A DNA stretch of 64,000 bases from assembly GCF_041361345.1 (NCBI RefSeq), contig NZ_JBGKAD010000001.1:2542001-2606000 (forward strand), read 5' to 3'. The notes under the pieces were generated by a model. That model had not been told where the DNA came from. It did not search any database and saw only the letters and a list, made by a program, of their open reading frames with translations. A program made the position numbers and the translations under genes. Shown here piece after piece: positions 1 through 64,000 of this stretch. Source of the DNA: Halobaculum sp. MBLA0147. GTDB taxonomy: Archaea; Halobacteriota; Halobacteria; Halobacteriales; Haloferacaceae. The first letter of the stretch is position 1, and each line of letters starts with the position of its first letter.

Positions 1-511
1 CCACCGCTGCCACACGCGCCGCCAGCGACACCACGCGCCGCTCCGCCGGACCCTCGGGGTCTCGCCGTGCGAGTGCTCGTGCGTACGCGACCCCGGCGTC
101 CGCCTCGTCCGACTCGACTCCGACATCGGCCGCCGTCGTCTCCTCCTCGTCGGCGGTGGTGTCTGCCGTCTCCGGGTCGAGGTCGAACAGACTCCCACCC
201 CACTCGGTCACGCGCTCGGCGAGTTCGTTCGCGGTGCGGCGGGCGTCGTCCATCGCCCGCACCGCGTGGATCAGTTGCTGGTCGTCGGCTCGTTCCCGTT
301 CGCGGACGGTCTCGCGGGCGGCCTCCCGCGTCGCCGCGCGGAGCCGCGACTCGTAGTCGTCGGTGTCCGTCGCGACCCCTCTCTCGACGGCCAGCGCCGG
401 CCAGTCGGCCGGTGCGTCCGCGCCACCCGTCCGGACGCGGTCCGACGGCGATCCGTCGTCGCCCGCGAACCACGCCGCGTCCGCTCCGGTGTCGGCGTCC
501 TCGTCTGTCAT
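1..511 (-). CDS. nop5: NOP5 (Nop56/58) C/D-box RNP core protein, N-terminal part, cut by window edge
   Basis: NOP5 is the scaffold of archaeal C/D-box sRNPs, bridging L7Ae on the guide RNA to fibrillarin, which 2'-O-methylates rRNA and tRNA. About 170 residues are visible, beginning at an ATG at 511 and running off the left edge. The N-terminus has the haloarchaeal pattern: an acidic start (MTDEDADTGADAAWFAGDD), a PADWPALAVERG stretch, then a charged helical block with ERERADDQQLIHAVRAMDD and RTANELAERVTEWGGSL. That last block is what I recognise. The catalytic-partner and RNA-binding regions lie outside the window. The fibrillarin gene normally follows downstream and would also be outside. 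Family assignment rests on the N-terminal domain only. Confidence 0.72.
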   Translation of the reverse strand, partial: MTDEDADTGADAAWFAGDDGSPSDRVRTGGADAPADWPALAVERGVATDTDDYESRLRAATREAARETVRERERADDQQLIHAVRAMDDARRTANELAERVTEWGGSLFDLDPETADTTADEEETTAADVGVESDEADAGVAYARALARRDPEGPAERRVVSLAARVAAV

Positions 512-629
512 ACACTCGTCTTCGGCTCCCGGGGTGAAGGGTTTCCCCTTCGCGCGACCCGACGGACTCGCTGGGGGTCACTCCATCACCGGGTCTCGTC
601 TCGCCTCCCTCGTCGTCCCGTCGTCCGTG

Positions 630-1568
630 TCACACCTCGTCTGGATTGGGGAGTACCGCGCCGTCGGCTAACTCCGACTCCGAGAGGTGACGAGTGTTGA
701 CCGCCAACACCGGTACGTCGGCGTGTCTGATCGCCCGTTCCGTCGTGGAGCCGAGCAGGAACCGACTCACGCCCGTCCGCCCGTGGCTCCCCATGGCGAT
801 CAGATCGACGCCCGGCTCCTCGGCGTACTCCAACACGTCGCGCGCCGGGAACCCCTCGACGACGCTCGTCGTCGTCTCGAACCCCGCCTCGCGGGCCACC
901 GCCGCGACGCGATCCACCGCGGTCTGTCCGCTCTCGCGCAGCTGATCGGCCAGATCCGTCGCGACCGACGCCGACCCGCCGCCGGTCGTGTCGGACACGT
1001 CGACGACGTTGACGACGTGGACTCGTGCGTCCGCGATCCCGGCCATCGCCAGCCCGTGTTCGACGGCCGCCTCGGCCGCCGGACTGCCGTCCGTCGGGAG
1101 CAGTACCTCGTCGAACGATCCCGGCGTCGTCTCGCGGGCGTCGGCACGTACCGTCAACACCGGCGCGGCGGCGTGCCGGACCACCCCTTCGGTCACGCTG
1201 CCGGCGACGTACCGGCGGACACCGGTCCGTCCGTGCGTCCCCATCACCAGCACGTCGGCGTCGATCTCCTCGGCGTAGTCGACGATGGTCTCCGTCGGAT
1301 CGCCGTGGACGAGTTCCGTCTCGAGGTCGTCCTCGGTGGTCGCCGTCTCGCGGACGGCGTCGAGTGTCGACTCGCCGGCAGTCTCCAGTCGCTCGGCGAC
1401 CGACGCCTCGGACTCGCGCGTCCCGAACACACCCGACTCGCCCGCGGTGTCGACGACGTGGATCGCGTGGACGGCCGCGTCGAAGGCGCGCCCGAGTGCC
1501 AGCGCGTGGTCGACCGCCGTCGCCGCGTGCTCGCTCCCGTCCGTCGGGACCAGGACTCTGTCGTACAC
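630..1568 (-). CDS. Universal stress protein with two tandem UspA domains
   Basis: Cytoplasmic stress-response protein of the UspA superfamily, 312 aa. Two UspA domains occupy residues 1-145 and 152-292. Each begins with a (L)VPTDGS-type strand (7-12 and 157-162) and ends with an ATP-binding G-2x-G-9x-G-S loop: MGTHGRTG...VAGS at 109-124 and MGSHGRTG...LLGS at 259-274. Both loops are intact, so ATP binding is likely. I chose the GTG at 1568 (MYDRVLVPTDGS). A TATA-like CTTATCC is centred about 27 nt upstream, and USPs usually start exactly there. Upstream GTGs at 1577 and 1583 are in frame. The exact stress signal cannot be read from sequence. Confidence 0.88.
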   Translation of the reverse strand: MYDRVLVPTDGSEHAATAVDHALALGRAFDAAVHAIHVVDTAGESGVFGTRESEASVAERLETAGESTLDAVRETATTEDDLETELVHGDPTETIVDYAEEIDADVLVMGTHGRTGVRRYVAGSVTEGVVRHAAAPVLTVRADARETTPGSFDEVLLPTDGSPAAEAAVEHGLAMAGIADARVHVVNVVDVSDTTGGGSASVATDLADQLRESGQTAVDRVAAVAREAGFETTTSVVEGFPARDVLEYAEEPGVDLIAMGSHGRTGVSRFLLGSTTERAIRHADVPVLAVNTRHLSESELADGAVLPNPDEV

Positions 1569-1591
1569 ACCCGACACTGCCACGAGCGTGG

Positions 1592-1598
1592 GGATAAG
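1592..1598 (-). promoter_or_regulatory. TATA-like element of the universal stress protein gene
   Basis: On the minus strand this reads CTTATCC. Its centre is about 27 nt before the GTG at 1568, which fits a leaderless haloarchaeal transcript and decides that start. Confidence 0.5.
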
Positions 1599-1707
1599 TC
1601 GAGCGGCCGCGGGCCACCTCCTGTCGGACCCACGCCGACGAGCCAGACGAGAGTACACCGAGTTCACACGCGGACGCGACCCCGACCGTCGGCCCCGCCA
1701 CCACCGC

Positions 1708-1715
1708 ACTTAATA
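1708..1715 (+). promoter_or_regulatory. TATA box of the DUF389 gene
   Basis: The plus strand reads CTTAATATCG across this site in an otherwise GC-rich spacer. Its centre is about 27 nt before the GTG at 1738, so transcription is predicted to begin at the start codon (leaderless). Confidence 0.6.
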
Positions 1716-1737
1716 TCGCCCGCCGACACCCGCGTCC

Positions 1738-3063
1738 GTGCGACTCGTTCAGGTGATGGTCCCGACGGGGCGGCGCGAGGCGGTCGTCGACGTCTTGGAC
1801 GAGGCGGGGGTCGACTACGTGCTCTCCGACGAGACGAGTGGTCGCGAGTACACCGCCGTCGTCTCGTTCCCGCTGCCGACCGCGGCCGTCGAGCCGATCC
1901 TCGAAGACCTCCGCGAGGCGGGGCTCGAACGCGACGCCTACACCGTCGTCGTCGACGCGGAGACGGTCGTCTCCGACCGCTTCGAGCGGCTCGAAGCCGC
2001 CTACGAACCGGAGAACGGAGACGACGACCGGATCGCGCGCGAAGAACTCGCGACGAAGGCCGCCGACATGGCCCCGGAGACACGGAACTTCGTCGTGTTG
2101 GCGGTCGTCAGTGCCGTCGTCGCCACCGCGGGACTGCTGCTCGACTCCCCGGCCGTCGTCGTCGGGTCGATGGTGATCGCGCCGCTGCTCGGCCCGGCTA
2201 TCGCGGCGTCGGTCGGCACCGTCGTCGACGAGGACGAACTGTTCCGCCGTGGTGTCGCGCTCCAGGTGGCCGGTGGCGTCGTCGCCGTCGGGAGTGCCAC
2301 TCTGGCGGCGGTGGTGTTCCGGACGACGGGTGTGGTCTCGATGACTGCCACGGAGGTGTTCGCCACCGGCGAGGTCGCGGAGCGACTCACACCCGACCTG
2401 CTCGCGCTGCCGATCGCGGTCGGGGCTGGCGTCGCCGGTGCGCTCTCGTTGTCGTCCGGTGTCTCGGCGGCGCTCGTCGGCGTGATGATCGCCGCGGCGC
2501 TCGTCCCGCCGACGGCCGTCGTCGGCATCGGGCTCGCGTGGGGACGCCCGGCGGCGGTCGTGGGCGCGGGGCTGCTCGTCGTCGTCAACTTCCTCTCGAT
2601 CAACGCCGCCGCGCTCGGGACACTGTGGTACCGCGGCTACCGTCCAGAGAGTCGCTTCGGCTTCGAGACGAGCACCGCCACACGTCGCCGACTCGTCGTC
2701 GTGGGCGTCGCACTTGCCGCCACGACGGCACTGCTCGCCGGCGCGACGTACGCCGGTGGGCAGACGGCCGGTGTCGAGACGACCGCCCGCGAGGAGACGC
2801 GGCGCCTCCTCGCGGACCAGCCCGGCCGACTCCGCACCGTCGCCGTCCACGACGCCGGTGTGCTCGTCCGCTACCCGGACCGCGTCGTCGTCACGGTCGC
2901 GGTGCCGCTCGACGCGACCCCGCCGCGGATCGCCGTCCCCGTCCGCGAGGCCGTCCGGACGGCCGCACGCGACCGCTTCCGCGACCTCCCGACGTACCCC
3001 GGTGGCCCCGACGACGTGACCGTACGGGTGGAGTTCGAACGTGTCCAGCGGGCCGGCGGGTAG
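1738..3063 (+). CDS. TIGR00341/DUF389 family multi-pass membrane protein
   Basis: Membrane protein of 441 aa, family of unknown function. Residues 1-115 form a soluble alpha/beta domain (MRLVQVMVPTGRREAVVDVL), followed by LATKAADMAPETRNFVVLAV, which opens the DUF389 membrane domain. Several hydrophobic helices follow between about residues 118 and 350, including the glycine/proline-rich SMVIAPLLGPAIAASVG loop near residue 145 that is typical of the family. The last 90 residues are soluble. The GTG start is fixed by a TATA box 27 nt upstream. It is divergent from the universal stress protein gene; a shared role is possible but not shown. Confidence 0.85.
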   Translation: MRLVQVMVPTGRREAVVDVLDEAGVDYVLSDETSGREYTAVVSFPLPTAAVEPILEDLREAGLERDAYTVVVDAETVVSDRFERLEAAYEPENGDDDRIAREELATKAADMAPETRNFVVLAVVSAVVATAGLLLDSPAVVVGSMVIAPLLGPAIAASVGTVVDEDELFRRGVALQVAGGVVAVGSATLAAVVFRTTGVVSMTATEVFATGEVAERLTPDLLALPIAVGAGVAGALSLSSGVSAALVGVMIAAALVPPTAVVGIGLAWGRPAAVVGAGLLVVVNFLSINAAALGTLWYRGYRPESRFGFETSTATRRRLVVVGVALAATTALLAGATYAGGQTAGVETTAREETRRLLADQPGRLRTVAVHDAGVLVRYPDRVVVTVAVPLDATPPRIAVPVREAVRTAARDRFRDLPTYPGGPDDVTVRVEFERVQRAGG

Positions 3064-3258
3064 TCGGCGGACCCCTCTCCCGACAGTGAGGCGCGGTGAC
3101 ACTACACTATCTCCGTGTCTCCGAGGTGTCGTGTACACGAAAGACACGAGTACCGTCGTCCCCGAGTCGTGGCAGTGAGTGGGAGTGAGACACGGTGGTG
3201 GTCGATCGGTTCGCTGCGGCAGTGGTCGACCGGTCCGCCGCGGCAGGTCGTCTCCGGG

Positions 3259-3885
3259 GTGGCGCGAGCTGTCGACGCCGTCGGATCGCGAGGTTCCCTC
3301 CTCGGTGTCCCGACCCACCTCGACGGGACACACGACCGGCGCGGCGTCTCGCCGGTGATCGCGACGGTGCTGCTCGTCGCCGTGGTCGTCGTGTTGGCGG
3401 CGACGCTCGGCGGGTTCGCGCTGGGGATCGACGAGGAACTCTCCGAGCCGGCACCGAACGTGGCGAGTGCCAGCGGAGAGTTGCGACGGAACGTGATCGA
3501 CGACGGCGGCACCGATCAGATCGTCCGGATCACCCACGAGGGCGGCGATCCGGTCGCCGTGTCGGGACTGGTGATCCAGGTGACGGTGCCGAAGACGGGA
3601 CAGCGGGGCCGTCTGTCCGGCTTCCCGGTCCCGGGGGACGATCCGCAACCGACCGAGGAGTACGTCTCCGGCGACGACGTGTTCGACAACAGCGCCAACA
3701 GCGTCTCCGGGTCCATCGGTGCGGAGTCGCCGGACACGGACGACACCTGGAACGTCGGCGACTTCTTCCAGTTCCGGATCGCCAACGGTGCGGTGTCGCT
3801 GTCGGCCGGTGACCGTGTCGTCGTCACCGGTATCCACGGTCCCAGCGAGTCGACCCTGTTCCGTCTGACCCTCACCGCCCGGTGA
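3259..3885 (+). CDS. Type IV pilin-like / archaeal pilin N-terminal domain protein
   Basis: Secreted or pilus-forming protein with a class III signal peptide. The diagnostic part is DRRGVSPVIATVLLVAVVVV: a charged stretch, then a SPVIATVLL hydrophobic helix, as in haloarchaeal PilA/DUF1628 proteins processed by the PibD prepilin peptidase. The rest is a beta-rich extracellular domain (IVRITHEGGDPVAVSGLVIQ and so on). The start is uncertain. GTG 3259 leaves 28 residues before the cleavage motif; in-frame GTGs at 3115, 3169 and 3175 would lengthen the leader, and no convincing TATA element separates them. No other pilus genes (pilB/pilC) are nearby, so this is probably an orphan pilin assembled by machinery encoded elsewhere. 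Confidence 0.75.
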   Translation: MARAVDAVGSRGSLLGVPTHLDGTHDRRGVSPVIATVLLVAVVVVLAATLGGFALGIDEELSEPAPNVASASGELRRNVIDDGGTDQIVRITHEGGDPVAVSGLVIQVTVPKTGQRGRLSGFPVPGDDPQPTEEYVSGDDVFDNSANSVSGSIGAESPDTDDTWNVGDFFQFRIANGAVSLSAGDRVVVTGIHGPSESTLFRLTLTAR

Positions 3886-4185
3886 GTCCAGACCGCCGAT
3901 CCGAGCGTGTCGTCGCTCCGTGGTGGTCGCCGTCGGTCGCTCCGTGGCGGCCTCCGTCCGCGTCCCGCTTGCGGCCGGCGTGCGCATCCATCTGCCGCCG
4001 ACACCGCTCACGACGAGTACGAACCCGACGAGGAGCGCGACCCAGCTACCGACCGCGAACCGGTGGCGCGTGGCAGTGCGGAGCGACGCTCGCACCGCTC
4101 CGTAGTGGTCCCGTTCTGGTACAAGAAGGTTCGCAGCACGCTGGATCGACACGGGTGTCGCGTCGACACCTCGCTGCCGTCCGCC
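3886..4185. other. Spacer without a confident gene
   Basis: No gene can be assigned confidently. On the minus strand, an ORF entering at 4152 encodes a plausible membrane helix (RFAVGSWVALLVGFVLVVSG, roughly 4060-4001) followed by a Thr/Arg-rich stretch. The frame then has no stop until 586 and runs antisense to the pilin and DUF389 genes. A small membrane protein with a frameshift near 3880 cannot be excluded. Confidence 0.3.
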
Positions 4186-5346
4186 TCAAGACTGCCTGTA
4201 GATGAGGTTGCGCTGGATCTCGTTGGCACCCTCGTAGATCACGGGGATGCGAACGTCGCGGTAGACGCGTGCGATCCGATTCTCCGTGAGGATCGAGCGA
4301 CCACCGTGGAGCTGCATCCCGCGTTCGGCACAGTCGACTGCCGTCTCCGTCGACTTCATCTTCGCCATCGCGGCCCACAGCCCCGACTGCTCGCCCGCCT
4401 CGACCTTCTCGGCGGCACGCCAGTTGAGCGAGCGCGCGGACTCGAACTCCGTCCGCATGTTCGCGAGGTCGTGTTGGACCGCCTGGAACTCCGAGACGTT
4501 CCGCCCGAAGGCGTTGCGTCCGTGCACGAAGTCCCACGCCTCCTCGATGGCTGCCGCGGCCAACCCGAGGCCGTGGCCGCCGACGACGATCCGCCCGTGG
4601 TTGAAGAAGTCCGCCAGCGCGTAGAAGCCCGACCCCTCCGGGCCGACGCGGTTCTCCTCGGGGACGAAACAGTCGTCGAAGACGATGTGCGCCTGCTTCG
4701 AGGCGCGCATCCCCATCTTCTCGGGGATGTGTTCGGCCTCGTACCCCTCGCTGTCCGTCTCGACGACGAACAGCGAGTAGTTCCCGTAGCGGTCCTCGGA
4801 GTCGCCCGTCTTCGCGTAGACGGTGAGCCAGTCCGCCTCGACCCCGTTGCCGACCCAGTACTTCTCGCCGGTGATCTCGTAGCCCCCCTCGACTCTCTCG
4901 GCTGCCGTCGTCATCCCGGCGAGGTCCGACCCCGTCTCCGGTTCGGAGACGGCGAGTCCGGAGATCTGCTCCCCGTTCGCGACGGGCGGGAGGTACTCCT
5001 CTTTCAGTTCCTCGGAGCCGTACGTCTCGACCAGTTCCGTCCCGAACGAGGCCAACATCAGCGTCAGTCCGATCCCGGCGTCGGCGCGGTAGAACTCCTC
5101 GGCCATCGCCAGAATCTCCTGGATGTCCAGCCCGCGACCGCCGTACTCCTCTGGGATGTCGGCGGCGACGAGCCCCGCCTGCTGGCCCGCCTCCAGCACC
5201 TCCCAGGGGTACTCCCCGGAGTCGAAGTACTCCTGGGCGACGGGGGCGATGTGTTCGTCGGCGAACTCGCGGGCCTCGCCCTTCACGTCGCGGGCGTGTT
5301 CCGGGACGAGCGACTCGTCCAGCAGGTTCAGATCGTGCTCGGTCAT
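4186..5346 (-). CDS. Acyl-CoA dehydrogenase
   Basis: FAD flavoenzyme of 386 aa, the normal length, that oxidises an acyl-CoA to the trans-2-enoyl-CoA and passes electrons to ETF. Helical N-domain (1-120), the FAD/substrate signature GLAVSEPETGSD (about 128-139) and GEKYWVGNG in the middle beta-domain are clear. The C-terminal helical domain holds the YEGANEIQRNLI motif with the likely catalytic Glu372, and FGRNVSEFQAVQ for FAD contacts. The ATG at 5346 has a TATA-like TGATTAGC about 25 nt upstream. It stands alone here; the thiolase at 43.8-44.9 kb is not linked. Substrate chain length is not readable. Confidence 0.93.
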   Translation of the reverse strand: MTEHDLNLLDESLVPEHARDVKGEAREFADEHIAPVAQEYFDSGEYPWEVLEAGQQAGLVAADIPEEYGGRGLDIQEILAMAEEFYRADAGIGLTLMLASFGTELVETYGSEELKEEYLPPVANGEQISGLAVSEPETGSDLAGMTTAAERVEGGYEITGEKYWVGNGVEADWLTVYAKTGDSEDRYGNYSLFVVETDSEGYEAEHIPEKMGMRASKQAHIVFDDCFVPEENRVGPEGSGFYALADFFNHGRIVVGGHGLGLAAAAIEEAWDFVHGRNAFGRNVSEFQAVQHDLANMRTEFESARSLNWRAAEKVEAGEQSGLWAAMAKMKSTETAVDCAERGMQLHGGRSILTENRIARVYRDVRIPVIYEGANEIQRNLIYRQS

Positions 5347-5522
5347 ACCCGCCCAACGTGGGCCACGCTAATCAACTGCGTGGAACCCCGAACGACGGAC
5401 TCCGAGTTTCCGGCGGGACACCGACGCTCCGTCCACGTCGCCAGGTGGACGGAGACGTACGTGACGGCAGTCGCCACCGGGGTCGGTGTCACTCTCCGGG
5501 GAGGACGTGGTCGGCGGTCGCG

Positions 5523-5981
5523 TCACTCCGCGGGGAGGACGTAGTCGCCGTCCGTCTCCTCGCGGAGTTCGTCGAGGTAGTCGTGTGCCTCGTCGAGGAT
5601 GTCTCGGGGGCCGTCCTGCGTGATCGTGTTGATCGCCTGGTCGTAGTCGCGCCACTGGAGGTCGCGGTGTTCGTTCGACAGTTCGGCGGAGGCCTCCTGG
5701 GAGTGGGCGATGAACAGGTGGACTGTCTTGTGGATCGTGTCGCCGCCGGCCTCGAACACGTAGTCGTACTCCTCGCGGAAGCCGTCGATCAAGCGGAACT
5801 GCTCGATCCCGGCCTCCTCTTTCACCTCCCGAATCGCTGTCTGCTGGAGCTCCTCTTCCCCCTCGACCCCGCCCTTCGGGAACTCCCAGTCCCCGGGCCG
5901 GCTCTTCAGGAGCAGGTACTCCCGACGGCCGCGAGTGTCGCGGAAGAGGATGGCTCCAGCGCTCGTCGCTTCGACTGGCAT
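5523..5981 (-). CDS. Nudix hydrolase, bis(5'-nucleosyl)-tetraphosphatase type
   Basis: Small cytoplasmic pyrophosphohydrolase of 152 aa. A complete Nudix box spans residues 37-59 (G37, E43, R51-E52, E55-E56, G58, I59), binding the catalytic Mg2+. The N-terminal SAGAILFRD strand and the KSRPGDWEFPKGG run before the box resemble archaeal and animal Ap4A hydrolases rather than MutT. Removal of Ap4A or related dinucleotides is the likely role, inferred from similarity. The TATA-like TTTAAC at 6005-6010 is centred 27 nt before the ATG, indicating a leaderless mRNA. Confidence 0.85.
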   Translation of the reverse strand: MPVEATSAGAILFRDTRGRREYLLLKSRPGDWEFPKGGVEGEEELQQTAIREVKEEAGIEQFRLIDGFREEYDYVFEAGGDTIHKTVHLFIAHSQEASAELSNEHRDLQWRDYDQAINTITQDGPRDILDEAHDYLDELREETDGDYVLPAE

Positions 5982-6004
5982 TGTGATCCCGTACGGAACA
6001 CCCT

Positions 6005-6010
6005 GTTAAA
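6005..6010 (-). promoter_or_regulatory. TATA box of the Nudix hydrolase gene
   Basis: The minus strand reads TTTAAC in an A/T-rich patch, centred about 27 nt before the ATG at 5981. Confidence 0.5.
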
Positions 6011-6144
6011 TGAATGTCGGAGAACGCAGCGAGACGACGGCGTACTCACCCGTCGTCTCCGGTGTCGAGTGTGGTCGCCCCCCGGCACCGTCTCGTTCAC
6101 GCCGCTGCTACCACGCCACCACCCTACGGCCACACCGCCACGTG

Positions 6145-6191
6145 GTCGCCCGTGTACGCGAGCGCCACGCAGTCGCCCGTGTACGCGAGCG
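6145..6191. repeat. Direct repeat, two copies of 27 bp
   Basis: The 20-mer GTCGCCCGTGTACGCGAGCG occurs at 6145 and again at 6172. It lies in the spacer between the divergent Nudix and uS10-like genes, upstream of the latter's promoter. Confidence 0.7.
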
Positions 6192-6252
6192 GCTCACACG
6201 GCACCGTCCGGTCGGTGCGTCTTTGAGGCCCGAACACGTCGGTCCGTCAGAG

Positions 6253-6576
6253 ATGACGTTCGTCACCAAACTCAGCTTCCACAGCGGCGACCGCGACGCA
6301 CTCGACGAGACCGTCGACGACCTCAAGGAGATGCTCACCCGGAAGGGCGCGAAGTGTAAGGGACCACACACGCACCCTTCCGAGCGGATCACCGTCCCGC
6401 TGCGTGCGAACCTGGGGCCCGGCGAGGAACTCGACACTTGGAGCTACGAGGTGTTCGAGCGGGAACTGGAGATCCACGGCAGCGACGAGATCGCCCGGGA
6501 GGTCGGCCACATGGACTTCCACGACGCGGTCCACGTCGAGATCGAGGTGGACCAGAAGACCCCGATGGGCCGGTAG
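6253..6576 (+). CDS. uS10/mL48-like ribosomal-protein-fold protein
   Basis: Protein of 107 aa with the ribosomal protein S10 fold (MTFVTKLSFHSGDRDALDET at the start, then a PSERITVPLRANL central loop and WSYEVFERELEIHG). It belongs to a haloarchaeal uS10-like group distinct from the true 30S S10, which is normally encoded next to EF-1alpha. Whether it sits on the ribosome is unknown. I took the ATG at 6253; an upstream extension is open but lacks family similarity. Its stop is 2 nt before arfC, so the two are almost certainly co-transcribed. A role in regulating or assisting riboflavin synthesis would be speculation. Confidence 0.75.
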   Translation: MTFVTKLSFHSGDRDALDETVDDLKEMLTRKGAKCKGPHTHPSERITVPLRANLGPGEELDTWSYEVFERELEIHGSDEIAREVGHMDFHDAVHVEIEVDQKTPMGR

Positions 6577-6578
6577 TC

Positions 6579-7340
6579 GTGTACGTCCACGTCAACGCCG
6601 CCGTCTCCGTCGACGGGAAGCTGTCGACGCGGCGGCGCGAACAGGTCCGGATCTCCGGGACGGCGGACTTCGCTCGCGTCGACCGGATCCGTGCCGACGC
6701 GGACGCGGTGGCCGTCGGCGTCGGGACGGTGCTCGCGGACGACCCACGGCTCGGACTGGACGACGAGGCCCTCCGCGAGCGGCGGCGGGCGGCGGGTCGG
6801 CCCGCAGAACCCGCTCGCGTGGTGTTCGACTCCAGTGCACGGACCCCGACGGACGCACGAATTCTCGCCGGTGACCCGGAGACGTACGTTCTCGTCGGCC
6901 CCGCGGCCACGACGGCGGCCGTCGCCGACCTCCGCGAGGCCGGCGCGACCGTGGTCCGGACCGGCGAGCGCGACGGGTCGGGTGCGGACGGGACGGACGA
7001 CGCCGACTCGGCAACGGCCGACGGAGACGACGACGACGGCGGTCGCACGGACCTCGCCGCCGGTCTCGCGGTGCTGACGGACCACGGTGTCGAGTCGCTG
7101 ATGGTGGAGGGTGGTGGCGAGGTGATCTTCTCGTTGTTCGCGGCCGGCCTCGTCGACGAACTCACGGTCTTCGTCGGCTCGCTGGTGATCGGCGGGCGGG
7201 AGGCACCCACGCTCGCGGACGGCGAGGGGTTCGTCGACCCGGACGCGTTCCCCGCGTTGACACTGGAAGGTGTCGAGCGGGTCGACGACGGCGTGGTGTT
7301 GTCGTACGACGCGACTGCGAGCGAGTCCACAGGCGAGTGA
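6579..7340 (+). CDS. arfC: 2,5-diamino-6-(ribosylamino)-4(3H)-pyrimidinone 5'-phosphate reductase
   Basis: RibD C-terminal-domain reductase of archaeal riboflavin/F420 precursor synthesis. It uses NAD(P)H to reduce the ribosyl group of the pyrimidinone intermediate to ribityl. Recognisable parts are the N-terminal HVNAAVSVDGKLST, the GVGTVLADDPRLG dinucleotide loop and the MVEGGGEVIFSLFAAGLVDE block near the C-terminus. The GTG start at 6579 is two bases after the preceding stop. Residues about 127-152 are an acidic, Gly/Asp-rich insertion absent from methanogen enzymes. Another riboflavin gene, ribH, lies at 32.7 kb and is not linked. Confidence 0.87.
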   Translation: MYVHVNAAVSVDGKLSTRRREQVRISGTADFARVDRIRADADAVAVGVGTVLADDPRLGLDDEALRERRRAAGRPAEPARVVFDSSARTPTDARILAGDPETYVLVGPAATTAAVADLREAGATVVRTGERDGSGADGTDDADSATADGDDDDGGRTDLAAGLAVLTDHGVESLMVEGGGEVIFSLFAAGLVDELTVFVGSLVIGGREAPTLADGEGFVDPDAFPALTLEGVERVDDGVVLSYDATASESTGE

Positions 7341-7414
7341 GGCGACGCGCTGTCTGGTGGGACGACGCTGCCGAGGCGAGAGACGGCTCGTCCGCTGTCG
7401 CCCGGTCGGCGTTC

Positions 7415-8200
7415 TCAGATCCCGTCGAGTGCGGCCACCACGGTCTCGTGTGCGGTGTCGTTCGAGGCGACGAGCCCGGTGGCACCCGGCTCCCAGCGGT
7501 CGCCGTTCGCGTCGGTGACCCGACCGCCGGCGCGTCGGACCGCCGCGACGCCGGCGACGGTGTCCCAGTCGTTCAACGCGACGGTGGAGACGGCCGCGTG
7601 GAGCCCGCCGCTCGCGACGCTCGCCAACACGAGTTGCGCACAGCCGTACCGCCGGAGGTCGCCGAACTCCTCCAAGATCACGTCACACGTCGCCGTACAC
7701 TCGCGTCTGTGGTCGCGGCCGGGGCCGTACAGCGGGTTGACGAGGAACGAGCCGGGGTCGGACTCCGCCGCGACGCGCACCGGCTCCCCGTCGCGTCGTG
7801 TCGTCGTCCGATCGACGACGTAGGTGTCGCCGAGCGCCGGCGCGACGGAGGCGGCGGCGACCGTCTCGCCGTCGACGACGCAGGCGACGCTGGTACACCA
7901 CACCGGGTGGCCGCCGACGTAGTTCACCGTCCCGTCGATGGGGTCGACGACCCACGCCGCACCCTCCAGAGGGACGTGGTCCGGTGCGTCACCCTCCTCG
8001 CCGACGACCGGTTCCCCCGGGACCGCCTCCCGAATCGTCTCGATCACCGTCGCCTGTGCGGCCCTGTCGGCCTCGGTGACGCTGTCGACGCCGTCGCCAC
8101 CCTTCGACTCGGCCGCGATTCCCGTCCGGAACGACGCCGCGGCGCGCTCGGCCCCGGCGGCCGCCGCCTCGTGACACAGCTCGACTCGGTCTACAGACAC
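7415..8200 (-). CDS. Inositol monophosphatase / archaeal FBPase family phosphatase
   Basis: Mg2+-dependent sugar-phosphate phosphatase of 261 aa. The metal-binding signature is WVVDPIDGTVNY (residues 83-94: Asp86, Asp89, Gly90, Thr91), with the usual Leu replaced by Ile and the usual Phe by Tyr. The upstream GEE acidic pair at 67-69 and the C-terminal NDWDTVAG motif complete the site. Haloarchaeal members can act on inositol phosphate or fructose-1,6-bisphosphate; sequence alone does not decide. The GTG start (MSVDRVELCHEAAAAG) sits just beside a tandem-repeat spacer shared with the divergent DsbA-like gene. Confidence 0.87.
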   Translation of the reverse strand: MSVDRVELCHEAAAAGAERAAASFRTGIAAESKGGDGVDSVTEADRAAQATVIETIREAVPGEPVVGEEGDAPDHVPLEGAAWVVDPIDGTVNYVGGHPVWCTSVACVVDGETVAAASVAPALGDTYVVDRTTTRRDGEPVRVAAESDPGSFLVNPLYGPGRDHRRECTATCDVILEEFGDLRRYGCAQLVLASVASGGLHAAVSTVALNDWDTVAGVAAVRRAGGRVTDANGDRWEPGATGLVASNDTAHETVVAALDGI

Positions 8201-8227
8201 ACCTGTGTCCTGTACGCGGACGGGGAT

Positions 8228-8352
8228 AGCTCCCGCGGAGCCGTCTCACTTCGGACGAGGAAGCTCCCCTGGAGCCGTCCCACTTCGGACGAGGACAGCT
8301 CCCGCGGAGCCGTCCCACTTCGGACGAGGAAGCTCCCCTGGAGCCGGCCCAC
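8228..8352. repeat. 34-35 bp tandem repeat, about 3.6 copies
   Basis: Units start at 8228, 8262, 8296 and 8331 (34, 34, 35 and 22 nt). The conserved core is GAGCCGTCCCACTTCGGACG preceded by AGCTCCC. Odd and even units differ by GCGGAG versus CTGGAG, so the block looks like a duplicated dimer. It lies between the divergent phosphatase and DsbA-like genes, just upstream of the latter's TATA box. Confidence 0.85.
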
Positions 8353-8386
8353 GCGGCGACTCACGCCACGAGATCGAAGCGGGAGC

Positions 8387-8393
8387 TTTTATC
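8387..8393 (+). promoter_or_regulatory. TATA box of the DsbA-like gene
   Basis: TTTTATC, centred about 28 nt before the ATG at 8418; predicts a leaderless transcript and supports that start. Confidence 0.6.
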
Positions 8394-8417
8394 GGTCGGC
8401 CGCGTGGTTCACACGAC

Positions 8418-9089
8418 ATGGACGAGAAGCTTCCAGACACGGCGACGAGAAGAAAGTGTCTCGCCGCGGCCGCCGCGGCGGGGACGACCGCGACCGCCGG
8501 CTGTGTCGGTGGCCTGCTGTCCAGTTCCGGTGGCGCGTACGACTGTCCGAGCGGCGACGGCGAGACGGTCTCGGAGGGGCCACAGCCTGCACTCGGACCG
8601 ACCCCCGACGAGGCCGCGGTGACGGTCAAGGTGTGGGAGGACTTCTCGTGTCCCCACTGCGCGACGTTCAGTCTCGAGGTCGTACCCCGCATCCGCGATG
8701 AGTACGTGTCCGGCGGCGAGGTCCGGTACGAACACCACGACTTCCCGATCCCGGTCCGCGACTGGGCGTGGGACGCCGCCAGCGCCGGGCGGGCGGTGCT
8801 CGCCGCGGCGGACGCCGAGGGGTTCTTCGAGTACGCGAAGACCGTCTACGAGACGCAGGGCGACTACCGGACGAAGGTGGTCGGTGACGCCGCCGACGCC
8901 GTCGGTGTCGAGCCGTGTACCGCAGTCACCGCCGCGACCGCGGAGACGTACCGCCCGCTGTTGGAGGCGGACAAGCAGGCCGGCCTCGACACCGGCATCC
9001 AAGGGACGCCCGGGATCGTCGTGGACGGGAACTTGGTCGAGGGGAACGACTTCGAGTCCGTCTCGGCGGCCATCGAGGACGCACTGTGA
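8418..9089 (+). CDS. DsbA/thioredoxin-fold protein, Tat-exported lipoprotein
   Basis: Predicted surface-anchored thiol-disulfide oxidoreductase of 223 aa. The N-terminus has a twin-arginine motif (TRRKCLAAAA, residues 10-19) followed by a lipobox ending at Cys29 (TATAGC), so it is probably exported folded by Tat and lipid-anchored. The thioredoxin active site is CPHC at 78-81, and the cis-proline loop is GTPGIVVDG near residue 192. Family members form or isomerise disulfides in exported proteins. A Cys-rich Tat substrate is encoded elsewhere in the window (55.95 kb); a link is only an idea. A TATA box 27 nt upstream fixes the ATG. Confidence 0.88.
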   Translation: MDEKLPDTATRRKCLAAAAAAGTTATAGCVGGLLSSSGGAYDCPSGDGETVSEGPQPALGPTPDEAAVTVKVWEDFSCPHCATFSLEVVPRIRDEYVSGGEVRYEHHDFPIPVRDWAWDAASAGRAVLAAADAEGFFEYAKTVYETQGDYRTKVVGDAADAVGVEPCTAVTAATAETYRPLLEADKQAGLDTGIQGTPGIVVDGNLVEGNDFESVSAAIEDAL

Positions 9090-9209
9090 CGTAGCGGCCG
9101 TGATCCGCCGGCCCGACTCGAACAGTCTCGACGAACGGCACCCGCGACACAGTCGCCGCGGGTAGCCGCCTCCGGAACCTTCTTCGACGCCACACCCCAC
9201 CCGTTCGAC

Positions 9210-10010
9210 GTGACACCGACACTCCCGTCGCCGGGGTTGGGAACCTCCGGGAACGACGAGTTCGAGCAGTGTGCCGAGACGGTCGCGGAGGCGTTGTCGA
9301 TCGGCTACCGCCACCTCGACACCGCACAGATGTACGACAACGAGGCGGCGGTCGGGGCCGGGTTGGAACGCGCGGACGTGGCCCGCGAGGATGTCGTGGT
9401 CGCGACGAAGATCCACCCGGACAACCTCGCGTACGACGACGCGATCGAGACGGCCCACGAGTCGCTGGACAGACTCGGCCTCGACCGCGTGGACCTCCTG
9501 TACGTCCACTGGCCGATCTCGGCGTACGACCCCGAGGAGACGCTCGCGGCGATGGACGAACTGGTGGAGGACGGCGTGACCGACCACGTCGGGCTCTCGA
9601 ACTTCACCCCCGAACTACTCGACGAGGCGCGCGACCTGTTGGACGCGCCGGTCGTCGCCCACCAGGTGGAGTGTCACCCGCTGCTCCCGCAGGCGGACCT
9701 GCGCGAGTACGCCCGCGAGCACGGCCACGACCTGGTCGCGTACTCTCCGCTGGGCGGCGGCGAGATCCTCGACGACCCGTTGTTGACGGAGATCGCGGAG
9801 AAACACGACACCTCGGCGGCGGCCGTCTGTCTGGCGTGGGCGTTCGAGCAGGAGGCCGTCGTCCCGATCCCGAAGGGGGAAGGCGACCACGTCGCGGCCA
9901 ACTGGGCGGCACGCGACCTGGCGTTGGACGCCGAGGACTTGGATCGGATCGCCGCCTACGACGAGCGCGTCCGCGTCGTCGACCCCGACGCGGCGGCTTG
10001 GAACCAGTAG
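9210..10010 (+). CDS. Aldo/keto reductase
   Basis: NADPH-dependent (beta/alpha)8-barrel oxidoreductase of 266 aa, close to the 2,5-diketo-gluconate reductase branch. The tetrad is intact: Asp37 (HLDTAQMY), Tyr42, Lys67 (ATKIH) and His100 (YVHWP). The signature GLSNFTPELLDEA and the C-terminal PIPKGEGDHVAANW cofactor-phosphate loop are present. Start is a GTG (MTPTLPSPGLGTSG) with a weak CCTTCTTCG about 27 nt upstream. It is convergent with the NicO gene, with only 4 nt between stops. Physiological substrate unknown. Confidence 0.9.
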   Translation: MTPTLPSPGLGTSGNDEFEQCAETVAEALSIGYRHLDTAQMYDNEAAVGAGLERADVAREDVVVATKIHPDNLAYDDAIETAHESLDRLGLDRVDLLYVHWPISAYDPEETLAAMDELVEDGVTDHVGLSNFTPELLDEARDLLDAPVVAHQVECHPLLPQADLREYAREHGHDLVAYSPLGGGEILDDPLLTEIAEKHDTSAAAVCLAWAFEQEAVVPIPKGEGDHVAANWAARDLALDAEDLDRIAAYDERVRVVDPDAAAWNQ

Positions 10011-10014
10011 CGGC

Positions 10015-10824
10015 TCACAACACGCCGAGCAGGAAGCCGAGCCCCATCACCGCGAGGACCGCCGCCGAGACGAGCGGGAAGTAGCGGGCGACCCGTTGCA
10101 TCCGGTCCTCGAACCGCTCGAAGCCGGCGACGAGCACGAGCGTCGCGAGCGTGATGACGCCGACGACGGTGAGCGCGTACGCGAGCATCAGGGTCAGACA
10201 GTGGTTCGACCCGGCACAGATCGCGATGATCTCGAACTCCTCCTCGTGGGCGAACCCGAGGACGAACGCCGACACCGCCACCGCGCCGAGCCCCTCGTCT
10301 GCCGCCACGGCGAGGTCGGCGTGATCGTGACCGTGTGAGTGCTCGTGGTCTGCGTGGCCGTGTGAGTGCTCGTGGTCTGCGTGGCCGTGGTCTGCGTGGT
10401 CATGCCGTACGTGGCTGTGCACCTGGTCTCCGTGGTCGTCCTCGTGATGTCCGTGACTGCCGTTCTCGTGGTCGTGGCCGTGGCCCCCGCCGTAGTACTC
10501 CCGTACTGCGAGGCCGAGCAGGAGGACTCCGGCGAACACTCCGATCGGAGAGCCGATCCGGACTCCCGCCACCGAGAGCGGGTCGGTGAGCGACGCGAGC
10601 GCCAACTGCGTCTTCAGGAGGAAGAACACGCCGACGACGGCGAGACTCGACACTAGGTGCCCCGTCCCGATCACGAGACCGGCGACAGCGCCGGCGATCC
10701 AGCGATTCGCACGGTCGACGGCGTACGCCGCCGCGACCGGCCAGCCGTGTCCCGGCTCCGCACCGTGGACCGCGCCGAGCGCGACCGCCCCCGCGAGCAG
10801 CCCGGAGATCTCGGTCGGCACCAT
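10015..10824 (-). CDS. NicO/RcnA-type nickel-cobalt transporter with His-rich loop
   Basis: Membrane transporter of 269 aa. Hydrophobic helices cover residues about 8-110 and 175-269, separated by a histidine/aspartate-rich cytoplasmic loop (about 113-168) carrying dozens of His, mostly HxH and HxDH patterns. The N-terminal HGAEPGHGWPVAA and the later GFAHEEEFEIIAICAG motifs fit the NicO family. The gene is divergent from nikR and shares a palindrome with it, which strongly suggests nickel. Import or export cannot be decided: NikR usually represses uptake systems, whereas a long His loop is common in efflux proteins. ATG 10824 is chosen; a longer frame up to 10875 would overlap the promoter. 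Confidence 0.85.
   Translation of the reverse strand: MVPTEISGLLAGAVALGAVHGAEPGHGWPVAAAYAVDRANRWIAGAVAGLVIGTGHLVSSLAVVGVFFLLKTQLALASLTDPLSVAGVRIGSPIGVFAGVLLLGLAVREYYGGGHGHDHENGSHGHHEDDHGDQVHSHVRHDHADHGHADHEHSHGHADHEHSHGHDHADLAVAADEGLGAVAVSAFVLGFAHEEEFEIIAICAGSNHCLTLMLAYALTVVGVITLATLVLVAGFERFEDRMQRVARYFPLVSAAVLAVMGLGFLLGVL
10331..10384. repeat. 27 bp direct repeat inside the His-rich loop
   Basis: Two identical in-frame 27-nt units (10331 and 10358) encode repeated His-Ala-Asp-His-Glu-His-Ser-His-Gly on the minus strand. The metal-binding loop appears to be growing by slippage duplication. Confidence 0.75.
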
Positions 10825-10863
10825 ACGAGACGCTCCCCCGGCCGCACACTTGACGCCTGTTAA

Positions 10864-10880
10864 GACCCGTTCCACGGGTC
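10864..10880. promoter_or_regulatory. Perfect 7-3-7 palindrome, candidate NikR operator
   Basis: GACCCGT-TCC-ACGGGTC is a perfect inverted repeat between the divergent nicO-like and nikR genes. On the minus strand it abuts a TATA-like CTTAAC (10858-10863) suitable for a leaderless nicO transcript starting at 10824. On the plus strand it precedes a TATTAC element for nikR. A repressor bound here would block both promoters. NikR proteins bind inverted repeats, so an autoregulated nickel switch is the natural reading. Confidence 0.6.
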
Positions 10881-10948
10881 CGTATTACCGCCGGAGTCCA
10901 GAGACGACGACCGCAACCCCCAACTCGTCGGCCCGTCGACCCGCGAGT

Positions 10949-11350
10949 GTGCGAACGAGTCTGAACGTCTCCGAGGAGCTACTCGCCGAGTTCGACGCGG
11001 TGTGGGAGGCCGAGGGGATCGACTCCCGGTCGCGCGCGCTGCGGGAGGCGATGGCGGAGTACGTCGAACGACACAGTCGACTCGGCGAGACGGAGGGAGA
11101 GGTGACCGCCGTACTCGCGTTCGACTACGAACACCACGCCGTGATCGAGGCGCTACACACGACCCAACACGACTACCAGGACGTGATCACCGCGACGAGT
11201 CACGCCCACCAGGGGGAGTGGTGTCTGGAGACACTGTTCTGTCGCGGCGACGCCGCTCGCGTCCGCGAACTGTTGTACCGCCTCCGCGACTTCGACGCCG
11301 TCCGCCGCGTCGAGGTGCTGTCGCTCGTCGCCGACGGGACGGACGAGTGA
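10949..11350 (+). CDS. nikR: Nickel-responsive ribbon-helix-helix regulator NikR
   Basis: DNA-binding repressor of 133 aa. Residues 1-42 form the ribbon-helix-helix (MRTSLNVSEELLAEFDAVW, SRSRALREAMAEYV). The C-terminal ACT-like domain carries the nickel ligands His74, His85, His87 and Cys92, equivalent to E. coli His76, His87, His89 and Cys95. The His87-Cys92 spacing is one residue shorter than in E. coli. The GTG at 10949 gives the usual short N-terminus before the first strand. It is divergent from a NicO transporter with a perfect palindrome between them, supporting nickel-dependent control of that transporter. Confidence 0.88.
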   Translation: MRTSLNVSEELLAEFDAVWEAEGIDSRSRALREAMAEYVERHSRLGETEGEVTAVLAFDYEHHAVIEALHTTQHDYQDVITATSHAHQGEWCLETLFCRGDAARVRELLYRLRDFDAVRRVEVLSLVADGTDE

Positions 11351-11443
11351 CTCGTCGATCGAGACCCCACCGACGAGTGAGCCGTCGGGGAGTACACGCC
11401 AGTGTCGTGACTCGGCGGTCGTGTCGAGACGAAAGGGTGGAAA

Positions 11444-11527
11444 GCGTGCCGCGAAAGAGAGTGCGCGGCACGCGAGCCGCCCTGAGTTGGTCCCCGCTGA
11501 CGCTTCGGCCCTCCAAGCGAAGCGTCA
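11444..11527 (-). ncRNA. Candidate structured RNA: two 10-bp hairpins with 10-nt loops
   Basis: Two perfect inverted repeats lie in the 291-bp spacer between nikR and the monooxygenase gene: 11444-11453 with 11464-11473, and 11498-11507 with 11518-11527. Each has a 10-bp stem and 10-nt loop, with 24 nt between hairpins. On the minus strand one loop is CTTGGAGGGC, exposing a Shine-Dalgarno-like GGAGG; on the plus strand the same loop would be anti-SD-like. A minus-strand ATTAAG lies about 25 nt upstream of the structure. Strand and existence of a transcript are inferred. No match to SRP RNA, RNase P RNA, tRNA or box C/D motifs is evident. The rest of the spacer shows nothing recognisable. Confidence 0.35.
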
Positions 11528-11641
11528 CTTCAGCGTATAGTCGGATACCACTTAATCCTAGCGTCGGCGGTCCGCGATGCCGCGTGCGGAACCAGTGTCG
11601 TGTGTCGTCCTCGAACGACCGGCAGTCCCGTGGTCCCCACG

Positions 11642-12991
11642 TCACCGCCGAGCGGGGTGTGTCTCGGGGAGCCGCGGGCCGTCGCCGAACAGGGTGCCCC
11701 TGAGTGTGTCTGCGTCGTGGGGCGGGAGCAGCCCCCGTTCGCGGAGTTCGGGTGTCACGAGTTCGACGAAGTCGTCGAGACTCCCGGTGCGGACCACCTC
11801 CTTCACGTTGAACCCGTCGACGCCGACCTCCGCGACCCACCGTTGGAGTTCGTCGGCGACCTCCGTCGGGTCGCCCACGACGACCGGCGAGGTGGTGCCG
11901 AGCCCGGAGAACTCCGCGACCTCGCGGACGGTCCACTCGCGATCCGGGTCCGACTGGGTGAAGGCGTTCATCGTCCCCTGGATCGCGTCCGTCTCGATGT
12001 GGTCGATCTTCTGGTCGGGGTCCAGTTCCGAGAGGTCCATGTCGAGGAACCCGGACAGGAGTGCCAGCGTCGCCTCCACGTCGACCCCGTTGCGGAGACG
12101 CTCGTACTTCGCCTCCGCGGCGGCGGTCGTCTCGCCGACAACCGGGACGATCCCGGGGAAGAAGGCGAGCCGGTCCGGGTCGCGCCCGTAGTCGGCGGCC
12201 CGCTCCCGCAGGTCCTCGACGTACTCGCGGACACCTTCCTCGGTCGGCTGCGAGCAGAACACCGCTTCCGCGTTGCGCGCCGCGAACTCTCGCCCGCGTT
12301 CCGAGGAGCCGGCCTGGAACACCACCGGCGTCCGCTGTGGCGACGGTTCACAGCCGTGTGGACCGGGGACGTCGAAGAACTCCCCCTCGTGGTCGATCCG
12401 GTGGACGCCGTCCGGCTCCGTGTAGACGCCGCGGTCGGCGTCGCGGACGACGGCGTCCTCGTCCCAGGAGTCCTCCCACAGCGCGTAACAGACGTCGAGG
12501 AACTCGTCGGCGCGGTCGTAGCGTGTCTGCTTGTCCATCCGCTCGTCGAGGCCGAGGTTGATCGCGGCCGACTCCAGGTAGGAGGTGACGACGTTGAACG
12601 CGACGCGCCCGTCGGTGAGGTGGTCCAGCGTGGAGAACTGGCGCGCGAGTTCGTACGGGTGTTGGTACGTCGTCGAGCGCGTCACCGCGAACCCCAACTC
12701 GTCGGTCACCTCGGCCATCGCGGGGACGAGGTACGTCGGGTCGTTCGCAGGGGTCTGGACCGCCCGTTCGACGGCCGTCTCGCGGTCGTCGCCGTACACG
12801 TCGTAGACACCGCGCACGTCGGCGAAGAACACCGCGTCGAACCCGCCGCGCTCGGCCGTCCGGGCGACCTCGGTCCAGTACTCGCGGTCTGTGTACTCCG
12901 CCGACCGGTCGCCGGGGTGTCGCCACGAGCCGGGCGAGACGTGCTCGACCGCGTTCATCGTGAAGAGGTTGAGGTGGACGTAGTCGCTCAC
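11642..12991 (-). CDS. LLM-class flavin-dependent monooxygenase, NtaA/SnaA/DszA group
   Basis: Bacterial-luciferase-like (beta/alpha)8 enzyme of 449 aa using FMNH2 and O2 to oxidise an organic substrate. Family marks are LNLFTMNAVEHVSPGSWRHP at the N-terminus, FDAVFFADVRGVYDVYGDD, LTDGRVAFNVVTSYLESAA and VVFQAGSSERGREFAA for flavin phosphate binding. These place it with nitrilotriacetate, pristinamycin and dibenzothiophene-sulfone monooxygenases, although substrate cannot be predicted. GTG 12991 (MSDYVHLNL) is taken as start; GTG 13012 is an alternative, with a weak ATTG-containing element 27 nt before it. The partner flavin reductase is not adjacent. Confidence 0.87.
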   Translation of the reverse strand: MSDYVHLNLFTMNAVEHVSPGSWRHPGDRSAEYTDREYWTEVARTAERGGFDAVFFADVRGVYDVYGDDRETAVERAVQTPANDPTYLVPAMAEVTDELGFAVTRSTTYQHPYELARQFSTLDHLTDGRVAFNVVTSYLESAAINLGLDERMDKQTRYDRADEFLDVCYALWEDSWDEDAVVRDADRGVYTEPDGVHRIDHEGEFFDVPGPHGCEPSPQRTPVVFQAGSSERGREFAARNAEAVFCSQPTEEGVREYVEDLRERAADYGRDPDRLAFFPGIVPVVGETTAAAEAKYERLRNGVDVEATLALLSGFLDMDLSELDPDQKIDHIETDAIQGTMNAFTQSDPDREWTVREVAEFSGLGTTSPVVVGDPTEVADELQRWVAEVGVDGFNVKEVVRTGSLDDFVELVTPELRERGLLPPHDADTLRGTLFGDGPRLPETHPARR

Positions 12992-13123
12992 GCCTCGTGG
13001 TGAGACACCCACGCACCGAGGCCGTCACGGTGGGGGCAATCCGTCGGGGGTTCTGGCGACGGGTGGCTCCCGACTCGACACCGTGACGCTCGGTGACTCG
13101 GCGACGCGCGGCTCTCGGACGAG

Positions 13124-13678
13124 CTACCGCCGCGCGACGGCGAGGAACGTCTCCGTGCGTTCCGTCGCCCGTTCGACGGTGAAGCCGGCGTCCGCGAAGA
13201 ACGTCGCCGCGTCGCCCGCACCGAACCGCTCGGCGCGTGGCGGGCCAGACTCCCCCGACCCGTGCCGCGACCAGTCGACGGTGACGACCCGCCCGCCCGG
13301 GCGGACGACACGCGCGAGGTCCGACAGCGCCGCGTCCGTCGCGAACTCGTGGAACGTCATGGTCGAGACGGCGGCGTCGAGCGAGTCTTCCGCGAACGGG
13401 AGATCGCCGACTTCCGCGGTGACGAGCCGGACGTTCTCGGGGACACCCTTCTCGCGGTAGCGGTCGTGCATCGCGGCCTGTACGTCCACTGCCTCCACGC
13501 AATCGACGTGTGTCGCCAGTGCGTCCGTGTAGAACCCGGTCCCCGAGCCGAGGTCCGCGACCGTCGCCGTCTCGGGAGCGGCGAGCGGACTCACCAACTC
13601 CTCGACGGAACAGTACCGGAACCGGTCGGGGTCCTCCAGTGCGTCCGCGCGCTCGACGTCGTAGGTGTGGTACGCCAC
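13124..13678 (-). CDS. Class I SAM-dependent methyltransferase
   Basis: Protein of 184 aa with a complete Rossmann-type methyltransferase core: motif I VADLGSGTGFYT (40-51), motif II acidic residue in EAVDVQAAMHDRY, motif IV SLDAAVSTMTFHEF and the later VVRPGGRVVTVDW. It resembles UbiE/type-11 methyltransferases. The substrate cannot be deduced and the flanking genes give no clue. A TATA-like GTCATAC about 27 nt upstream supports the ATG at 13678. Confidence 0.82.
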   Translation of the reverse strand: MAYHTYDVERADALEDPDRFRYCSVEELVSPLAAPETATVADLGSGTGFYTDALATHVDCVEAVDVQAAMHDRYREKGVPENVRLVTAEVGDLPFAEDSLDAAVSTMTFHEFATDAALSDLARVVRPGGRVVTVDWSRHGSGESGPPRAERFGAGDAATFFADAGFTVERATERTETFLAVARR

Positions 13679-13712
13679 ACGACGGGGTACGACTCCGACG
13701 CGTATGACCGTT

Positions 13713-13766
13713 TCCGCGGGTCGGCCACTGGACGTTCTCTCCGCGGGTCGGCCACTGGACGTTCTC
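13713..13766. repeat. Perfect 2 x 27 bp tandem repeat
   Basis: Two identical copies (13713-13739 and 13740-13766) containing CGGGTCGGCCACTGGACG, in the spacer after the hypothetical gene at 13779-14081 and upstream of the methyltransferase promoter. Confidence 0.8.
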
Positions 13767-13778
13767 TCCGTGCGTCGA

Positions 13779-14081
13779 CTACTCCGTCTCCTCCGCGCTC
13801 GCCCGGCCGGCGTCGCCGCGTGCGACCACCTCGTGGACGTAGACCGTCCGACGGTCGGTCAACTCGGTACAGAGTCGTTCTCTGATCTCGGGTGCCACGT
13901 CGAGGTGCGCGAGCGGTACCTCGGAGACGTCGACGAGTCGCCCGACGACCGTGTCCTCGCCGTCGGCCGCGACGATCTCGTCGCCCGGATCGCCGAGCGG
14001 GTGCGGTCTGAACAGTCGCCGCGGGCCGGTGAGGACACCGTCTGCACCACCGAGCAGGTCGTCGGCCCGTACCTGTCCCAT
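13779..14081 (-). CDS. Small haloarchaeal protein of unknown function
   Basis: Acidic protein of 100 aa (MGQVRADDLLGGADGVLTGP at the start; ERLCTELTDRRTVYVHEVVA near the end). I do not recognise a characterised family. There is no signal peptide or membrane helix. The start at 14081 is supported by a minus-strand CTATAC (14106-14110) about 27 nt upstream; an in-frame ATG at 14141 would read through that promoter element. The pattern of short beta-strands could be an OB- or PIN-accessory-type domain, but that is a guess. Confidence 0.6.
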   Translation of the reverse strand: MGQVRADDLLGGADGVLTGPRRLFRPHPLGDPGDEIVAADGEDTVVGRLVDVSEVPLAHLDVAPEIRERLCTELTDRRTVYVHEVVARGDAGRASAEETE

Positions 14082-14427
14082 ACTCGTCGCCACGGCGGGA
14101 GTCGGTATAGCACTTTGGTCGTCCCAACGACTATATAGCACCCCGGAGCGGTCGAGTCGGCCGACCGCCCCTCGACACGACGCTCACCGGCGGGTCGCTC
14201 CAGTCTCCGCGAGCAGTGGTTTTATGATGGACGGCGCCTCACTACTCGTTGCCGAGAGACGACGCTTTTCTCGTCGTTGATCGGCATCGAACCCACGCCA
14301 CACCGACGCCACCCGGTGCGTCGTGACTGGGCCCGTCGCGACGCACGACCGCCTCGTCCGCCTCCCACTCCTCGCCTTCCACACTCCGAGTCCTCACTCC
14401 GTCCACCCGCTCTACGGGACCCGAGTG
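14082..14427. other. Promoter-bearing spacer, no confident gene
   Basis: It contains two TATA-like elements for the minus-strand gene (14106-14110 and CTATATAG around 14131-14138). A plus-strand TTTTAT at 14219-14224 is followed only by an 18-codon frame. A weak hairpin with loop CGCTTTTC lies near 14260-14276. I see no supported gene. Confidence 0.4.
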
Positions 14428-15579
14428 TCACGTCTCTCGTTCCGGCACAGACACCCGTTCGCCGCGGTGCGCGGCGTCGAGGACCGCCTCCAGCACGTGT
14501 AGGTCGACGAGCCCGTCGTGGCCGTCTGGCTCGATGGGTTCGTCGGCGAGAATCGCGTGTGCGAAGTAGTCGAACTCGGCGCGCGTCTCGTCGCCTCCGA
14601 CACCCTCCAGCGTCACGGTCTCCTCGCCACGCTCGACGCGGACGACGCGGTCCCGGCCCGGCTGGAAGGCGTCCTCGATTCGGACGCGTCCCGCGGTGCC
14701 GATCACCTCGAGTGCCGCCGTCGCGTGCCCCGTGAAACTCGCGGAGAAGTTCCCGACCACGCCGTCGGGGAACGAGACCTGGAAGTGCGTGTGTTCGTCG
14801 ACGCCCACGAAGGGGTCCGCAGTGGACTGGTGGTCGTCACGCGCAGCGCCGGCGCCGCCGGCGTCGCTCCCGTCCCCGTCGGCACGCGGGTTCCCACCCT
14901 GGAGCGTCGCGGAGACGGCGACCGGATCGGCGTCCAACAGGAACCGGGCCGTGTTGAGCGGGTAGACGCCCACGTCGTACAGCGCGCCGCCGCCAGCGAG
15001 GTGTGGGTCGAGCCGCCACTGGTCCGGGCCCGCCGAGCCGCGCAACACGGGGAACGTGAAGTCGCCGAACAGCTTCACCGCGTCGCCGACGAACCCGTCG
15101 TCTACGGCCGTCCGGAGCCGGCGGATCACCGGGTCCGTCTGCATCCGGTAGGCGGTCATCAGCCGCACGTCGGCGGCCTCGCAGGCGTCGACGGCGGCGG
15201 CCGCTCGCTCGCTGGTCGCGTCGAGCGGCTTCTCGACGATCGCGTGACGGCCGTGGGCGGCCGCCGTCTCGACACGCTGGAGGTGGTCGCGGTTCGGCGT
15301 CGCGACGTAGACGGCGTCGTACGCGTCGGTCGCCTCGCCAGCCGCGTAGTCGTCGTACGTCAACGCCGTCGCGCCGTACTCGTCGGCGACCGTCGCCGCC
15401 TTCTCCGGGTCACCGCTGACGACCGCGCCGACAGTCGTGTACCCGCCGGCCGCGAGCGCGGGCAGGGAGACGCCGCGTGCGTAGCCGCCGAGGCCGACGA
15501 CCGCGACCGCGACCGTCCCGTCGACACCCGTGTCCCAGTCCGGTTCGTGCTCGCCCGCCAGGAGGTCACTCGTAGACAC
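14428..15579 (-). CDS. Gfo/Idh/MocA family oxidoreductase
   Basis: NAD(P)-dependent sugar or polyol dehydrogenase-like enzyme, 383 aa. The Rossmann half has GLGGYARG at 29-36 and the family EKPLD motif near residue 112. The C-terminal beta-sheet domain includes AGGGALYDVGVYPLNTARFL with the usual catalytic-region Asp/His pattern replaced partly by Tyr. An acidic, Gly-rich insertion sits near residue 270. Haloarchaeal relatives include the D-xylose dehydrogenase XacA, but no xylose genes are nearby, so the substrate is left open. The GTG start gives MSTSDLLAGEHEPDW. Confidence 0.85.
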   Translation of the reverse strand: MSTSDLLAGEHEPDWDTGVDGTVAVAVVGLGGYARGVSLPALAAGGYTTVGAVVSGDPEKAATVADEYGATALTYDDYAAGEATDAYDAVYVATPNRDHLQRVETAAAHGRHAIVEKPLDATSERAAAAVDACEAADVRLMTAYRMQTDPVIRRLRTAVDDGFVGDAVKLFGDFTFPVLRGSAGPDQWRLDPHLAGGGALYDVGVYPLNTARFLLDADPVAVSATLQGGNPRADGDGSDAGGAGAARDDHQSTADPFVGVDEHTHFQVSFPDGVVGNFSASFTGHATAALEVIGTAGRVRIEDAFQPGRDRVVRVERGEETVTLEGVGGDETRAEFDYFAHAILADEPIEPDGHDGLVDLHVLEAVLDAAHRGERVSVPERET

Positions 15580-16111
15580 GGTCGGCGGTTCGGCCGACGG
15601 CCACAAGAAGCCACACGACTGCCCCAGCGGCTCTCGGGAGCGATAACGCGACCGAATCTTTGATAGGTGTAGGCGTCTGCGATACGAACGCCGCGATCCG
15701 AGCCGCTTCACGCCGACCGCTGCCCGGCGGTCGGCACCCGCGGTCACGACCCCCAGCGTGACCGCACGGACCGCTCCGGGTCCGACGCCGGTTCGGTTCG
15801 CGGGTCGCGGGATCGATCCCGCCAGCTGTCCGGGACCGCACGACGCGGCGACGGCCCGTTGCCCATCCGCCGTGTCGGGCCGGGACACTCCCGCTCCCAC
15901 TCCCACCCGGCCTGTCGCGGTCCCGTTCTCTCTCCGCGGAGTCGGCACTCCGCGGTCTCCGTTCCCGACGACCGCGAGTCGCGTCTCCCGTCGTGGTCGG
16001 TTCGGAACGGGTACGCCGCCCGCCGTCGCGGCCGGTTCGGAAAGGTTAGGTCGCCCGCCGTCGCGGCCGGTTCGGAAAGGTTACGTCGCCGCCGGAACCA
16101 GAGACTCTCGA
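15580..16111. other. Long divergent spacer (532 bp) with hairpin and promoter-like repeats
   Basis: No gene is supported. It holds a perfect 9-bp hairpin with CGGC loop at 15934-15955 (CCGCGGAGT / ACTCCGCGG), an ATCTTTGATAGG A/T patch near 15653, and three 35-bp repeats next to the phosphohexomutase start. It separates the minus-strand oxidoreductase from the plus-strand mutase. A small RNA could be hidden here, but I have no positive evidence. Confidence 0.45.
15986..16090. repeat. Three 35-bp repeats upstream of the phosphohexomutase gene
   Basis: Units begin at 15986 (degenerate), 16021 and 16056 (near identical). Each carries GGTTCGGAAAGGTTA or a variant. The last copy's GGTTACG lies about 30 nt before the ATG at 16112, so the unit may contain the promoter and the upstream copies may be duplicated promoter or operator modules. 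Confidence 0.75.
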
Positions 16112-17482
16112 ATGCAGGTATTCGGGTCGAGCGGGACACGCGGCGAGGTGGGTGCCGAGTTCACCCCCGAGTTCGTCCTCCGAGTCGCCCGTGCGGCTGC
16201 GGCCGTCTGGGAGGCCGACCGGGTCGCCGTCGCACGAGACACCCGGACCACCGGCGAGACGTTCGCCGACGCGGCCGCGGCCGGGATCACCGCGACGGGG
16301 ACGGACGTGGTCGGACTCGGCGTCGAGCCGACGCCGGCGACCGTCCGGTACTGCGACGTAGAGGCGGTCCCGGGCGTCCAGATCACCGCGTCCCACAACC
16401 CGCCGGAGTACAACGGCGTGAAACTGATCGGCCCGGACGGGAGCGGGCTGCCGGTCGCCGAGTTGGAACGGGTCGAGGAACGACTCCTCGCGGACGACAC
16501 GCGGACGGCGGCGTGGGACGCGTTCGGCACCCGTACTGGCGTCGACGACGCCGGGGACGAGTACGTGGCGGAGTTACTCGCCGAACTCGACCGCGCGGCG
16601 ATCGCAGACGCCGGGTTGACCGTCGCTCTCGATCCCGGCCACGGTGCCGGCGCACACACGTCGCCGCGGCTGTTCCGCGAACTCGGCTGTGACGTGGTGA
16701 CGGTGAACGCCCAGCCGGACGGCCGGTTCCCCGGGCGGCCCTCGGAGCCGGTGCCGGAGAACTTGACGGACCTCGCGCGGCTCGTCCGGACGAGCGACGC
16801 CGACGTGGGGATCGCACACGACGGCGACGCCGACCGCGCGGTGTTCGTCGACGAGACGGGGACGTGTGTCTCCGGGGACGCCTCGCTGGCGGCGTTGGCC
16901 GAGCGGGCGCTGTCACCCGGCGACACGGCCGTCTCGGCGGTGAACGTCTCCCAGCGGTTGGTCGACGTGTGTGACCGCGTCGGCGCGGAGCTGTCGTTGA
17001 CGCCTATCGGCGCGACCAACCTCGTCACGCGCGTTCGGGAGCTGTGGGCCGACGGGGCCTCCGTCCCGGTCGCGGGCGAGGGGAACGGCGGCGTGTTCTT
17101 CCCGAACTATCGCCTCTCGCGGGACGGGGCGTACGTCGCCGGGAAGTTCTTGGAGTTGCTCGCCGAGCGCGCCGAGCCGGTCTCGGCGGTGATCGAGCCG
17201 TACACGGACTACCACACGGTCCGCGCGAACGTGGGGTACGACGACGAGACGGAGCGGACGGCGATGCTGGCGGCCGCACAACGGTACGCCGAGACGGCCG
17301 ACGCGGAGCCGCAGACGACCGACGGGTTCCGGCTCGACTACGGCGACGCGTGGGTGCTCGTCCGCGAGTCCGGCACGGAGCCGAAACTGCGCGTGTACGC
17401 CGAGTCGAGCGACCCCGACCGCGCCGAGCGACTCGCCGCGGAGGCCCGCGAGACGCTGGCGAGCGCTCGCGAGGACGCCTGA
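16112..17482 (+). CDS. Phosphohexomutase (phosphoglucomutase/phosphomannomutase/GlmM family)
   Basis: Alpha-D-phosphohexomutase of 456 aa that moves phosphate between C1 and C6 of a hexose or hexosamine. The active-site phosphoserine is Ser94 in TASHNPPEYNG. The Mg2+ loop is HDGDADRAVF near 233-240, the sugar-binding loop is GEGNGGVFFP, and the C-terminal phosphate-binding RESGTEPKLRVY is intact. All four domains are present. Archaeal members supply glucosamine-1-P or mannose-1-P for glycans and S-layer glycoprotein. Exact substrate preference is not readable. The ATG at 16112 (MQVFGSSGTRG) is clear from family alignment. Confidence 0.9.
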   Translation: MQVFGSSGTRGEVGAEFTPEFVLRVARAAAAVWEADRVAVARDTRTTGETFADAAAAGITATGTDVVGLGVEPTPATVRYCDVEAVPGVQITASHNPPEYNGVKLIGPDGSGLPVAELERVEERLLADDTRTAAWDAFGTRTGVDDAGDEYVAELLAELDRAAIADAGLTVALDPGHGAGAHTSPRLFRELGCDVVTVNAQPDGRFPGRPSEPVPENLTDLARLVRTSDADVGIAHDGDADRAVFVDETGTCVSGDASLAALAERALSPGDTAVSAVNVSQRLVDVCDRVGAELSLTPIGATNLVTRVRELWADGASVPVAGEGNGGVFFPNYRLSRDGAYVAGKFLELLAERAEPVSAVIEPYTDYHTVRANVGYDDETERTAMLAAAQRYAETADAEPQTTDGFRLDYGDAWVLVRESGTEPKLRVYAESSDPDRAERLAAEARETLASAREDA

Positions 17483-17533
17483 CAGCCAGACACCGGGGAC
17501 GAGCGTCACAGCGGACGGACACGGACGAGTCGC

Positions 17534-17539
17534 TTATTC
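17534..17539 (+). promoter_or_regulatory. TATA-like element of nucS
   Basis: TTATTC centred about 27 nt before the GTG at 17563, predicting leaderless nucS mRNA. Confidence 0.5.
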
Positions 17540-17562
17540 GCCGGGCGACCCAACGATCGGTA

Positions 17563-18540
17563 GTGACGCCAGTGACGCTGCACGAGCCGGCCCACCGCGA
17601 GGCGTTGTGGGAACTGGAGGCGGCGTTCGACCGCGGCGACGTGGTGACGGTGTACGGCCCGTGTACGGTCGAGTACGACGGCCGTGCGACCTCCTCGCTC
17701 GGCGAGGGGCGGCGACTGGTGGTGCTCAAGCCCGACGGCACCGCCTTGGTCCACACCGACGAGGGTCACGAACCGGTGAACTGGCAGCCCCCGGGTTCGA
17801 CACACCACGCGGCAGTACGGGACGGCCGCCTGCGGCTCCGTAGCCGCCGCGAGAACCCCGACGAGCGGCTGGACGTGCGGTTCGCGGCCGTCGACCACCT
17901 CGTCGCGTACCCGGTCAGCGGTCGTCGGCAGGTGGCGGTCGCGGGGACGGAGGCGGACCTGAAACGGCGAGTCGTCGACGAGCCGTCGCTCGTCGAGGCG
18001 GGGTTCACGCCGACGGCGACCGAACGCGAGACGGCGGCGGGTGCCGTCGACGTGTTCGGCCGGGACGCGGACGGGCGCCCGACGGTCGTCGAACTCAAGC
18101 GGCGACGCGTCGGACCCGACGCCGTCGGGCAACTCCGGCGGTACGTCGACGCGCTGCGACGCGAACGCCGGGGGCGCCGTGTGGAAGTCGACGACTCGGG
18201 CGGGTCTGGCGTCGACGCGGAGTCCGTCGACGACTCGGACGGCGACACTACCGACGACTCCGACGGCGACCCGGTGCCACCGCACGTCGACGACGCCCCC
18301 GACGGCCCGGACGACGACCCCAGGGTCCGTGGCGTCCTCGTCGCGCCGTCGGTGACGGACCGTGCGGCCGACCTGCTCGCCGAGGCGGGGTTCGACCACG
18401 TCGCGCTCGACCCGCCGACGCCGTCTGCCGACGACACCGGATCGTCCGACGGCACCGATTCGTCCGACGACACCGGGCCGTCCGACGGCGGCGGTGATCC
18501 CGGAGACGCCGAGAGCGGGGGCGACGGCGAGGCGCAGTGA
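17563..18540 (+). CDS. nucS: Endonuclease NucS (EndoMS-type mismatch nuclease)
   Basis: RecB-like nuclease of 325 aa that cuts both strands at G-T, T-T and G-G mismatches in a PCNA-dependent manner in archaea lacking MutS. The N-terminal DNA-binding barrel (31-80, [32 protein letters not shown]) is complete, and the C-terminal nuclease domain has the Asp163 / ELK (177-179) signature. Odd features are an acidic disordered insertion at 209-252 inside the nuclease domain and a 40-residue Ser/Asp/Gly tail. The usual PCNA-binding peptide is not evident at the tail. GTG start with a TTATTC promoter 27 nt upstream. A barrel paralogue is encoded at 48.6 kb. Confidence 0.9.
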
Positions 18541-18709
18541 CCGCTCGGGGCGTTCGTGGGGCCGACACCGACGACGGGTTCTCGACGACCTGAACGGCGG
18601 CCGCTCGCCGACCGGGCTCCCGGCGGTCGAGACGGCCGACGGCGGGGGTGGCCGCGGTGTGGTTCGAAGGCTTTATTCGCGGAACGGGCCTTCACCACGG
18701 CAAGTAACC

Positions 18710-19240
18710 ATGGCAGACAAACCAGCCTCCATGTACCGGGACATCGACAAGCCCGCGTACACGCGACGCGAGTACATCACGGGCATCCCGGGTTCGAAGA
18801 TCGCACAGCACAAGATGGGCGACCTGCAGGCGGACGCGGACGACTACCCCGTCCAGATCTCCCTGGAGGTCGAGGAAGAGGTCCAGATCCGCCACGACTC
18901 CCTGGAGTCCGCGCGGCTGTCGGCCAACCGCCACCTGATCAAGGAACTCGGCGAGGGTAACTACAAGATGATCCTCCGGAAGTTCCCCCACCAGGTGCTC
19001 CGGGAGAACAAGCAGGCGACCGGTGCCGGGGCCGACCGTGTCTCCGACGGGATGCGGCAGGCGTTCGGGAAGCCGGTCGGCACCGCCGCCCGGATGAACG
19101 CCAACGCGACCGTGTTCACGGCCTACTGTGACGTGGACCAGGCCAGCGAGGTCAAGGAGGCGTTCCGTCGTGCCTACAACAAGATGTCGCCGCCGTGTCG
19201 GATCGTCGTCGAGCGCGGCGAGAACCTGCTCGTCCAGTAA
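18710..19240 (+). CDS. rpl10e: 50S ribosomal protein uL16 (L10e)
   Basis: Large-subunit ribosomal protein of 176 aa, the standard archaeal length, contacting 5S rRNA and the A-site tRNA elbow. Typical sequence includes [37 protein letters not shown] and [20 protein letters not shown]. The protein is less acidic than its neighbours, as expected for an rRNA binder. A TTTATTC element at 18672-18678 and the ATG leave a leader of about 8 nt. Highest-confidence housekeeping gene in this part of the window. Confidence 0.97.
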
Positions 19241-19359
19241 CGCCCACGGCCTTCTGCCGTTCGTCGACTCGCCAGCGACTGCGTCGTGTCTCACCTGGCG
19301 ACTCGGACCGTCTCGCCACGGCGGGCTCGCCCGCCGACCCGGATCGTTCCCCTGCCGAC

Positions 19360-20094
19360 TCACACCGACTCGGGGAGGTAGCCGCCGTCGACTTCGACGT
19401 TCTCGCCGGAGACGTAGGCGGCCCGCTCCGAGAGGAAGAACTCGAGGACGGCGACGAGATCCTCGACCGACGCCCACCGCCCGCGTGGGGCGTCCTCGGG
19501 GAAGGCGTCGGAGGTCTCGACGACGTACGGCGAGACGGCGTTGACGGTGATCCCGTCCTCGCTGGTGTCGGCCGCGAGCATCCGCGTGAACATCACCACA
19601 CCCGTCTTCGCGAGGAAGTACGGCGCGTTCTCCGCGTTGACCAGTCCCTTCTCGCTGCCGGCGTAGCCGACGTTGACGATCCGCCCCCAGCCGGTCTCTC
19701 GCATCGCCGGCACCGCGCGGCGACAACAGAGGTACGTCGCGTCGACGTTCGTCTGCATCACGCGCCGCCACGTCGCCACGTCCATCTCGGCCCAGTGAGT
19801 CGGCGCGAAGTCGCCGACGTTGTTGACGAGCACGTCGACGGCCCCCAGCTCCGTCTCGACCGTCTCGAACAGCGTCTCGACCGCGTCTGGGTCCGTCACG
19901 TCGGCCTGCACCGTGGTCGCGTCGACGCCCAGTTCGCGGGCCTCCTCGGCGGTCGCCGCCGCCTCGGCGTCGCTCGTGTGGTAGTGGACTGCCACGTCCG
20001 CGCCGGCACGTGCACACCGTAACAGGAACCCGCGACCGATCCCGGTCGCCGAGCCGGTCACCAGTGCCACCCGTCCGTCGAGATCCAGTGTCAC
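19360..20094 (-). CDS. Short-chain dehydrogenase/reductase (SDR)
   Basis: Classical SDR of 244 aa, FabG-like. Cofactor motif TGSATGIG (13-20), NNVG (91-94), catalytic Ser about 147 and Tyr159-xxx-Lys163 (YFLAK) are all present, and the C-terminal ENVEVDGGYLP is typical. Oxidoreduction of a hydroxyl/keto substrate with NAD(P)(H) is certain at family level; the substrate is unknown. GTTAAC at 20118-20123, about 27 nt upstream, supports the start at 20094. It is divergent from gcvT across a minisatellite. Confidence 0.87.
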   Translation of the reverse strand: MTLDLDGRVALVTGSATGIGRGFLLRCARAGADVAVHYHTSDAEAAATAEEARELGVDATTVQADVTDPDAVETLFETVETELGAVDVLVNNVGDFAPTHWAEMDVATWRRVMQTNVDATYLCCRRAVPAMRETGWGRIVNVGYAGSEKGLVNAENAPYFLAKTGVVMFTRMLAADTSEDGITVNAVSPYVVETSDAFPEDAPRGRWASVEDLVAVLEFFLSERAAYVSGENVEVDGGYLPESV

Positions 20095-20148
20095 GGCCGA
20101 GACAGGGCCGCGGTGGAGTTAACGGTGGTCGTCTCCGCTCCATCCGCC

Positions 20149-20345
20149 GACCGGGATAGGTGGACGGACAGCCGGTCGAGATGGGTGGGCAGACGGCCGG
20201 TCGAGATGGGTGGACGGACGGCCGGTCGAGATGGGTGGGCAGACGGCCGGTCGAGATGGGTGGGCAGACGGCCGGTCGAGATGGGTGGACGGACAGCCGG
20301 TCGAGACGGGTGAGTCGAGGGCCAGCCGAGACGGGTGAGCGGCCG
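20149..20345. repeat. 25-bp minisatellite, seven full copies plus a partial
   Basis: Full units begin at 20171, 20196, 20221, 20246, 20271, 20296 and 20321. The core is GCCGGTCGAGATGGGTGG followed by GCAGACG or ACGGACG/A. A degenerate part-copy runs 20149-20170. The last two units have drifted (GAGACGGGTGAG). Unit length is not a multiple of three and there are no unique spacers, so it is neither coding nor CRISPR. The 336-bp spacer between the SDR and gcvT holds little else. Confidence 0.92.
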
Positions 20346-20430
20346 ACTGCCTCGACCGACTCCGGGCGGGGCGCCACTCTGCCACGGGAACCCGGTGGAG
20401 TGAAGACCGCCCCACCGCAAGCCCGAGGAG

Positions 20431-21534
20431 ATGAGTCTACGCACGCCGCCCCTCCGGGAGACCCACGCCGACCGCGGTGCGAAGTTCACCGAGTTCGGCG
20501 GCTGGGACATGCCGGTGGAGTTCGACTCGATCAGCGCCGAACACGAAGCCGTCCGCGAGTCCGTCGGGATCTTCGACGTCTCGCACATGGGTGAGATCGA
20601 GGTCACCGGCCCGGACGCGACGACCCTGTTGCAGCGGTTGACGACGAACGACGTGACGGCTCTCGACCCGGGCGAGGCACAGTACAGCGCGCTCGTCCGC
20701 GAGGACGGCGTCATGCTGGACGACACCGTGGTCTACCGACTGCCGGACGACCGCGCCGACGAACTGGACGCGACCGCGTACCTGTTCGTCCCGAACGCAG
20801 GCAACGACGGCGACACACACGACCGCTGGGTCGACTACCGCGACGAGCACGATCTCGACGCGACGGTCCGCAACGCCACGGAGGACTGGGCGATGTTCGC
20901 CGTCCAGGGGCCGGAGGCCCCCGCGCTCGTCGACGCCGTCGCCTCGGTCGACACGGAGACGTTCGGGCGGTTCGACGCCGGCTACACGACGGTCGCGGAC
21001 ACGGAGTGTTGGCTCGCGCGGACGGGGTACACCGGCGAAGACGGGTTCGAACTACTCTGTCCGTGGGAGGCCGCCGAGACAGTCTGGGGTGCCTTCGACG
21101 AGGCCCAGCCCTGTGGGCTCGGCGCTCGCGACACGCTCCGCATCGAGGAGGGGTTCCTGCTGTCCGGCCAGGACTTCCACCCCGAAGAGGAGCCGCGGAC
21201 ACCCTTCGAGGCCGGCATCGGCTTCGCGGTCGATCTGGACACGGAGTTCGTCGGCCGCGACGCGCTCGCCGACGCCACGGAGCCGACGGAGACGTTCGTC
21301 GGACTGGAGCTGTTGGACCGCGGGGTCGCCCGTCACGGCTACGACGTGACCGACGACGACGGCCACGTGATCGGCACCGTCACGAGCGGGACGAAGGTGC
21401 CGACGCTGGAGCGCGCCGTCGGCCTGGGCTACCTCCCGACGAGTCACGCCGACCCCGGGACCCACGTCAACGTCGTCGTCCGCGGCCAGGAGAAGCGCGC
21501 GCAGGTCGTCCGCCCGCCGTTCGGCGACGACTGA
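20431..21534 (+). CDS. gcvT: Glycine cleavage system T protein (aminomethyltransferase)
   Basis: Folate-dependent enzyme of 367 aa that takes the aminomethyl group from lipoyl-GcvH, releases NH3 and makes 5,10-methylene-tetrahydrofolate. Clear family sequence: HADRGAKFTEFGGWDMPVEF, GIFDVSHMGEIEVTGPDA, RTGYTGEDGFELLCP and GLGARDTLRIEEGFLLSGQD. The final barrel has GTVTSGTKVPTLERAVGLGY. gcvH follows 93 nt downstream on the same strand. The P-protein subunits are not in the window directly after gcvH. Confidence 0.95.
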   Translation: MSLRTPPLRETHADRGAKFTEFGGWDMPVEFDSISAEHEAVRESVGIFDVSHMGEIEVTGPDATTLLQRLTTNDVTALDPGEAQYSALVREDGVMLDDTVVYRLPDDRADELDATAYLFVPNAGNDGDTHDRWVDYRDEHDLDATVRNATEDWAMFAVQGPEAPALVDAVASVDTETFGRFDAGYTTVADTECWLARTGYTGEDGFELLCPWEAAETVWGAFDEAQPCGLGARDTLRIEEGFLLSGQDFHPEEEPRTPFEAGIGFAVDLDTEFVGRDALADATEPTETFVGLELLDRGVARHGYDVTDDDGHVIGTVTSGTKVPTLERAVGLGYLPTSHADPGTHVNVVVRGQEKRAQVVRPPFGDD

Positions 21535-21627
21535 GGCACGGGACGCGTCTCGGTCGGACGACACCGCGTCGCCGACGAGTGGGCCGCAACCGACAGCTAC
21601 ACCACGGCCACGCCCGACGGACACGGT

Positions 21628-22008
21628 GTGAGCTTCGACGTACCTACCGACCGTCGTTACCTCGAGTCGCACGAGTACCTCACCGACGACGCACCCTACC
21701 GCGTCGGCATCTCCTCGTTCGCACAGGACGAACTCGGCGACGTGGTGTTCGTCGAACTCCCGGACGAGGGCGACACGGTCACCGCGGGCGAGGAGTTCGG
21801 CGTCATCGAGTCGATCAAGGCGGTCTCGGACCTGTACGCGCCGGTCTCCGGCGAGGTGGTGGCGATCAACGAGGCGCTGTTCGACACCCCCGAACTCGTC
21901 AACGAGGACCCCTACGGCGACGGGTGGATGCTGGAGATCGAGCCGAGCGACGAGAGCGAACGCGACGACCTGCTGTCTGCCGACGAGTACGACGACCAGA
22001 TCCAGTGA
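21628..22008 (+). CDS. gcvH: Glycine cleavage system H protein
   Basis: Lipoyl carrier of 126 aa shuttling the methylamine group between GcvP, GcvT and the lipoamide dehydrogenase. The lipoyl lysine is Lys64 in [15 protein letters not shown], with the flanking ESIK signature and the [12 protein letters not shown]-type N-terminal strand ([19 protein letters not shown]). A GTG start gives [18 protein letters not shown]. It is probably co-transcribed with gcvT. Confidence 0.95.
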
Positions 22009-22087
22009 CGGTGACCTCTTCACGCCGGTGAGCGACGCGGGAGGACGACGACAGACACGACCGTTCTCTGTCCGATCCACGAGTGGC

Positions 22088-22360
22088 TCACACGAGCGGG
22101 AGTGTCGCGGCGACGAACGCTACGTCCAACAGTGACAGGAGGATCACGAGGATCGCGCCGGGGACGCCGGCGAGTGCACACACTGCGACGGCGACCAACG
22201 ACAGTTCGACGCCCGCGCCGAGCAGGTTCGCGACGATCAAGACGACGACGCCGAGGATCGCGTTGATCGCCAGCGTCTTCGCGGCCTTCAGCAGTCGGTA
22301 GGCGACGACGAGCGCGACCAAGGCGACGGCGACGACGCCGAGTTCCAGCGGTGTGACCAC
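22088..22360 (-). CDS. BofA-family small membrane protein
   Basis: Hydrophobic protein of 90 aa with about three membrane helices. The opening VTPLELGVVAVALVALVVAY, the basic RLLKAAKTLAINAILGVVVL segment and VPGAILVILLSLLDVAF match the pro-sigmaK processing inhibitor BofA family widely present in haloarchaea. Sporulation is not relevant here; in archaea the function is unknown. I chose the GTG at 22360 because upstream sequence is non-hydrophobic and unlike the family. Confidence 0.78.
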   Translation of the reverse strand: MVTPLELGVVAVALVALVVAYRLLKAAKTLAINAILGVVVLIVANLLGAGVELSLVAVAVCALAGVPGAILVILLSLLDVAFVAATLPLV

Positions 22361-22481
22361 ACCCTCGGTAGGTGCCAGACGGTAGTGAGTCTCGTGGTCG
22401 GGTGGCACCACTCCGGCGGCCACACACGGTCTCGTCGCCCTCGACACAAGATTCAATAGGGACACGACGCCCGGTTCCCCC

Positions 22482-22847
22482 GTGCCAGAGGCCATCCTCG
22501 CGAGTCGTCGTGTGGACCCGGAGGCACTCGACACGCTCCGGGAGCACTTCGACTCCCTGACGGACCGGACGACACTGTTCGAACGTGGACTCGCGGCCGA
22601 GAACGTCCGCACGGAGGCGGCGTTCCTCGGGCACGACGCCGACGGACCGGTGTTGTACTACTACACGGAACGCGGCGACGACTACCCACCCGATCTGGAC
22701 CCCGACGACGTCGCCGACGAGATTCTGGAACTCGGTGCCGAACACGAGGCCGCGCTCGAAGCCGCCTGTACCGAACCCGCCCGCGACGAGGAGGGCGAGT
22801 TACGGACACTCGAACGACTGTTCTTCGCGTCGGCGGTCGACGAGTGA
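22482..22847 (+). CDS. Small acidic protein, possibly DUF6176-like
   Basis: Protein of 121 aa. The pattern DTLREHFDSLTDRTTLFERG, ENVRTEAAFLGHDADGPVLY and YYTERGDDYPPD resembles small ferredoxin-fold (dimeric alpha/beta barrel-like) proteins of DUF6176, but I cannot confirm this. The C-terminal third is a charged helix. The GTG at 22482 has ATTCAATAGG centred about 27 nt upstream, indicating a leaderless transcript. Its position directly after nuoI, on the opposite strand, marks the abrupt end of the complex I cluster. Confidence 0.6.
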   Translation: MPEAILASRRVDPEALDTLREHFDSLTDRTTLFERGLAAENVRTEAAFLGHDADGPVLYYYTERGDDYPPDLDPDDVADEILELGAEHEAALEAACTEPARDEEGELRTLERLFFASAVDE

Positions 22848-23043
22848 CACGCGCCGGTGTCCGTCTGTCCCGACTACTGGCCCGTCACCCGTCGCGGGTC
22901 GACGACACTCCGTCTCTCGGCGCGTAGTGAGTCGACTCTCACGAGGTTGAGACGAGTCACCACCGAGAGAGAAGAGAGGCAGTCGGGAGACGACTCTGCG
23001 ACCACCGCCGCTCGACGGCACGGCCGACGACCGGGCTACGCGG

Positions 23044-23505
23044 TCACTGGTAGTCGACTTCGCCGTCGCCCTCGCCGATCCAGGCGCCGCGGTCCGGCTC
23101 CCGCGACTCCAGCGGGTCGATCCCCTTGTACCAGGGGACGTTCTTCAGCTGCTCTTTGTTGTAGACGAACTCGTCTTTCGTGTCCGCGGTGAACTCGAAG
23201 TTCTGGGTGAGCAGGATGGCGTCGACGGGACACACCTCCTCGCACAGCCGGCAGTAGATACACTGTCCGATGTGGAGGTTGTACTGCTCCCCGTTGCGCA
23301 TGTCGTCTTGGACGATCTGGATCGTGTCGTTCGGACAGACGTTCTCACACTGCCGGCACCAGATACACCGCTCCTGTGAGAACTTGTGGACGCCACGGAA
23401 CCGGGGACTGACCTCCGGCGCCGTGTCCGGGTACTCCACGGTGAACGTCTCTCCGTCCAGTGCGTGCTTCATCGTCGTGGCCATCGATTTGAGGACACCG
23501 ATCAT
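23044..23505 (-). CDS. nuoI: NADH:quinone oxidoreductase-like subunit I (NuoI)
   Basis: Peripheral-arm iron-sulfur subunit of complex I, 153 aa. Two [4Fe-4S] clusters N6a and N6b are bound by CIWCRQCENVCP and CIYCRLCEEVCP. The N-terminal helix and WYKGIDPLESREPDRGAW tail fit haloarchaeal NuoI. The ATG at 23505 lies immediately before the TAA of nuoH, so translation is probably coupled. It is the last complex I gene here; the antiporter-like subunits J-N do not follow. Confidence 0.95.
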   Translation of the reverse strand: MIGVLKSMATTMKHALDGETFTVEYPDTAPEVSPRFRGVHKFSQERCIWCRQCENVCPNDTIQIVQDDMRNGEQYNLHIGQCIYCRLCEEVCPVDAILLTQNFEFTADTKDEFVYNKEQLKNVPWYKGIDPLESREPDRGAWIGEGDGEVDYQ

Positions 23506-23506
23506 G

Positions 23507-24568
23507 TTATGCGAGCACCCCCACGATCACGGCCGTGAGGACCAGGTTCGCGAACGACAACACCAACATCCCCTTCCAGCCCACGTCCATGAACTGGTCG
23601 GGACGGAGCCGCGGCACGGCGGAGCGGGCCCACTGCGTGAACAGGTAAAAGCCCCACATCTTCACCGTGAACCAGACGAACCCCGGGACGAACGACAGCG
23701 CCGAGATCGGCGCCGAGCCGCCGCCGAGGAACAACACCGCCGCCAGCGCACCACCCAGGAAGATGTGGATGAACTCGCCCAGGTAGATCAACACGAAGTA
23801 CACCGAGGAGTACTCCGTCTGGTAGCCGGCGACGATCTCCGTCGGCGCCTCCGGCAGGTCGAACGGGTTGCGACCGACCTCCGCGAGGTTCGCCAACAGG
23901 AACAGCGCGAACGCGAACGGGTTGACGAACGCGAACCACTGCGGGACGGAGACGCCACCGACCGACACCAGTGCGCTCGTCTGAGCCGCGACGATCTCGC
24001 TCATCTGGAGGGTGCCGGTGAACAACACCACCGACGCGGCGGTGATCACCAGCGGGATCTCGTAGGCGATGTTCGCCGCCACGGCCCGCAACCCGCCCAG
24101 CAGCGAGTACTTGTTGTTCGACGAGTACCCCATCATGATCAGCCCCAGCGAGGCGATCGACGAGGCCGCGAACGCGAACACCAGCCCCGTCTCGGGGTCG
24201 GCCAACTGCACGCCGTTGCCCATCGGGATCACGGCGAACCCGAGCAGCGCCGAGAACGGGATCAGCATCGGCGCCAGGTCCCACGCCGGGCGGTCGACTC
24301 CCTCGGGGACGATCAACTCTTTCGACAGCAGCCGGACGGCGTCGGCGACGATCGCGAGCAACCCGAACGGTCCGACCTCTGTGACGGCGATCCGGTCGGT
24401 GAACGCCGCCGTGATCTTCCGTTTGGCCCACGGCCCCGCGACGGCCGTGTTGACCAGCAGGAAGTTGGCGATCAGGAACGCGCCGATCAGCGCGCTCAAC
24501 AGCTCGCCGGCCAGCCCACCGACGGGGAGGAACCCGCCGATGATGTCGGGGAGCTGCAGCGGTGTCAT
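23507..24568 (-). CDS. nuoH: NADH:quinone oxidoreductase-like subunit H (NuoH)
   Basis: Membrane subunit of complex I, 353 aa with about eight helices, forming much of the quinone chamber between peripheral arm and proton channels. Signatures are VEVGPFGLLAI-type TEVGPFGLLAIVADAVRLLS, AEVGRNPFDLPEAPTEIVAG, YSSVYFVLIYLGEF and WARSAVPRLRPDQFM. The start at 24568 overlaps by ATGA the stop of a short upstream reading frame. A separate promoter (24678-24686) precedes that frame, so nuoHI may be transcribed apart from nuoABCD. Confidence 0.95.
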   Translation of the reverse strand: MTPLQLPDIIGGFLPVGGLAGELLSALIGAFLIANFLLVNTAVAGPWAKRKITAAFTDRIAVTEVGPFGLLAIVADAVRLLSKELIVPEGVDRPAWDLAPMLIPFSALLGFAVIPMGNGVQLADPETGLVFAFAASSIASLGLIMMGYSSNNKYSLLGGLRAVAANIAYEIPLVITAASVVLFTGTLQMSEIVAAQTSALVSVGGVSVPQWFAFVNPFAFALFLLANLAEVGRNPFDLPEAPTEIVAGYQTEYSSVYFVLIYLGEFIHIFLGGALAAVLFLGGGSAPISALSFVPGFVWFTVKMWGFYLFTQWARSAVPRLRPDQFMDVGWKGMLVLSFANLVLTAVIVGVLA

Positions 24569-24654
24569 GCTCCCCCGTCGACGACCGTGCCATCGGTCGG
24601 TGCGGTTCGGTTCGCTCGGAGACCGAGCGACGCGTGCGCTACAGTGAGAGCCAT
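24565..24654 (-). CDS. Possible 29-codon upstream ORF coupled to nuoH
   Basis: An ATG at 24654 opens a 29-residue frame (MALTVAHASLGLRANRTAPT and a short tail) whose TGA overlaps the nuoH ATG as ATGA. Its start lies about 28 nt from the centre of a CTTATGTGG element, exactly where a leaderless transcript would begin, so it would be the first ORF of a nuoHI mRNA. In such GC-rich DNA short open frames are common, so the peptide itself is unproven; the combination of promoter spacing and ATGA overlap is what makes it worth listing. Confidence 0.35.
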   Translation of the reverse strand: MALTVAHASLGLRANRTAPTDGTVVDGGA

Positions 24655-24677
24655 CTGGTCGGTACTTGGAGAGACGC

Positions 24678-24686
24678 CACATAAGA
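24678..24686 (-). promoter_or_regulatory. Internal TATA-like promoter for nuoHI
   Basis: The minus strand reads CTTATGTGG in the 356-bp gap between nuoCD and nuoH. It is nearly identical to the CTTATGTAG in front of nuoA, suggesting the two halves of the cluster share a promoter type and may be co-regulated. Confidence 0.5.
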
Positions 24687-24835
24687 CTTCTCAATCGCCC
24701 CACTCCGGCGGGCACAGGCGCCCGCTGGCCGGTTTCTCGGGGGCTCCGGCCGCCGGGTCGCACGGGTCCGGGGCTGGGACGTCGAGTGACGCCGACGGGA
24801 CTCCGAGTGGTCGGTCGGCGCGGCTCGAACACGTC

Positions 24836-24889
24836 CGAGCGGACAGAGTGACGAGAGAACGGAGCCTCCCGAGCGGACAGAGTGACGAG
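24836..24889. repeat. 20-bp direct repeat, 34-bp period
   Basis: CGAGCGGACAGAGTGACGAG occurs at 24836-24855 and 24870-24889 just downstream of nuoCD in the gap before the nuoHI promoter. Similar GAGCG/GAACG runs are common in haloarchaeal intergenic DNA. Confidence 0.7.
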
Positions 24890-24924
24890 CGAACGAAACG
24901 GACAGAACGGAACGGGCGCCGTCG

Positions 24925-26592
24925 TCAGCGGTCCACGTCGCCCATGATCGTGTCGAGACTGCCGAGTGACGCGATCAGGTCCGGAATGTGGCCACCCTCG
25001 GCCATCACCGGGAGCGACTGGAGGTTCGAGAACGACGGGCCGCGGATCTTGAACCGCGCCGGCTTGTTCGAGCCGTCCGAGCGGATGTAGATCCCGAGTT
25101 CACCCTTCGCGGCCTCGACGGCGCTGTAGATCTCCTTGTCCGCCTCCGGCTTCAGGGTGCGGGGGACGTTCGACTGGACCGTGCGGTCCTCCTCAGGCCA
25201 GTCTTCCAGCAGGTCGACACACTGCTCGATGATCTTCCCGGACTCCTCGACCTCTTGCAGTCGGACGAGCAGGCGACTGAAGTTGTCGCAGCCGTCCTCG
25301 ACGGCGACGTCCCAGTCGAGGTTGTCGTAGTAGCCGTACGGGTCGTCGCGACGGAGGTCGTAGTCGATCCCCGATCCGCGTGCGACCGGACCGGTACAGC
25401 CGTACGACTTCGCCTCCTCCGGCGGGAGCACCCCGGTGTCGACGGCGCGCACCTGGATGATCTCGTTCGAGGTGAGCAGGTTGTGGTACTCCGCCAGCCG
25501 CTGGGGCAGGTCGTCGAGGAACGACCGGATCTTCTCGAAGAACTCCTCGCGCGGCTCCGGCAGGTCCCACGCGACACCACCCAGACGGAAGTAGTTGAAC
25601 ATCAGCCGTTGGCCGGTCAGGTCCTCGAGGATGTTCTGGACGACCTCGCGGTCGCTGATGGCGTACATGAACGTCGCCGTGAAGTCCCCGATGATGTCGA
25701 GCGCGTACGCCCCCGTCGCCAACAGGTGCGAGAGGATCCGGCTCAACTCGGCGGCCATCGTCCGGATCACCTGCGCGTACTCCGGCACCTCGATGTCGTT
25801 GAGCCGCTCGGCCGCACGCGCGTACGCCCACTCGTTCGTGATCCCGGCACCGCCCCAGTCCCACCGGTCCGGGTACGGCATGATCTGGTGACGGTAGGTG
25901 CCCCGCTGACACATCTGCTCCTCACAGCGGTGGATGTAGCCGATGTCCGGCTCCACGTCCGCGACCTGCTCGCCGTCGAGCGTCGCCTTCAGGTGGAGCA
26001 CGCCGTGGGTCGCCGGGTGGTGGGGCCCGATGTTGAGGAACATCGTGTCCCCGTCGCCCTCGTGGTCCGCCTGCAGCGGGTTCGCGTGTTCCCGCATCGG
26101 GACGATCTGCGGCCGGTCCTGGTCGTAGTCCAACGACAGCGGGTGACCCTGCCACGTCTCCGGCAGGAGCAGTCGACGCAGGTCCGGGTGGTCCTCGTAC
26201 TCGATGCCGACGAGGTCGTACGCCTCCCGCTCGTGCCAGTCCGCCGTGCGGTACTGCCCCGCGGCGGACTCGCTGACGGGGTCGTAGCTGTCCGTCGGGA
26301 CGACGACACTCACCTCCTGTGTGGGGTCGTCGTACTTCTTGAGGTGGTAGATCGTCTCGTAGCGGTCCTCGTACTCCTGTGCGGTGACACACGAACAGTG
26401 GTCGTACCCCGCCTGCGTGCGCAGTCGCTCCAGGGTGTCCTGGACGGCGTCTGGCCGGACGACGAATCCGGGCGCGTTCACGTGGTCGTCGCGGCCGATC
26501 ACCAGGTCACCGAGGAGCGTCTCCAGCTCCGCCTCGGATCGCTGGACGGTCGTGGCGTCCGTCTCCGGATCGCGTGGGTCTTCGAGACTCAT
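24925..26592 (-). CDS. nuoCD: Fused NuoC-NuoD subunit of complex I
   Basis: Fusion of the 30-kDa (C) and 49-kDa (D) peripheral-arm subunits, 555 aa, as usual in haloarchaea. Residues about 1-170 are NuoC-like, including WHEREAYDLVGIEYEDHPDL and LLLPETWQGHPL. From about 185 NuoD begins with FLNIGPHHPATHGVLHL, the quinone-site HHPATHG signature, and continues with GYIHRCEEQM, FGYNYFRL-type LMFNYFRLGGVAWDLP and the C-terminal SLGSLDTIMGDVDR. It starts 6 nt after nuoB stops. No truncation is seen. Confidence 0.95.
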   Translation of the reverse strand: MSLEDPRDPETDATTVQRSEAELETLLGDLVIGRDDHVNAPGFVVRPDAVQDTLERLRTQAGYDHCSCVTAQEYEDRYETIYHLKKYDDPTQEVSVVVPTDSYDPVSESAAGQYRTADWHEREAYDLVGIEYEDHPDLRRLLLPETWQGHPLSLDYDQDRPQIVPMREHANPLQADHEGDGDTMFLNIGPHHPATHGVLHLKATLDGEQVADVEPDIGYIHRCEEQMCQRGTYRHQIMPYPDRWDWGGAGITNEWAYARAAERLNDIEVPEYAQVIRTMAAELSRILSHLLATGAYALDIIGDFTATFMYAISDREVVQNILEDLTGQRLMFNYFRLGGVAWDLPEPREEFFEKIRSFLDDLPQRLAEYHNLLTSNEIIQVRAVDTGVLPPEEAKSYGCTGPVARGSGIDYDLRRDDPYGYYDNLDWDVAVEDGCDNFSRLLVRLQEVEESGKIIEQCVDLLEDWPEEDRTVQSNVPRTLKPEADKEIYSAVEAAKGELGIYIRSDGSNKPARFKIRGPSFSNLQSLPVMAEGGHIPDLIASLGSLDTIMGDVDR

Positions 26593-26598
26593 ACTCGA

Positions 26599-27306
26599 TC
26601 AGGGGCTGTCTGCCCAGTTGTACCGCATGACGAGGTCCTCCTCGTCGATCTGGTCGGCGAGCTGCTCCACGATCTCGTCGCGGTCCAAGTCGCCGAACTG
26701 TTCCAACTCGTACGGCTTCACCGTCACCGGTGCCGACTCCCCGTTGGCGATCCGTTCCTGCAGTTTGGTGACGCCGTACACGAGCGCCTCCGGCCGCGGG
26801 GGACACCCGGGTACGTGGATGTCGACCGGGATGACCTCCTCGGCACCCTTGACGACGTTGTACCCGTCCTGGAACGGCCCGCCGGAGATGGTACACGACC
26901 CCATCCCGACGACGAACTTCGGCTCCGGCATCTGGTCGTACACGCGCTTCATCCGCGGCGCGAACTTCGAGACGACCGTCCCGGGGACGATGATCACGTC
27001 CGCCTGTCGCGGCGACGCCCGCGGGACGCCGGACCCGAACCGGTCGAGGTCGTGTTTCGAGGAGTAGGTGTGCATCATCTCGATGCTGCAACAGGCGATC
27101 CCGAACTGCAGCATGAACATCGACGACCCCCGCACCCAGTTCATGAACTTGTCGAACTTGGTGAGGATGAACGGCGAGGAGCCGAACGCCTCTCGCAGCT
27201 TCGAGTTGAACCGGTTGTCCTCCCCCGACCCCGTCATCCGGGCGTCGCGGGTGTCTGTCAGTACCTCGGTGTCGTCTGTGACGAAGGGTTGATTCTCGCT
27301 ACTCAT
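26599..27306 (-). CDS. nuoB: NADH:quinone oxidoreductase-like subunit B (NuoB)
   Basis: Carries the terminal cluster N2 that reduces quinone. 235 aa. The four ligands are Cys72-Cys73 (CCSIEMMHT), Cys138 (GMGSCTISGG) and Cys168 (PGCPPRPEA). The N-terminal 45 residues are an acidic haloarchaeal extension. The ATG at 27306 overlaps the nuoA stop by 4 nt (ATGA), showing translational coupling. Confidence 0.96.
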   Translation of the reverse strand: MSSENQPFVTDDTEVLTDTRDARMTGSGEDNRFNSKLREAFGSSPFILTKFDKFMNWVRGSSMFMLQFGIACCSIEMMHTYSSKHDLDRFGSGVPRASPRQADVIIVPGTVVSKFAPRMKRVYDQMPEPKFVVGMGSCTISGGPFQDGYNVVKGAEEVIPVDIHVPGCPPRPEALVYGVTKLQERIANGESAPVTVKPYELEQFGDLDRDEIVEQLADQIDEEDLVMRYNWADSP

Positions 27307-27719
27307 GTGTTACGCTCGATTCGGTTGCGGGTGGCACGCGGACTCGAGGCCCACTCGACGACGCCCTGCCGCCAGGCCCAGACGAGTCCGACGACCAGGA
27401 CGCCGATGAAGACGAGCATCGGGAGCAGGATCGTCGCCAACCCCACGCCCGCCTCCAGTGCGGACTGGTAGATCACCGTCCACGGGAACACGAGGACCGT
27501 CTCGATGTCGAAGACGACGAACAACAGTGCGACCATGTAGTACTGGATGTTGAACTGGATGCCCGTCGCCTCGCCCGTCGGCACCTCGCCGGACTCGTAC
27601 GTGCTCCGTTTCCCCTGTTCCGGCACGCTCGGCCGGATGACCCACGACGCGGCCATCATCCCGAGGGGGATGCCCACGCCGACGACCGCCAACGCGCCGA
27701 TTGCTATCCATGAACTCAT
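27303..27719 (-). CDS. nuoA: NADH:quinone oxidoreductase-like subunit A (NuoA)
   Basis: Small membrane subunit of 138 aa with three helices. Family motifs are TYESGEVPTG (usual YECG loop with Ser for Cys), QYYMVALLFVVFDIETVLVFPW and the C-terminal helix. The YESG variant lacks the redox-switch cysteine of mitochondrial ND3. First gene of the nuoA-B-CD unit, with a CTTATGTAG promoter at 27758-27766 and a leader of about 16 nt. Confidence 0.95.
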   Translation of the reverse strand: MSSWIAIGALAVVGVGIPLGMMAASWVIRPSVPEQGKRSTYESGEVPTGEATGIQFNIQYYMVALLFVVFDIETVLVFPWTVIYQSALEAGVGLATILLPMLVFIGVLVVGLVWAWRQGVVEWASSPRATRNRIERNT

Positions 27720-27757
27720 ACCGGGTGCTCCGTAGTGTGTCGGGCTTGGTGAGGGGA

Positions 27758-27766
27758 CTACATAAG
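27758..27766 (-). promoter_or_regulatory. TATA-like promoter of nuoABCD
   Basis: The minus strand reads CTTATGTAG, about 43 nt before the nuoA ATG, giving a predicted transcript with a short 5' leader. It closely matches the element before nuoHI. Confidence 0.5.
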
Positions 27767-27827
27767 CGCTTCACCTCGGGGGTTTCGACGGTCCCACGGT
27801 CGATTCCCGTCCGCGATGTCGCGGTCG

Positions 27828-28460
27828 TCAGTCTTCGCCGCCGTGGGAGTCCTCACCGGCGCGGAACCTCTCGACTCCCCCGTCGTGGAGCCGTCGCGAC
27901 ACGTCCGCCACATCGCCCTGCAACTCGTCGTGGTACGCCACCAGTCGCTCGCGCAGTTCCGCGTGCTCGCGCGACAACACTTGGACTGCCGACAGCGCCG
28001 CGTTGAACGACTTCCCGGCGTCGACGGCGACCAGCGGCGCGCCGGTCGGCATCCCGATCACGGAGTCGACGGACTTCTCTTGGACGGGGACACCGATCAC
28101 CGGTACCGGGTAGGCGAACGACGCGGTGACGTTCGGCAGGTCGGCGGACTTCCCGCCGGCACCGGCGATCACAACGTCGAGTCCGCGGTCGCCGGCCGTC
28201 TGCCCGTACGTCGCCATCAGGTCGGGTGTGCGGTGTGCCGAGACGACGTACGTCTCGTAGCTGAACCGCTCCTCCGGGGGGTCGTGGAAGTCGGTCTGTT
28301 CGGCGAACCCCAATCGGTCGAGCGCGTCGAACGCCCCCTGCATCGTGTCGAGGTCCGAGTCCGACCCCATGATCACGCCCACGTCGGGCGTCGTCGCCGG
28401 GTCGGTGTCTGCTGCCGCCTCCGATTCGAGTCGGTCGATCAGGTCGTCGACTGTCGTCAT
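27828..28460 (-). CDS. purE: N5-carboxyaminoimidazole ribonucleotide mutase (PurE class I)
   Basis: Converts N5-CAIR to CAIR in purine synthesis. 210 aa. Signature regions are VGVIMGSDSDLDTMQGA, YVVSAHRTPDLM, VIAGAGGKSADLPNVTAS and IGVPVQEKSVDSVIGMP. The last 40 residues form a charged tail. The substrate-binding Ser/Asp/His set in GSDSD and SAHRTP is intact. It is 99 nt downstream of purK on the same strand, forming the two-step bicarbonate-dependent route. Confidence 0.95.
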   Translation of the reverse strand: MTTVDDLIDRLESEAAADTDPATTPDVGVIMGSDSDLDTMQGAFDALDRLGFAEQTDFHDPPEERFSYETYVVSAHRTPDLMATYGQTAGDRGLDVVIAGAGGKSADLPNVTASFAYPVPVIGVPVQEKSVDSVIGMPTGAPLVAVDAGKSFNAALSAVQVLSREHAELRERLVAYHDELQGDVADVSRRLHDGGVERFRAGEDSHGGED

Positions 28461-28559
28461 CTGTGTCTCGTGTGGTGTGTGTCCGCGGTGGTCGGTCGTT
28501 CGACTCCCCTCTCGGTCGTATCGTCCGGTTCGAGTGTCCTGTGTCGGGGGTACCGTCTC

Positions 28560-29882
28560 CTACTCGTCGGCCTCGGCGACGGGGTCGAAGCGGAGGCCGT
28601 CGGCCAACTCGCGGGCCTCCGAGAGGACGGCCTCGGGGAGGTCCGAGCGCGAGACGGTGACGTGGCCCACCTTCCGGAGCGGGTAGACTGCCCGCTTCCC
28701 GTACCAGTGGAAGCCGGCGTCACTCGCCGCGAGCACGTCGTCGACACCACGGAGGACGACGCCGGTGTCGTCCACCGAGCCGTCGGGACCGTTCTCGGAG
28801 TCGCGAGTGTCGGCCGCCGATTCGCCGGTGCCGTCTCCGGCGCCGTTCGCGCGCACGTCCGCCGCGGCGCCGGTGTCGAAGCCGACGACGGCGGGCCGCC
28901 CGTCGGCGACCGTCGCCAACGCCTCGCCGCCCAGGAGGTTCGCGGTCGCCGTCGGCGCCCGTGGCTCCGTCTCGCCCAACGGGAGGCCGAGCACGGCACG
29001 CACGTGGTGTTCGAACTGCGAGACGGGAGCACCCTCGATACTCCAGTGCCCCGAGTTGTGTGGTCGTGGCGCGACCTCGTTCAGCAGGATCTCCCCGTCG
29101 CTCGTCTCGAACAACTCGATCCCGTAGACGCCGCGACCCTCCAGCACTTCCAGCACGTCGCGTGCGACCGCGCGGGCCCGCTCGGCCACCGCGTCGCTCG
29201 TCCGTGCCGGGACGAGCGTCTCCCGGAGGATCTCGTCCTCGTGGATCGTCTCCGTCGGCGGGTACGTCCGCACTTCGCCGTCGCCGACGACGCCGATCAC
29301 GGACAGCTCCCGGTCGAAGTCGACGAACGCCTCGGCGACGGCACCCGCCCCGTCGGTGTCTGCACCCACCGCCGCGAGTCGCTCGGCGGGGTCGTCGTCC
29401 GGCCCCACGGGGACGTTGCCGCGGCCGTCGTAGCCGCCGGTCCGCGCCTTACACATCACTCGGCCGAACGTCGCGACCGCTTCGCTGAGGTCGTCGACCG
29501 TCTCGACGGCTCGGTAGTCCGGGAGCGGGACGCCCGCCTCGTCGAACGTTCGCGTCTGGACGAGTTTGTCGCGGATCGTCCGCAGCGTCTCGGGGTCCGG
29601 GTGGACCGGCGTGTCGTGTGTCGCGGCCGCCTCCGCCAACGCGTCGGGGTCCGCGAGTTCGATCTCCACCGTGACGGCGTCGCTGCGACGCGCCAGCTCG
29701 TCGATCGCCGCCGCGTCGTCGAACGACCCCTCGATCTGGTCGGCGACTCGCGAGGCCGGACACCCCGGCGTGGGGTCGACGACGACTACGTCGACACCCA
29801 GTGGCGCGGCCGCCTCCGCGAGCATCCGACCGAGCTGTCCCCCGCCGACGACTCCCAGCGTGTGGGCGGAACTCGCCTGCAC
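28560..29882 (-). CDS. purK: 5-(carboxyamino)imidazole ribonucleotide synthase (PurK)
   Basis: ATP-grasp enzyme that makes N5-CAIR from AIR, bicarbonate and ATP; it feeds PurE. About 440 aa. N-terminal GVVGGGQLGRMLAEAA, ATP-grasp KARTGGYDGRGN and the Mg-binding EVAPRPHNSGHWSIEGA are clear. An acidic low-complexity insertion lies in the C-terminal domain (about 345-375). GTG 29882 is chosen because TTTATG at 29907-29912 is centred about 27 nt upstream and the resulting MQASSAHTLGVVGGGQLG is typical. ATG 29909 would overlap that box; annotation pipelines may prefer it. Confidence 0.93.
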   Translation of the reverse strand: MQASSAHTLGVVGGGQLGRMLAEAAAPLGVDVVVVDPTPGCPASRVADQIEGSFDDAAAIDELARRSDAVTVEIELADPDALAEAAATHDTPVHPDPETLRTIRDKLVQTRTFDEAGVPLPDYRAVETVDDLSEAVATFGRVMCKARTGGYDGRGNVPVGPDDDPAERLAAVGADTDGAGAVAEAFVDFDRELSVIGVVGDGEVRTYPPTETIHEDEILRETLVPARTSDAVAERARAVARDVLEVLEGRGVYGIELFETSDGEILLNEVAPRPHNSGHWSIEGAPVSQFEHHVRAVLGLPLGETEPRAPTATANLLGGEALATVADGRPAVVGFDTGAAADVRANGAGDGTGESAADTRDSENGPDGSVDDTGVVLRGVDDVLAASDAGFHWYGKRAVYPLRKVGHVTVSRSDLPEAVLSEARELADGLRFDPVAEADE

Positions 29883-29906
29883 ACCTCGCGGTTCGCCGGA
29901 GTCGTG

Positions 29907-29912
29907 CATAAA
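29907..29912 (-). promoter_or_regulatory. TATA box of purK
   Basis: TTTATG on the minus strand, centred 27-28 nt before GTG 29882. It contains the in-frame ATG 29909, which argues against that ATG as the main start. Confidence 0.5.
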
Positions 29913-29987
29913 CGTTGCCGAACTCGCCGTCGAGGTGTGCACGTTCGTGCGTCCACGCAGGTCACTTCGGCCGGGGGTCCCGGTGGT

Positions 29988-31997
29988 TCACGCCGCGGTC
30001 GACGCGTCCCGTGCGTCCGCCAACGCCTCGTCCTCGACGAAGATCACCAACTCCTCGTTGCGGAGTTTGTACCGGTGTTCGTACGCCGTGTAGCCGTCGA
30101 GTCGCGTCGCCAACTCCTCGCGGTCCCAGTCGAACGCGACCACGACCGGCGGTGGGTCCGCCGGGAGGTCGTCGAAGCGTGCGTCTGGTGGCGTACTGGT
30201 GACGTTCGCGTCGACCCGTTCGAGGTACCACGGCATCGGGAGCCGACTGTGCCAGAAGGCGATGGGTGGTGCACGGTCCAGTCGCGACTCGTTGGCGACC
30301 CACAGCCGTGTGTCGTCGCGCTGTGGGACGGAGGTGCCGACGTACAACACGTCGTGGCCCTCGTTGTGTCGTGCGACGGTCTGGACGCGCTCGAGTGTGG
30401 GCTGGATCTCGTTGGCGGGTTGGGCCCACTGGAGGATCGCGGCGTCCTCTTGCGTCGAGGCGTTCCAGTAGTCGACGTTGGCCGCCGCGACGCCGCCACC
30501 CGCCGCCACGAGCACCACCACTGCGAGCCCGACGGCGACGCCGTCCTCGGCGGCCAGCGCCCCGTCGAGTCTGTCGACCAGGTGGACGAGTCCGACCCCG
30601 GCAGGGATCGCCAGCGGGACGACGACGTGGACCGCGAGCCACGGCGCCTGGATGTCCGTTCCGACGGGGTAGCCGAGCACCGACACGGCGGCCCAGTAGG
30701 TACTGAACGCGACCAGCGGGCGGTTCCGGCCGCCGTAGCCGTCCGCGAGGAACCCAACGACGCCGAGCGCGACCGCCACCGCGGAGCCGTATCCCAGCGT
30801 CTCGACGAGGTCCCAGACGAACGCCGGGTACGGGTTCCCCTCGCCGGCCGACACCCAACTGTCGACGAACTTCTCGGCCGCGCCGAACGTGGCGGCCTCT
30901 ACCACCGGCGCCAGCGGCGCCGCGCCGCCCAGCGCCCGCCACAACTCCGGCCGTGGCGCGTAGAAGAACGCCGCCACGCCGACGAACGTCGCCACGCTCG
31001 CGACGGTCACCACCGGCACCCACACCGCGAGGTGGACCGCCGCGGCGGTCGTGTCGCGGTCGACGCGCCGGGCCACGGTCGCCCTGAGTCGGCCGCCCGC
31101 CGTCCACGCCACGGCGGCGCGTAGTCCCGACACGACGGCGTCGACGAGCGCGTCCACGGCGGAGCCGGTCCGCGAGGCGACGGCGACGAGTCGGTGGTCG
31201 ACGAGCAGCACCGCCGCGCCGACGAGACAGAGCACGTACACCAGCGCGTTCTCCTTGGCGGTGAACGCCAGCGCGAGTGCGGCGGCCGCCGGCACAGCGT
31301 ACAGCCCGTTCCGTCGGTCGATGGCCGCCACCGCCAGCGCGAACGCGGTGAACGCGAACGTCGCCACCACCACGTCCGACCGCATGAACCGGCCGTAGTA
31401 CACCAAGATCGGGTCGACCGCGAGCACGAGGGCGACGGCGACCGTCTCGCGGTCCGACAGTCGGTCACGCAAGAGCAGTGCGGTCGCCGGGAGCAGCCCG
31501 CCCAACACCGCGACAGGGAGCCGCGCGGTGAAGTCCGACGGCGACAGGACCTCGAACAGCGCGTTGCCGACGACGGGGAGGAACGGGCCGTGGATGATCG
31601 GTCGGTAGAAGAACTCGCCGGTGGCGTCGAACCGGAGGATCCAGTAGCCGACACGCCCCTCGTCCCAGTGGAAGACGCGTCCGCCGAGACCGACGAGTCG
31701 CAGTGTCAACGCGGCGAGCACCACCAGCCCGACGACGAGGTGGAGTCGTCCGGCGAGGAGGCCGCCGGTGCCGAGGCGGGTCGACAGCGAGGAGCCCGCC
31801 GTCGTGTCTGCATCGGACGGGTCGGCACCGTCGCCGGCGGGTGTCGTCTCTGCGCCAGACGAGTCGGTAGTGTCGGCGGCGGGTGTCGTCCCCGTGTCGG
31901 ACGAGTCGGCACCGTCGTCGGCCGCTCCGGACCGCTCGGCACCGTCCGCGCCCACCGTCGCGTCCGAGGCGTCGTCGTCGGTGCCGTCGTCACTCAT
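29988..31997 (-). CDS. Agl23-type (TIGR03663) multi-pass membrane protein, GT39/PMT-like
   Basis: Large membrane protein of 669 aa. Residues 1-80 are an acidic, Thr/Ser-rich disordered region. About ten helices follow, with the catalytic-type first loop LGGRVFHWDEGRVGYWILRF holding a DE pair as in dolichyl-phosphate-mannose mannosyltransferases. RPIIHGPFLPVVGNALFEV and YYGRFMRSDVVVATFA further match the TIGR03663 group, called flippase activity-associated protein Agl23. A role in lipid-linked glycan transfer or surface glycosylation is likely by family, not proven. The C-terminal 170 residues are extracytoplasmic. It precedes purK on the same strand. Confidence 0.82.
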   Translation of the reverse strand: MSDDGTDDDASDATVGADGAERSGAADDGADSSDTGTTPAADTTDSSGAETTPAGDGADPSDADTTAGSSLSTRLGTGGLLAGRLHLVVGLVVLAALTLRLVGLGGRVFHWDEGRVGYWILRFDATGEFFYRPIIHGPFLPVVGNALFEVLSPSDFTARLPVAVLGGLLPATALLLRDRLSDRETVAVALVLAVDPILVYYGRFMRSDVVVATFAFTAFALAVAAIDRRNGLYAVPAAAALALAFTAKENALVYVLCLVGAAVLLVDHRLVAVASRTGSAVDALVDAVVSGLRAAVAWTAGGRLRATVARRVDRDTTAAAVHLAVWVPVVTVASVATFVGVAAFFYAPRPELWRALGGAAPLAPVVEAATFGAAEKFVDSWVSAGEGNPYPAFVWDLVETLGYGSAVAVALGVVGFLADGYGGRNRPLVAFSTYWAAVSVLGYPVGTDIQAPWLAVHVVVPLAIPAGVGLVHLVDRLDGALAAEDGVAVGLAVVVLVAAGGGVAAANVDYWNASTQEDAAILQWAQPANEIQPTLERVQTVARHNEGHDVLYVGTSVPQRDDTRLWVANESRLDRAPPIAFWHSRLPMPWYLERVDANVTSTPPDARFDDLPADPPPVVVAFDWDREELATRLDGYTAYEHRYKLRNEELVIFVEDEALADARDASTAA

Positions 31998-32091
31998 CGC
32001 CGTCTCTTCGCGTGGCACCGGTAACGAATCTTGTGATCCACCCGCCACTGGGTCGCCGGCTCGGCCGACATCTCCGACACCGTGGGGGAGG

Positions 32092-32099
32092 TTTTAACA
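32092..32099 (+). promoter_or_regulatory. TATA box of the SHOCT protein gene
   Basis: TTTTAACA centred about 27 nt before the ATG at 32122; predicts a leaderless transcript. Confidence 0.6.
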
Positions 32100-32121
32100 G
32101 ACGGTTCGCCGTTGCGCCGGT

Positions 32122-32613
32122 ATGGACGACGAGACGGCACTGGACCGACTCCGAGACAACCTCACCGGTATCGTCTCACTGTTGGTCACCGGCGTCTGGA
32201 TGACCGGGCTGTTCACCGGCCAGGAGTGGTGGCTCCCCGCCCTGATCGTCGGGTACGCGGTCGTACTTCCACTCGTCGGAATCCTCGCGGGCGAGGACAC
32301 CGACGCCGACGACTGGGTCGACCTCGGTGACTCGCAGTCGGCCGACACGAGCGAACGGCGACGCACGGAGCACGACGAGGCCGACGGGGGGTCGACGAAG
32401 GACGCGTTGGAGACGCTGCGAGAGCGCTACGCTCGCGGCGAGTTGACCGAACAGCAGTTCGAGCGGAAACTCGACCGCCTCCTCGAGACGGAGAGCGTCG
32501 AAGACGCCGAGGCGTACCGCCGGCGAGCCCGCCGCGATGTCGACGGACCGGAGCCGCGGGAGACGACAGACGCTGCCGATCGAGGAGACGAGCGCGAACG
32601 GGAACGCGAGTGA
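32122..32613 (+). CDS. Two-helix membrane protein with SHOCT domain
   Basis: Protein of 163 aa. Two membrane helices (about 14-30 and 36-56) are followed by an acidic linker and a C-terminal SHOCT motif, ETLRERYARGELTEQQFERK (about 98-117), a short oligomerisation helix pair. The tail is highly charged. SHOCT proteins are common small membrane proteins in haloarchaea with no defined function. Divergent from the Agl23-type gene. Confidence 0.8.
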   Translation: MDDETALDRLRDNLTGIVSLLVTGVWMTGLFTGQEWWLPALIVGYAVVLPLVGILAGEDTDADDWVDLGDSQSADTSERRRTEHDEADGGSTKDALETLRERYARGELTEQQFERKLDRLLETESVEDAEAYRRRARRDVDGPEPRETTDAADRGDERERERE

Positions 32614-32718
32614 GACGGAGGCGGTCGTGCGGACTCCGGTGTAGTGGTGGCAGAGTCGGTCACGGCGAGTACGGAACCGAGCGGTACGCCTATGTCTCCG
32701 CGGTGACGACCGTGGGTC

Positions 32719-33135
32719 GTGAGCGACGTAACACTCGGGTTGGTGGTGGCGCAGTTCAACGCGTCAGTCACCGAACGGATGGCGGAGTCGGCGCGCGGGG
32801 CGGCCGACGAACGCGGCGCGACGGTGGTCGAGCAGGTCGAGGTCCCCGGGGTGTACGACACGCCGTTGGTCGCCGACAGGCTGGCACGACGGGCGGACGT
32901 CGACGCCGTCGCGGTGATCGGCGCGGTCGTCACCGGTGACACGGACCACGACGAGGTGGTCGCGGACGCCGCCGCGAAGAAACTCTCCGAGGTGAGCCTC
33001 GAACGCGACACGCCGGTGACCTTCGGCGTCTCCGGCCCCGGACAGAGCGGTGCCGAAGCGCGCGAACGGATCGAGAAGGGTGCGGAGGCGGTCGACGCGG
33101 CACTCGACGTGCTGGAGGCACTCGAGGATGTCTGA
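32719..33135 (+). CDS. ribH: 6,7-dimethyl-8-ribityllumazine synthase
   Basis: Penultimate riboflavin enzyme condensing the ribityl-diaminopyrimidine with dihydroxybutanone phosphate. 138 aa, archaeal short form. Motifs are VVAQFNASVTERM at the active site, PGVYDTPLVADRLA, AVIGAVVTGDTDHDEVV with the catalytic His, and PVTFGVSGPG. The GTG at 32719 has CCTATGTC about 27 nt upstream. Its last 8 nt overlap the start of the aminotransferase gene. Confidence 0.94.
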   Translation: MSDVTLGLVVAQFNASVTERMAESARGAADERGATVVEQVEVPGVYDTPLVADRLARRADVDAVAVIGAVVTGDTDHDEVVADAAAKKLSEVSLERDTPVTFGVSGPGQSGAEARERIEKGAEAVDAALDVLEALEDV

Positions 33136-34387
33136 ATCGCACGAGGACGACCACCCGACGGACGCCGACCGGCAACCGGCCGACGACACGACGGCATCCG
33201 ATCTCCTCGCGACGGACGGTGGCGAGGCCGCGGCTGCCTTCGAGTTCGCGACGAGCGAGCGCGTCGGGCGGGTGGAGCCGTCCGCGACGCTGGCGATCGG
33301 TAATCGCGCGGCCGAGTTGGAGGCCGACGGGATCGACGTGGTCGACCTGTCGGTCGGTGAACCGGACTTCCCGACCCCCGAGAACGTCGTCGAGGCGGGG
33401 AAAGCCGCGTTGGACGCCGGTCACACCGGCTACACATCCTCGAACGGCGTTCCCGAACTGAAGGAGGCGATCGCGGAGAAACTCCGTGGCGACGGGATCG
33501 ACGCGACCGCCGACGAGGTGATCGTCACCCCCGGCGCGAAGCAGGCACTGTACGAGACGGTCCAGTCGCTCGTCGACCCGGGTGACGAGGTCGTCTTACT
33601 CGACCCGGCGTGGGTCTCCTACGAGCCGATGGTGAAACTGGCCGACGGGGAGACGACCCACGTCGACACCGCTCCCTCCTTCGACCTGGAGCCGGCACTC
33701 GACGACCTGGCGGCCGCCGTGGACGACGAGACGGAACTGCTCGTCGTCACGACGCCGTCGAACCCGACCGGGGCGGTGTACTCCGAGGCGGCGCTGCGTG
33801 GCGTACGTGACATCGCCGTCGAGCACGACGTGGCGGTGATCGCCGACGAGATCTACGGGGAGATCACCTTCGACGGCCGCGAGCAGACGAGTCTCGCGAG
33901 TCTCGACGGGATGGCCGACCGCACGGTGACGATCAACGGCTTCTCGAAGGCGTACTCGATGACCGGCTGGCGGCTCGGCTACCTCCACGCGACGGGGTCG
34001 CTGGTCGGCGAGGCGGGGAAACTCCACTCACACTCCGTCTCGTGTGCGACGAACTTCGTCCAGCGGGCCGGGATCGAGGCGCTGGAGAACACCGACGAGG
34101 CGGTCGCGGAGATGGTCGACGCCTTCCAAGCGCGACGCGACCTCGTCGTCGACCTACTCGCGGACGCCGGCGTCGCGGTGGACCCGCCGGAAGGGGCCTT
34201 CTACATGATGGTCCCGGTCGACGACGACGACCAGACGTGGGCGGAACGCGCCATCGACGAGGCCCACGTCGCCACGGTGCCCGGCAACGCCTTCGGCGCG
34301 CCGGGGTACGTCCGGATCTCCTACGCCGCCAGCGAGGCGCGTCTCCGCGAGGGGATCGACCGACTCGTGGACCACGGCCTGCTGTAA
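33128..34387 (+). CDS. PLP-dependent class I aminotransferase (aspartate aminotransferase type)
   Basis: Fold-type I aminotransferase, 419 aa. PLP lysine is Lys274 (NGFSKAYSMTGWRLGY); other cofactor contacts are Asn212 (TPSNPTGA), Asp240 and Tyr243 (ADEIYGE) and the C-terminal Arg in YVRISYAAS. A 40-residue acidic extension precedes the conserved VGRVEPSATLAIGNRAAEL. It overlaps ribH by 8 nt in another frame, so the two are co-expressed; no metabolic link is obvious. Aspartate or an aromatic/branched amino acid is the likely donor. Confidence 0.9.
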   Translation: MSESHEDDHPTDADRQPADDTTASDLLATDGGEAAAAFEFATSERVGRVEPSATLAIGNRAAELEADGIDVVDLSVGEPDFPTPENVVEAGKAALDAGHTGYTSSNGVPELKEAIAEKLRGDGIDATADEVIVTPGAKQALYETVQSLVDPGDEVVLLDPAWVSYEPMVKLADGETTHVDTAPSFDLEPALDDLAAAVDDETELLVVTTPSNPTGAVYSEAALRGVRDIAVEHDVAVIADEIYGEITFDGREQTSLASLDGMADRTVTINGFSKAYSMTGWRLGYLHATGSLVGEAGKLHSHSVSCATNFVQRAGIEALENTDEAVAEMVDAFQARRDLVVDLLADAGVAVDPPEGAFYMMVPVDDDDQTWAERAIDEAHVATVPGNAFGAPGYVRISYAASEARLREGIDRLVDHGLL

Positions 34388-34581
34388 CCGGCGCTCCGCC
34401 GTCGACATCGCCTTCTCTCGGCGCCTGTTCGTCCCCATCTCGTCTCTCTCACCAGTCGGAACGACCCGTCAGTACCCAGTCCCCCCGTCCACGCCACCAC
34501 GCGACCACGCCGCCGTCTCCGGGTACCGAGACACGTTCACGCGGGGGAAGATTCAAGTAGTATCTTGCAGTACGGTAACGT

Positions 34582-34827
34582 GTGACATCCGACGGCCCGA
34601 CCCTGACGGTGGAGCGAGCGGCGGAGGTGTCCGAGGAGACGACGGTCCGGCACGTCGACCAGTTGTCGGACGCGACACGTCGTGCGCTACGGACGCTCGC
34701 GGACGGCGAGACGCGCCCGGTGCCGGGGCTGGAAGCCGGCGAGATCGTCGTCGCCACCACGTACTACCGGGTCGCGTGTGTCGAGACGCCCGCGGAGGAG
34801 GCGGAAGCGGAGACGGTCCGCGCCTGA
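34582..34827 (+). CDS. Small acidic haloarchaeal protein, unknown function
   Basis: 81 aa, no recognised domain. The sequence TVRHVDQLSDATRRALRTLA then VPGLEAGEIVVATTYYRVAC suggests a helix followed by beta-strands. The GTG start has TTCAAGT at 34552-34558 about 27 nt upstream. I recognise similar short proteins in haloarchaeal genomes but no function. Confidence 0.6.
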   Translation: MTSDGPTLTVERAAEVSEETTVRHVDQLSDATRRALRTLADGETRPVPGLEAGEIVVATTYYRVACVETPAEEAEAETVRA

Positions 34828-34961
34828 GGCGGCCGGTTCGCGGCCGGGGTGGTCGCGTCTCTCTCGGTTCCCGTGTGACGGCCCGACACCTCCGAGCGAC
34901 GGGTTCGTCCGATTCGGGCGGGACCGACACCGTTTTCGGCGGCTCGCGCCGAGCGTGTGGC

Positions 34962-35381
34962 ATGGACGGCGGAGCTTCCTCAGACATGACGCTCGCGTTC
35001 GAGTTGGAGGCGTTGAAGTCGCTCGCCGACCCGAACGCGGTGTTCAACGACGCACGGAAGTGGACGGAGTACGTCGGCGTCGTCTCCGAGAAGCCGACGT
35101 ACGTCGTCACCAACTTCACCCGCAAACACCGGGTGCGACAGGACTTCTTCTCCGGCCCACGGGGTGTCGCCGAGTCGCTGGAGAACGTCGGCGAGCAGTT
35201 CGACACGGACCGGCACGTCTTCGTCGGGACGACGGACGAGGACGCCGACCTCGCCGACTCGGTCGGCTGGGAGTACGTCGACCTCGAGACGGCCGCCGAC
35301 GCGGCCGGCTGGGACGTGGCCGTCGGCGGCGAGGCCGACGACCCCTTCGAGGACGACGCCGGGCGCGACGACTGGCCCTGA
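34962..35381 (+). CDS. DUF7124-like haloarchaeal protein
   Basis: 139 aa, soluble and acidic. MTLAFELEALKSLADPNAVF, VVSEKPTYVVTNFTRKHRVR and QDFFSGPRGVAESLENV form a conserved block found across haloarchaea and, from memory, named DUF7124. The C-terminal 20 residues are Asp/Glu-rich. The start at 34962 gives MDGGASSDMTLAF; ATG 34986 is an alternative. The fold is unknown; the Phe/Arg-rich block could be a nucleotide or nucleic-acid binding patch, but this is only a guess. Confidence 0.7.
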   Translation: MDGGASSDMTLAFELEALKSLADPNAVFNDARKWTEYVGVVSEKPTYVVTNFTRKHRVRQDFFSGPRGVAESLENVGEQFDTDRHVFVGTTDEDADLADSVGWEYVDLETAADAAGWDVAVGGEADDPFEDDAGRDDWP

Positions 35382-35479
35382 CGCGAGACGAGACCGACGG
35401 GCGGGGAGACACCGACGAAGTCGAGACGGCACCGACGAGCGTGACGACCCCGACGGCGGCCCGCTCACCTGCCCCCTTC

Positions 35480-35770
35480 TCACTCGGCGGGTTCGACGGT
35501 GAACCGTGCCGGCGCGAGGTTCCCGCTGCGACACGACGGACACTGTGAGGGGTCGTTGACGGGGTCGTCGAAGCGGTCGAACCCACAGTCGCGACACTCC
35601 GGCGGGGCGACGAGGAACTGTTCGCCGTCGCCGACGGACGCGGCGACGTGTTCGAGGTGGCCGTACACCTGTGGCTCCGGCACCTCCAGCGCCGCGGCCA
35701 ACTGCGCTGCCGTCGCCGGCTCGTCGCGCAACTGGTCCGCGATCCGCTCGCGTGTGGTTCTGTTTGGCAT
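35480..35770 (-). CDS. HTH / zinc-ribbon transcriptional regulator (COG3357 type)
   Basis: 96 aa. A winged-helix N-terminal half (RERIADQLRDEPATAAQLAA, ALEVPEPQVYGHLEHVA) is joined to a C-terminal zinc ribbon with CRDCGFDRF and CPSCRSGNL. This matches predicted regulators fused to a zinc ribbon in Euryarchaeota. It lies directly after alaS; an in-frame GTG at 35806 begins immediately after the alaS TGA, so the two genes form one unit. The regulated target is unknown. Confidence 0.82.
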   Translation of the reverse strand: MPNRTTRERIADQLRDEPATAAQLAAALEVPEPQVYGHLEHVAASVGDGEQFLVAPPECRDCGFDRFDDPVNDPSQCPSCRSGNLAPARFTVEPAE

Positions 35771-35806
35771 CGGCTGCTCCGTGTGGTGAGTCGCGTCGTT
35801 CTCCAC

Positions 35807-38572
35807 TCAGGCGTCGCGGACCGCGGTCAACACGTCCGGTGCGGCCGCGAGCGCGTCGTCCAAGGCGTCGACGTCCGGTCCACCGCCCTGTGCGAAGTCC
35901 GGCGGCCCGCCACCGCCTCCCCCGACGCGACTCGCGAGTTCTGCGACGACCTCGCCGGCGTCGACGCCGACACCCTCGGGGACGCCGACGACGAACGTCG
36001 CCGACCCGCCCGCGCCGGAGCCGAGCACCGCGACGGTGCCCTCCTCGACGAGTGCGTTCGCGGTCGCCCGCAACTCCTCCGTGTCGCCGTCGACACGTCG
36101 GACGACGGCCTCGGCGTCACCCACGTCGACCGTGTCCCCGGTCGCCGACGCCCGCACCTCGGCGAGTTCCTGCTTCAGGCGCTCGATCTCCTTGCCGCGC
36201 TCCTTCCACTCCGTGAAGAACCGCTCGGCCGTCTCGGGCACGTCCAGCGGGTCCACGTCCAACACGGCCGCGGCCTCGTACAGCGCGTTCTCCTCGCGGT
36301 GGGTCGCCTCGATCGCCGCGTCGCCGGCCGCGAACACCAGCCGCTCGACCCCGTCCTGGACGGGCTCGGTCGTCGACAGCTTGATCACACCCAGGTCGCC
36401 CGTCCGGGCGACGTGTGTCCCGCCACACGCCTGCACGTCCGGTCCGACTTCGACGACCCGGATCTCCTCGCCCGGGGGGATGCCACCCTGGTAGAGGTCG
36501 AAGCCGTACTCCGCCTCCGCCTCGTTGCGGCCGGGCCACGACTGCGTCACCGGGACGTTCTCGCGCACGAGCTCGTTCGCGACGCGTTCGATCTCCTCGA
36601 CCTCCGTGCGGGTGATCCGGTCGTAGTGCGTCACGTCGAGCCGCGCCGAGTCGACCCCCTTCTGTGCGCCAGCTTGCCGGACGTGGTCGCCCAACACCTG
36701 CCGAGCGGCGTAGCCGACGACGTGTGTCGCCGTGTGGTGGCGCATCAGCCGCCGGCGGCGGTCGGCGTCGAGTTGGCCGCGGACGAACTCGCCCGTCCCC
36801 GGGTCGGCGTCCGTCCGGTGGAGCACGACCCCGTCGTGGATCTGCACGTCGGTCACGTCGACGGTCGTCTCCTCCGTCGAGAGCGTCCCGTGGTCGGCGG
36901 GCTGCCCACCGCCCTCCGGGTAGAACATCGTCTGGTCGAGCACCACGTCGAAGTCGCCGTCCGCGCGCTCGAACACGTCGAGGACGACCGCCTCGAACTC
37001 CGTCCGCTCCTGGTCGTCGTAGTAGAGCCGGTCCGTCTCGGGCAACTCCGCGACCCGCTCGTCGCGCTCGCTCGTCGCCGTCCCGCCGGTCGCGGCGTCG
37101 TGGCGCTCGGCGACGAGCCCGTAGAAGTCGTCGGGCACGTCGACGGCGGCCCCCTCCTCGCTCGCGATCTCCGCCACGGTGTCCGGCTGGATCCCGTGGG
37201 AGTCGTACAGCTCCACCAACTCCTCGGTCGGTACCGGCTCGTCGGCGTCGGCGTACTCCTCGGCGAGTTGCCGGACGCGCCGCCGGCCGCGTTCGAGCGT
37301 CTCGCGGTACTTGCGCACCTCCGTCCGCACCACGTCGCGGATCAGGTCGCGGTTCTCGTAGCCGAGCCGCTCGGCCTGCATGTCGACGAGTTCGTCCAAC
37401 GGCGCGTCGATCCCAACGCGGTCGACGAGTCGCTTGGTGCGGCGCAACACCATCCGGGCGAGGTACCCCGTCCCGACGTTCGAGGGGACGATCTCGTCGC
37501 CGAACATGTACGCCAGCGTCCGGCAGTGGTCGGCGACCGCGTAGATGTCCTCCAACGGCTCCAACAGTTCCGTCAGGCGGTCGGCGTCTACGTCGAGTTC
37601 GTCGGCGATCTCCGCGCGGGCCGCCGCGAAGTCCTCCACGTCGTCGATGTCGAGTTTCCCGGCGAGCTTCGACGCGCGGTTGATCAGCGCCGCCTCCTCG
37701 TCGGTGTGTTCGATCCCGGCGTTGTCCTTCAGGAACTCGATCGCCTCCGGGTACACCGCCTCGTACACCGTCGGCGTCCCCTGACTCATCCAGGTCCACC
37801 GCTCCAACCCGTAACCGGTGTCGACGACCCGGCGATCCATCTGGGTGTAGCGGTTGCCGTCCTTCATCTCGTACTCCCCGTCCGGGTCTCGCTCCATCGA
37901 CATGAAGACGAGCGTCGCCAACTCGGCACCGCGGTAGATCACTTCGAACGCCGGCCCGGCGTTGCCGCCGCCGACCCACGGGTCCTCGATGAACGTCAAC
38001 TCCGAGAGGTCGACGCCGAACTCCGCGAAGAACCCCTCACAGAACTCCACACACTCGTCTTTCCAGTACACCTCTCCCTCGTAGGCGTAGTCGGTGTCGG
38101 GGTCGGCGTTGAACGCGTGGTGGCCCATCATCTCGAAGGCCATCGTGTGGCGGCCGGTCCGGCCGACGTTGTCGATGTCCTGCATCCGGATACACGGCTG
38201 GGACACCGCCAGCGGGTTCGCCGGCGGCGGGGACTGCCCGCTGGTGACGTGTGGCTGGAAGTCGTAGATCGACGCCTGCGTCAAGAGCACGTCGTCGCGC
38301 CAGCGGTTCGCGGCGACGGGGTACGGGGAGACGCGTTCGTGGTCGTGGGCCTCGAAGTACGAGAGGAACGCCTCTCGCATCTCTTCGAGGGTGTACTCGC
38401 GGTCGAAGCCGGGGTCGTCGACGAAGGAGTACTCCTCGCAGGGTGGTTCCCCACACAGCTCGCGGTCGTGGTCGCGGGTCCAGAAGTGCGCACCACAGGA
38501 GGAACACTCCGTCCGAGTGAACCCCTCCTCCTCGAAGTAGTCCAGTCGGTACGCTTCGGTGAGGTCGGTCAT
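35807..38572 (-). CDS. alaS: Alanyl-tRNA synthetase
   Basis: Archaeal-type AlaRS of 921 aa. The N-terminal class II catalytic domain has the archaeal zinc-binding insertion [20 protein letters not shown], then FMTQAS-type [20 protein letters not shown] and [18 protein letters not shown]. The editing domain carries the metal site HHTATH and [10 protein letters not shown], both intact, so mis-serylated tRNA can be cleared. A Gly-rich C-Ala domain (VASGEAV-like [19 protein letters not shown]) closes the protein. The ATG 38572 has a CCCTTTTGC element about 30 nt upstream. Confidence 0.96.
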
Positions 38573-38703
38573 TCGGTCGTGTCTTGGTCCGTCTCTCCGC
38601 AAAAGGGTTCCGGGTACGGAGCGCCCGCTGACGGCCGCGAGACACCACGAACTGGCGGCTCTGCGTGGGACGTGTGACCCGGCAGACCGCCCGCGCGATC
38701 ACA

Positions 38704-38795
38704 CGACACGACCGCGACACACCGCACGACACGACCGCGACACACCGCACGACACGACCGCGACACACCACACGCCGCGACCGCGACACACCACA
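38704..38795. repeat. 23-bp tandem repeat, four copies
   Basis: Units start at 38704, 38727, 38750 and 38773. The first two are identical; the consensus is CGACACGACCGCGACACACC plus GCA or ACA. It lies in the 297-bp spacer between divergent alaS and the histidine kinase gene and otherwise holds only their promoters (TTTTTAATC near 38826). Confidence 0.9.
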
Positions 38796-38869
38796 CGCTA
38801 CGAGACGGAACCGCACGACTCGCCAGCTTTTTAATCGCCGACTCCGCTATCGCAGGTAGTACAGATTCT

Positions 38870-41626
38870 ATGGGGCGCGAGGTATCCGTGTTGGTCGTCG
38901 GGGACGCAGACACCGCCGACGCGTTGGCTGGACGGGCAGACCTCTCCGTCGTCGCGACCGACCGCGAGTCGGTCGCCGACGCGCTCGCTCCCGAGCACGA
39001 CGTGGTCGTGGTCGTCGACGAACCTCTGGTCGAGGAGGCGACGTTGTCGACGGTCGAGTCACTCGGCGTCCCGGTCGTCTTCTACGGTGCCGAGCGCCCG
39101 ACGGCGTCGTGGCTCGACGGGTTCGTCCGCCGGACCGACGACGGCGTCGGTCACCTCGTCGACGAACTCCACCACGCCGTCGCCGGGGAGACGCGGCTGC
39201 AGCTCCGCGAACACCGGCGACAGCTCGCCACACTCCACGACGGCGCCGCCGAGTTGGCGGCTGTGCGCACCGTCCAGGAGTTGTACGACCGCACACTGGA
39301 CGTGGCACGCGACGTGTTGTCGTTCGACCACGGACTGTTGCTGGTCCGCTCCGACGACACCCTGGAGACGGTCGCACACACGCCGGGGGAGTGGGCGCCC
39401 GAACGGGAGCCGACTGGGGGGAGTCTGGCCGGCGAGACGCTCTCGTCGGGCGCCCCGACCGTCGTCGACGACATCGCGGCCGACGACCGGGGGAGCCGAC
39501 ACGGCGTCTCCAGATCCGTGCTGTCGGTCCCGGTCGGCGACGACGCCGTCGTCCAGTTCGGGTCGGAGGCACCCAACGGGTTCGGCGCCTCCGACGTGGA
39601 GGCCGCCCAACTGCTGGCGACCCACGTCGAGGAGACGCGCGACCGGCTGGTGGCGGAGGCGGACGCACGCACCCGTCGCGAACGGATCGCGGCGCTGCAC
39701 CGAGCCGCCACGAACCTGATCGACGCGGACGACCCCGAGACGGTGTACGAGCGGACCGTCGGCATCGCCGCCGACGTGTTGCGACTCGACGGCTGTGTGC
39801 TCGCGGAGGCGACCGACGACGAGTTCGTCGTGCTCGCGGACGCCGACACCGTCGACGACCCGGGCGACCGGCTCACCGACCGTGGGCACGGCGTCTTGGA
39901 GCGGACCTACGAGACCGGCGAGGCGGTGCTCGTCGACGACGTGCGGGCCGACGAGCACGCAGAGCCGACCGACGACAGCTACCGGGCGGCGCTGTCGGTG
40001 CCGTTCGGCGACGTGGGTGTGTTCCAGGCGGCCGCCGCCGAGCCCGGCGCCTACGACGAGACGGACCGGGAACTCGCGGAGCTGTTGGTGTCGTACGCCA
40101 CGACCACGCTGGAGCGGATCGCCTCCGAGCGCGCACTCCGCGAGTCACAGTCGACCATCGAGCGGCTCCACGAGGCCGCGACGCGGGTCGCGGCGGCCGA
40201 CGACGAGGCGGCGGTCGTCGACCGCGCGATGGCCGCCGCCAAGGAGGTGCTCGCCTTCGACCTGTGTACGCTGGATCTGGTCGACGAGAGCGGGGAACGA
40301 CTCCACCCGGCCGCCACCTCCGACGACGAGGCGGTCGAGTCGGAGTCGTCAGACGTCGAGGAGGGCGGTCTCGCGGGGAAGACGTTCCGCGAGGGAGAGA
40401 CGTTCGTCGTCGACGATCTGGCGGCCGACGACGACGCCGACCCGACGAAACGCGAGTACCGGTCGGCGATCAGCGTCCCGGTCGGTCGTGTCGGCGTGTT
40501 CCAGGCCGTCTCGACGGAGACCGGCGCCTTCGACGACGACGACGTCGACCGCGCGGAACTACTGATGGCACACGTCGCGGTGTCGCTCGAACGGGTCCGC
40601 GCCGAAGACGGGCTCCGCGACGAGCGGGACCGACTGTCGGCACTGTTCGAGAACATCCCGGACGCGGTCGTCTCCTTCGAGATGACCGACGAGGGCCCGA
40701 TCGTCGAGAACGTCAACGCCGCCTTCGAGGCGACGTTCGGCTACGAGGCCGCGACCTTGCGCGGTGAGAACTTGGACGAGTACATCGTCCCGCCGGCGGA
40801 CACGGAGATCTCCGCCGACGCAGACACCCTGAACGAGCGCCTCCGTGCCGGCGAGAACGTCCGCCACGAGTGTCGTCGGCGAACCGCCGACGGGATCCGA
40901 GACTTCCTGATGTACGTCGTCCCGCTGGAACTCGGGACGGAGAACGTCGCCGGCTACGCCATCTACTCCGACATCACCGACCGGAAGGAGCGCGAGCGGG
41001 AGCTCCGACGCCAGAACGAGCGACTCGACGAGTTCGCCTCCGTCGTCAGCCACGACCTCCGGAATCCCATCTCCATCGCGGACGGGTGGCTCGACATGGC
41101 CCGCCGGACCGGCGACGAGGAACACTTCGACCGCGTGCAGGACGCGATCGACCGGATGGACGTGCTCGTCGACGACCTGCTCACGTTGGCTCGCGAGGGC
41201 GAGGTGGTCGGCGACCCAGAACCGGTCGAGGTGGCGGCAGTCGCCGAGGAGGCGTGGAGTCACGTCGACACCGCGCGCGCGACGCTGGAGACGGGCGACG
41301 CCGTCGGCGTCACGGTGGAGGCGGACCCCGATCGCCTCTCGGAGTTGTTCGAGAACCTCTACCGGAACGCGGTCGAACACGGTGGGACGGACGTGGTCGT
41401 CCGCGTCCGCGAGGCGCCGGGCGGATTCGCGGTCGCAGACGACGGCCCCGGCGTCCCCGAGGCCGACAGAGAGAGCGTGTTCGACGCCGGGGTCACGACC
41501 AGCGAGGACGGCACCGGCTTCGGGCTCCCGATCGTCAAACGGATCGCCGAGGCACACGGCTGGCGCGTCACGTTGGACGACTCGTGGGCCGACGGCGCCC
41601 GGTTCGTGTTCACCGACACGGAGTGA
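38870..41626 (+). CDS. Hybrid-type soluble histidine kinase: receiver-like, 3 GAF, PAS, HisKA, HATPase
   Basis: Signal-transducing kinase of 918 aa with no membrane helix. Order: a degenerate response-regulator-like region (1-95), GAF (about 105-250), GAF (262-415), GAF (420-578), PAS (585-712), HisKA with phosphorylated His728 in VVSHDLRNPISIADGW, and HATPase (805-918) with NLYRNAVEH, ADDGPGVPEAD and GTGFGLPIVKRI. Each GAF ends with a VSVPVG/F-type strand and VFQA loop, so they are related to each other, probably by duplication. The sensed ligand or light/redox cue is unknown, and no response regulator is adjacent, as is usual in haloarchaea. Confidence 0.9.
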   Translation: MGREVSVLVVGDADTADALAGRADLSVVATDRESVADALAPEHDVVVVVDEPLVEEATLSTVESLGVPVVFYGAERPTASWLDGFVRRTDDGVGHLVDELHHAVAGETRLQLREHRRQLATLHDGAAELAAVRTVQELYDRTLDVARDVLSFDHGLLLVRSDDTLETVAHTPGEWAPEREPTGGSLAGETLSSGAPTVVDDIAADDRGSRHGVSRSVLSVPVGDDAVVQFGSEAPNGFGASDVEAAQLLATHVEETRDRLVAEADARTRRERIAALHRAATNLIDADDPETVYERTVGIAADVLRLDGCVLAEATDDEFVVLADADTVDDPGDRLTDRGHGVLERTYETGEAVLVDDVRADEHAEPTDDSYRAALSVPFGDVGVFQAAAAEPGAYDETDRELAELLVSYATTTLERIASERALRESQSTIERLHEAATRVAAADDEAAVVDRAMAAAKEVLAFDLCTLDLVDESGERLHPAATSDDEAVESESSDVEEGGLAGKTFREGETFVVDDLAADDDADPTKREYRSAISVPVGRVGVFQAVSTETGAFDDDDVDRAELLMAHVAVSLERVRAEDGLRDERDRLSALFENIPDAVVSFEMTDEGPIVENVNAAFEATFGYEAATLRGENLDEYIVPPADTEISADADTLNERLRAGENVRHECRRRTADGIRDFLMYVVPLELGTENVAGYAIYSDITDRKERERELRRQNERLDEFASVVSHDLRNPISIADGWLDMARRTGDEEHFDRVQDAIDRMDVLVDDLLTLAREGEVVGDPEPVEVAAVAEEAWSHVDTARATLETGDAVGVTVEADPDRLSELFENLYRNAVEHGGTDVVVRVREAPGGFAVADDGPGVPEADRESVFDAGVTTSEDGTGFGLPIVKRIAEAHGWRVTLDDSWADGARFVFTDTE

Positions 41627-41714
41627 AACGACGGGACGGCCCGTCGTCGACGGAGTCGTCACGACGCTCTCGTCGCCACCACGTTCTTGCCCACCGGTCG
41701 CGTCGATGCGACCG

Positions 41715-42224
41715 ATGAGCTCCAGACGGGTACTCGACCGGGCGGACTGGGACGACAGACTGGACGGCCCGCTGGGTGCGGTCGCGTTGGTGCTGGTCGT
41801 CAACGCCGTCGGCGCGGCACCGGCACTGCTTGCCGGCCCGGACACGGCGTGGTTCGCGGCGCTCGAGAAGCCGGGGATCTACCCGCCGTCGGCGACGTTC
41901 GCGGTCGTCTGGACGACACTGTTCACCCTCCAGGGAGTCGCCGTCTGGCTCGTGGTCCGCGGGGCGGTCGGCCGCGAGCGGCGACTGGCGCTCGGTGTCT
42001 TCGCCGCGCAGTTCCTCGTCAACGTGGCGTGGACACCCGCGTTCTTCGGGCTCCAGTCGATCCCGCTCGCACTCGTCGTCGCCGGGCTGCTCGTCCCGCT
42101 GGTCGCGGCCGCGGCGTACCGCTTCTGGTTGATCGACCGGCGTGCCGGCGCGCTACTCGTCCCCTACCTCGCGTGGGCCGGATTCGCCGTCCTGTTGACG
42201 TACCGGTTCCTCGTCGTGAACTGA
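41715..42224 (+). CDS. TspO/MBR family membrane protein
   Basis: Five-helix membrane protein of 169 aa. WFAALEKPGIYPPSATFAVV in the first loop, VWTTLFTLQGVAVWLVV, FLVNVAWTPAFFGLQSIPLA and the Trp-rich pattern match TspO, a porphyrin and cholesterol-binding protein linked to oxidative stress. ATG 41715 is favoured over ATG 41706 because GTTCTTG is centred about 27 nt before it. It follows the histidine kinase by 88 nt and may be co-regulated. Confidence 0.88.
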   Translation: MSSRRVLDRADWDDRLDGPLGAVALVLVVNAVGAAPALLAGPDTAWFAALEKPGIYPPSATFAVVWTTLFTLQGVAVWLVVRGAVGRERRLALGVFAAQFLVNVAWTPAFFGLQSIPLALVVAGLLVPLVAAAAYRFWLIDRRAGALLVPYLAWAGFAVLLTYRFLVVN

Positions 42225-42230
42225 CCGGGG

Positions 42231-42288
42231 CGTCGCGTCCTCCACCTGGTGTCACCGTCGCGTCCTCCACCTGGTGTCACCGTCGCGA
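42231..42288. repeat. 25-bp direct repeat, 2.3 copies
   Basis: CGTCGCGTCCTCCACCTGGT plus GTCAC occurs identically at 42231 and 42256, with a partial third at 42281. Located immediately after the TspO stop and before the promoter of the hydrolase gene. Confidence 0.85.
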
Positions 42289-42362
42289 CGCTCACACGTC
42301 GGTTCCGGCGTGTCCACGTGCCTCACGCGGCTTTCAAGTCGCGTCCCGGCGTAGTCTCCTGT

Positions 42363-43352
42363 ATGGCCTTCGACCGTCTCACGTCCACGCTGAAGTACGC
42401 CGGCTACGGCCTCCTCGCGGCCGGTGGGATCGCCGCCGCGACCCGGGGCCTCCGGGCCCGTGCGGGTGAGTTGGAACCGCCGTTGTCTGGTGACCACCAC
42501 ACGTTCCGCTGGCGCGGGATGGACGTGGCCTACACCGAAGCGGGCGACCCGGACGACGAGACGCTCGTCGCCGTCCACGGGATCAACGCCGCCGGCTCCT
42601 CCGGCGAGTTCCGCGAAGTGTTCGACGCGCTCGCCGCGGACTACCACGTCGTCGCGCCGGACCTCCCCGGGTTCGGCTGCTCGGACCGACCGCCGCTGCG
42701 CTACTCCGCGGCGCTGTACGAGGACTTCCTCGCGGACTTCCTCCGGGAGTACGACGAGCCCGCGGTGCTGGCCTCCTCGCTGTCGGCCGCGTACGTCGCG
42801 GCGGCACTGGACCGCGGCGACGTGACCGCGAGTCGCCTCGCACTCGTCTGTCCGACCGCGACCGGCGGCCCCGAACCGCCGAAGGTGTGGCTGCGCGAAC
42901 TGCTGCGCGCCCCGGTGCTCGGCGAGGGGCTCTACGCGCTGCTCGGCTCGAAGCCGTCGATCCGCTACTTCAACGCCGACCACGGCTACTGGGACCCCGC
43001 GAAGGCGGGCGACGACTGGCAGGACTACGAGTGGCGGACGGCCCACCAGGAAGGTGCCCGCTTCGCCCCGGCCTCCTTCGTCGCCGGCTTCCTCAACAGC
43101 GACGTGGCGCTGGGGCCACTGCTGGCGGAGTTGGACCTGCCGACGACGATCCTGTGGGGGCGGGAGGCGGACCTCCCGCCGCTCTCGACGGGCCGGGAGT
43201 TGGCCGAGACCGCGGACGCGACGCTGATCGCCTTCGACGACGCGATGCTGTTGCCACACGTCGAGTTCCCCGAGGCGTTCGTCGACGCCGTCACCGGTGA
43301 GTTCGGGGCGGCCGACGACCCCGACCGGACCGTCTCCGTCGAACGGGAGTGA
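42363..43352 (+). CDS. Alpha/beta-hydrolase fold protein with altered nucleophile elbow
   Basis: 329 aa. After a short hydrophobic N-terminus (14-28) come the oxyanion region LVAVHGINAAGSS (68-80) and PDLPGFGCSDRPP (99-111). The elbow reads VLASSLSAAY: Ser139 sits where the nucleophile should be, but the flanking glycines of GxSxG are Ala and Ser. The acid (WGREADLPPL) and the His in LPHVEFPEAF appear present. So it may be a hydrolase with a tight elbow or a non-catalytic relative. TTTCAAG at 42333-42339 is 27 nt before the ATG. Confidence 0.82.
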   Translation: MAFDRLTSTLKYAGYGLLAAGGIAAATRGLRARAGELEPPLSGDHHTFRWRGMDVAYTEAGDPDDETLVAVHGINAAGSSGEFREVFDALAADYHVVAPDLPGFGCSDRPPLRYSAALYEDFLADFLREYDEPAVLASSLSAAYVAAALDRGDVTASRLALVCPTATGGPEPPKVWLRELLRAPVLGEGLYALLGSKPSIRYFNADHGYWDPAKAGDDWQDYEWRTAHQEGARFAPASFVAGFLNSDVALGPLLAELDLPTTILWGREADLPPLSTGRELAETADATLIAFDDAMLLPHVEFPEAFVDAVTGEFGAADDPDRTVSVERE

Positions 43353-43373
43353 GTCGTCGCGGGGTGGAGCCGC

Positions 43374-43769
43374 TCACTGCCGCGGCCGGAACACGACCAA
43401 CCGCTTCCCGGTCGTCCCGTTCTGTGCCACGTCGGTCTCGACACGGGTCCCGACCGTCACCTCCTCGGCGTCGAGTCCGCGGACGATCCCGGTGAGTCGC
43501 ACCGGGCCGAACTCCGCGATGGCGGTGACGTACGGCGTGTTGTCGGCGAAGTCGGGCGGCGCGACGTGAACCTGTGAGAAGGTGACGATCTCGCCGCGGA
43601 CCGGCAGCGGCACCTCCGACAGCGAGTCGCTGCCACACTCTGGACAGACGCGCCGCGGCGGCAGCGAGCCGTGCTCGTTCGGACACTCCAGGTAGAACCC
43701 CTCCTCGACGAGCGCGTCCGCCCACTCGTCGTACCCGTCGTCGGCCCCCGGCACCGGATCGCTCGTCAT
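43374..43769 (-). CDS. Zn-ribbon/OB-fold DUF35 acyl-CoA-binding protein
   Basis: 131 aa. The N-terminal zinc ribbon uses CPNEHG and CPECGSDSL, followed by an OB-fold (VPLPVRGEIVTFSQVHVAPP and so on). DUF35 proteins form complexes with thiolases and, in archaeal mevalonate synthesis, bridge thiolase and HMG-CoA synthase by sharing the CoA site. The first ligand position has Cys-Pro-Asn-Glu-His, so one Cys may be replaced by His. It overlaps the thiolase gene by 4 nt. Confidence 0.88.
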   Translation of the reverse strand: MTSDPVPGADDGYDEWADALVEEGFYLECPNEHGSLPPRRVCPECGSDSLSEVPLPVRGEIVTFSQVHVAPPDFADNTPYVTAIAEFGPVRLTGIVRGLDAEEVTVGTRVETDVAQNGTTGKRLVVFRPRQ

Positions 43770-44932
43770 CGTGCCACCTCCAGCACGTGGACGACCGCAC
43801 TCGCGACCGTCCCACCCGCGTTGTGGGTGAGCCCGACGGTCGCGTCCGCGACCGCGTCGCTGTTCGGGTGGTCACCCCGCAGCAGTCGCGTCAGCTCGGC
43901 GATCTGTGACCCGCCGGTCGCCCCGACCGGGTGACCCTTCGCCTTCAGGCCCCCCGAGAGGTTCACCGGCAACGCGCCGTCGGCGGTCGTCTCGCCGCGC
44001 CGAGCGGCCCCGACCGCCTCGCCGGGGTCGTAGAACCCCAGCGACTCCAGGGCGAGCACCTCGGCGATGGTGAAACAGTCGTGGACTTCGGCCACGTCTA
44101 CGTCGTCCGGCCCGACCCCGGCGTCGTCGTACGCCATCTCGGCGGCGTCGGCGGCGGCGGGCGTCTCCGGAATCGCGGCCCGGTCCTGCAGCGCGGCCCG
44201 GTCGCCACCCTGGCCGGTGCCGGTGATCCGTACCGGCGCGGCGAGGTCGTTCGCCTCGGCGTACGACTCCGAGACCACCACGAGCGCACTCGCGCCGTCG
44301 GTGATCGGGCAGGCGTCGTACAGGTGGAGCGGCGACGCGATGGGTGGCGCGTCCAGCGCATCCTCGGGAGTCACGCGCCGCTGGTACTGTGCGTACTCGT
44401 TGTCGAGGGCGTGCTCGTGGTTCTTCGCCGCGACGTGTGCCAGGTCCTCGCGCGAGCCGCCGAACTGGTCGAAGTAGGCCCGTGCCATCAGCGCGTACGC
44501 GCCGGGGAAGGTGACGCCCGCCCGTACCTCGAACAGTTCGTCGGCGGCGACGGCCAACGACTCCGTCACTCGCGCCGTCGAGAGGTTCGTCATCCGTTCC
44601 ATCCCCCCGGCGAGCACCACGTCCTGTTCGCCCGACCGAACCGCCCGGACGGCCTCGCGGACGGCCACCCCGGCGCTGGCACACGCCTCCTCGTAGCGCG
44701 TCGCCGGACAGTGGAGCCCGGCCGCCTCCGCCATCAACGGCGCCTGGTGGCCCTGTCGCTCGGCGAGTGCACCCATGAAGTTCCCGTAGTTCAGTTGTTC
44801 GACGTCGTCGCGGTCGACACCGGCGTCGGCCAACGCCTCGTCGGCGGCCGCCGCGAACAGGTCACGCCCCGTCCGGCCGTCGTGTTCGCCGAACGGCGTG
44901 AGTCCCACACCGGCCACTCGTACACCCGTCAT
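43766..44932 (-). CDS. Thiolase family protein (SCP-x/archaeal acetyl-CoA acetyltransferase type)
   Basis: 388 aa. Nucleophile Cys84 in YEEACASAGVAV; catalytic loops EVHDCFTIAEVLALE, SGGLKAKGHPVGATGGSQ and GLTHNAGGTVA. The NEAF motif of classical thiolases is replaced by EVHDCF, as in archaeal/SCP-x thiolases that work with DUF35 partners. The downstream gene is such a partner. Acetoacetyl-CoA formation or cleavage is likely; whether it serves mevalonate synthesis or degradation is unsettled because HMG-CoA synthase is absent here. TTTTAC 27 nt upstream supports ATG 44932. Confidence 0.9.
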   Translation of the reverse strand: MTGVRVAGVGLTPFGEHDGRTGRDLFAAAADEALADAGVDRDDVEQLNYGNFMGALAERQGHQAPLMAEAAGLHCPATRYEEACASAGVAVREAVRAVRSGEQDVVLAGGMERMTNLSTARVTESLAVAADELFEVRAGVTFPGAYALMARAYFDQFGGSREDLAHVAAKNHEHALDNEYAQYQRRVTPEDALDAPPIASPLHLYDACPITDGASALVVVSESYAEANDLAAPVRITGTGQGGDRAALQDRAAIPETPAAADAAEMAYDDAGVGPDDVDVAEVHDCFTIAEVLALESLGFYDPGEAVGAARRGETTADGALPVNLSGGLKAKGHPVGATGGSQIAELTRLLRGDHPNSDAVADATVGLTHNAGGTVASAVVHVLEVAR

Positions 44933-45032
44933 GCACGGGAGTACGTAGAGGTGTCAGTAAAACACTGCCGGAGTCGGGGGCCGTCCACTCGAGACCGGCC
45001 ACTCGACGTGTGTCGAGCGGCCGGTCACTGCC

Positions 45033-45416
45033 TCACACGTCGGGCGCGTCGTCCTCGACGGCGCGTTTCATCGAGTCGCGCCGCGACTTGGCGTCACGAC
45101 CCGTCGCCGCCTCCAAGAAGTCGTTCTTCACGTCGACCGCGTCGGCGGCTGCCTCGGCGTTCCCCTCGGCGATGACGTCCTCGGCGTCTCGCTCCTCGAA
45201 GTGGACCTTCAGTCGGTCCTTCTTCCCGGAGTACTCCGCCGCGCCGACGAGTATCCGCTCGAACACCGGGTTCTCCGGGTCCGAGACGACGAACAGGTCG
45301 TCGCCGCCACGCTCCTCGGTCCCCGTCACCGCTCCGAAGGCGTCCTCGACCTCCGCCTTCAGGTCGGGCATCCGGTCGTCCAAGTGTTCCCCTCGACGCA
45401 TCTTGTACTCCTTCAT
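45033..45416 (-). CDS. DUF5611-like haloarchaeal protein
   Basis: 127 aa, soluble. MKEYKMRRGEHLDDRMPDLK then VEDAFGAVTGTEERGGDDLFV and FERILVGAAEYSGKKDRLKV are conserved in a euryarchaeal family that I remember as DUF5611. Later residues are charged helices. TAAACA about 27 nt upstream (45439-45445) supports ATG 45416; a longer frame to 45623 lacks similarity. Function unknown. The spacer 45417-45653 shows nothing else. Confidence 0.78.
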   Translation of the reverse strand: MKEYKMRRGEHLDDRMPDLKAEVEDAFGAVTGTEERGGDDLFVVSDPENPVFERILVGAAEYSGKKDRLKVHFEERDAEDVIAEGNAEAAADAVDVKNDFLEAATGRDAKSRRDSMKRAVEDDAPDV

Positions 45417-45653
45417 GGGCCGCCGTTCGACGCCGGCGTGTTTACTCCTTTCGTCCCCGCCCAACTCGCGCGAGGACGACAGACGGACCGGGAGTGGCGC
45501 TCTCGACACGTCTCGACACGTCACGGGCAGAGCGGGAGATCGTCGGTCGACGGCGCGGTCGTCGCGAGAACCAGCGAACCGCCGCGGGGGGAGCGAACGG
45601 TCGCGAGCGCCGGCGAGCGGCACTGTGACCGGTAGCGAGAGACTGATCGGGAC

Positions 45654-47345
45654 TCACTCTGCCGTGCGCTCGTCGATGTACCCACGCATGCACTCGGGAC
45701 AGATATCCCCCTTCCGCATCGAGGAGCTGCCGACGGGCTCGACGTGTCCACACTCCGGGCAGTAGTACTCGTCGGCGGTCCCCGTGCGGGTGGCGGACAC
45801 GTCGGTGCCCGCTCGGCCGGCCGGTGTACCCGACGCTCGTCCGTTCCGTTCGACGGTGTCGGCCACCTCGCTGGCGTCGAACCCACCGGCGTCGTGCGTG
45901 CCCGCCCCGTTCCGTTCCTCGCCGGTCGACTCGGGCGTCCCGCCGACGAACTCCACGTCCTCGTCGGCCAGGGTCTCCGGGTCGACCTCCGGCTGTAACG
46001 ATCCGTCGACGGACACGTCCCCGCCGTCTGCCGCGTCCGGCGTGGCGTCGTACCCCTCGTCTCGACCGTCGTGGGAGGGCCAGCGACCGGTGTCGCCGGT
46101 CACGGAGCCGTCGTCGCCGACCGCCTCCGACGGATCGACCACGTCGCGGCGTGCCTCCGCGGCCGCGCCGGTCTCGTCGGCGGGTTCGTCGACGAACTCC
46201 GCGTCGTCGACCACCGCGCCGTCTCCGTCGTCGACCACCACGCCGTCTCCGTCGTCGCCTGCCCGTTCGTCGGGGGCCGTCGCGTCTCCTGCTCGTGGTG
46301 CGGTGTCGTCGTCGACACCGGCTCGTCTCGCCGTCTCGCTACCCGCCGTCGAGTCACCGTCGGTCTCCCCGCCCGCGTCGAGGAGCTCGGCGTCCTCCCC
46401 CTCCACGACCCGCGCTTCGTCACGTTCGTTCGTCGCCTCGTCGGTGCCACCCGTTCGGCGTCCATCGGTGTCGCCGGCGTGCTCACTCGCGTCCGCTCCA
46501 GACTCTCCGCCGGCCTCGTCACCGCCGCCCGAGCCACCGACGATCTCGACACCGTCGTCGTCTCCGTCGACGATCTCGACACCGTCGTCCCCGTCGACGC
46601 CGACGGGGCCGTCACCGGTCGTCGTGTCCGACGCCGGTGTCTGTGAGCTCTCGGCTGCCTCCGCCGGGTGGGTCTTGTCCGCCTCGGGCCACTCGCCCGG
46701 CCGTCGGTCGTCGGACGCTCCCGTCGAGTCGTCCGCGTCGTCGGCGTCGATGATCTCGGCGTCCTCACTCGCGGTCCCAGACTGGTCCGCCACGGGCGAC
46801 GGGTCGTCGGCCGCGGGGTCCGCCCGGCCGCCCGCGGTCGCCGACTCAGCTCCGGCTGCCGCTCGCTCGTCGCCCGACGCACCCGCACTCGGACCCGCCT
46901 TGCCGCCCCGACCACCCGTCGTCGACCGCGACTCGTCGAACGACCCGTCGCTCTCCGCCTCGTCGATGACGACCTCCACGTCCGTCTCCGCCGGGCGGTC
47001 GCCCGACTGTGCCGGCGTCTCGGGATCGTCGGGTCGTGTGACCGTCTCGGCGTCGCTCGGTCCTCCGACCGACGCGTCGTCACCCGCCGACGGTTCGGTG
47101 CGTGATGGTGTCTCGGTCCTTCCCCCGGTCGCCGGTGTCGACCCGTCGACACCCGCGTTCGCCGACGAGGTGGCCTCGGCGAGGCTCCGCACCTCGGTGT
47201 TCTCCGAGACGACGCGCGTCTCGCCACACCGGGTACACTCCTCGATCTCGGTCTCGGTGACGACGAGCTCGTCGCCCCGCTCCTCCCGCTCGCGCTCGGT
47301 TCGGGTCTCCCCGTAGTCGTGCCCGAGCAGACACCTGAGTCCCAT
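45654..47345 (-). CDS. DUF7093-like protein: two zinc ribbons joined by ~450 disordered acidic residues
   Basis: 563 aa. The N-terminal 45 residues (MGLRCLLGHDYGETRTERER, then CTRCGETRVVSEN) form a short zinc ribbon. Residues about 60-515 are almost entirely Asp, Glu, Gly, Ser, Thr and Ala, with recurring short hydrophobic beads such as VEIVDGDDDGVEIVG, AEIIDADDADD and VEFVGGTPE. The C-terminus is a second zinc ribbon with CPECGHVEP and CPECMRGYIDE. Similar proteins occur across haloarchaea without known function. The beads look like short linear peptides for a partner. TTTTAG 27 nt upstream fixes the ATG. Confidence 0.75.
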   Translation of the reverse strand: MGLRCLLGHDYGETRTEREREERGDELVVTETEIEECTRCGETRVVSENTEVRSLAEATSSANAGVDGSTPATGGRTETPSRTEPSAGDDASVGGPSDAETVTRPDDPETPAQSGDRPAETDVEVVIDEAESDGSFDESRSTTGGRGGKAGPSAGASGDERAAAGAESATAGGRADPAADDPSPVADQSGTASEDAEIIDADDADDSTGASDDRRPGEWPEADKTHPAEAAESSQTPASDTTTGDGPVGVDGDDGVEIVDGDDDGVEIVGGSGGGDEAGGESGADASEHAGDTDGRRTGGTDEATNERDEARVVEGEDAELLDAGGETDGDSTAGSETARRAGVDDDTAPRAGDATAPDERAGDDGDGVVVDDGDGAVVDDAEFVDEPADETGAAAEARRDVVDPSEAVGDDGSVTGDTGRWPSHDGRDEGYDATPDAADGGDVSVDGSLQPEVDPETLADEDVEFVGGTPESTGEERNGAGTHDAGGFDASEVADTVERNGRASGTPAGRAGTDVSATRTGTADEYYCPECGHVEPVGSSSMRKGDICPECMRGYIDERTAE

Positions 47346-47582
47346 TACCCGAACGAACCCGTCCGTGGCCTAAAAGCGTTCCCTCGCGTCTGACGCCCGA
47401 CAGACGGTCTCCGTGCCGTCTGGGGCTCAACTCGGCCCGCCCGTGTCGTCACTCGGGACCACACGACGTGCCGAGAGGCGTGCCGTCCGGTGAAACCGTC
47501 GCACGTTAACAATCCACACAAACGTTAAGTCCGGTGCCGTCGTACCCCCGAGGTGGTCGTCACCGACGGCCCAGGAGTCGCC

Positions 47583-47798
47583 ATGAGTTCAGACCACTCC
47601 CGGACGGAGTTCGTACACACGACGGTGGACCGCCCGACGGTGGACGACACCGCCGAGATTCGCTGCCGGGGTTGTGGAGAGACGTTCGAACGGACGGATC
47701 CGCGCGTCTTCGGCGCACCGGTGGCGTACACGTGCCCGCACTGCGACACCACGGTCCGGCTCTGGATGGCCGGCGGCGAGTTACAGTACGAGGGCTGA
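47583..47798 (+). CDS. Small zinc-ribbon protein
   Basis: 71 aa (MSSDHSRTEFVHTTVDRP). Four cysteines in CRGCGETF and CPHCDTTV define a rubredoxin-like ribbon. ATG 47583 is used, but a GTTAAG element at 47524-47529 is centred 27 nt before an in-frame GTG at 47553, so a leaderless 81-residue form is equally possible. A second GTTAAC lies 21 nt further upstream. Function unknown; such ribbons often bind RNA polymerase or ribosomes. Confidence 0.65.
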   Translation: MSSDHSRTEFVHTTVDRPTVDDTAEIRCRGCGETFERTDPRVFGAPVAYTCPHCDTTVRLWMAGGELQYEG

Positions 47799-47879
47799 CG
47801 ACCGGACGGGTCCGCTCCCCGACCACCGCGACTCGACGTGCGGTGTCGGGACGGCGGCCGTGACCCGTGGCGTCGACGA

Positions 47880-48458
47880 TCACTCGCCGTCGAACTCGAT
47901 CGCGTCGCGAGCGACGGTCTCGCCGAACAGCCAGTCGGCGTGCTCGACGGCGTACGACTTGTGGTCCGGTTCGATGTACCCCAGCGCGTCCGCGACGAGC
48001 ACCGGCCGGTAGTCGCGGAGCCCGGCCGACCCCGCAGTGTGGAGCACGCAGACGTTCGCCAGCGTGCCGCACACGAGGAGGTCGTCGATCCCACGAGCGG
48101 ACAGCCAGCCGTCGAGTTCCGTCTCGTGGAACGCGTCGTAGGTGTGTTTCTCGACGACGTGGGCCGCCGACGCCGTCGGGAGCGCGTCGTGTAGTTCGGC
48201 GTCCCACGACCCCTCGACGACGTGGTCGCCCCACCGCTCGAACTCGTCGTAGTAGTGGTTCCCGTCGAACTGTCCGGGCGGGTGTACGTCGCGTGTGTAC
48301 ACCACCGGGACGCCCGCCGCACCGGCACGTTCGGCCAACGCGGCGACCGGTTCGACGACCGCCTCGCTGTGGGGTGCGTGGAGGCTCCCGTCCGGGTGAC
48401 AGAACGCGTTCTGCACGTCCACGACCACCAGTGCGGTTCGGTCCGGGTCGAACTCCAT
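47880..48458 (-). CDS. Isochorismatase-like cysteine hydrolase, possible nicotinamidase
   Basis: 192 aa. The triad is Asp14 (LVVVDVQNAFCH), a Lys in VVEKHTYDAF near residue 108, and the nucleophile Cys in CGTLANVCVLHTA. These fit the isochorismatase/nicotinamidase superfamily; the metal-binding HxH/D loop typical of nicotinamidases is represented by YTRDVHPPGQFDGNHYYDE. Nicotinamide deamidation for NAD salvage is the best guess. CTTTTTC about 27 nt upstream supports ATG 48458. Confidence 0.85.
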   Translation of the reverse strand: MEFDPDRTALVVVDVQNAFCHPDGSLHAPHSEAVVEPVAALAERAGAAGVPVVYTRDVHPPGQFDGNHYYDEFERWGDHVVEGSWDAELHDALPTASAAHVVEKHTYDAFHETELDGWLSARGIDDLLVCGTLANVCVLHTAGSAGLRDYRPVLVADALGYIEPDHKSYAVEHADWLFGETVARDAIEFDGE

Positions 48459-48554
48459 ACGTCGGTGTCCGTCGCCCTCGGTGAAAAAGACTCGTCGCCG
48501 GTGCCGTCGCACTCGGGGCCGCAGCCATCGTCGCATCGCCCCCGCACCCCAGTG

Positions 48555-48560
48555 TTCAAA
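48555..48560 (+). promoter_or_regulatory. TATA-like element deciding the start of the zinc-ribbon NucS-like gene
   Basis: TTCAAA centred about 27 nt before GTG 48585, well upstream of the in-frame ATG 48780. Confidence 0.5.
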
Positions 48561-48584
48561 CCGGAACGGGCGGGCACACACCCC

Positions 48585-49640
48585 GTGCCAGCGACGACAC
48601 AGATCTTCGCCGGGCGGTGTACCGCACGCTTCACGACGGACTACACGCCGCGTGGCGACACACGACCGAGCGACGCCGGAGACGGCACCGCCTCGTGGGG
48701 CCTCGTCGAGAGCGCCGCCGAGCCGGGTGGGATCGGGTCCACGCACGACCGAGCGCCGCGAGTAGAGCCGAACGACGAGATGTACCTGACGGACGTGTCG
48801 TCACCCGACGAGAACACACCGTCCGACGAGAACACACCGTCCGACGAGAACGCCCCGTCGGGCGGCGACACGAGTCCGAGACGATCGGAGTCGACGTCGA
48901 GCGACGCGGGTGGTGAGGCCGACGGCGCGGAGGTGACGGACTCGGACACACGAGTGTACCACGGGCACGTCGTCGTCGTCCGCAAGCCGGACGACACGGT
49001 GTTGGTCCACGACGCGGACGGCTACCAGCCGGTCGCGTGGCTCACCCGTGCGGAGTCCGTGACGGTCGTCGACGACGGTGGCGGGGTGACGCTCACCGCC
49101 GTCGAGGGGGACGAGCGACTCTCCGTCGCGTTCGCGGACGCCTACCGGACGAGTCACCGCGTGACCAGCGCCGGACCGCCAGTGTCGCCGTGTCCCAGTT
49201 GCGGCGAGACGATGGTCCGAGCGAACGGTGGAGTACGCTGTCTCCGCTGTTCGACGGTGTACGCGCTCCCGTCGGGGGCGACGGTGCTCGAACGCCCGTG
49301 TTCGAGTTGTGGCGCCCCACGGATCAGACTCCGCCGCGGGCGGGTCTTGGAGCTGTGCGTCGACAGAGAGTGTGACCCGCTGGTCGACGCCGTCTCCGAG
49401 GCACTCGACGGCGTCGCGTGTTGTCCCGCGTGTGACTCGCCGTTGCGCGTGGAGACGTACCGCGGACGGCCGTTCCTCGGCTGTGCGGAGTACCCGTCGT
49501 GTGACACGACGTTCTCCATCCCGAACGGCGAACTCGCGGGTGACTGTACGTGTGGCCTCCCGCGGTTCCAACTGGACACTGGGAACCGGTGTCTCGACCC
49601 CACCTGTGACGCCGTCTACGACACGGGCGACGAGGAGTGA
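48585..49640 (+). CDS. NucS-like barrel fused to topoisomerase-type C4 zinc ribbons
   Basis: 351 aa. Residues 1-20 (MPATTQIFAGRCTARFTTDY) and about 127-160 (HVVVVRKPDDTVLVHDADGY, QPVAWLTRAESV) together match the N-terminal barrel of NucS, but an acidic insertion with 18-bp repeats separates the two halves. No nuclease domain follows. Instead four or so zinc ribbons occur (CPSCGETM/CLRCSTVY, CSSCGAPR, CPACDSPLRVETYRGRPFLG, CTCGLPRF/CLDPTC), the third being a topoisomerase I-type ribbon with GCAEYPSC. It is probably a nucleic-acid-binding protein. The GTG start is supported by promoter spacing and by homology of the first strand. Confidence 0.78.
   Translation: MPATTQIFAGRCTARFTTDYTPRGDTRPSDAGDGTASWGLVESAAEPGGIGSTHDRAPRVEPNDEMYLTDVSSPDENTPSDENTPSDENAPSGGDTSPRRSESTSSDAGGEADGAEVTDSDTRVYHGHVVVVRKPDDTVLVHDADGYQPVAWLTRAESVTVVDDGGGVTLTAVEGDERLSVAFADAYRTSHRVTSAGPPVSPCPSCGETMVRANGGVRCLRCSTVYALPSGATVLERPCSSCGAPRIRLRRGRVLELCVDRECDPLVDAVSEALDGVACCPACDSPLRVETYRGRPFLGCAEYPSCDTTFSIPNGELAGDCTCGLPRFQLDTGNRCLDPTCDAVYDTGDEE
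48805..48858. repeat. In-frame 18-bp tandem repeat, three copies
   Basis: Units of CCGACGAGAACACACCGT at 48805, 48823 and 48841 (last with GCCCC) encode repeated Ser-Asp-Glu-Asn-Thr-Pro inside the acidic insertion of the NucS-like protein. Confidence 0.9.
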
Positions 49641-49649
49641 CCCCCTCGC

Positions 49650-50252
49650 TCAGCTCTCGTCGTCGGGCCGGAGACTCGGGTCGACCTGTGTGGCGACCTC
49701 CTCGGAGAGGCCCGAGGCCTCCTCCAGCACCGCGGCCTCGTCGACCGCCGCGGGGTCGAAGTCGGCCGGCAGGAGGTTCTCGGGGTCCGACTGCGAGAAG
49801 ACGACTCGCTCGGAGTCGTCCAGCGGACGGAAGTATGTCCGCATCTCGCCGCGCTCGCCGACGCGCGACAGCATCACCTTCGCCTCCGAGACCGCGTAGT
49901 ACAGCGGGAACAGGACGGCGACCCCCGCGTCGGCGCTCTTCATCGCGACGACGAGGAACACCACGTCGCCCTGACTCGCGCGGTAGGCGTCGTACTCGTC
50001 GAAGTCGGTCTCGGCGACGGTCGCTTGGAGCGTCTCGAACTCGTCGCCGGGCACCAACACGTCGAGCCCGAGTCGGTCCACGTCGACCTCGGAGGCGGCC
50101 GCCGAGGTCGTCGGCAGCGCCGTCACGTCCCCTGGGTGGAGTTCGAGCGTCTCCCAGCCGGCCTCGCGGTACTCCTCGGCGGTGGCGGCCATGTCGTCCA
50201 TCACGTCGTCCCAGAACTCCTGGACGCCCGCCAACGGGTGTGACCCGGACAT
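49650..50252 (-). CDS. DUF7529-like haloarchaeal protein
   Basis: 200 aa, soluble. The start MSGSHPLAGVQEFWDDVMDD and AATAEEYREAGWETLELHPG are conserved in haloarchaea (remembered as DUF7529). A core with VFLVVAMKSADAGVAVLFPL and AVSEAKVMLSRVGERGEMRT suggests an alpha/beta domain, ending in an acidic helix. The CTTTATT element at 50276-50282 is about 27 nt before the ATG. Only 9 nt separate it from the convergent zinc-ribbon gene. Function unknown. Confidence 0.72.
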   Translation of the reverse strand: MSGSHPLAGVQEFWDDVMDDMAATAEEYREAGWETLELHPGDVTALPTTSAAASEVDVDRLGLDVLVPGDEFETLQATVAETDFDEYDAYRASQGDVVFLVVAMKSADAGVAVLFPLYYAVSEAKVMLSRVGERGEMRTYFRPLDDSERVVFSQSDPENLLPADFDPAAVDEAAVLEEASGLSEEVATQVDPSLRPDDES

Positions 50253-50369
50253 ACACGGGTGATCTGCTCCCACCCGAATAAAGACCGTCGGTCCGTGACG
50301 AACGGGACGGGCAGGGTCCACTCTCTCGACTCGCCGAACGTTCAAGCGCGCTCGTGCCCACCGGTGGGT

Positions 50370-51059
50370 ATGGGGACGGCACTGGAGCCGCGCGAGGCGC
50401 AGGTCACCGAGGTGCTCGACAGACTGTACGCGGAGTACCCGGACAGCGACATCGCGTTGAACTTCTCGACGCGACTGGAACTGCTGGTGGCGGTGGTCCT
50501 GTCGGCGCAGTGTACCGACGAGCGAGTCAACGAGGTGACGGCCGACCTCTTCGAGGAGTACCAGACGGCGGCCGACTACGCCGCCGCGACCGAGGAGGAG
50601 TTGGCCGACGCCATCTACGGAATCACGTTCCACAACAACAAGGCCGGCTACCTGCGCGAGACCGGCGAGATCCTCGTCGAGGAACACGACGGCGAGGTGC
50701 CGGACACGATGAGTGCGTTGACCGACCTGCCGGGCGTCGGCCGCAAGACCGCGAACGTCGTCTTGCAACACGGCCACGACGTGGTCGAGGGGATCGTCGT
50801 CGACACTCACGTCCAGCGGCTCTCGCGGCGCCTCGGGATCACCGAGGAAGAGCGCCCGACGGCCATCGAGGAGGACCTGCTGCCCGTCGTGCCCGAGGAC
50901 GACTGGAAGATGTACACGCACCTGCTGATCTCGCACGGCCGCGAGGTGTGTTCTGCGCGGAACCCAGACTGTGCGGCGTGTGTCCTCGCCGACGTGTGCC
51001 CGTCGGAGAAGGGCGACGGCGCCGTCGACCTCGCGAGCGGCGAACGGTGGGAGGCGTGA
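50370..51059 (+). CDS. nth: Endonuclease III (DNA glycosylase/AP lyase)
   Basis: Base-excision repair enzyme removing oxidised pyrimidines. 229 aa. Helix-hairpin-helix LPGVGRKTANVVL with catalytic Lys126, catalytic Asp145 in VVDTHVQRLSRRLG, and the C-terminal [4Fe-4S] loop Cys194-x6-Cys201-x2-Cys204-x5-Cys210 are complete. LLVAVVLSAQCTDERVN at 38-54 is typical. TTCAA at 50341-50345 is 27 nt before the ATG, so the mRNA is leaderless. Confidence 0.95.
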   Translation: MGTALEPREAQVTEVLDRLYAEYPDSDIALNFSTRLELLVAVVLSAQCTDERVNEVTADLFEEYQTAADYAAATEEELADAIYGITFHNNKAGYLRETGEILVEEHDGEVPDTMSALTDLPGVGRKTANVVLQHGHDVVEGIVVDTHVQRLSRRLGITEEERPTAIEEDLLPVVPEDDWKMYTHLLISHGREVCSARNPDCAACVLADVCPSEKGDGAVDLASGERWEA

Positions 51060-51119
51060 GGAGCCGTGAAACGCGTGAGGCACCGTGAGAGAAGTGAGGA
51101 ACCGTGGGACGCGTGAGTC

Positions 51120-51599
51120 TCAGTAGATCTGGAAGTAGCGGTAGACGCCGAGCCCGTACGCCAGGAACCACAGGAGGACGTAGCCGAACACGCCGATCCG
51201 GAGTCGGCCGCGCCACGCGCTCATGTTCTCGTGGAGATCGTTCAGGTTCACGTCCGGGTCGGACACGTCGTAGAGGTCGTTGTCGCGTTTCACCTGGAAG
51301 ATGCGGACGATCCCGGTGAGCCCGAACCCGAGCAAGGCGTACGCCTGGAGGCCGAGGAAGGCGTGGAGCATCGCCAGCCCGCTCAGTTGGTCGAGCAGTC
51401 GCGGGCCCATCCAGGTCACCACGGGGATCGTGTTCAACACGAGTCCCGGGAAGATCACCTTCAGGTGCCGGGTGAGGACCTCCCAGGTGACGTGGTCGGA
51501 CTCGCGGTCGATCATGATCCAGGCGCCGTAGAGGTAGAAGGGGAGACTGGCGGTGACCATGACCCCGGCGACCAGTCCGATCGTGCGGTCGGCGACCAT
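51120..51599 (-). CDS. DUF7321-like four-helix membrane protein, cytochrome bc cluster
   Basis: 159 aa with four hydrophobic segments (IGLVAGVMVTASLPFYLYGA, VIFPGLVLNTIPVVTWMG, FLGLQAYALLGFGLTGI, YVLLWFLAYGLGVY). His residues in DHVTWEVLTRHLK and MLHAFLG could bind haem, but this is not established. In haloarchaea this family (remembered as DUF7321) sits next to the halocyanin/cytochrome b genes, as here, though on the opposite strand. GGGTAAA (minus TTTACCC) 27 nt upstream fixes the start. Confidence 0.75.
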   Translation of the reverse strand: MVADRTIGLVAGVMVTASLPFYLYGAWIMIDRESDHVTWEVLTRHLKVIFPGLVLNTIPVVTWMGPRLLDQLSGLAMLHAFLGLQAYALLGFGLTGIVRIFQVKRDNDLYDVSDPDVNLNDLHENMSAWRGRLRIGVFGYVLLWFLAYGLGVYRYFQIY

Positions 51600-51760
51600 C
51601 GTCTCGGGGTCAGGGACCGCGACGGGTAAAGGGGCGTGGAATCGTCGACCCCCGACGGTGCGCGTCGGCGACGGGGTCGGTGCCGACGCTCGACGGCACG
51701 ACTCCCGTCGCGCGGCACGGACCGTCACCCTGAGGTACGTGTCGTCCCAACGAGGTGGCG

Positions 51761-52912
51761 ATGAGTGAGTCCTCGGACGACGCGCGGACGCGGGCCGACG
51801 AGAGTACCGCGGCCGACGACGGTGTCGCGCCCGACGACGCGGTCGCCACGGACGAGGCGTCGGCCGACGCCGAACCGGCGACCACCGACGCCGAGCGGGC
51901 GCGGACCGACGCCGACGACGCCGCGCAGTCCGCCGACTCGGCCACCGCCGACTCGGCCGCCGACGGTGACACCGACACCGACGAGGACGTGGACCTCGAC
52001 GCGCTCCGCGCGGAAGTTGAGGAGAAGTACGACTTCGAGAACTTCGGTCCCTCGGACATGGCGGAGATGTCCCCGCGCGAGTGGGAGGTCGCCTTCGACC
52101 CGGACACCTGGATCACCGGCGACGACCTCCTCGACCGCGTCGAGAAGGACCTCCGCAACCGGATCGCGCGCCGCGACGTGTTCGCCGTGCTCGAGCGCGC
52201 CGAGTCGCCCGACCGCGTCGTCGCCTACTCGGACGAAGGGTGGGCGGTGGTGTACGACGACGGGAGTGTCGAAGGGGAGGGGACCGTTCTGCGGGACGTG
52301 AAACCCACCGTCGCGCTGTGTTCGATGGACTCCTACGAGGTCGAGGAGCCGCCGGAGGCGTACGAACTCCCCTCGCCGGAGGAGATCGAGTCCGGCACGG
52401 GGGAGTTCGGGAACAACCTCCTGCAGGTGATCGCGCTGGCACAGGTCGTCGCCGGCCTCGGCATCCTCGGGATCTGGCTGTTCACCGGGTTGATCCCCTC
52501 GCCGCCCGGCCAGCCGAACATCCTGATCCCGATGCTGGCGGCGTTCTTCCTCGGCGTCGGGCTGCTGTTGTTGTTCGTCGTCGCCAACGCTCGACTGTCC
52601 GATCGTTTCCGAGCCGAGGAGTACCGCGACCGGCTGCGAGCCGCCGGGATCGGCGGCGACGGCGACGGGGACCCGCTGTCGGCCGAGGACCGGCCGGAGT
52701 TCCTCCCGTTCGAGGAGGTCGTCGACACGACGCTCGACGACGGCGCTCCCGCGGCCGACCCGTCCGTCGACGCCGTCGACCGCGACGGCACGGACGCGGA
52801 GCGTGTCGACACCGCCGACTCCGACGGCGACGCAGTCGACACCGCCGATTCTGACGGCGACGCGGTCGACTCCGACGGCGACGCGGTCGAGTCGGACCCC
52901 TCGGAGAGCTGA
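51761..52912 (+). CDS. DUF7319-like protein: acidic arms, soluble domain, two membrane helices
   Basis: 383 aa. Residues 1-85 and 290-383 are acidic, Ala/Asp/Ser-rich and probably disordered; the tail has repeated TADSDGDAVD units. Between them are a conserved soluble block (FGPSDMAEMSPREWEVAFDP, RRDVFAVLERAESPDRVVAY) and two helices (LLQVIALAQVVAGLGILGIW, IPMLAAFFLGVGLLLLFVVA). Remembered as DUF7319 of the haloarchaeal cytochrome bc cluster. Likely a structural or assembly subunit. GTG 51755 is an alternative start two codons upstream. Confidence 0.75.
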   Translation: MSESSDDARTRADESTAADDGVAPDDAVATDEASADAEPATTDAERARTDADDAAQSADSATADSAADGDTDTDEDVDLDALRAEVEEKYDFENFGPSDMAEMSPREWEVAFDPDTWITGDDLLDRVEKDLRNRIARRDVFAVLERAESPDRVVAYSDEGWAVVYDDGSVEGEGTVLRDVKPTVALCSMDSYEVEEPPEAYELPSPEEIESGTGEFGNNLLQVIALAQVVAGLGILGIWLFTGLIPSPPGQPNILIPMLAAFFLGVGLLLLFVVANARLSDRFRAEEYRDRLRAAGIGGDGDGDPLSAEDRPEFLPFEEVVDTTLDDGAPAADPSVDAVDRDGTDAERVDTADSDGDAVDTADSDGDAVDSDGDAVESDPSES

Positions 52913-53060
52913 CGACCGGCCGACGCGCTCGCTCGTCTCGTGACGTCCGCTCGGCCCGCTCGTGGGGTGCTCGGTGGCCGACGCCTCGCGACGGAGAGAA
53001 CCCGCACGTGACGGCTCACAGGCGACGGGAACCGGACACGGGAGGCGGGCAGGTCGGAGG

Positions 53061-53067
53061 GTTTAAC
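53061..53067 (+). promoter_or_regulatory. TATA box of the halocyanin operon
   Basis: GTTTAAC, centred about 31 nt before ATG 53096; likely the promoter for halocyanin through the subunit-IV gene. Confidence 0.55.
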
Positions 53068-53095
53068 CACTGCCGACCCCGAGAGTCGACTACCT

Positions 53096-53752
53096 ATGAA
53101 GAGGCGGGAATTCGTCAGGTCCGCGGGTGGCGCGACCGCGCTCGGCGCGGGTGCGTCTGCGACCGCCGGAACCGCCGCGGCCGCCGAGGGTGACGGCGGC
53201 GGTGGCGGCGGCGGGAAACGCCCGGACTTCGGCGGCTACACGGACGGCGCCAAAGGTGGCGCGTACGAGGACCTCCGTGGCAACGACGAGGTGACGGTCG
53301 AGGTCGGCGCGGGCAGCGGCGGACTCGCGTTCGCACCGACGGACCTCTGGATCGACACCGGCACCACGGTCGTCTTCGAGTGGGTCGGCGGTCAGAGCCA
53401 CAACGTCCTGTTCGACGAGACGCCCTCCGGCGCGAGCGTCGAGGGGTACAGCGAGGTCGTCGGCAGCGGCACCACCCACGAGGTGACCTTCGACACCGGC
53501 GGCGTGTACAAGTACTTCTGTCAGCCCCACAAGGGGCTCGGCATGGTCGGTGCCGTCGCCGTCGGCGACGGCGTCCCGACGAAGGAGGCCGCCGGCGGTG
53601 GTGGCGGCGAGAAGCCGCTACACGCGCTGGGCGTCCCGATCCAGGCTCACTGGGTCGGCGCGGCGACGATCCTCGGGATCGCGATGACCGTGGTGTTCAG
53701 CTTCTACGTGCTCAAGTACGGTGAGAGCCCACACACGGGGACCGGGAGGTAA
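53096..53752 (+). CDS. Membrane-anchored halocyanin (blue copper protein)
   Basis: 218 aa. Tat signal (MKRREFVRSAGG, then an Ala-rich segment to about 30), Gly-rich linker, plastocyanin-type domain (about 60-157) and a C-terminal membrane helix (about 186-207, GAATILGIAMTVVFSFYVL). Type 1 copper ligands are His102 (SHNVLF), Cys142, His145 and Met150 (FCQPHKGLGM). It is exported and held at the outer membrane face, and probably exchanges electrons with the cytochrome b subunits encoded just downstream. It occupies the place where a Rieske gene would be expected. Confidence 0.92.
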   Translation: MKRREFVRSAGGATALGAGASATAGTAAAAEGDGGGGGGGKRPDFGGYTDGAKGGAYEDLRGNDEVTVEVGAGSGGLAFAPTDLWIDTGTTVVFEWVGGQSHNVLFDETPSGASVEGYSEVVGSGTTHEVTFDTGGVYKYFCQPHKGLGMVGAVAVGDGVPTKEAAGGGGGEKPLHALGVPIQAHWVGAATILGIAMTVVFSFYVLKYGESPHTGTGR

Positions 53753-53758
53753 CGACAG

Positions 53759-54145
53759 ATGTCATCCACTGGATCCACCTACGGCGACATCCACCGCTAC
53801 GAACCGGCCAGAGAGAGCACCGCGGCGACGATCGCCATCGTCCTGTTGACGATCGTCGAGATCGTCTTCGTGTTCATGTTCACGTACGGTCTCGTCAACG
53901 GGTGGGGACTGCGAGACACCGGGAACATGTTCCTCGGTGGGCTGCTCGCGGCGATCTTCATCGACCTCGCGTTCATCCTCGCGTTGTACCGCAAGGAGTT
54001 CCTCCCGGACGTGGTCATCGTCAAGAAGCGACGCCGCAAGTGGGAGGACCTGTACATCCGCGAGGAGGACGTCGACGGCACGACGATCGGCACCGGCGCC
54101 TGGGAGCAGGTGAAACGCGCGGTGTACCCCTACAAGTCACGGTGA
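53759..54145 (+). CDS. DUF7318-like small membrane subunit
   Basis: 128 aa with two membrane helices (about 23-45 and 55-75). STYGDIHRYEPARESTAATI, TYGLVNGWGLRDTGNMFLGG and the basic KKRRRKWEDLYIREEDVDG tail are conserved within haloarchaeal cytochrome bc clusters (remembered as DUF7318). It is 6 nt after halocyanin and 4 nt before cytochrome b, so clearly in one operon. Probably an accessory subunit. Confidence 0.8.
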   Translation: MSSTGSTYGDIHRYEPARESTAATIAIVLLTIVEIVFVFMFTYGLVNGWGLRDTGNMFLGGLLAAIFIDLAFILALYRKEFLPDVVIVKKRRRKWEDLYIREEDVDGTTIGTGAWEQVKRAVYPYKSR

Positions 54146-54149
54146 CACG

Positions 54150-54956
54150 ATGAGTCTCAAGAAGAAAGACGAACACGACCACAAAGCCTGGTTACAGAAG
54201 AAGGACCTCACGCCGGTGGAGACGACGTTCCTCACGGCGTTGGTGTGGCTCGACAAGCGGTTCCGGATCGTCGACTACCTGGAGCTGTTGGAGACGCTGT
54301 ACTACCGCGTCAACCTCCAGATGCCGAAGAGCCACACGGAGCAGTACGACCTGGACAACAAGTTCTGGTACTGGTACCCGTTGTACACCCTCGGGTTCTT
54401 CAGTACCCTGGCGTACGTCGTCGCGGCGATCTCGGGGGCGTTACTCGGATTCTACTACAGCCCGTCGAACGCGGCCGGGACCGCAGCCACGGGGAAGGTC
54501 GCCTACGAGCAGATCACGTTCATCATGCGTGACCTGCAGTTCGGGTTCATGCTCCGGTCGATCCACCGCTGGGCGGCACAGGTGATGACCGCCGCGGTGT
54601 TCCTCCACATGCTCCGCGTGTACTTCACCGGGGCGTACAAGGAGCCGCGGGAGCTGAACTGGCTGCTCGGCATCGTCCTCATCTCCTTGACGATGGTGTT
54701 CGGGTACACGGGGTACCTGCTGCCGTGGGACCAGTTGGCCTTCTGGGCCGGCCAGATCGGCGTCGAGATGAGCCTCTCGATCCCGCTGGCGGGCGAGTGG
54801 ATCGCCCAGTTGATATTCGGCGGGTTCTCGTTGAGCCAGTCGACGCTGATACGAATGTACATCCTCCACGTGTTCCTGCTCCCGTTCGTGGTCACCTCGC
54901 TGATCGCGATCCACATCGGGATCGTCTGGGTGCAGGGGATCGCGGAGCCACACTGA
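54150..54956 (+). CDS. Cytochrome b N-terminal half (cytochrome b6 type)
   Basis: 268 aa, four membrane helices carrying two haems b. The ligand pairs are His139/His153 and His240/His255: spacing 14 in the first helix and 15 in the second, the pattern of b6 rather than mitochondrial cytochrome b. Gly-rich GYTGYLLPWDQLAFWAGQ and the quinol-site region are present. The extra 75-residue N-terminus is charged and amphipathic. The second half of cytochrome b is a separate gene 13 nt downstream, again as in b6f complexes. Confidence 0.94.
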   Translation: MSLKKKDEHDHKAWLQKKDLTPVETTFLTALVWLDKRFRIVDYLELLETLYYRVNLQMPKSHTEQYDLDNKFWYWYPLYTLGFFSTLAYVVAAISGALLGFYYSPSNAAGTAATGKVAYEQITFIMRDLQFGFMLRSIHRWAAQVMTAAVFLHMLRVYFTGAYKEPRELNWLLGIVLISLTMVFGYTGYLLPWDQLAFWAGQIGVEMSLSIPLAGEWIAQLIFGGFSLSQSTLIRMYILHVFLLPFVVTSLIAIHIGIVWVQGIAEPH

Positions 54957-54969
54957 CACACACAGGACA

Positions 54970-55740
54970 ATGAGCGACACAGACACCGACACGACGGACG
55001 CACGGACGGACGGCGGCGGCACCGGAATCGTCGCGCCGGACGACGAGACGCCCACGTGGCGCGAGCGCAAGGAGCGCACCGAGGGACTCTCCCGGCTGAC
55101 GTACGAGTACTTCGAGCGCGCACGACGCGAGGACGAGGACCTCCGGCGGGAGTCGGACTACGTCGAGCGGGACGTGTTGGCGTTCCCGACGTGGCCCCAC
55201 GAGGTGATCCGGAACCTCGCGATCGGCTCCTTCTTCGTCGGGATGACGCTGTTCCTGGCGGCGACGCTCCCGCCACACATCGGCGCACCCGCCGACCCCG
55301 GGTCGACGCCGGCGATCATCCTGCCGGACTGGTACCTCTACTGGTCGTTCGGGCTGTTGAAGCTCGGGTTCCTCAACCCCGAGCTGTCGATCCTCGGTGG
55401 GTCGAAGCTGATGGCCGACCGGACGTACGGCGTGTTGGCGAACGTGGTCGTCGTCGGCTTCGTCGCGATCGTCCCGTTCCTCAACAAGGGCGCGGCACGA
55501 CGGCCGGTCGAACAGCCCTTCTGGGCGGCCGTCGGCGTGAGCGGCGTGACGTTCGCGTTCACCATCTCCGTGCTGTCGATCAAGAACCTCATGCCGATGA
55601 GCGTGAACCTGATCAACGACCTCGCGTTCCTGCTGCCCATCGTGACGGCGTGTGTCACCTACGCCGTGTTGAAGACGATGCGGGAGGGGTACATGTACGA
55701 CCTCAACCGGCGGTACTACCGACTGCGCCCGCCGAAGTGA
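54970..55740 (+). CDS. Cytochrome b C-terminal half (subunit IV-like)
   Basis: 256 aa with a 75-residue acidic cytoplasmic extension followed by about four membrane helices. The quinol-oxidation-site motif is LPDWYLYWSFGLLK (Pro119-Asp120-Trp121-Tyr122), Asp replacing the Glu of the common PEWY. FPTWPHEVIRNLAIG starts the membrane part. Together with the b6-like protein it completes a split cytochrome b. The operon promoter is probably the one before halocyanin. Confidence 0.9.
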   Translation: MSDTDTDTTDARTDGGGTGIVAPDDETPTWRERKERTEGLSRLTYEYFERARREDEDLRRESDYVERDVLAFPTWPHEVIRNLAIGSFFVGMTLFLAATLPPHIGAPADPGSTPAIILPDWYLYWSFGLLKLGFLNPELSILGGSKLMADRTYGVLANVVVVGFVAIVPFLNKGAARRPVEQPFWAAVGVSGVTFAFTISVLSIKNLMPMSVNLINDLAFLLPIVTACVTYAVLKTMREGYMYDLNRRYYRLRPPK

Positions 55741-55913
55741 CGGCACGAACCGCTGGCTCTCGACAGCGACGTGTCGTCCCTCTCCGTTCTCTCGATCTTG
55801 GACACCGCGGTTCTTCGCGATCGGTACCTGTAGACTCGATACCACCCTCCGACTGTGTGGCGGACTGTAGTTAGTCTATAACTTGTCTTTCGTCTATCAA
55901 TCTGTAGCTGGAA

Positions 55914-55928
55914 AAAGTTAAAAGTATA
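55914..55928 (+). promoter_or_regulatory. A/T-rich promoter of the Cys-rich exported protein gene
   Basis: AAGTTAAAAGTATAC lies 24-38 nt before the ATG at 55952. The whole stretch 55870-55928 (CTATAACTTG, CTATCAATC, GGAAAAAGTTAAAAG) is far more A/T-rich than other spacers in the window, suggesting a strong or specially regulated promoter, or imported DNA. Confidence 0.6.
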
Positions 55929-55951
55929 CCTGCAACAGGTGTGTTTGGGTC

Positions 55952-56470
55952 ATGTCCGAAGACAACGATCCGACACGGCGTGACGTAGTCAAGCAGACGA
56001 CCGGCGCAGCGGTCGGCGGGCTCGCACTCGCTGCGGGGTCGGGATCGGGTGCTGCGGCAGACGGTGAAGTGACGATGGAAACCGTACGAGACGCACTCGA
56101 GACGCACGGTACCGGGCTGATCGGGTACCTCGAGTCGGAGGGCCTCGTCGAGAGTCTCGACGAACTCGGGACGCCACGGCGAGCGAGTGCACCGGGTGGA
56201 CCGACACACCTCACCGCGGAGACCGAATCCGACGGTCGTCGGCTCTCCGTCCACGTCGACCCACGGGAGGGGGACGCGTACGCGGTCACCTACCGCGACG
56301 ACGACAGTGTCGAGATTCACCGAGCCGGGCAAGACGTGGAGACGGTTCCGTATCGGGCGGACCACCAACTGAACTGTGCGTGCCAGCGCGACATGGAGTG
56401 TCGCATCCGTAACGGACAGAACTACTGCTGTCGCAACGTCGACTGTTGGTACGGCCGGTGTTGCTTCTGA
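55952..56470 (+). CDS. Tat-exported protein with Cys-rich C-terminal peptide, unknown
   Basis: 172 aa. Twin-arginine signal (DPTRRDVVKQTTGAAVGGLA, about 6-25, cleavage near 36). A middle domain of about 100 residues (LETHGTGLIGYLESEGLVES, RRLSVHVDPREGDAYAVTYR) precedes a 31-residue tail with eight Cys: 142, 144, 150, 159, 160, 165, 170, 171, in a CxC-C-CC-C-CC pattern ending the protein. This plan (Tat signal, proregion, compact Cys-rich end) recalls halocin C8 precursors, but the Cys pattern is different and I find no known family. Disulfide-bonded peptide or metal site are both possible. It sits inside the cytochrome bc cluster with its own A/T-rich promoter. Confidence 0.7.
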   Translation: MSEDNDPTRRDVVKQTTGAAVGGLALAAGSGSGAAADGEVTMETVRDALETHGTGLIGYLESEGLVESLDELGTPRRASAPGGPTHLTAETESDGRRLSVHVDPREGDAYAVTYRDDDSVEIHRAGQDVETVPYRADHQLNCACQRDMECRIRNGQNYCCRNVDCWYGRCCF

Positions 56471-56615
56471 GAGTACCGACGGAGACGTAGACCGAACACA
56501 CGGTGTCGGTGGGGAAGCGCACGGCCGCCCGCCTCCGCCGAGTGGCCGTTCTGGGCCACCGTCCCCGCCGCCCCCACGGCACGATCGGCCCGCGAGACCT
56601 CACTCGTCTGGATCC

Positions 56616-57686
56616 ATGTGGCTACGGCGGTCTGTGGAGTTCGTCCGGAAGACACTCCTTCGATCGTCCGTACCGGGCCGTGTGGACCTCCAGTTTCTCG
56701 GTACCGGTGGGAGCCAGCCCATCCCGTTGCCGACCTGTGACTGTCGGCTGTGTGTCGAGGCGCGCGAACGCGGTGCGCCCGCCGCACGTCGTGGGTACTC
56801 GATGCACCTGCCGGGGTGTGACGCGGTGATCGACGCGCCGGAACAGACGCTCGAGAACCTCGTGCGGTGGGGTGTCGACACGGTGGAGTACTGTCTGCTC
56901 ACCCACTGGCACCCCGACCACAGCGGTGGGCTCCGGGCGCTCCCGATGGGGCCGCTCGACACACGCGACGAGGAGACGTTCCGGGACGCGAAGCGACGGG
57001 CGGCACCGACGTTGGTGACGACCCGAGCGGTGTACGAGCGCGCCCGCGAGACGGTGGGTGTGCTCGGCTTCCACGTCGACGAGGGGTACGTCGACACGGT
57101 GTTCCTCGACGAACGGGCTGAGCCGTTCGACCTCGGGGGGGTCACGGTCGAGGCGCTGCCGTACCCGCTCGCCGACGACGAGTCGCCGCCACGCGCGACC
57201 GGGTTCCTCCTCCGTGGGTCACCCACGGGGGCGGCTGCGGCGAGGGACGGCGAGACGACACCCGAGGCGACGGGGTCGGACGCGACGACGACCGACGAGA
57301 CGAGGCTCGACGACGAGAGCGACGCGAGCGGGGACGACTCGACACGGACGACACTCGCGATCGTGCCGGACGACGCGGCGCGGTTCGACCCGACACGACT
57401 CCCCGACGACCTGGACGCGGCGGTGTTCGAGTGCGGCTACTTCACACACGACCCGAACGGCGAGCGAATCCGGTCGCCGGCACTGGAGACGGACGACCTC
57501 TCACACGAGGCGGTGCTGGAGCGCGCCGCGACGGTCGACGCAGATCGGACGTTCCTGTCGCACGTCGGGCACCAGTACGCGCGGAGTCACGCGGAACTGC
57601 GCGCGCTGGCGGCGGCGTACCGCGAGGATCCGGATCGACCGGACGGGGTCGTGTTCCCCCACGACGGACTGCGGGTGTCGATCTAG
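56616..57686 (+). CDS. PhnP-like metallo-beta-lactamase-fold hydrolase
   Basis: 356 aa. N-terminal GTGGSQPIPLPTCDCRLCVE (29-48) has the Cys trio (41, 43, 46) of the structural zinc in PhnP phosphodiesterases. The catalytic metal motif is THWHPDHSGGL (His97, His99, Asp101, His102), with further ligands in LSHVGHQYARS and VFPHDGL. An acidic Thr/Asp-rich insertion (about 205-245) is unlike bacterial PhnP. It probably hydrolyses a cyclic or phosphodiester nucleotide or sugar; no phosphonate genes are nearby. It lies between the Cys-rich gene and the DUF7315/7314 genes. Confidence 0.82.
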   Translation: MWLRRSVEFVRKTLLRSSVPGRVDLQFLGTGGSQPIPLPTCDCRLCVEARERGAPAARRGYSMHLPGCDAVIDAPEQTLENLVRWGVDTVEYCLLTHWHPDHSGGLRALPMGPLDTRDEETFRDAKRRAAPTLVTTRAVYERARETVGVLGFHVDEGYVDTVFLDERAEPFDLGGVTVEALPYPLADDESPPRATGFLLRGSPTGAAAARDGETTPEATGSDATTTDETRLDDESDASGDDSTRTTLAIVPDDAARFDPTRLPDDLDAAVFECGYFTHDPNGERIRSPALETDDLSHEAVLERAATVDADRTFLSHVGHQYARSHAELRALAAAYREDPDRPDGVVFPHDGLRVSI

Positions 57687-57784
57687 CACCGGCTCGGTCG
57701 TGCCGTGGACACCACGCCGACGAACCGGCTCCGCCTCGGGACCGCTCCGAAGGGCAGTTGTACCGGCCGCGTGTACGAGTGGGT

Positions 57785-58204
57785 ATGAGCGACGAGGCGA
57801 GCGACGCAGGTGGCGGCGACCGGGGGAGCCGCGACGTGGTGGTGCCGATGCCGTTGTACAAGACGGTGACCGTCTTCTCCACGCTGTTGGCGGTGCTCGG
57901 CGTCGTCGGTGGGTTCGTCCTGCTCGACGCGGCGGTGATGGCCGGCGGCGTGATCCGCGTCGCCGTCAACGCCGTGTTGAGTCTCGCCTCGCTGCGCGTC
58001 TCCCCGTCCGTCTGGACGACGCTCCAGCCGGTGTTCGCCGTCGCCGGGCTGGCGAGCATCGCACTCGGCGCGGTAGTGTACGTGCTCGGCTCGCGGTTCC
58101 GTGCGGAGGGGATGGGAACCGACGGCGATCCGGCGACGGACGGGACGGGTGATCCCATCGCCAAGGCCGATCGACCCGACGATGAGTCCACAGAGTTGGA
58201 GTGA
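57785..58204 (+). CDS. DUF7315-like membrane protein of the cytochrome bc cluster
   Basis: 139 aa with two or three membrane helices (about 28-55 and 80-105). VVVPMPLYKTVTVFSTLLAV, GGFVLLDAAVMAGG and VFAVAGLASIALGAVVYVLG resemble the haloarchaeal family that I remember as DUF7315, normally found after the cytochrome b genes. Here it is separated from them by about 2 kb. The acidic tail is variable. Accessory subunit by context. Confidence 0.72.
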   Translation: MSDEASDAGGGDRGSRDVVVPMPLYKTVTVFSTLLAVLGVVGGFVLLDAAVMAGGVIRVAVNAVLSLASLRVSPSVWTTLQPVFAVAGLASIALGAVVYVLGSRFRAEGMGTDGDPATDGTGDPIAKADRPDDESTELE

Positions 58205-58235
58205 TCGCGACGACGGATCGCTCTCGACCTCGTAT

Positions 58236-58311
58236 TGCGTCTCTCGTCTCGTTCCGCGTCTCGTGTCTCGTTCCGCGTCTCGTGTCTCGTTCCGCGTCTC
58301 GCCTCTCGCAG
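58236..58311. repeat. 19-bp tandem repeat, about four copies
   Basis: Units at 58236, 58255, 58274 and 58293; the two central ones are identical (CGCGTCTCGTGTCTCGTTC), the outer ones degenerate. Pyrimidine-rich on the plus strand. In the spacer between the DUF7315-like and DUF7314-like genes. Confidence 0.85.
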
Positions 58312-58400
58312 CGCGTGTCCGTACCACTGTAGCCCCGTCGTGTCACGAGTCGGCGGGAGAACGGAAACGCTCAAGACCGCGACACTCCGAAGGTCGGGCA

Positions 58401-58667
58401 ATGGCAGACGAGTTCATGAAGGGCTTCGGCATCTTCACGGGTGCCAGCCTCGCCTGGATGGTGCTCGCCGGGTGGTACCGGACGGAGTCGTTCACCAGCT
58501 CCCGACAGCTGATCGCGGCGCCCCCGGAGCCGGCCAACGTGTTCGACGCCATCGGGATCTTCCTCAACGACGTGTTCTTCTGGATGGCGATCCTCGGCCC
58601 GCTCACGTTCTGGGTGCTCGTCCCGGCGCTGCGCGAGGCCACCGAGGCGTTCGGCCAGTCGTCGTGA
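58401..58667 (+). CDS. DUF7314-like small membrane protein of the cytochrome bc cluster
   Basis: 88 aa, two membrane helices. MADEFMKGFGIFTGASLAWM, VLAGWYRTESFTSSRQLIAA and FFWMAILGPLTFWVLVPALR are conserved in haloarchaea (remembered as DUF7314). CTCAAGA at 58369-58376 lies about 27 nt before the ATG, so it can be transcribed alone. Probably a small subunit of the same electron-transfer complex. Confidence 0.72.
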   Translation: MADEFMKGFGIFTGASLAWMVLAGWYRTESFTSSRQLIAAPPEPANVFDAIGIFLNDVFFWMAILGPLTFWVLVPALREATEAFGQSS

Positions 58668-58750
58668 GACGGTCGCGGTCGAGTCGGTCGACACTCGACA
58701 CCGCTCGCCGGACCCCCCAGTCCGTTCTCGGTGAACACTGATCTCCGTCC

Positions 58751-59254
58751 TCAGTAGAAGCTGATCTTCGTCAACACGCGCTCGACGACGCTGTCGTCGC
58801 CCTCGTCGCGGACCCGCTCGTTCTCGACGACGACCGCCGGGTCTCTGGCGTCGATGGCGGCGACGGACGGCGGCAGCCCGTCGATCCGTGCGGCGTGCCG
58901 ACAGGTGTCGGTGAACGCCTCGTACAGTGTCGCCTTCAGCGCGCGCGTCTCCTCGTGTTCGACGGTCGAGAGCCGCGTGCGACGACCCCGCGTGCGGTCG
59001 TGTTCGTAGATGCCGAGCGTCTTGCGGTCGTCCGTCCCGGCGGTGGTGAGGATGAGTTCCTGTGCGCGGCGCGGACGCTGGAGCGTAATCGCGTCCGCCG
59101 GGAGCTCGTCTTTGAACTTCACCACCTTACAGCCGAGCTCCCAGTGGTCCGGAATGGCCGGCTCGACCGGCAACCCGACCAGCCGGTCCCGGAGGGTGGG
59201 CACCTGCTCGACGGCGTGGAGCCCGTGGTCCCGCCGTCGGCGGAGACGGACCAT
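58751..59254 (-). CDS. Soluble haloarchaeal protein of unknown function
   Basis: 167 aa. Basic N-terminus (MVRLRRRRDHGLHAVEQVPT), then beta-rich segments (ELGCKVVKFKDELPADAITL, ELILTTAGTDDRKTLGIYEH) and a helical C-terminal half (ETRALKATLYEAFTDTCRHA). No motif recognised. The TTCATAC element at 59278-59286 lies about 27 nt upstream of the start at 59254. It lies on the opposite strand to the cluster on either side. Confidence 0.6.
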   Translation of the reverse strand: MVRLRRRRDHGLHAVEQVPTLRDRLVGLPVEPAIPDHWELGCKVVKFKDELPADAITLQRPRRAQELILTTAGTDDRKTLGIYEHDRTRGRRTRLSTVEHEETRALKATLYEAFTDTCRHAARIDGLPPSVAAIDARDPAVVVENERVRDEGDDSVVERVLTKISFY

Positions 59255-59353
59255 GCTGTAGAGTCTTGGCAGTGCGTCAGTATGAATCGTTCGGTGGTTT
59301 CGTCACGTGGTACGTGCGTACGTCGCCACACGATGCGTGCGGGCGTCGCCACA

Positions 59354-59434
59354 CAGCGAGACGGAGACACGGACGGACACGCAGCGAGACGGAGACACGG
59401 ACGAACACGCAGCGAGGCGGAGACACGGACCAAC
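59354..59434. repeat. 28-bp tandem repeat, three copies
   Basis: Units at 59354, 59382 and 59410 (last truncated). The core is CAGCGAGACGGAGACACGGA. Located in the 296-bp spacer upstream of the FlaD/E-domain operon; a TATA box (CATTTATCC, 59496-59504) follows it. Confidence 0.88.
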
Positions 59435-59495
59435 GGACGGTCCAGCTGCGACGGTGATCGGACGGGTTCTCACCCGCGATAGGAGGGGGAAAAGA

Positions 59496-59504
59496 CATTT
59501 ATCC
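59496..59504 (+). promoter_or_regulatory. TATA box of the FlaD/E-domain and actin-homologue operon
   Basis: CATTTATCC, about 51 nt before ATG 59551, giving a leader of about 24 nt. It is one of the clearest TATA boxes in the window. Confidence 0.6.
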
Positions 59505-59550
59505 CGGTTGTCGGTAGTGTGACACAGCGGCAGGGAGTGGGACGGACAGT

Positions 59551-60012
59551 ATGCTCGACCCGAAAGACTACGACCCGGAGGAGTTGCGCACGCTGGCGGG
59601 CGCCGCGAGCCCGACGGCGGACCCGAGTGACGAGTCGCGACGCTGGGCGAAGCCGGTCGACTTCCTCGGCCAGGCGGAGGCTCGCGTCATGGCCGCGCAA
59701 CTCGGCGACGTGTACTACCTCCAGGCGGCACAGGGCGGCGCCGAGCGGCCGTACCTCCCGTCGATGCCGGAGGTCGGCCCGGGGGCACGGCTGGCGCTCG
59801 ACTGGCTCCAGTTCCTCGTGACCGTCGGCGGTCACGACCGTGCCGAGGAGGCGCTGGAGTACTACGAGCGGATCCAGTGGCTCGGCCCGGACGCGGCGGA
59901 GACGCTGACGGACTTGCTCCCCGGCCTCGGCGTCGGTGGCGACGACCCCTTCGAGCCGTCACACCACCGGACGAGTCTGCTGTTCGTCGCGCGGCTGGCC
60001 GCCCTCCGGTGA
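59551..60012 (+). CDS. Archaellum FlaD/FlaE-domain protein, stand-alone
   Basis: 153 aa. RPYLPSMPEVGPGARLALDW, LQFLVTVGGHDRAEEALEYY and ERIQWLGPDAAETLTDLLPG follow the C-terminal FlaD/E (ArlD/E) domain pattern: YL..MP, a W-L-FLV..GG helix, then ALEYYE.I.W. ArlD/E proteins are cytoplasmic archaellum components linked to the motor and to chemotaxis coupling. No other archaellum or che gene is nearby. The gene is followed 152 nt later by an actin homologue, so the domain may here serve positioning or polarity rather than the motor. No membrane helix. Confidence 0.7.
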   Translation: MLDPKDYDPEELRTLAGAASPTADPSDESRRWAKPVDFLGQAEARVMAAQLGDVYYLQAAQGGAERPYLPSMPEVGPGARLALDWLQFLVTVGGHDRAEEALEYYERIQWLGPDAAETLTDLLPGLGVGGDDPFEPSHHRTSLLFVARLAALR

Positions 60013-60164
60013 CCGTCGGTCGCGACCCACGGGACGGTCGGCGACGGACGAGACGACACCCGACCGACGAGACGACACGACCGGTGTGAGGAGAGTCCCC
60101 TCCGCTGGACGTTCGTGCCACGAGAGGACAGTGCGACGACCACACGTGCCAGACGATCACACAC

Positions 60165-61226
60165 ATGACAGAGTCAGACGACGAGACGGACGGATTCGAG
60201 TCTTCACAGTCGGTCCCGGTCGGCGTGAAGTTGGGATCGACGCGGACGGTGCTCCGGTACCCGGACGCCTCCGGACAGGTACAGACGATCAGGACGCTCA
60301 CCTGTCTGGCGACCTACGAGGACGCCATCACGGGTGACGAGCGAGTGCTGTTCGGCGAACAGGCCGCCGCGGAGTACCCGGACCGCGTGGAGTTCATGCT
60401 CCGCTCCGGACTCCCCGAAGACGACGAGCGGACGGAGTTGGCCCGGCGGTACTTCGACGAGTTGGTCGAGACGAACGGCGTCCCCCGCGAGTCGACGGTC
60501 GTGTACGCGATTCCGACCATCGACAACGAGGCGGGACTGAAGAACCTCTCGCGGGTGATCGAGGACTCCGACATCGGGCGCGTGGAGATGCGCTCGTACC
60601 CGGAGTCGCTGTGTAGCTCGATCCCGGCGCTGGGCGACGGCGTCGAGGCGATCGACGAGGTGTTCGTCGCCGTCAACATGGGGTCGACGAACCTCGAGGC
60701 GTGTGCCTACCGACGCGGCGAACAGCTCCACCCGTTCTCGACCGGGTCGGTCACCGGCAACGCCGTCGACCGCCGGATCGTCAACAACGTCGAGGAGGAG
60801 ACGCAGGGGCGCGTCCACGTGGACCCGACGACCGCACGCGAGTACAAGGAGGACCACGGGGACTTCGAGACCTTCGAGCCGTTCTCGGACGTGGTCCAAC
60901 AGCCCGGCGGCGGCTCACACGAGTTCACCATCGAGGACAGCGTGATGGACGCGCTGAACTGGTACCTGGACGAGGCCGTCGACCGGGTCGCCAACGAGTT
61001 CCTGCCGGAGTTCGCCAACGAGTTCATGAAGCCGTACCAGATGGCGCTGTCGAACCCCGTCGCCCTGACCGGCGGGATGGCGTGTCTCCCGGGGCTGGCC
61101 GACGAGTTCGAGGCGCGTCTCTCCGCGGAGTTGGACCGCGACGTGGACGTGGTGACGCCGCCGGAACCCGACACCGCCGCCGCCGAGGGGGCGATGCGGA
61201 TCGCCGAACGCCTCACCGGCGACTGA
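60165..61226 (+). CDS. Haloarchaeal actin homologue (salactin/volactin type)
   Basis: 353 aa, actin/MreB/ParM-fold ATPase. VPVGVKLGSTRTVLRYPD at the N-terminus is the phosphate 1 loop; VVYAIPTIDNEAGL the connecting strand; VFVAVNMGSTNLEACAYRRG phosphate 2; and LTGGMACLPGLADEFEARLS the adenosine loop. These fit the halophile actin homologues that form dynamic filaments in Halobacterium and Haloferax, where a part in cell shape or partitioning has been described. The acidic N-terminal 17 residues are variable. The operon order (FlaD/E domain, actin homologue, small membrane protein) suggests a filament with an adaptor and membrane partner; that is inference. Confidence 0.82.
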   Translation: MTESDDETDGFESSQSVPVGVKLGSTRTVLRYPDASGQVQTIRTLTCLATYEDAITGDERVLFGEQAAAEYPDRVEFMLRSGLPEDDERTELARRYFDELVETNGVPRESTVVYAIPTIDNEAGLKNLSRVIEDSDIGRVEMRSYPESLCSSIPALGDGVEAIDEVFVAVNMGSTNLEACAYRRGEQLHPFSTGSVTGNAVDRRIVNNVEEETQGRVHVDPTTAREYKEDHGDFETFEPFSDVVQQPGGGSHEFTIEDSVMDALNWYLDEAVDRVANEFLPEFANEFMKPYQMALSNPVALTGGMACLPGLADEFEARLSAELDRDVDVVTPPEPDTAAAEGAMRIAERLTGD

Positions 61227-61238
61227 CGCACACGACGG

Positions 61239-61928
61239 ATGTGGGGACGACACGAGTCGGGTGCGGAAGACGCGGGCCAGGGAGCCGCCGAGGAGTCGGT
61301 CGAGCGAGAACCCCGGCGATCCCTCACGGACGGCGGCCACGACGCGCTCGCGGAGCGCGTCCGGGCACTGCTGTACGCGGGCGAGGAGCCGGTGGCGACG
61401 CTGCCGGTCACCGACGGCCTCGTCGTCGCCACGTCACATCGACTGTTGGTGTACACGCCCGACGGCGACGGGCCGAACCTCCGGGTCGTCGAGGGACCGA
61501 ACGTGACGGGCGTCGGCCGGGACACGACCGGCGACGACCGTCTCCGCCGCCCGACGGCCCTCGGCGTCGGTGGGGGGCTGCTCGCGACGCTCGCGGGGCT
61601 GTCGTTCGACCCCGAGAACCCGCTGGCGACGACACCGACCGACACTGGCGGCGTCGGGATCGAGGGGTTGTTGTCCCCGATCCAGGGGCTGTTCGAGGTC
61701 GTGACCCTCGTCGACGACCTGCTGGTCGCCGTCGGCGTGCTCGCGCTGCTGGCCGGGCTGGTGGGACTAGCGGCGTACCTCGTCGGCCGGGAGGCGACGG
61801 TGGTCGTCGCGGTGGCGGGCGACGACGACCTGCGCGTCGCCGCCGGAGAGACGACGGCGGAAGAACTGCGGTCGTTCGCGTCGACGGCGGGCGTCGACTA
61901 CAACCCGCCGAGCTTCCGGAGTAGCTGA
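61239..61928 (+). CDS. Membrane protein with PH-like domain, unknown
   Basis: 229 aa, 12 nt after the actin homologue. An N-terminal acidic arm precedes a short PH-like strand set (LLYAGEEPVATLPVTDGLVV, ATSHRLLVYTPDG), as seen in bacterial and archaeal bPH-type membrane proteins. Two hydrophobic segments follow (ALGVGGGLLATLAGLSF, LVAVGVLALLAGLVGLAAYL), and the C-terminus is a short soluble strand-helix unit. Its 3' end overlaps the convergent CBS-HPF gene by 31 nt. Likely co-transcribed with the two preceding genes. Confidence 0.7.
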   Translation: MWGRHESGAEDAGQGAAEESVEREPRRSLTDGGHDALAERVRALLYAGEEPVATLPVTDGLVVATSHRLLVYTPDGDGPNLRVVEGPNVTGVGRDTTGDDRLRRPTALGVGGGLLATLAGLSFDPENPLATTPTDTGGVGIEGLLSPIQGLFEVVTLVDDLLVAVGVLALLAGLVGLAAYLVGREATVVVAVAGDDDLRVAAGETTAEELRSFASTAGVDYNPPSFRSS

Positions 61929-63037
61929 CCCCGGTAGCGCTCGTCGGCGACGACGCCCTTCAGCTCCAGGACGTTCCGCTCCAGTTTGTCGAGCGCGACG
62001 TGGAAGGCGTGGTCGGCGCCGTACCCCTCGCCGGAGCCGGCGACCTGCCCGTGGCTCGTCCGGAGCCGGATCTGTGCCTGCAACAGCGGCGTCCCGCGGA
62101 GCTTCTCTTTGTGCTCGTGGAACCGGACGTGCGCGTGGACGACGGTCATCTCCTGGTACTTCTCGGCGACCTGCGCGATGGACTCGCGGATCTCCTCGCG
62201 GGAGATGCCGTCGACGAGTTCCACGTTGGTGATCTGGACGTCGAGCGTCTCCTCCTCGGTGAAGGTCAACGCCCGCAACACGTCCGTCTTGGTGACGACC
62301 CCGGCCACGTCGGTCGCGGCGTCGCCGGTGACGACGAGCCCGGCCACGTCCTCCTCGAGCATCCGCCGGACGGCGTCCTCGACGGTCTCCTCGGGGGCCG
62401 CGGTGATGACCGGCGCGGACATCATGTCGTACACCGGGATGTCGAGCATCCGGTCCAAGTCGCCCGAGCGGTCGCCACGACCCTGTCGCTCGTCGTCGCG
62501 GACGACGAAGTCGACGATGTCGTGGGTCGTGAGGATCCCCGAGAGGTCGCCGTCCTCGTCGAGCACGGGGAGCCGCGAGATGCCGTGCTCGCGCAGGCGG
62601 TTGATCGCCTGGCCGACGTGAGCGTCCTCGTGGATCGTGATCGGCTCGTCGGTCGAGATGTCACCGACGGTGATCGCGTCGAGGTTGTCGAGGACGGCCT
62701 CCAGGATGGCGTCGGCGGTGACGACGCCGTACAGCGACTCACCCTCGTACACCGGGGCGATCTTGACGCCACCCTCGACGAGGACGCGTGCCACCTCGCG
62801 GACGTCCTCGTCGCGGTCGACGGCCGGCGCCGACTTCGCGAGTGCGGCGGCCTTCGTGTCTTCCTCCACCCGCGAGCGGATCAGGTCTCGCTCGCCGATG
62901 ACACCCTGCACCTCACCGTCGTCGACCACGACGACCCCGCGCGGGGCGTCGCGGTCGAACAGCGACTGAATCTGTCCGAGGCGGTCGTCGGGCGCGACCT
63001 CGACGAACTCTCGGACCGCGATCTCTGAGATGTCCAT
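61898..63037 (-). CDS. Four CBS domains fused to a ribosome-hibernation (HPF/S30AE) domain
   Basis: 379 aa. Two Bateman modules (CBS pairs, about 1-120 and 123-262) are followed by an HPF-like domain (about 268-379: LDVQITNVELVDGISREEIR, VVHAHVRFHEHKEKLRGTPL, DHAFHVALDKLERNVLELKG). CBS pairs bind adenine nucleotides and HPF-like domains bind the small ribosomal subunit decoding region, so the protein could tie ribosome inactivation to energy state. Each CBS has the typical GV(V/I/L)T..D.L end. The start MDISEIAVREFVEV is taken at 63037. The plus-strand gene overlaps its end. Confidence 0.85.
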   Translation of the reverse strand: MDISEIAVREFVEVAPDDRLGQIQSLFDRDAPRGVVVVDDGEVQGVIGERDLIRSRVEEDTKAAALAKSAPAVDRDEDVREVARVLVEGGVKIAPVYEGESLYGVVTADAILEAVLDNLDAITVGDISTDEPITIHEDAHVGQAINRLREHGISRLPVLDEDGDLSGILTTHDIVDFVVRDDERQGRGDRSGDLDRMLDIPVYDMMSAPVITAAPEETVEDAVRRMLEEDVAGLVVTGDAATDVAGVVTKTDVLRALTFTEEETLDVQITNVELVDGISREEIRESIAQVAEKYQEMTVVHAHVRFHEHKEKLRGTPLLQAQIRLRTSHGQVAGSGEGYGADHAFHVALDKLERNVLELKGVVADERYRGQLLRKLGGL

Positions 63038-63200
63038 GGTACTCCCCGGAGGATACTGCCTGCCGCGTCTTGAAGATTGGTTTCTGTCCCACTCGATAGG
63101 CCAGACCCGACTCGACGCCGGTCTCGTGGCCGTTCGCGTCGGAATCGCGGTCCCCACCGACGGCCCGAACCTGTTCCGACGCCCCGTCGGTGGACGACGA

Positions 63201-63345
63201 CTGCCCACTCCGACGCCGCCAGCGGGGACACACTCTGGCGGCGTCGGCGGTGGCTCACTCCGACGGCGTCAGCGGGGACTCACTCTGGCGGCGCCGGCGG
63301 TGGCTCACTCCGACGGCGTCAGCGGGGACTCACTCCGGCGGCGCG
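63201..63345. repeat. 50-bp tandem repeat, about three copies, running into a gene end
   Basis: Units at 63201, 63251 and 63301 share CACTCCGACG, CAGCGGGGAC and CACTCTGGCGGCG; the last is cut at about 63345. The third unit contains the stop codon (63330-63332) and last residues of the nucleoside hydrolase, so the repeat appears to have been generated from the gene's 3' end and duplicated downstream. It also occupies most of the spacer up to the CBS-HPF promoter. Confidence 0.88.
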
Positions 63346-64000
63346 AGGTCGTCGCCGACCACCGTCTCCAGCAGTCGCTCGCGGAACGCCTCCTCGTCGA
63401 CACGCTCGACGACACGGGCGTTCGCCCGGGCCGGCGGGTCGGGGTCCGTCTCGACGACCGTGTGGCCTCGCGTCGGCCCCTCGCGGTCGTCGACGGTGAC
63501 GCGGTGGCGGCCGACCGACTCGACCAACTCCGGGTGGGCGGCGACCGCGGCGGCGAGCCCGTCCGGCTGTGGGACGCGGACGGGACCGGGTCGCGACCGA
63601 CTCCGCTCGCGGGCGCGCTCCGTCACGGCGTCGAGGAACGCCGCCCGCTCGCCGTCGCTGGCGGCGATCCGGTCGAGCGTCGCGGCGTCGAACGAGCCGT
63701 CCCGCAGCGTGAGGCCCCAGTCGACGAGCGTGACGGGGAGCGACTCCACGACGAGTCTGGTCGCGTCGGGGTCGACCCAGGCGTTGTACTCGGCCGCGGG
63801 GGTGACGTTCCCCTCGCAGTGGACCGCGCCGGCCATCAGCCAGACGCCAGCGAGGCGGTCGCCCAAGTCGGGGTCGCGCCGGAGTGCCTCCGCGAGGTTC
63901 GTCGGCGGGCCGATGGCGATCACACCCAACTCGCCGTCGTGTTCGCGAGCGAGTCGCCGGAGTAGGTCGGGGCCGTACTCCTCGACCGGCTCGGGGTCGA
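63330..64000 (-). CDS. Inosine-uridine-type nucleoside hydrolase, C-terminal part
   Basis: Ca2+-dependent ribonucleoside hydrolase releasing base and ribose; only the last 223 codons are in the window and the frame is open to the right edge. LGVIAIGPPTNLAEALRRDP is the typical internal strand and loop, and MAGAVHCEGNVTPAAEYNAW is the GNVTPAAE(F/Y)N signature that contacts the nucleoside and metal. WVDPDATRLVVE and the FLDAVTERARE region continue the fold. The N-terminal DxDxxxDD metal motif lies outside. The end of the gene is part of a 50-bp tandem repeat. Confidence 0.85.
   Translation of the reverse strand, partial: DPEPVEEYGPDLLRRLAREHDGELGVIAIGPPTNLAEALRRDPDLGDRLAGVWLMAGAVHCEGNVTPAAEYNAWVDPDATRLVVESLPVTLVDWGLTLRDGSFDAATLDRIAASDGERAAFLDAVTERARERSRSRPGPVRVPQPDGLAAAVAAHPELVESVGRHRVTVDDREGPTRGHTVVETDPDPPARANARVVERVDEEAFRERLLETVVGDDLAPPE

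Follow-up and report, generated by a model that had tools for sequence, protein, structure and literature searches.

A haloarchaeal protein with a NucS-type barrel and four zinc ribbons, a candidate accessory subunit of an ASCC3/Brr2-like helicase

Overview

The protein described here, from Halobaculum sp. MBLA0147, combines a NucS_N-type barrel with four zinc ribbons and belongs to a family that is near-universal in haloarchaea. It probably serves a haloarchaeal SF2 helicase, one similar to ASCC3, Brr2, and Slh1, as an accessory subunit. This reading rests on domain make-up, gene order, complementary fusions in related archaea, and phylogenetic profile, and it is from these that we infer physical binding, stimulation of the helicase, the substrate (DNA or RNA), and the pathway. 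Neither the family protein nor an ASCC3/Brr2-like archaeal helicase was found described in the open-access literature, as judged by titles and the first lines of abstracts. A near-universal haloarchaeal protein gains in this way a testable candidate partner, a helicase of archaea akin to ASCC3 and Brr2, and the reading as a NucS antagonist, tempting from sequence resemblance alone, is corrected. Throughout, the window is the whole stretch of 64,000 nucleotides that was analysed.

Domain Architecture

The window protein contains a match to Pfam NucS_N (PF21003) at residues 123-190 (25.3 bits, cut-off 23.9) and a match to Zn_ribbon_Top1 at residues 280-314 (31.2 bits, slightly below the cut-off of 32); each of these families matches 47 of the 47 family members scanned (E <= 1). 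The first-pass annotation had placed topoisomerase-type zinc ribbons where NucS has its nuclease, and this is borne out: four Cys4 ribbons can be read from the sequence (Table 1), and Pfam searches up to E 10 return no NucS_C nuclease domain, which the window's own NucS does possess. The same searches return no Toprim or topoisomerase catalytic domain. A typical family member outside the genus is about 245 aa long and consists of an unbroken barrel and four Cys4 ribbons, with the cysteines of ribbon 1 gone in some members of the alignment (e.g., L020, L021, L031, and L032).

Table 1. Features of the window gene, with the NucS gene of the same genome for comparison.
Feature	Position in window	Strand	Basis
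Whole gene, NucS_N-type barrel and four zinc ribbons	48585..49640	+	ORF of 351 aa with GTG start; Pfam, alignment, model
Barrel strand 1 (residues 1-18)	48585..48638	+	Family alignment; model strand 4-18 superposed on EndoMS
Disordered acidic insert, lineage-specific, in first barrel loop (residues 19-121)	48639..48947	+	No counterpart in relatives outside the genus; pLDDT; composition
18-bp tandem repeat, 3.1 copies, within insert	48805..48859	+	TRF
Remaining barrel (residues 122-195), conserved KPD...LVHD..GYQP..WLTR block	48948..49169	+	Pfam NucS_N, alignment, superposition
Zinc ribbon 1 (C203, C206, C219, C222)	49182..49265	+	Sequence; alignment, cysteines missing in some relatives
Zinc ribbon 2 (C239, C242, C258, C263)	49293..49379	+	Sequence; Cys invariant in 47; Auto_anti-p27 match in 47/47
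Zinc ribbon 3, topoisomerase I type (C280, C283, C300, C306)	49416..49523	+	Pfam Zn_ribbon_Top1 at 280-314; Cys invariant in 47, with exceptions at C283/C280
Zinc ribbon 4 (C321, C323, C336, C341)	49539..49613	+	Sequence; Cys invariant in 47
True NucS/EndoMS of the genome, comparison only, outside the proposed system	17572..18540	+	NucS_N and NucS_C well above cut-off; start inferred from ORF

An AlphaFold2 model of the window protein, built from 47 sequences, gives the barrel and the ribbons at high confidence. VIA-align places model residues 1..195 on residues 26..122 of EndoMS with Z 12.1-12.2 and an rmsd of 2.0-2.1 Å over 92-93 residues; across the EndoMS/NucS structures the values are Z 12.0-12.2 and 1.7-2.1 Å over 89-93 residues. 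The next-best fold for the barrel, the N-terminal domain of CARM1, reaches Z 6.5. Because the model superposes on EndoMS/NucS, the barrel is real, and residues 1-18 form its first strand. Superposition of the predicted fold on NucS had been named beforehand as the test that could refute the initial assignment of the first 20 residues and a later block to the NucS barrel; the barrel proves NucS-like, and the assignment stands, with the Z score of 12, the 25.3-bit NucS_N match, and a BLASTP alignment to the window's NucS (38% identity over 60 aa, E 2e-6). In a Foldseek search with the full-length model, the insert blurs the result, and the best E is 3e-3.

The insert at residues 19-121 contains 25 D/E and 51 S/T/P/G/N residues among 103, and pLDDT falls below 50 at residues 34-84, 86-90, and 92-110 of the model. 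Its tandem repeat has a period of 18 with 94% matches in TRF. Among the 30 family members read, the first strand continues directly into the remaining barrel outside the genus, with no long insert. Congener G003 has a shorter insert in the same loop with its own, different three-fold repeat, congener G001 has only a few extra residues in that loop, and the family protein of G059 carries an insert in another loop. The long insert is peculiar to this genus: a barrel split by an acidic insert with three 18-bp repeats, as originally described, is correct for the window gene, and the term split barrel applies within the genus, to this species and its congeners, but not across the family. A functional role for the insert was dropped, given its absence from relatives and its different or minimal form in G003 and G001, and the genus tolerates it as a disordered loop. 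The window's NucS (17572-18540) likewise has an acidic stretch of low complexity within the nuclease part, and its tail is acidic as well, which suggests that expanding disordered acidic loops are a habit of the lineage. Elsewhere in the window, positions 45654-47345 of the minus strand encode a very long acidic low-complexity protein of 563 aa with a zinc-ribbon-like C-terminus.

Distribution of the Family

The family is a core chromosomal gene of haloarchaea, since it is near-universal in the order and absent from plasmid and phage records. A profile search at E 1e-10 matches 363 of 392 genomes of the order, a count that includes at least one topoisomerase match (G045, E 1.4e-11, profile positions 175-246), and 336 of 345 high-quality genomes. 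A scan of named records yields 270 stretches; among the best 80, all but one have haloarchaeal titles, the exception being titled "uncultured archaeon". No match occurs among 72,556 plasmid and 50,697 phage records. A mobile or defence element was considered and dropped, as plasmids and phages lack a match and the protein has no PADLOC match.

Genome G155 retains a family-gene remnant at the end of an ORF (L198, 11195-13381, plus strand), in which the first barrel strand is fused to the last ribbon, and this remnant sits between the helicase gene and endA. The family gene was lost there secondarily, by internal deletion, because the remnant survives beside endA. In G059, the N-terminal barrel of the family occurs a second time as an incomplete copy (L202, 7660-7998, minus strand), some 3 kb away from the complete gene.

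The Partner Helicase

Sequence scores of the candidate partner are 523 bits against ASCC3, about 491 against SNRNP200, 480 against Slh1, and 239 against Hel308, and for the genome's own Hel308 the order is reversed (498-503 bits to the best Hel308-type chains versus 241-244). By these scores, the partner is classified as a second Ski2-type SF2 helicase of ASCC3/Brr2/Slh1-like character, not as Hel308, which was dropped as a candidate partner. In the helicase, of about 780 aa, Pfam finds DEAD, Helicase_C, and Sec63 once each, a single cassette; the tandem cassettes of eukaryotic ASCC3, Brr2, and Slh1 were not found in the haloarchaeal helicase, which is accordingly called like these proteins and not a member of their group. 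Relatives of this helicase act on both DNA and RNA: Brr2 functions in splicing, and ASCC3 functions in DNA unwinding and ribosome rescue.

The helicase is present in 72 of 73 family-positive genomes (18/19 and 54/54) versus 5 of 21 family-negative genomes, the latter comprising 20 of the 29 genomes without a family match and G045 (Fisher 7e-13, kinship ignored). The sole family-positive genome without it, G047, is 78% complete. Five family-negative genomes keep the helicase, and three of these (G130, G141, and G155) come from one family, in which they represent two genera. Deep lineages in which several of these genes are missing confound the profile.

Gene Neighbourhood

Neighbourhood counts come from the best 80 of the 270 named loci; these are the ones nearest to the first alignment row and bias the counts towards close relatives. 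In 66 of the 80 loci, the helicase gene precedes the family gene on its strand, and these 66 are all the loci in which it was found in the flank; the gap is 68-5004 bp. A gene for a HAD-type hydrolase stands between the two on the opposite strand in 40 of these 66, so that there is often no single transcript. Downstream of the family gene are endA (tRNA-splicing endonuclease) in 59 of the 80 loci and trpS (tryptophanyl-tRNA synthetase) in 55. A second set consists of 41 of the 73 genomes, those with both gene coordinates recorded; helicase and family gene lie within 5 kb of each other in 26, and in 25 of the 26 they share a strand and the helicase comes first. The two genes are unlinked in several other genomes.

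The helicase orthologue of the window genome lies 48 kb downstream of the family gene, with the HAD gene still following it, whereas in congeners G001 and G003 the helicase adjoins the family gene at 182 bp and 926 bp upstream, respectively. This difference marks a local rearrangement in the window species. The downstream neighbours of the window gene are a DUF7529 protein gene (49650-50390, minus strand) and an endonuclease III homologue (50259-51059, plus strand), and the usual endA-trpS pair does not adjoin it.

Complementary Fusions in Related Archaea

Both parts of the family protein occur elsewhere as C-terminal extensions of the same helicase. In archaeal family f18, which belongs to the same phylum but not to the order, the helicase carries four ribbons at its C-terminus in all 7 genomes listed, and these ribbons match positions 98-244 of the family profile at E 1e-34 to 1e-37. 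At the three f18 loci read, the helicase is 969-979 aa long, ends in four ribbons, and adjoins endA and trpS. One and the same chain can thus hold helicase and ribbons. In another archaeal family, f25, two of four genomes encode a helicase of 997 or 1013 aa with a C-terminal NucS_N barrel (29.4 and 31.3 bits, cut-off 23.9) and an HRDC domain. The other two have a barrel and HRDC protein alone (L205, 3880-4689, in G436; L206, 3213-4055, in G409), and an ASCC3-like helicase was not found in either genome.

With its barrel and ribbons both nucleic-acid-binding folds, the family protein could alternatively be a stand-alone factor that binds single strands, junctions, or tRNA/rRNA and has several partners, in which case the helicase, endA, and trpS would be mere neighbours in a housekeeping cluster. 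The frequencies of endA and trpS next to the family gene are about as high as that of the helicase, and G409 and G436 have the barrel with HRDC in the absence of the helicase. However, two complementary fusions to the same helicase and a sharp co-occurrence with it are unexpected for a mere neighbour, and this explanation is rather unlikely.

Relationship to NucS and Topoisomerase I

A simulation study of EndoMS describes a pocket in which the flipped base is sandwiched by Tyr41 and Trp77 and hydrogen-bonded by Asn76 (PMC6829318). All three residues are kept in 29 of 29 haloarchaeal NucS proteins. Across the 110 aligned family members, the Trp77 equivalent is kept in every one, the Asn76 equivalent in none, and the Tyr41 position is Phe in 83; Arg44 and Arg98 of EndoMS, near which the alignment has gaps, are left out of this pocket scoring. 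The alignment indicates that the mismatch contacts of EndoMS are not all present in the family barrel, and a site for an unpaired base or a single strand is possible. Of the initial proposal that the protein recognizes the same mismatched or single-stranded DNA as NucS, the mismatch half loses its footing with Asn76, and the single-strand half remains tenable with the invariant Trp. The family protein probably binds nucleic acid.

In an unrooted barrel tree of 41 rows, with bootstrap not settled and Thermococcus as the one non-haloarchaeal NucS, the family groups with the f25 barrels, two of four of which are helicase-fused, and a 100/98 branch separates both from every one of the 21 NucS barrels, haloarchaeal or Thermococcus. 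Because the tree sets the NucS barrels apart, the family appears not to be a haloarchaeal NucS that lost its nuclease, and its description as such a paralogue is not supported. An older shared ancestry of the family and NucS barrels is likely.

NucS was searched with a single query at E 1e-20, which a very divergent NucS could escape, and was detected in 76 of 87 family-positive genomes (25/31 and 51/56) versus 3 of 9 family-negative genomes (Fisher 8e-4). The 11 family-positive genomes without detected NucS (6/31 and 5/56) include eight that are at least 98% complete (G023, G039, G046, G059, G118, G132, G223, and G297). Co-occurrence with nucS, proposed at the outset as a check, is therefore present as a correlation and is less clean than that with the helicase. 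In the neighbour clustering, nucS is not among the conserved neighbours of the family gene, and in the window the two are about 30 kb apart.

The first-pass annotation had suggested that the protein is a helper or antagonist of NucS, which would occupy mismatches without cutting them. The shared barrel fold at Z 12, the invariant base-stacking Trp, and the presence of NucS in most family-positive genomes are in keeping with such a role, but it is made very unlikely by the retention of the family in genomes without detected NucS, the absence of Asn76, the position of the family barrel outside the NucS group, and the lack of conserved linkage to nucS. Least probable of all is an accessory DNA-binding factor of topoisomerase I with a borrowed ribbon module: Zn_ribbon_Top1 matches all 47 members and the family profile also matches topoisomerase-sized ORFs, but at about 1e-9 to 1e-12 at best, far weaker than the f18 helicase-fused ribbons, which match across all four ribbons, and no topA was recognized among the conserved neighbours.

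Proposed Mechanism

As an accessory subunit of the ASCC3/Brr2/Slh1-like helicase, the family protein would dock on the helicase through its zinc ribbons, while its barrel, placed next to the motor, would grip nucleic acid that is unpaired or single-stranded. The gripping barrel would use the conserved base-stacking Trp and would do so without the mismatch-contacting Asn. This grip may raise helicase loading and processivity. The division of labour would be like that of TRIP4 on ASCC3, in which the zinc finger docks and the nucleic-acid-binding domain sits at the exit. The endA and trpS neighbours point towards RNA, and the barrel and ribbons recall DNA proteins; because of these neighbours, a role in RNA metabolism or translation is about as likely as one in DNA repair.

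A more far-reaching and doubtful proposal is that haloarchaea possess a two-part counterpart of ASCC3-TRIP4/Slh1, in which a single-cassette helicase and a barrel-and-ribbon loading subunit would work on stalled ribosomes or structured RNA with the barrel reading unpaired bases, so that one ancient module would have been put to two uses, the mismatch pocket of NucS and this grip. A true helicase partnership would show how a one-cassette motor related to those of the spliceosome and of ribosome rescue may be loaded; the barrel that holds flipped-out mismatched bases in NucS would then serve helicases as well.

Comparison with Known Systems

Hel308 is, like the proposed partner helicase, of the Ski2 type with Sec63 and winged-helix domains. 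The partner differs in its 523 bits to ASCC3 and 239 to Hel308, and the genome has a true Hel308 besides. The C-terminal ribbon domain of type IA topoisomerases shares with the family protein its tandem Cys4 ribbons, and ribbon 3 of the family is of the Top1 type; unlike these enzymes, the family protein lacks a catalytic domain, and its ribbons are closer to the f18 helicase-fused ones. EndoMS/NucS (PDB 5gke, 5gkj, and 2vld) has the same N-terminal PH-like barrel, of which the family keeps the KPD motif, the His, and the pocket Trp. In contrast to EndoMS/NucS, the family protein has no nuclease domain and no Asn76, falls in a separate barrel group, and has four ribbons instead.

TRIP4 (ASC-1) resembles the family protein in combining a zinc-binding part with a small nucleic-acid-binding domain, and the family protein is tied by genomic context to an ASCC3-like Ski2 helicase. 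The zinc finger of TRIP4, which we take to be Pfam zf-C2HC5, scores 11.9 bits on the window protein, below the cut-off of 25.8, and is not among the 25 Pfam families that match most of the 47 family members; homology to TRIP4 through the zinc finger was rejected on both counts. The window protein also has no Pfam match to the ASCH domain. In ASCC3-TRIP4, the zinc finger of TRIP4 alone suffices for docking on ASCC3, and the nucleic-acid-binding ASCH domain is required for stimulation (2.3-fold) and for DNA binding that is about ten times tighter (PMC10076317). In the family protein, the domain order is reversed, a NucS barrel stands in place of ASCH, and the ribbons are of another type. The family protein and TRIP4 are thus best compared as putative analogues, not homologues.

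Follow-up and report, generated by a model that had tools for sequence, protein, structure and literature searches.

A patchily distributed haloarchaeal family of Tat-exported proteins with cysteine-rich tails, and a member in the cytochrome bc cluster of Halobaculum sp. MBLA0147 that may encode a disulfide-bonded effector

Introduction

The window analyzed here is a stretch of 64,000 nucleotides from Halobaculum sp. MBLA0147. Within its cytochrome bc cluster lies a gene for a 172-residue protein (ORF172; ORF 55952–56470, + strand, ATG start; MSEDNDPTRRDVVKQ...CCF) which belongs to what is, judging from the sequences, a large and previously uncurated haloarchaeal family. The reading that we favor, tentatively and at somewhat less than even probability, is that ORF172 is a Tat-exported preproprotein in which the middle domain is a carrier and the tail, once freed, is a disulfide-bonded, halocin-like effector in competition. 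The product would be exported by the Tat pathway and its signal removed, the middle domain would serve either as carrier or as chaperone, and the last 31 residues would fold as a small domain with all eight cysteines in disulfides. The tail would then be freed, or exposed, probably by an extracellular subtilisin-type protease, and would be the active part, acting outside the cell against competing haloarchaea. The sequences establish the architecture, membership of the family, the constraint to even cysteine numbers, the diversification of tails in tandem paralogues and the accessory position of the gene; the disulfides, the cleavage and the antagonism are inferred.

For the family as a whole we propose, a little more cautiously still, a haloarchaeal arsenal of disulfide mini-proteins that would combine a shared Tat-exported carrier, a venom-like diversification of tails and lineage-specific immunity or export partners (an ABC-2 exporter, a polyprenyl-synthase-like protein, and a zinc-ribbon or small membrane protein). 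To our knowledge, archaeal antimicrobial peptides described at the gene level are few. The rules that describe the family (Tat signal, middle domain, even-cysteine tail and A/T-rich promoter), together with its recurrent neighbors, would lead to many haloarchaeal competition candidates, whose tails may serve either as weapons against neighboring cells or as signals to them. The family would also give new disulfide-rich scaffolds obliged to fold in very high salt, and would make it possible to examine directly how such peptides are folded, processed and tolerated by haloarchaea.

Results and discussion

The precursor and its promoter

The initial annotation had described a 172-residue product in which a twin-arginine signal precedes a middle domain and an eight-cysteine end of 31 residues, and the sequence of the open reading frame bears this out. 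The twin-arginine signal peptide covers residues 1–37 (RRDVVKQ...AAAD; 55952–56062, + strand) and is matched by Tat-signal profiles; the arginine pair is found at residues 9–10, within the motif RRDVVK at 9–14, with a hydrophobic stretch next to it. No lipobox cysteine is seen in the sequence, nor an anchor. A conserved middle domain, the putative carrier or pro domain, follows at residues 38–141 (56063–56374, + strand) and is recognized from the family alignment A5, a profile search and an AlphaFold2 model. The cysteine-rich tail, the proposed disulfide-bonded effector peptide, comprises the last 31 residues, 142–172 (56375–56467, + strand), and its eight cysteines at positions 142, 144, 150, 159, 160, 165, 170 and 171 form the pattern CxC, C, CC, C, CC. 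Against Pfam and NCBIfam the protein gave weak matches only, the best of them to Tat-signal models, and no known non-secreted family matched it.

Upstream of the gene is an A/T-rich promoter region (55864–55951, + strand), located by a GC scan of the window and by the position of a TATA-like TTAAAA at 55918. The contrast with the GC-rich background that had been pointed out earlier is real, with 31.7% GC at 55872–55931 against 69.5% for the whole window, and 55864–55931 is the sole place in the 64 kb where a 60-bp stretch has a GC content of 32% or less. The TTAAAA box lies 34 bp 5′ of the ATG, which fits the placing of haloarchaeal promoters and makes a leaderless or near-leaderless (short-leader) transcript likely. 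Low GC content is shared by the family promoters, as the mean GC content of the 60 bp upstream of 76 members is 32%, compared with 62% for their loci. Several member promoters (for example L076, L080, L092 and L101) also have in common a CTAG(A) element beside a AAATTTAA-like box, and this element could be a common regulatory site. The GC content of ORF172 by codon position is 0.71/0.52/0.73, and its GC3 of 0.73, below the 0.89–0.94 of nearby tabulated genes, is consistent with an acquired accessory gene.

A family reached through the middle domain

Searches with the tail alone in 394 genomes of the class gave chance matches only, and neither the 171 genomes of the taxonomic family of ORF172 nor the 394 class genomes yielded a relative sharing its tail. 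Scans of genome contigs and viral contigs yielded no relative, the plasmid collection held no match for the ORF172 protein, and the phage collection gave tail matches only at E-values of 5 or more. When the query was ORF172 without its signal, it found a protein in genome G413 (L015, E 1.5e-12) and two further, less closely related proteins with this layout in the genus of G413. L015 (CWCSDYSCSSEYDYQKCYQNGDTFYGRCNCF) is 172–180 residues long, its start being uncertain, and shares the plan of ORF172 with six cysteines in the tail. A member from another genome of the same genus shows 100% identity to a gene on a Halorussus aquaticus plasmid, annotated as ‘hypothetical protein’, a match that suggests the genus is Halorussus.

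Profiles built from L015 and the distant relatives reached many more members. Profile A5, which was built without the Tat region and has 48 rows, ORF172 among them, matches at least 46 of the 394 class genomes and at least 21 of 86 genera with an E-value of 1e-6 or better, and the distribution is patchy. Up to six loci were found per genome, a lower bound given that nine candidates per genome were scored, and the genome of ORF172 itself has at least three members. ORF172 matches A5 with an E-value of 4.6e-17, which is not independent because ORF172 is a row of A5; the independent link to the family is the match of its signal-less query to L015. In all we collected 85 non-redundant members, each with a Tat signal, a middle domain and a cysteine-rich tail, and this strengthens the view of ORF172 as a Tat-exported precursor with a compact cysteine-rich C-terminal peptide.

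Tat-signal profiles are the only profiles that ORF172 and the family members match in common. Pfam, NCBIfam and PHROGs returned no family for the 49 scanned members beyond Tat signals and single weak matches, and the same members had no match in PADLOC. An alignment of 16 rows was too diverse for a pattern search. In a literature search that covered few subscription papers we found no description of this family, and its novelty is to that extent provisional.

Even cysteine numbers and diversifying tails

Across the members the number of cysteines ranges from 4 to 22 and their spacing varies widely. The count after the signal is even in 83 of the 85 members, and the same holds for 56 of 57 when each 35%-identity cluster is given one vote (P about 4e-16 under random parity), where members were selected blind to parity and the clusters are not fully independent. 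The eight-cysteine tail of ORF172 follows this rule. Counts that are even while spacing is free are what fully paired disulfides would produce and a metal site would not, pointing to tails in which the cysteines of the members are all paired with each other rather than serving as metal ligands. The earlier suggestion that ORF172 might be a metal-binding protein is disfavored by the same two features. The most cysteine-dense tails seen are those of L142 and L152, with 20 and 22 cysteines in the mature part.

The tail is usually conserved as well as the middle domain, or better, in close orthologues (in one example 80% for the middle domain and 98% for the tail). Members also occur in tandem arrays of two or three (L063, L064/L162 and L147), and these paralogues keep the middle domain and change the tail, with 59% versus 38% at L063 and 60% versus 36% at L147; the exception is the tandem pair at L064, with 46% for the middle domain and 57% for the tail. 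Conservation in orthologues combined with divergence in tandem paralogues suggests that the tail is probably functional and is the diversifying part of these proteins.

No obvious conserved protease site was found at the junction with the tail, where there is only a mild excess of glutamine at −2 from the first cysteine. The genome of ORF172 contains seven S8 subtilases, at least three of which have Tat-like signals. Along with the precedent of HmHapP, a haloarchaeal precursor that is activated by a protease of this type (PMC12893001), these enzymes support the proposed release step.

Recurrent neighboring genes

Genes of four types are found repeatedly right next to members. One codes for a polyprenyl-synthase-like protein that has a DDxxD-type motif (YYDIxDDxxDxD) and a weak Pfam match (E 0.0016, below cutoff); it is present at seven loci in six genomes (L163, L169, L174, L061, L062, L162 and L172), always within about 220 bp of a member. 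A protein with two transmembrane segments and cysteine pairs resembling zinc ribbons is adjacent to members at six loci (L177, L162, L180, L054, L087 and L171); it has an N-terminal CxxC and C-terminal cysteine pairs (YTGxxRCxxCTxVN), and none of the three copies tested belonged to a Pfam family. An ABC-2 ATPase and permease adjoin members at four loci, with the ATPase at a fifth, and a two-transmembrane protein of 81–92 residues does so at two. At two loci of G161, a genome of the same genus as ORF172, members with 16 cysteines are followed about 15 bp downstream by the ABC-2 ATPase and permease (L146:3867–6271 and L143:5710–8098), an arrangement that resembles a compact operon of an effector plus exporter or immunity-like genes. 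The locus L162:4128–8510 in G273 has three tandem members between a polyprenyl-synthase-like gene and a zinc-ribbon membrane gene.

In the 44 larger regions ten copies of the polyprenyl-synthase-like, zinc-ribbon two-transmembrane and 81–92 residue types were called, and every one of them is located within 300 bp of a member; of about 470 non-member genes in all, only 79 are this close. Across 22 genomes seven of the nine polyprenyl-synthase-like copies are beside members and two are away from them. The zinc-ribbon membrane protein was rejected as a family-specific partner, as it is present in 1–5 copies per genome in all 22 genomes searched and is mostly away from members. ABC ATPases in general show no clear enrichment next to members, and only the ABC-2 pairs are suggestive. 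Immunity or export would be natural roles for these partner genes. None of them adjoins ORF172, and a search of its genome yielded no polyprenyl-synthase-like gene.

These neighbors bear on a reading in which the protein is never processed and acts as a two-domain extracellular protein in surface binding, adhesion or species recognition, with the tail as a stable recognition module. Conservation of the middle domain is high enough for a fold of its own, the tail diversification of paralogues would suit recognition as well, and no protease site is evident; the recurrent ABC-2 exporter and membrane-protein partners would however be better suited to an effector plus immunity, and the protein has no anchor or lipobox. 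We regard this as unlikely, while still deserving the most attention among the alternatives. It is more doubtful that the tail is a secreted, pheromone-like peptide signal sensed by kin cells: the same anatomy would serve and the tails vary between lineages, but genes for a linked receptor or sensor kinase do not recur next to many members. The preferred reading of a freed effector has its own points against it, namely that partner genes do not lie by ORF172, that a protease site is not obvious, that L015, the closest relative, has six tail cysteines, that the genomes searched held no protein sharing the ORF172 tail, and that the active HmHapP fragment is N-terminal.

Predicted structure of the tail

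AlphaFold2 models were made for the ORF172 protein only and from its single sequence. The mature protein was predicted with a mean pLDDT of 68 as two helices followed by beta strands or a sheet, and the tail alone, as a 35-residue peptide, was predicted at modest confidence with three strands (pLDDT 77). Foldseek found no significant match in the PDB with either model. A homology search with the tail and a prediction of its structure had been suggested as checks; the former gave chance matches, and the latter provided the three-stranded model and no significant fold match.

The three strands are one point in favor of a knottin (inhibitor cystine knot), such as a secreted inhibitor of proteases, to which C142 and C171 would add an extra pair. 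The spacing C144-x5-C150-x8-C159C160-x4-C165-x4-C170 is compatible with a knot, and the best sequence match of the tail among solved structures is the spider knottin PcFK1 (1x5v, E 0.035), followed by 2ll1 (E 0.61). The first of these E-values is nevertheless marginal and driven by cysteines and a YG, no knottin is among the Foldseek matches of the single-sequence tail model of modest confidence, and the tails of other members have unrelated cysteine spacings. The connectivity of a cystine knot is 1–4, 2–5, 3–6, in which C160 and C165 are not partners. In L015 the equivalents of these two cysteines are jointly missing and both tails are even, so that the Cys160–Cys165 loop (56429–56446, + strand) is probably closed by a disulfide that a cystine knot would not allow, on the thin evidence of one informative homologue. 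We consider a knottin improbable.

An accessory gene in the cytochrome bc cluster

The gene order around ORF172 is halocyanin, DUF7318 and the cytochrome b genes, and then, beyond ORF172, the PhnP-like protein, DUF7315 and DUF7314. ORF172 and the PhnP-like hydrolase thus part the cytochrome b genes from DUF7315/DUF7314, as the initial annotation had stated. The upstream neighbor is the cluster's second cytochrome b-type gene (54970–55742, + strand), which is outside the proposed system, and the downstream neighbor is the PhnP-like hydrolase of metallo-beta-lactamase fold (56616–57686, + strand), which is outside the ORF172 family. At the corresponding locus of G161 (L108) a spacer of about 60 bp without an ORF is all that separates the cytochrome b gene from the PhnP-like gene, and ORF172 is therefore an accessory gene at the bc site. 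The same synteny rules out a subunit of the cytochrome bc complex, and conservation as a fixed subunit in relatives, which the initial annotation had given as grounds for refutation, is not what the G161 locus displays.

The PhnP-like gene adjoins the cytochrome b genes in G161 too and has homologues in G162 and G252, so that a link with the bc cluster within this genus is possible. The other 170 genomes of the taxonomic family of ORF172 gave no protein match except a false hit, L007, a full-length match that was rejected because no matching gene exists at its location. Position in the bc cluster and eight cysteines might suggest a metal-binding or redox protein serving the complex, but this is very improbable for a gene that is missing from the bc locus of G161, whose closest homologue (L015) lies between unrelated genes, and whose family has 4 to 22 cysteines, nearly always even in number and without fixed spacing.

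Comparison with known systems

By analogy ORF172 may work like halocin C8. Both are haloarchaeal precursors with a long intervening region and a cysteine-rich C-terminal peptide, two of the three halocin C8 precursors compared have a Tat-type signal as ORF172 does, and hypothetical small proteins lie beside the gene. Halocin C8 itself has about 76 residues, ten cysteines and a hydrophobic core, whereas the tail of ORF172 has 31 residues and eight cysteines and is polar. The family profile matches halocin C8 precursors mainly in the Tat region, and a profile–profile comparison by hhalign, addressing the precursors between signal and C-terminus, gave a probability of 0.1% (E 0.53). On this basis we rejected membership of that family; the query used for halocin C8 was checked by its matches, which are annotated ‘halocin C8-like domain-containing protein’. 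The likeness proposed earlier holds for the architecture and does not extend to detectable homology; the cysteine pattern differs, as noted with it, in both number and spacing. ORF172 is similar to halocin C8 in plan and not in sequence, and for this reason we do not file it as a member.

HmHapP (HFX_0892) of Haloferax mediterranei is a secreted precursor for which activation by an extracellular subtilisin-type protease into an antagonistic peptide has been demonstrated (PMC12893001). Its active fragment is an N-terminal two-helix peptide, and the paper makes no mention of cysteine or disulfide (PMC12893001). The active part of ORF172 is in contrast proposed to be C-terminal and its activation by a protease is only proposed, and the two are likened by description, not by sequence.

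Precursor superfamilies of the conotoxin type have a conserved signal and pro region and a diversified cysteine-rich mature peptide. We claim no homology between these and the haloarchaeal members, and export differs, being through the secretory pathway in the former and by archaeal Tat in the latter.
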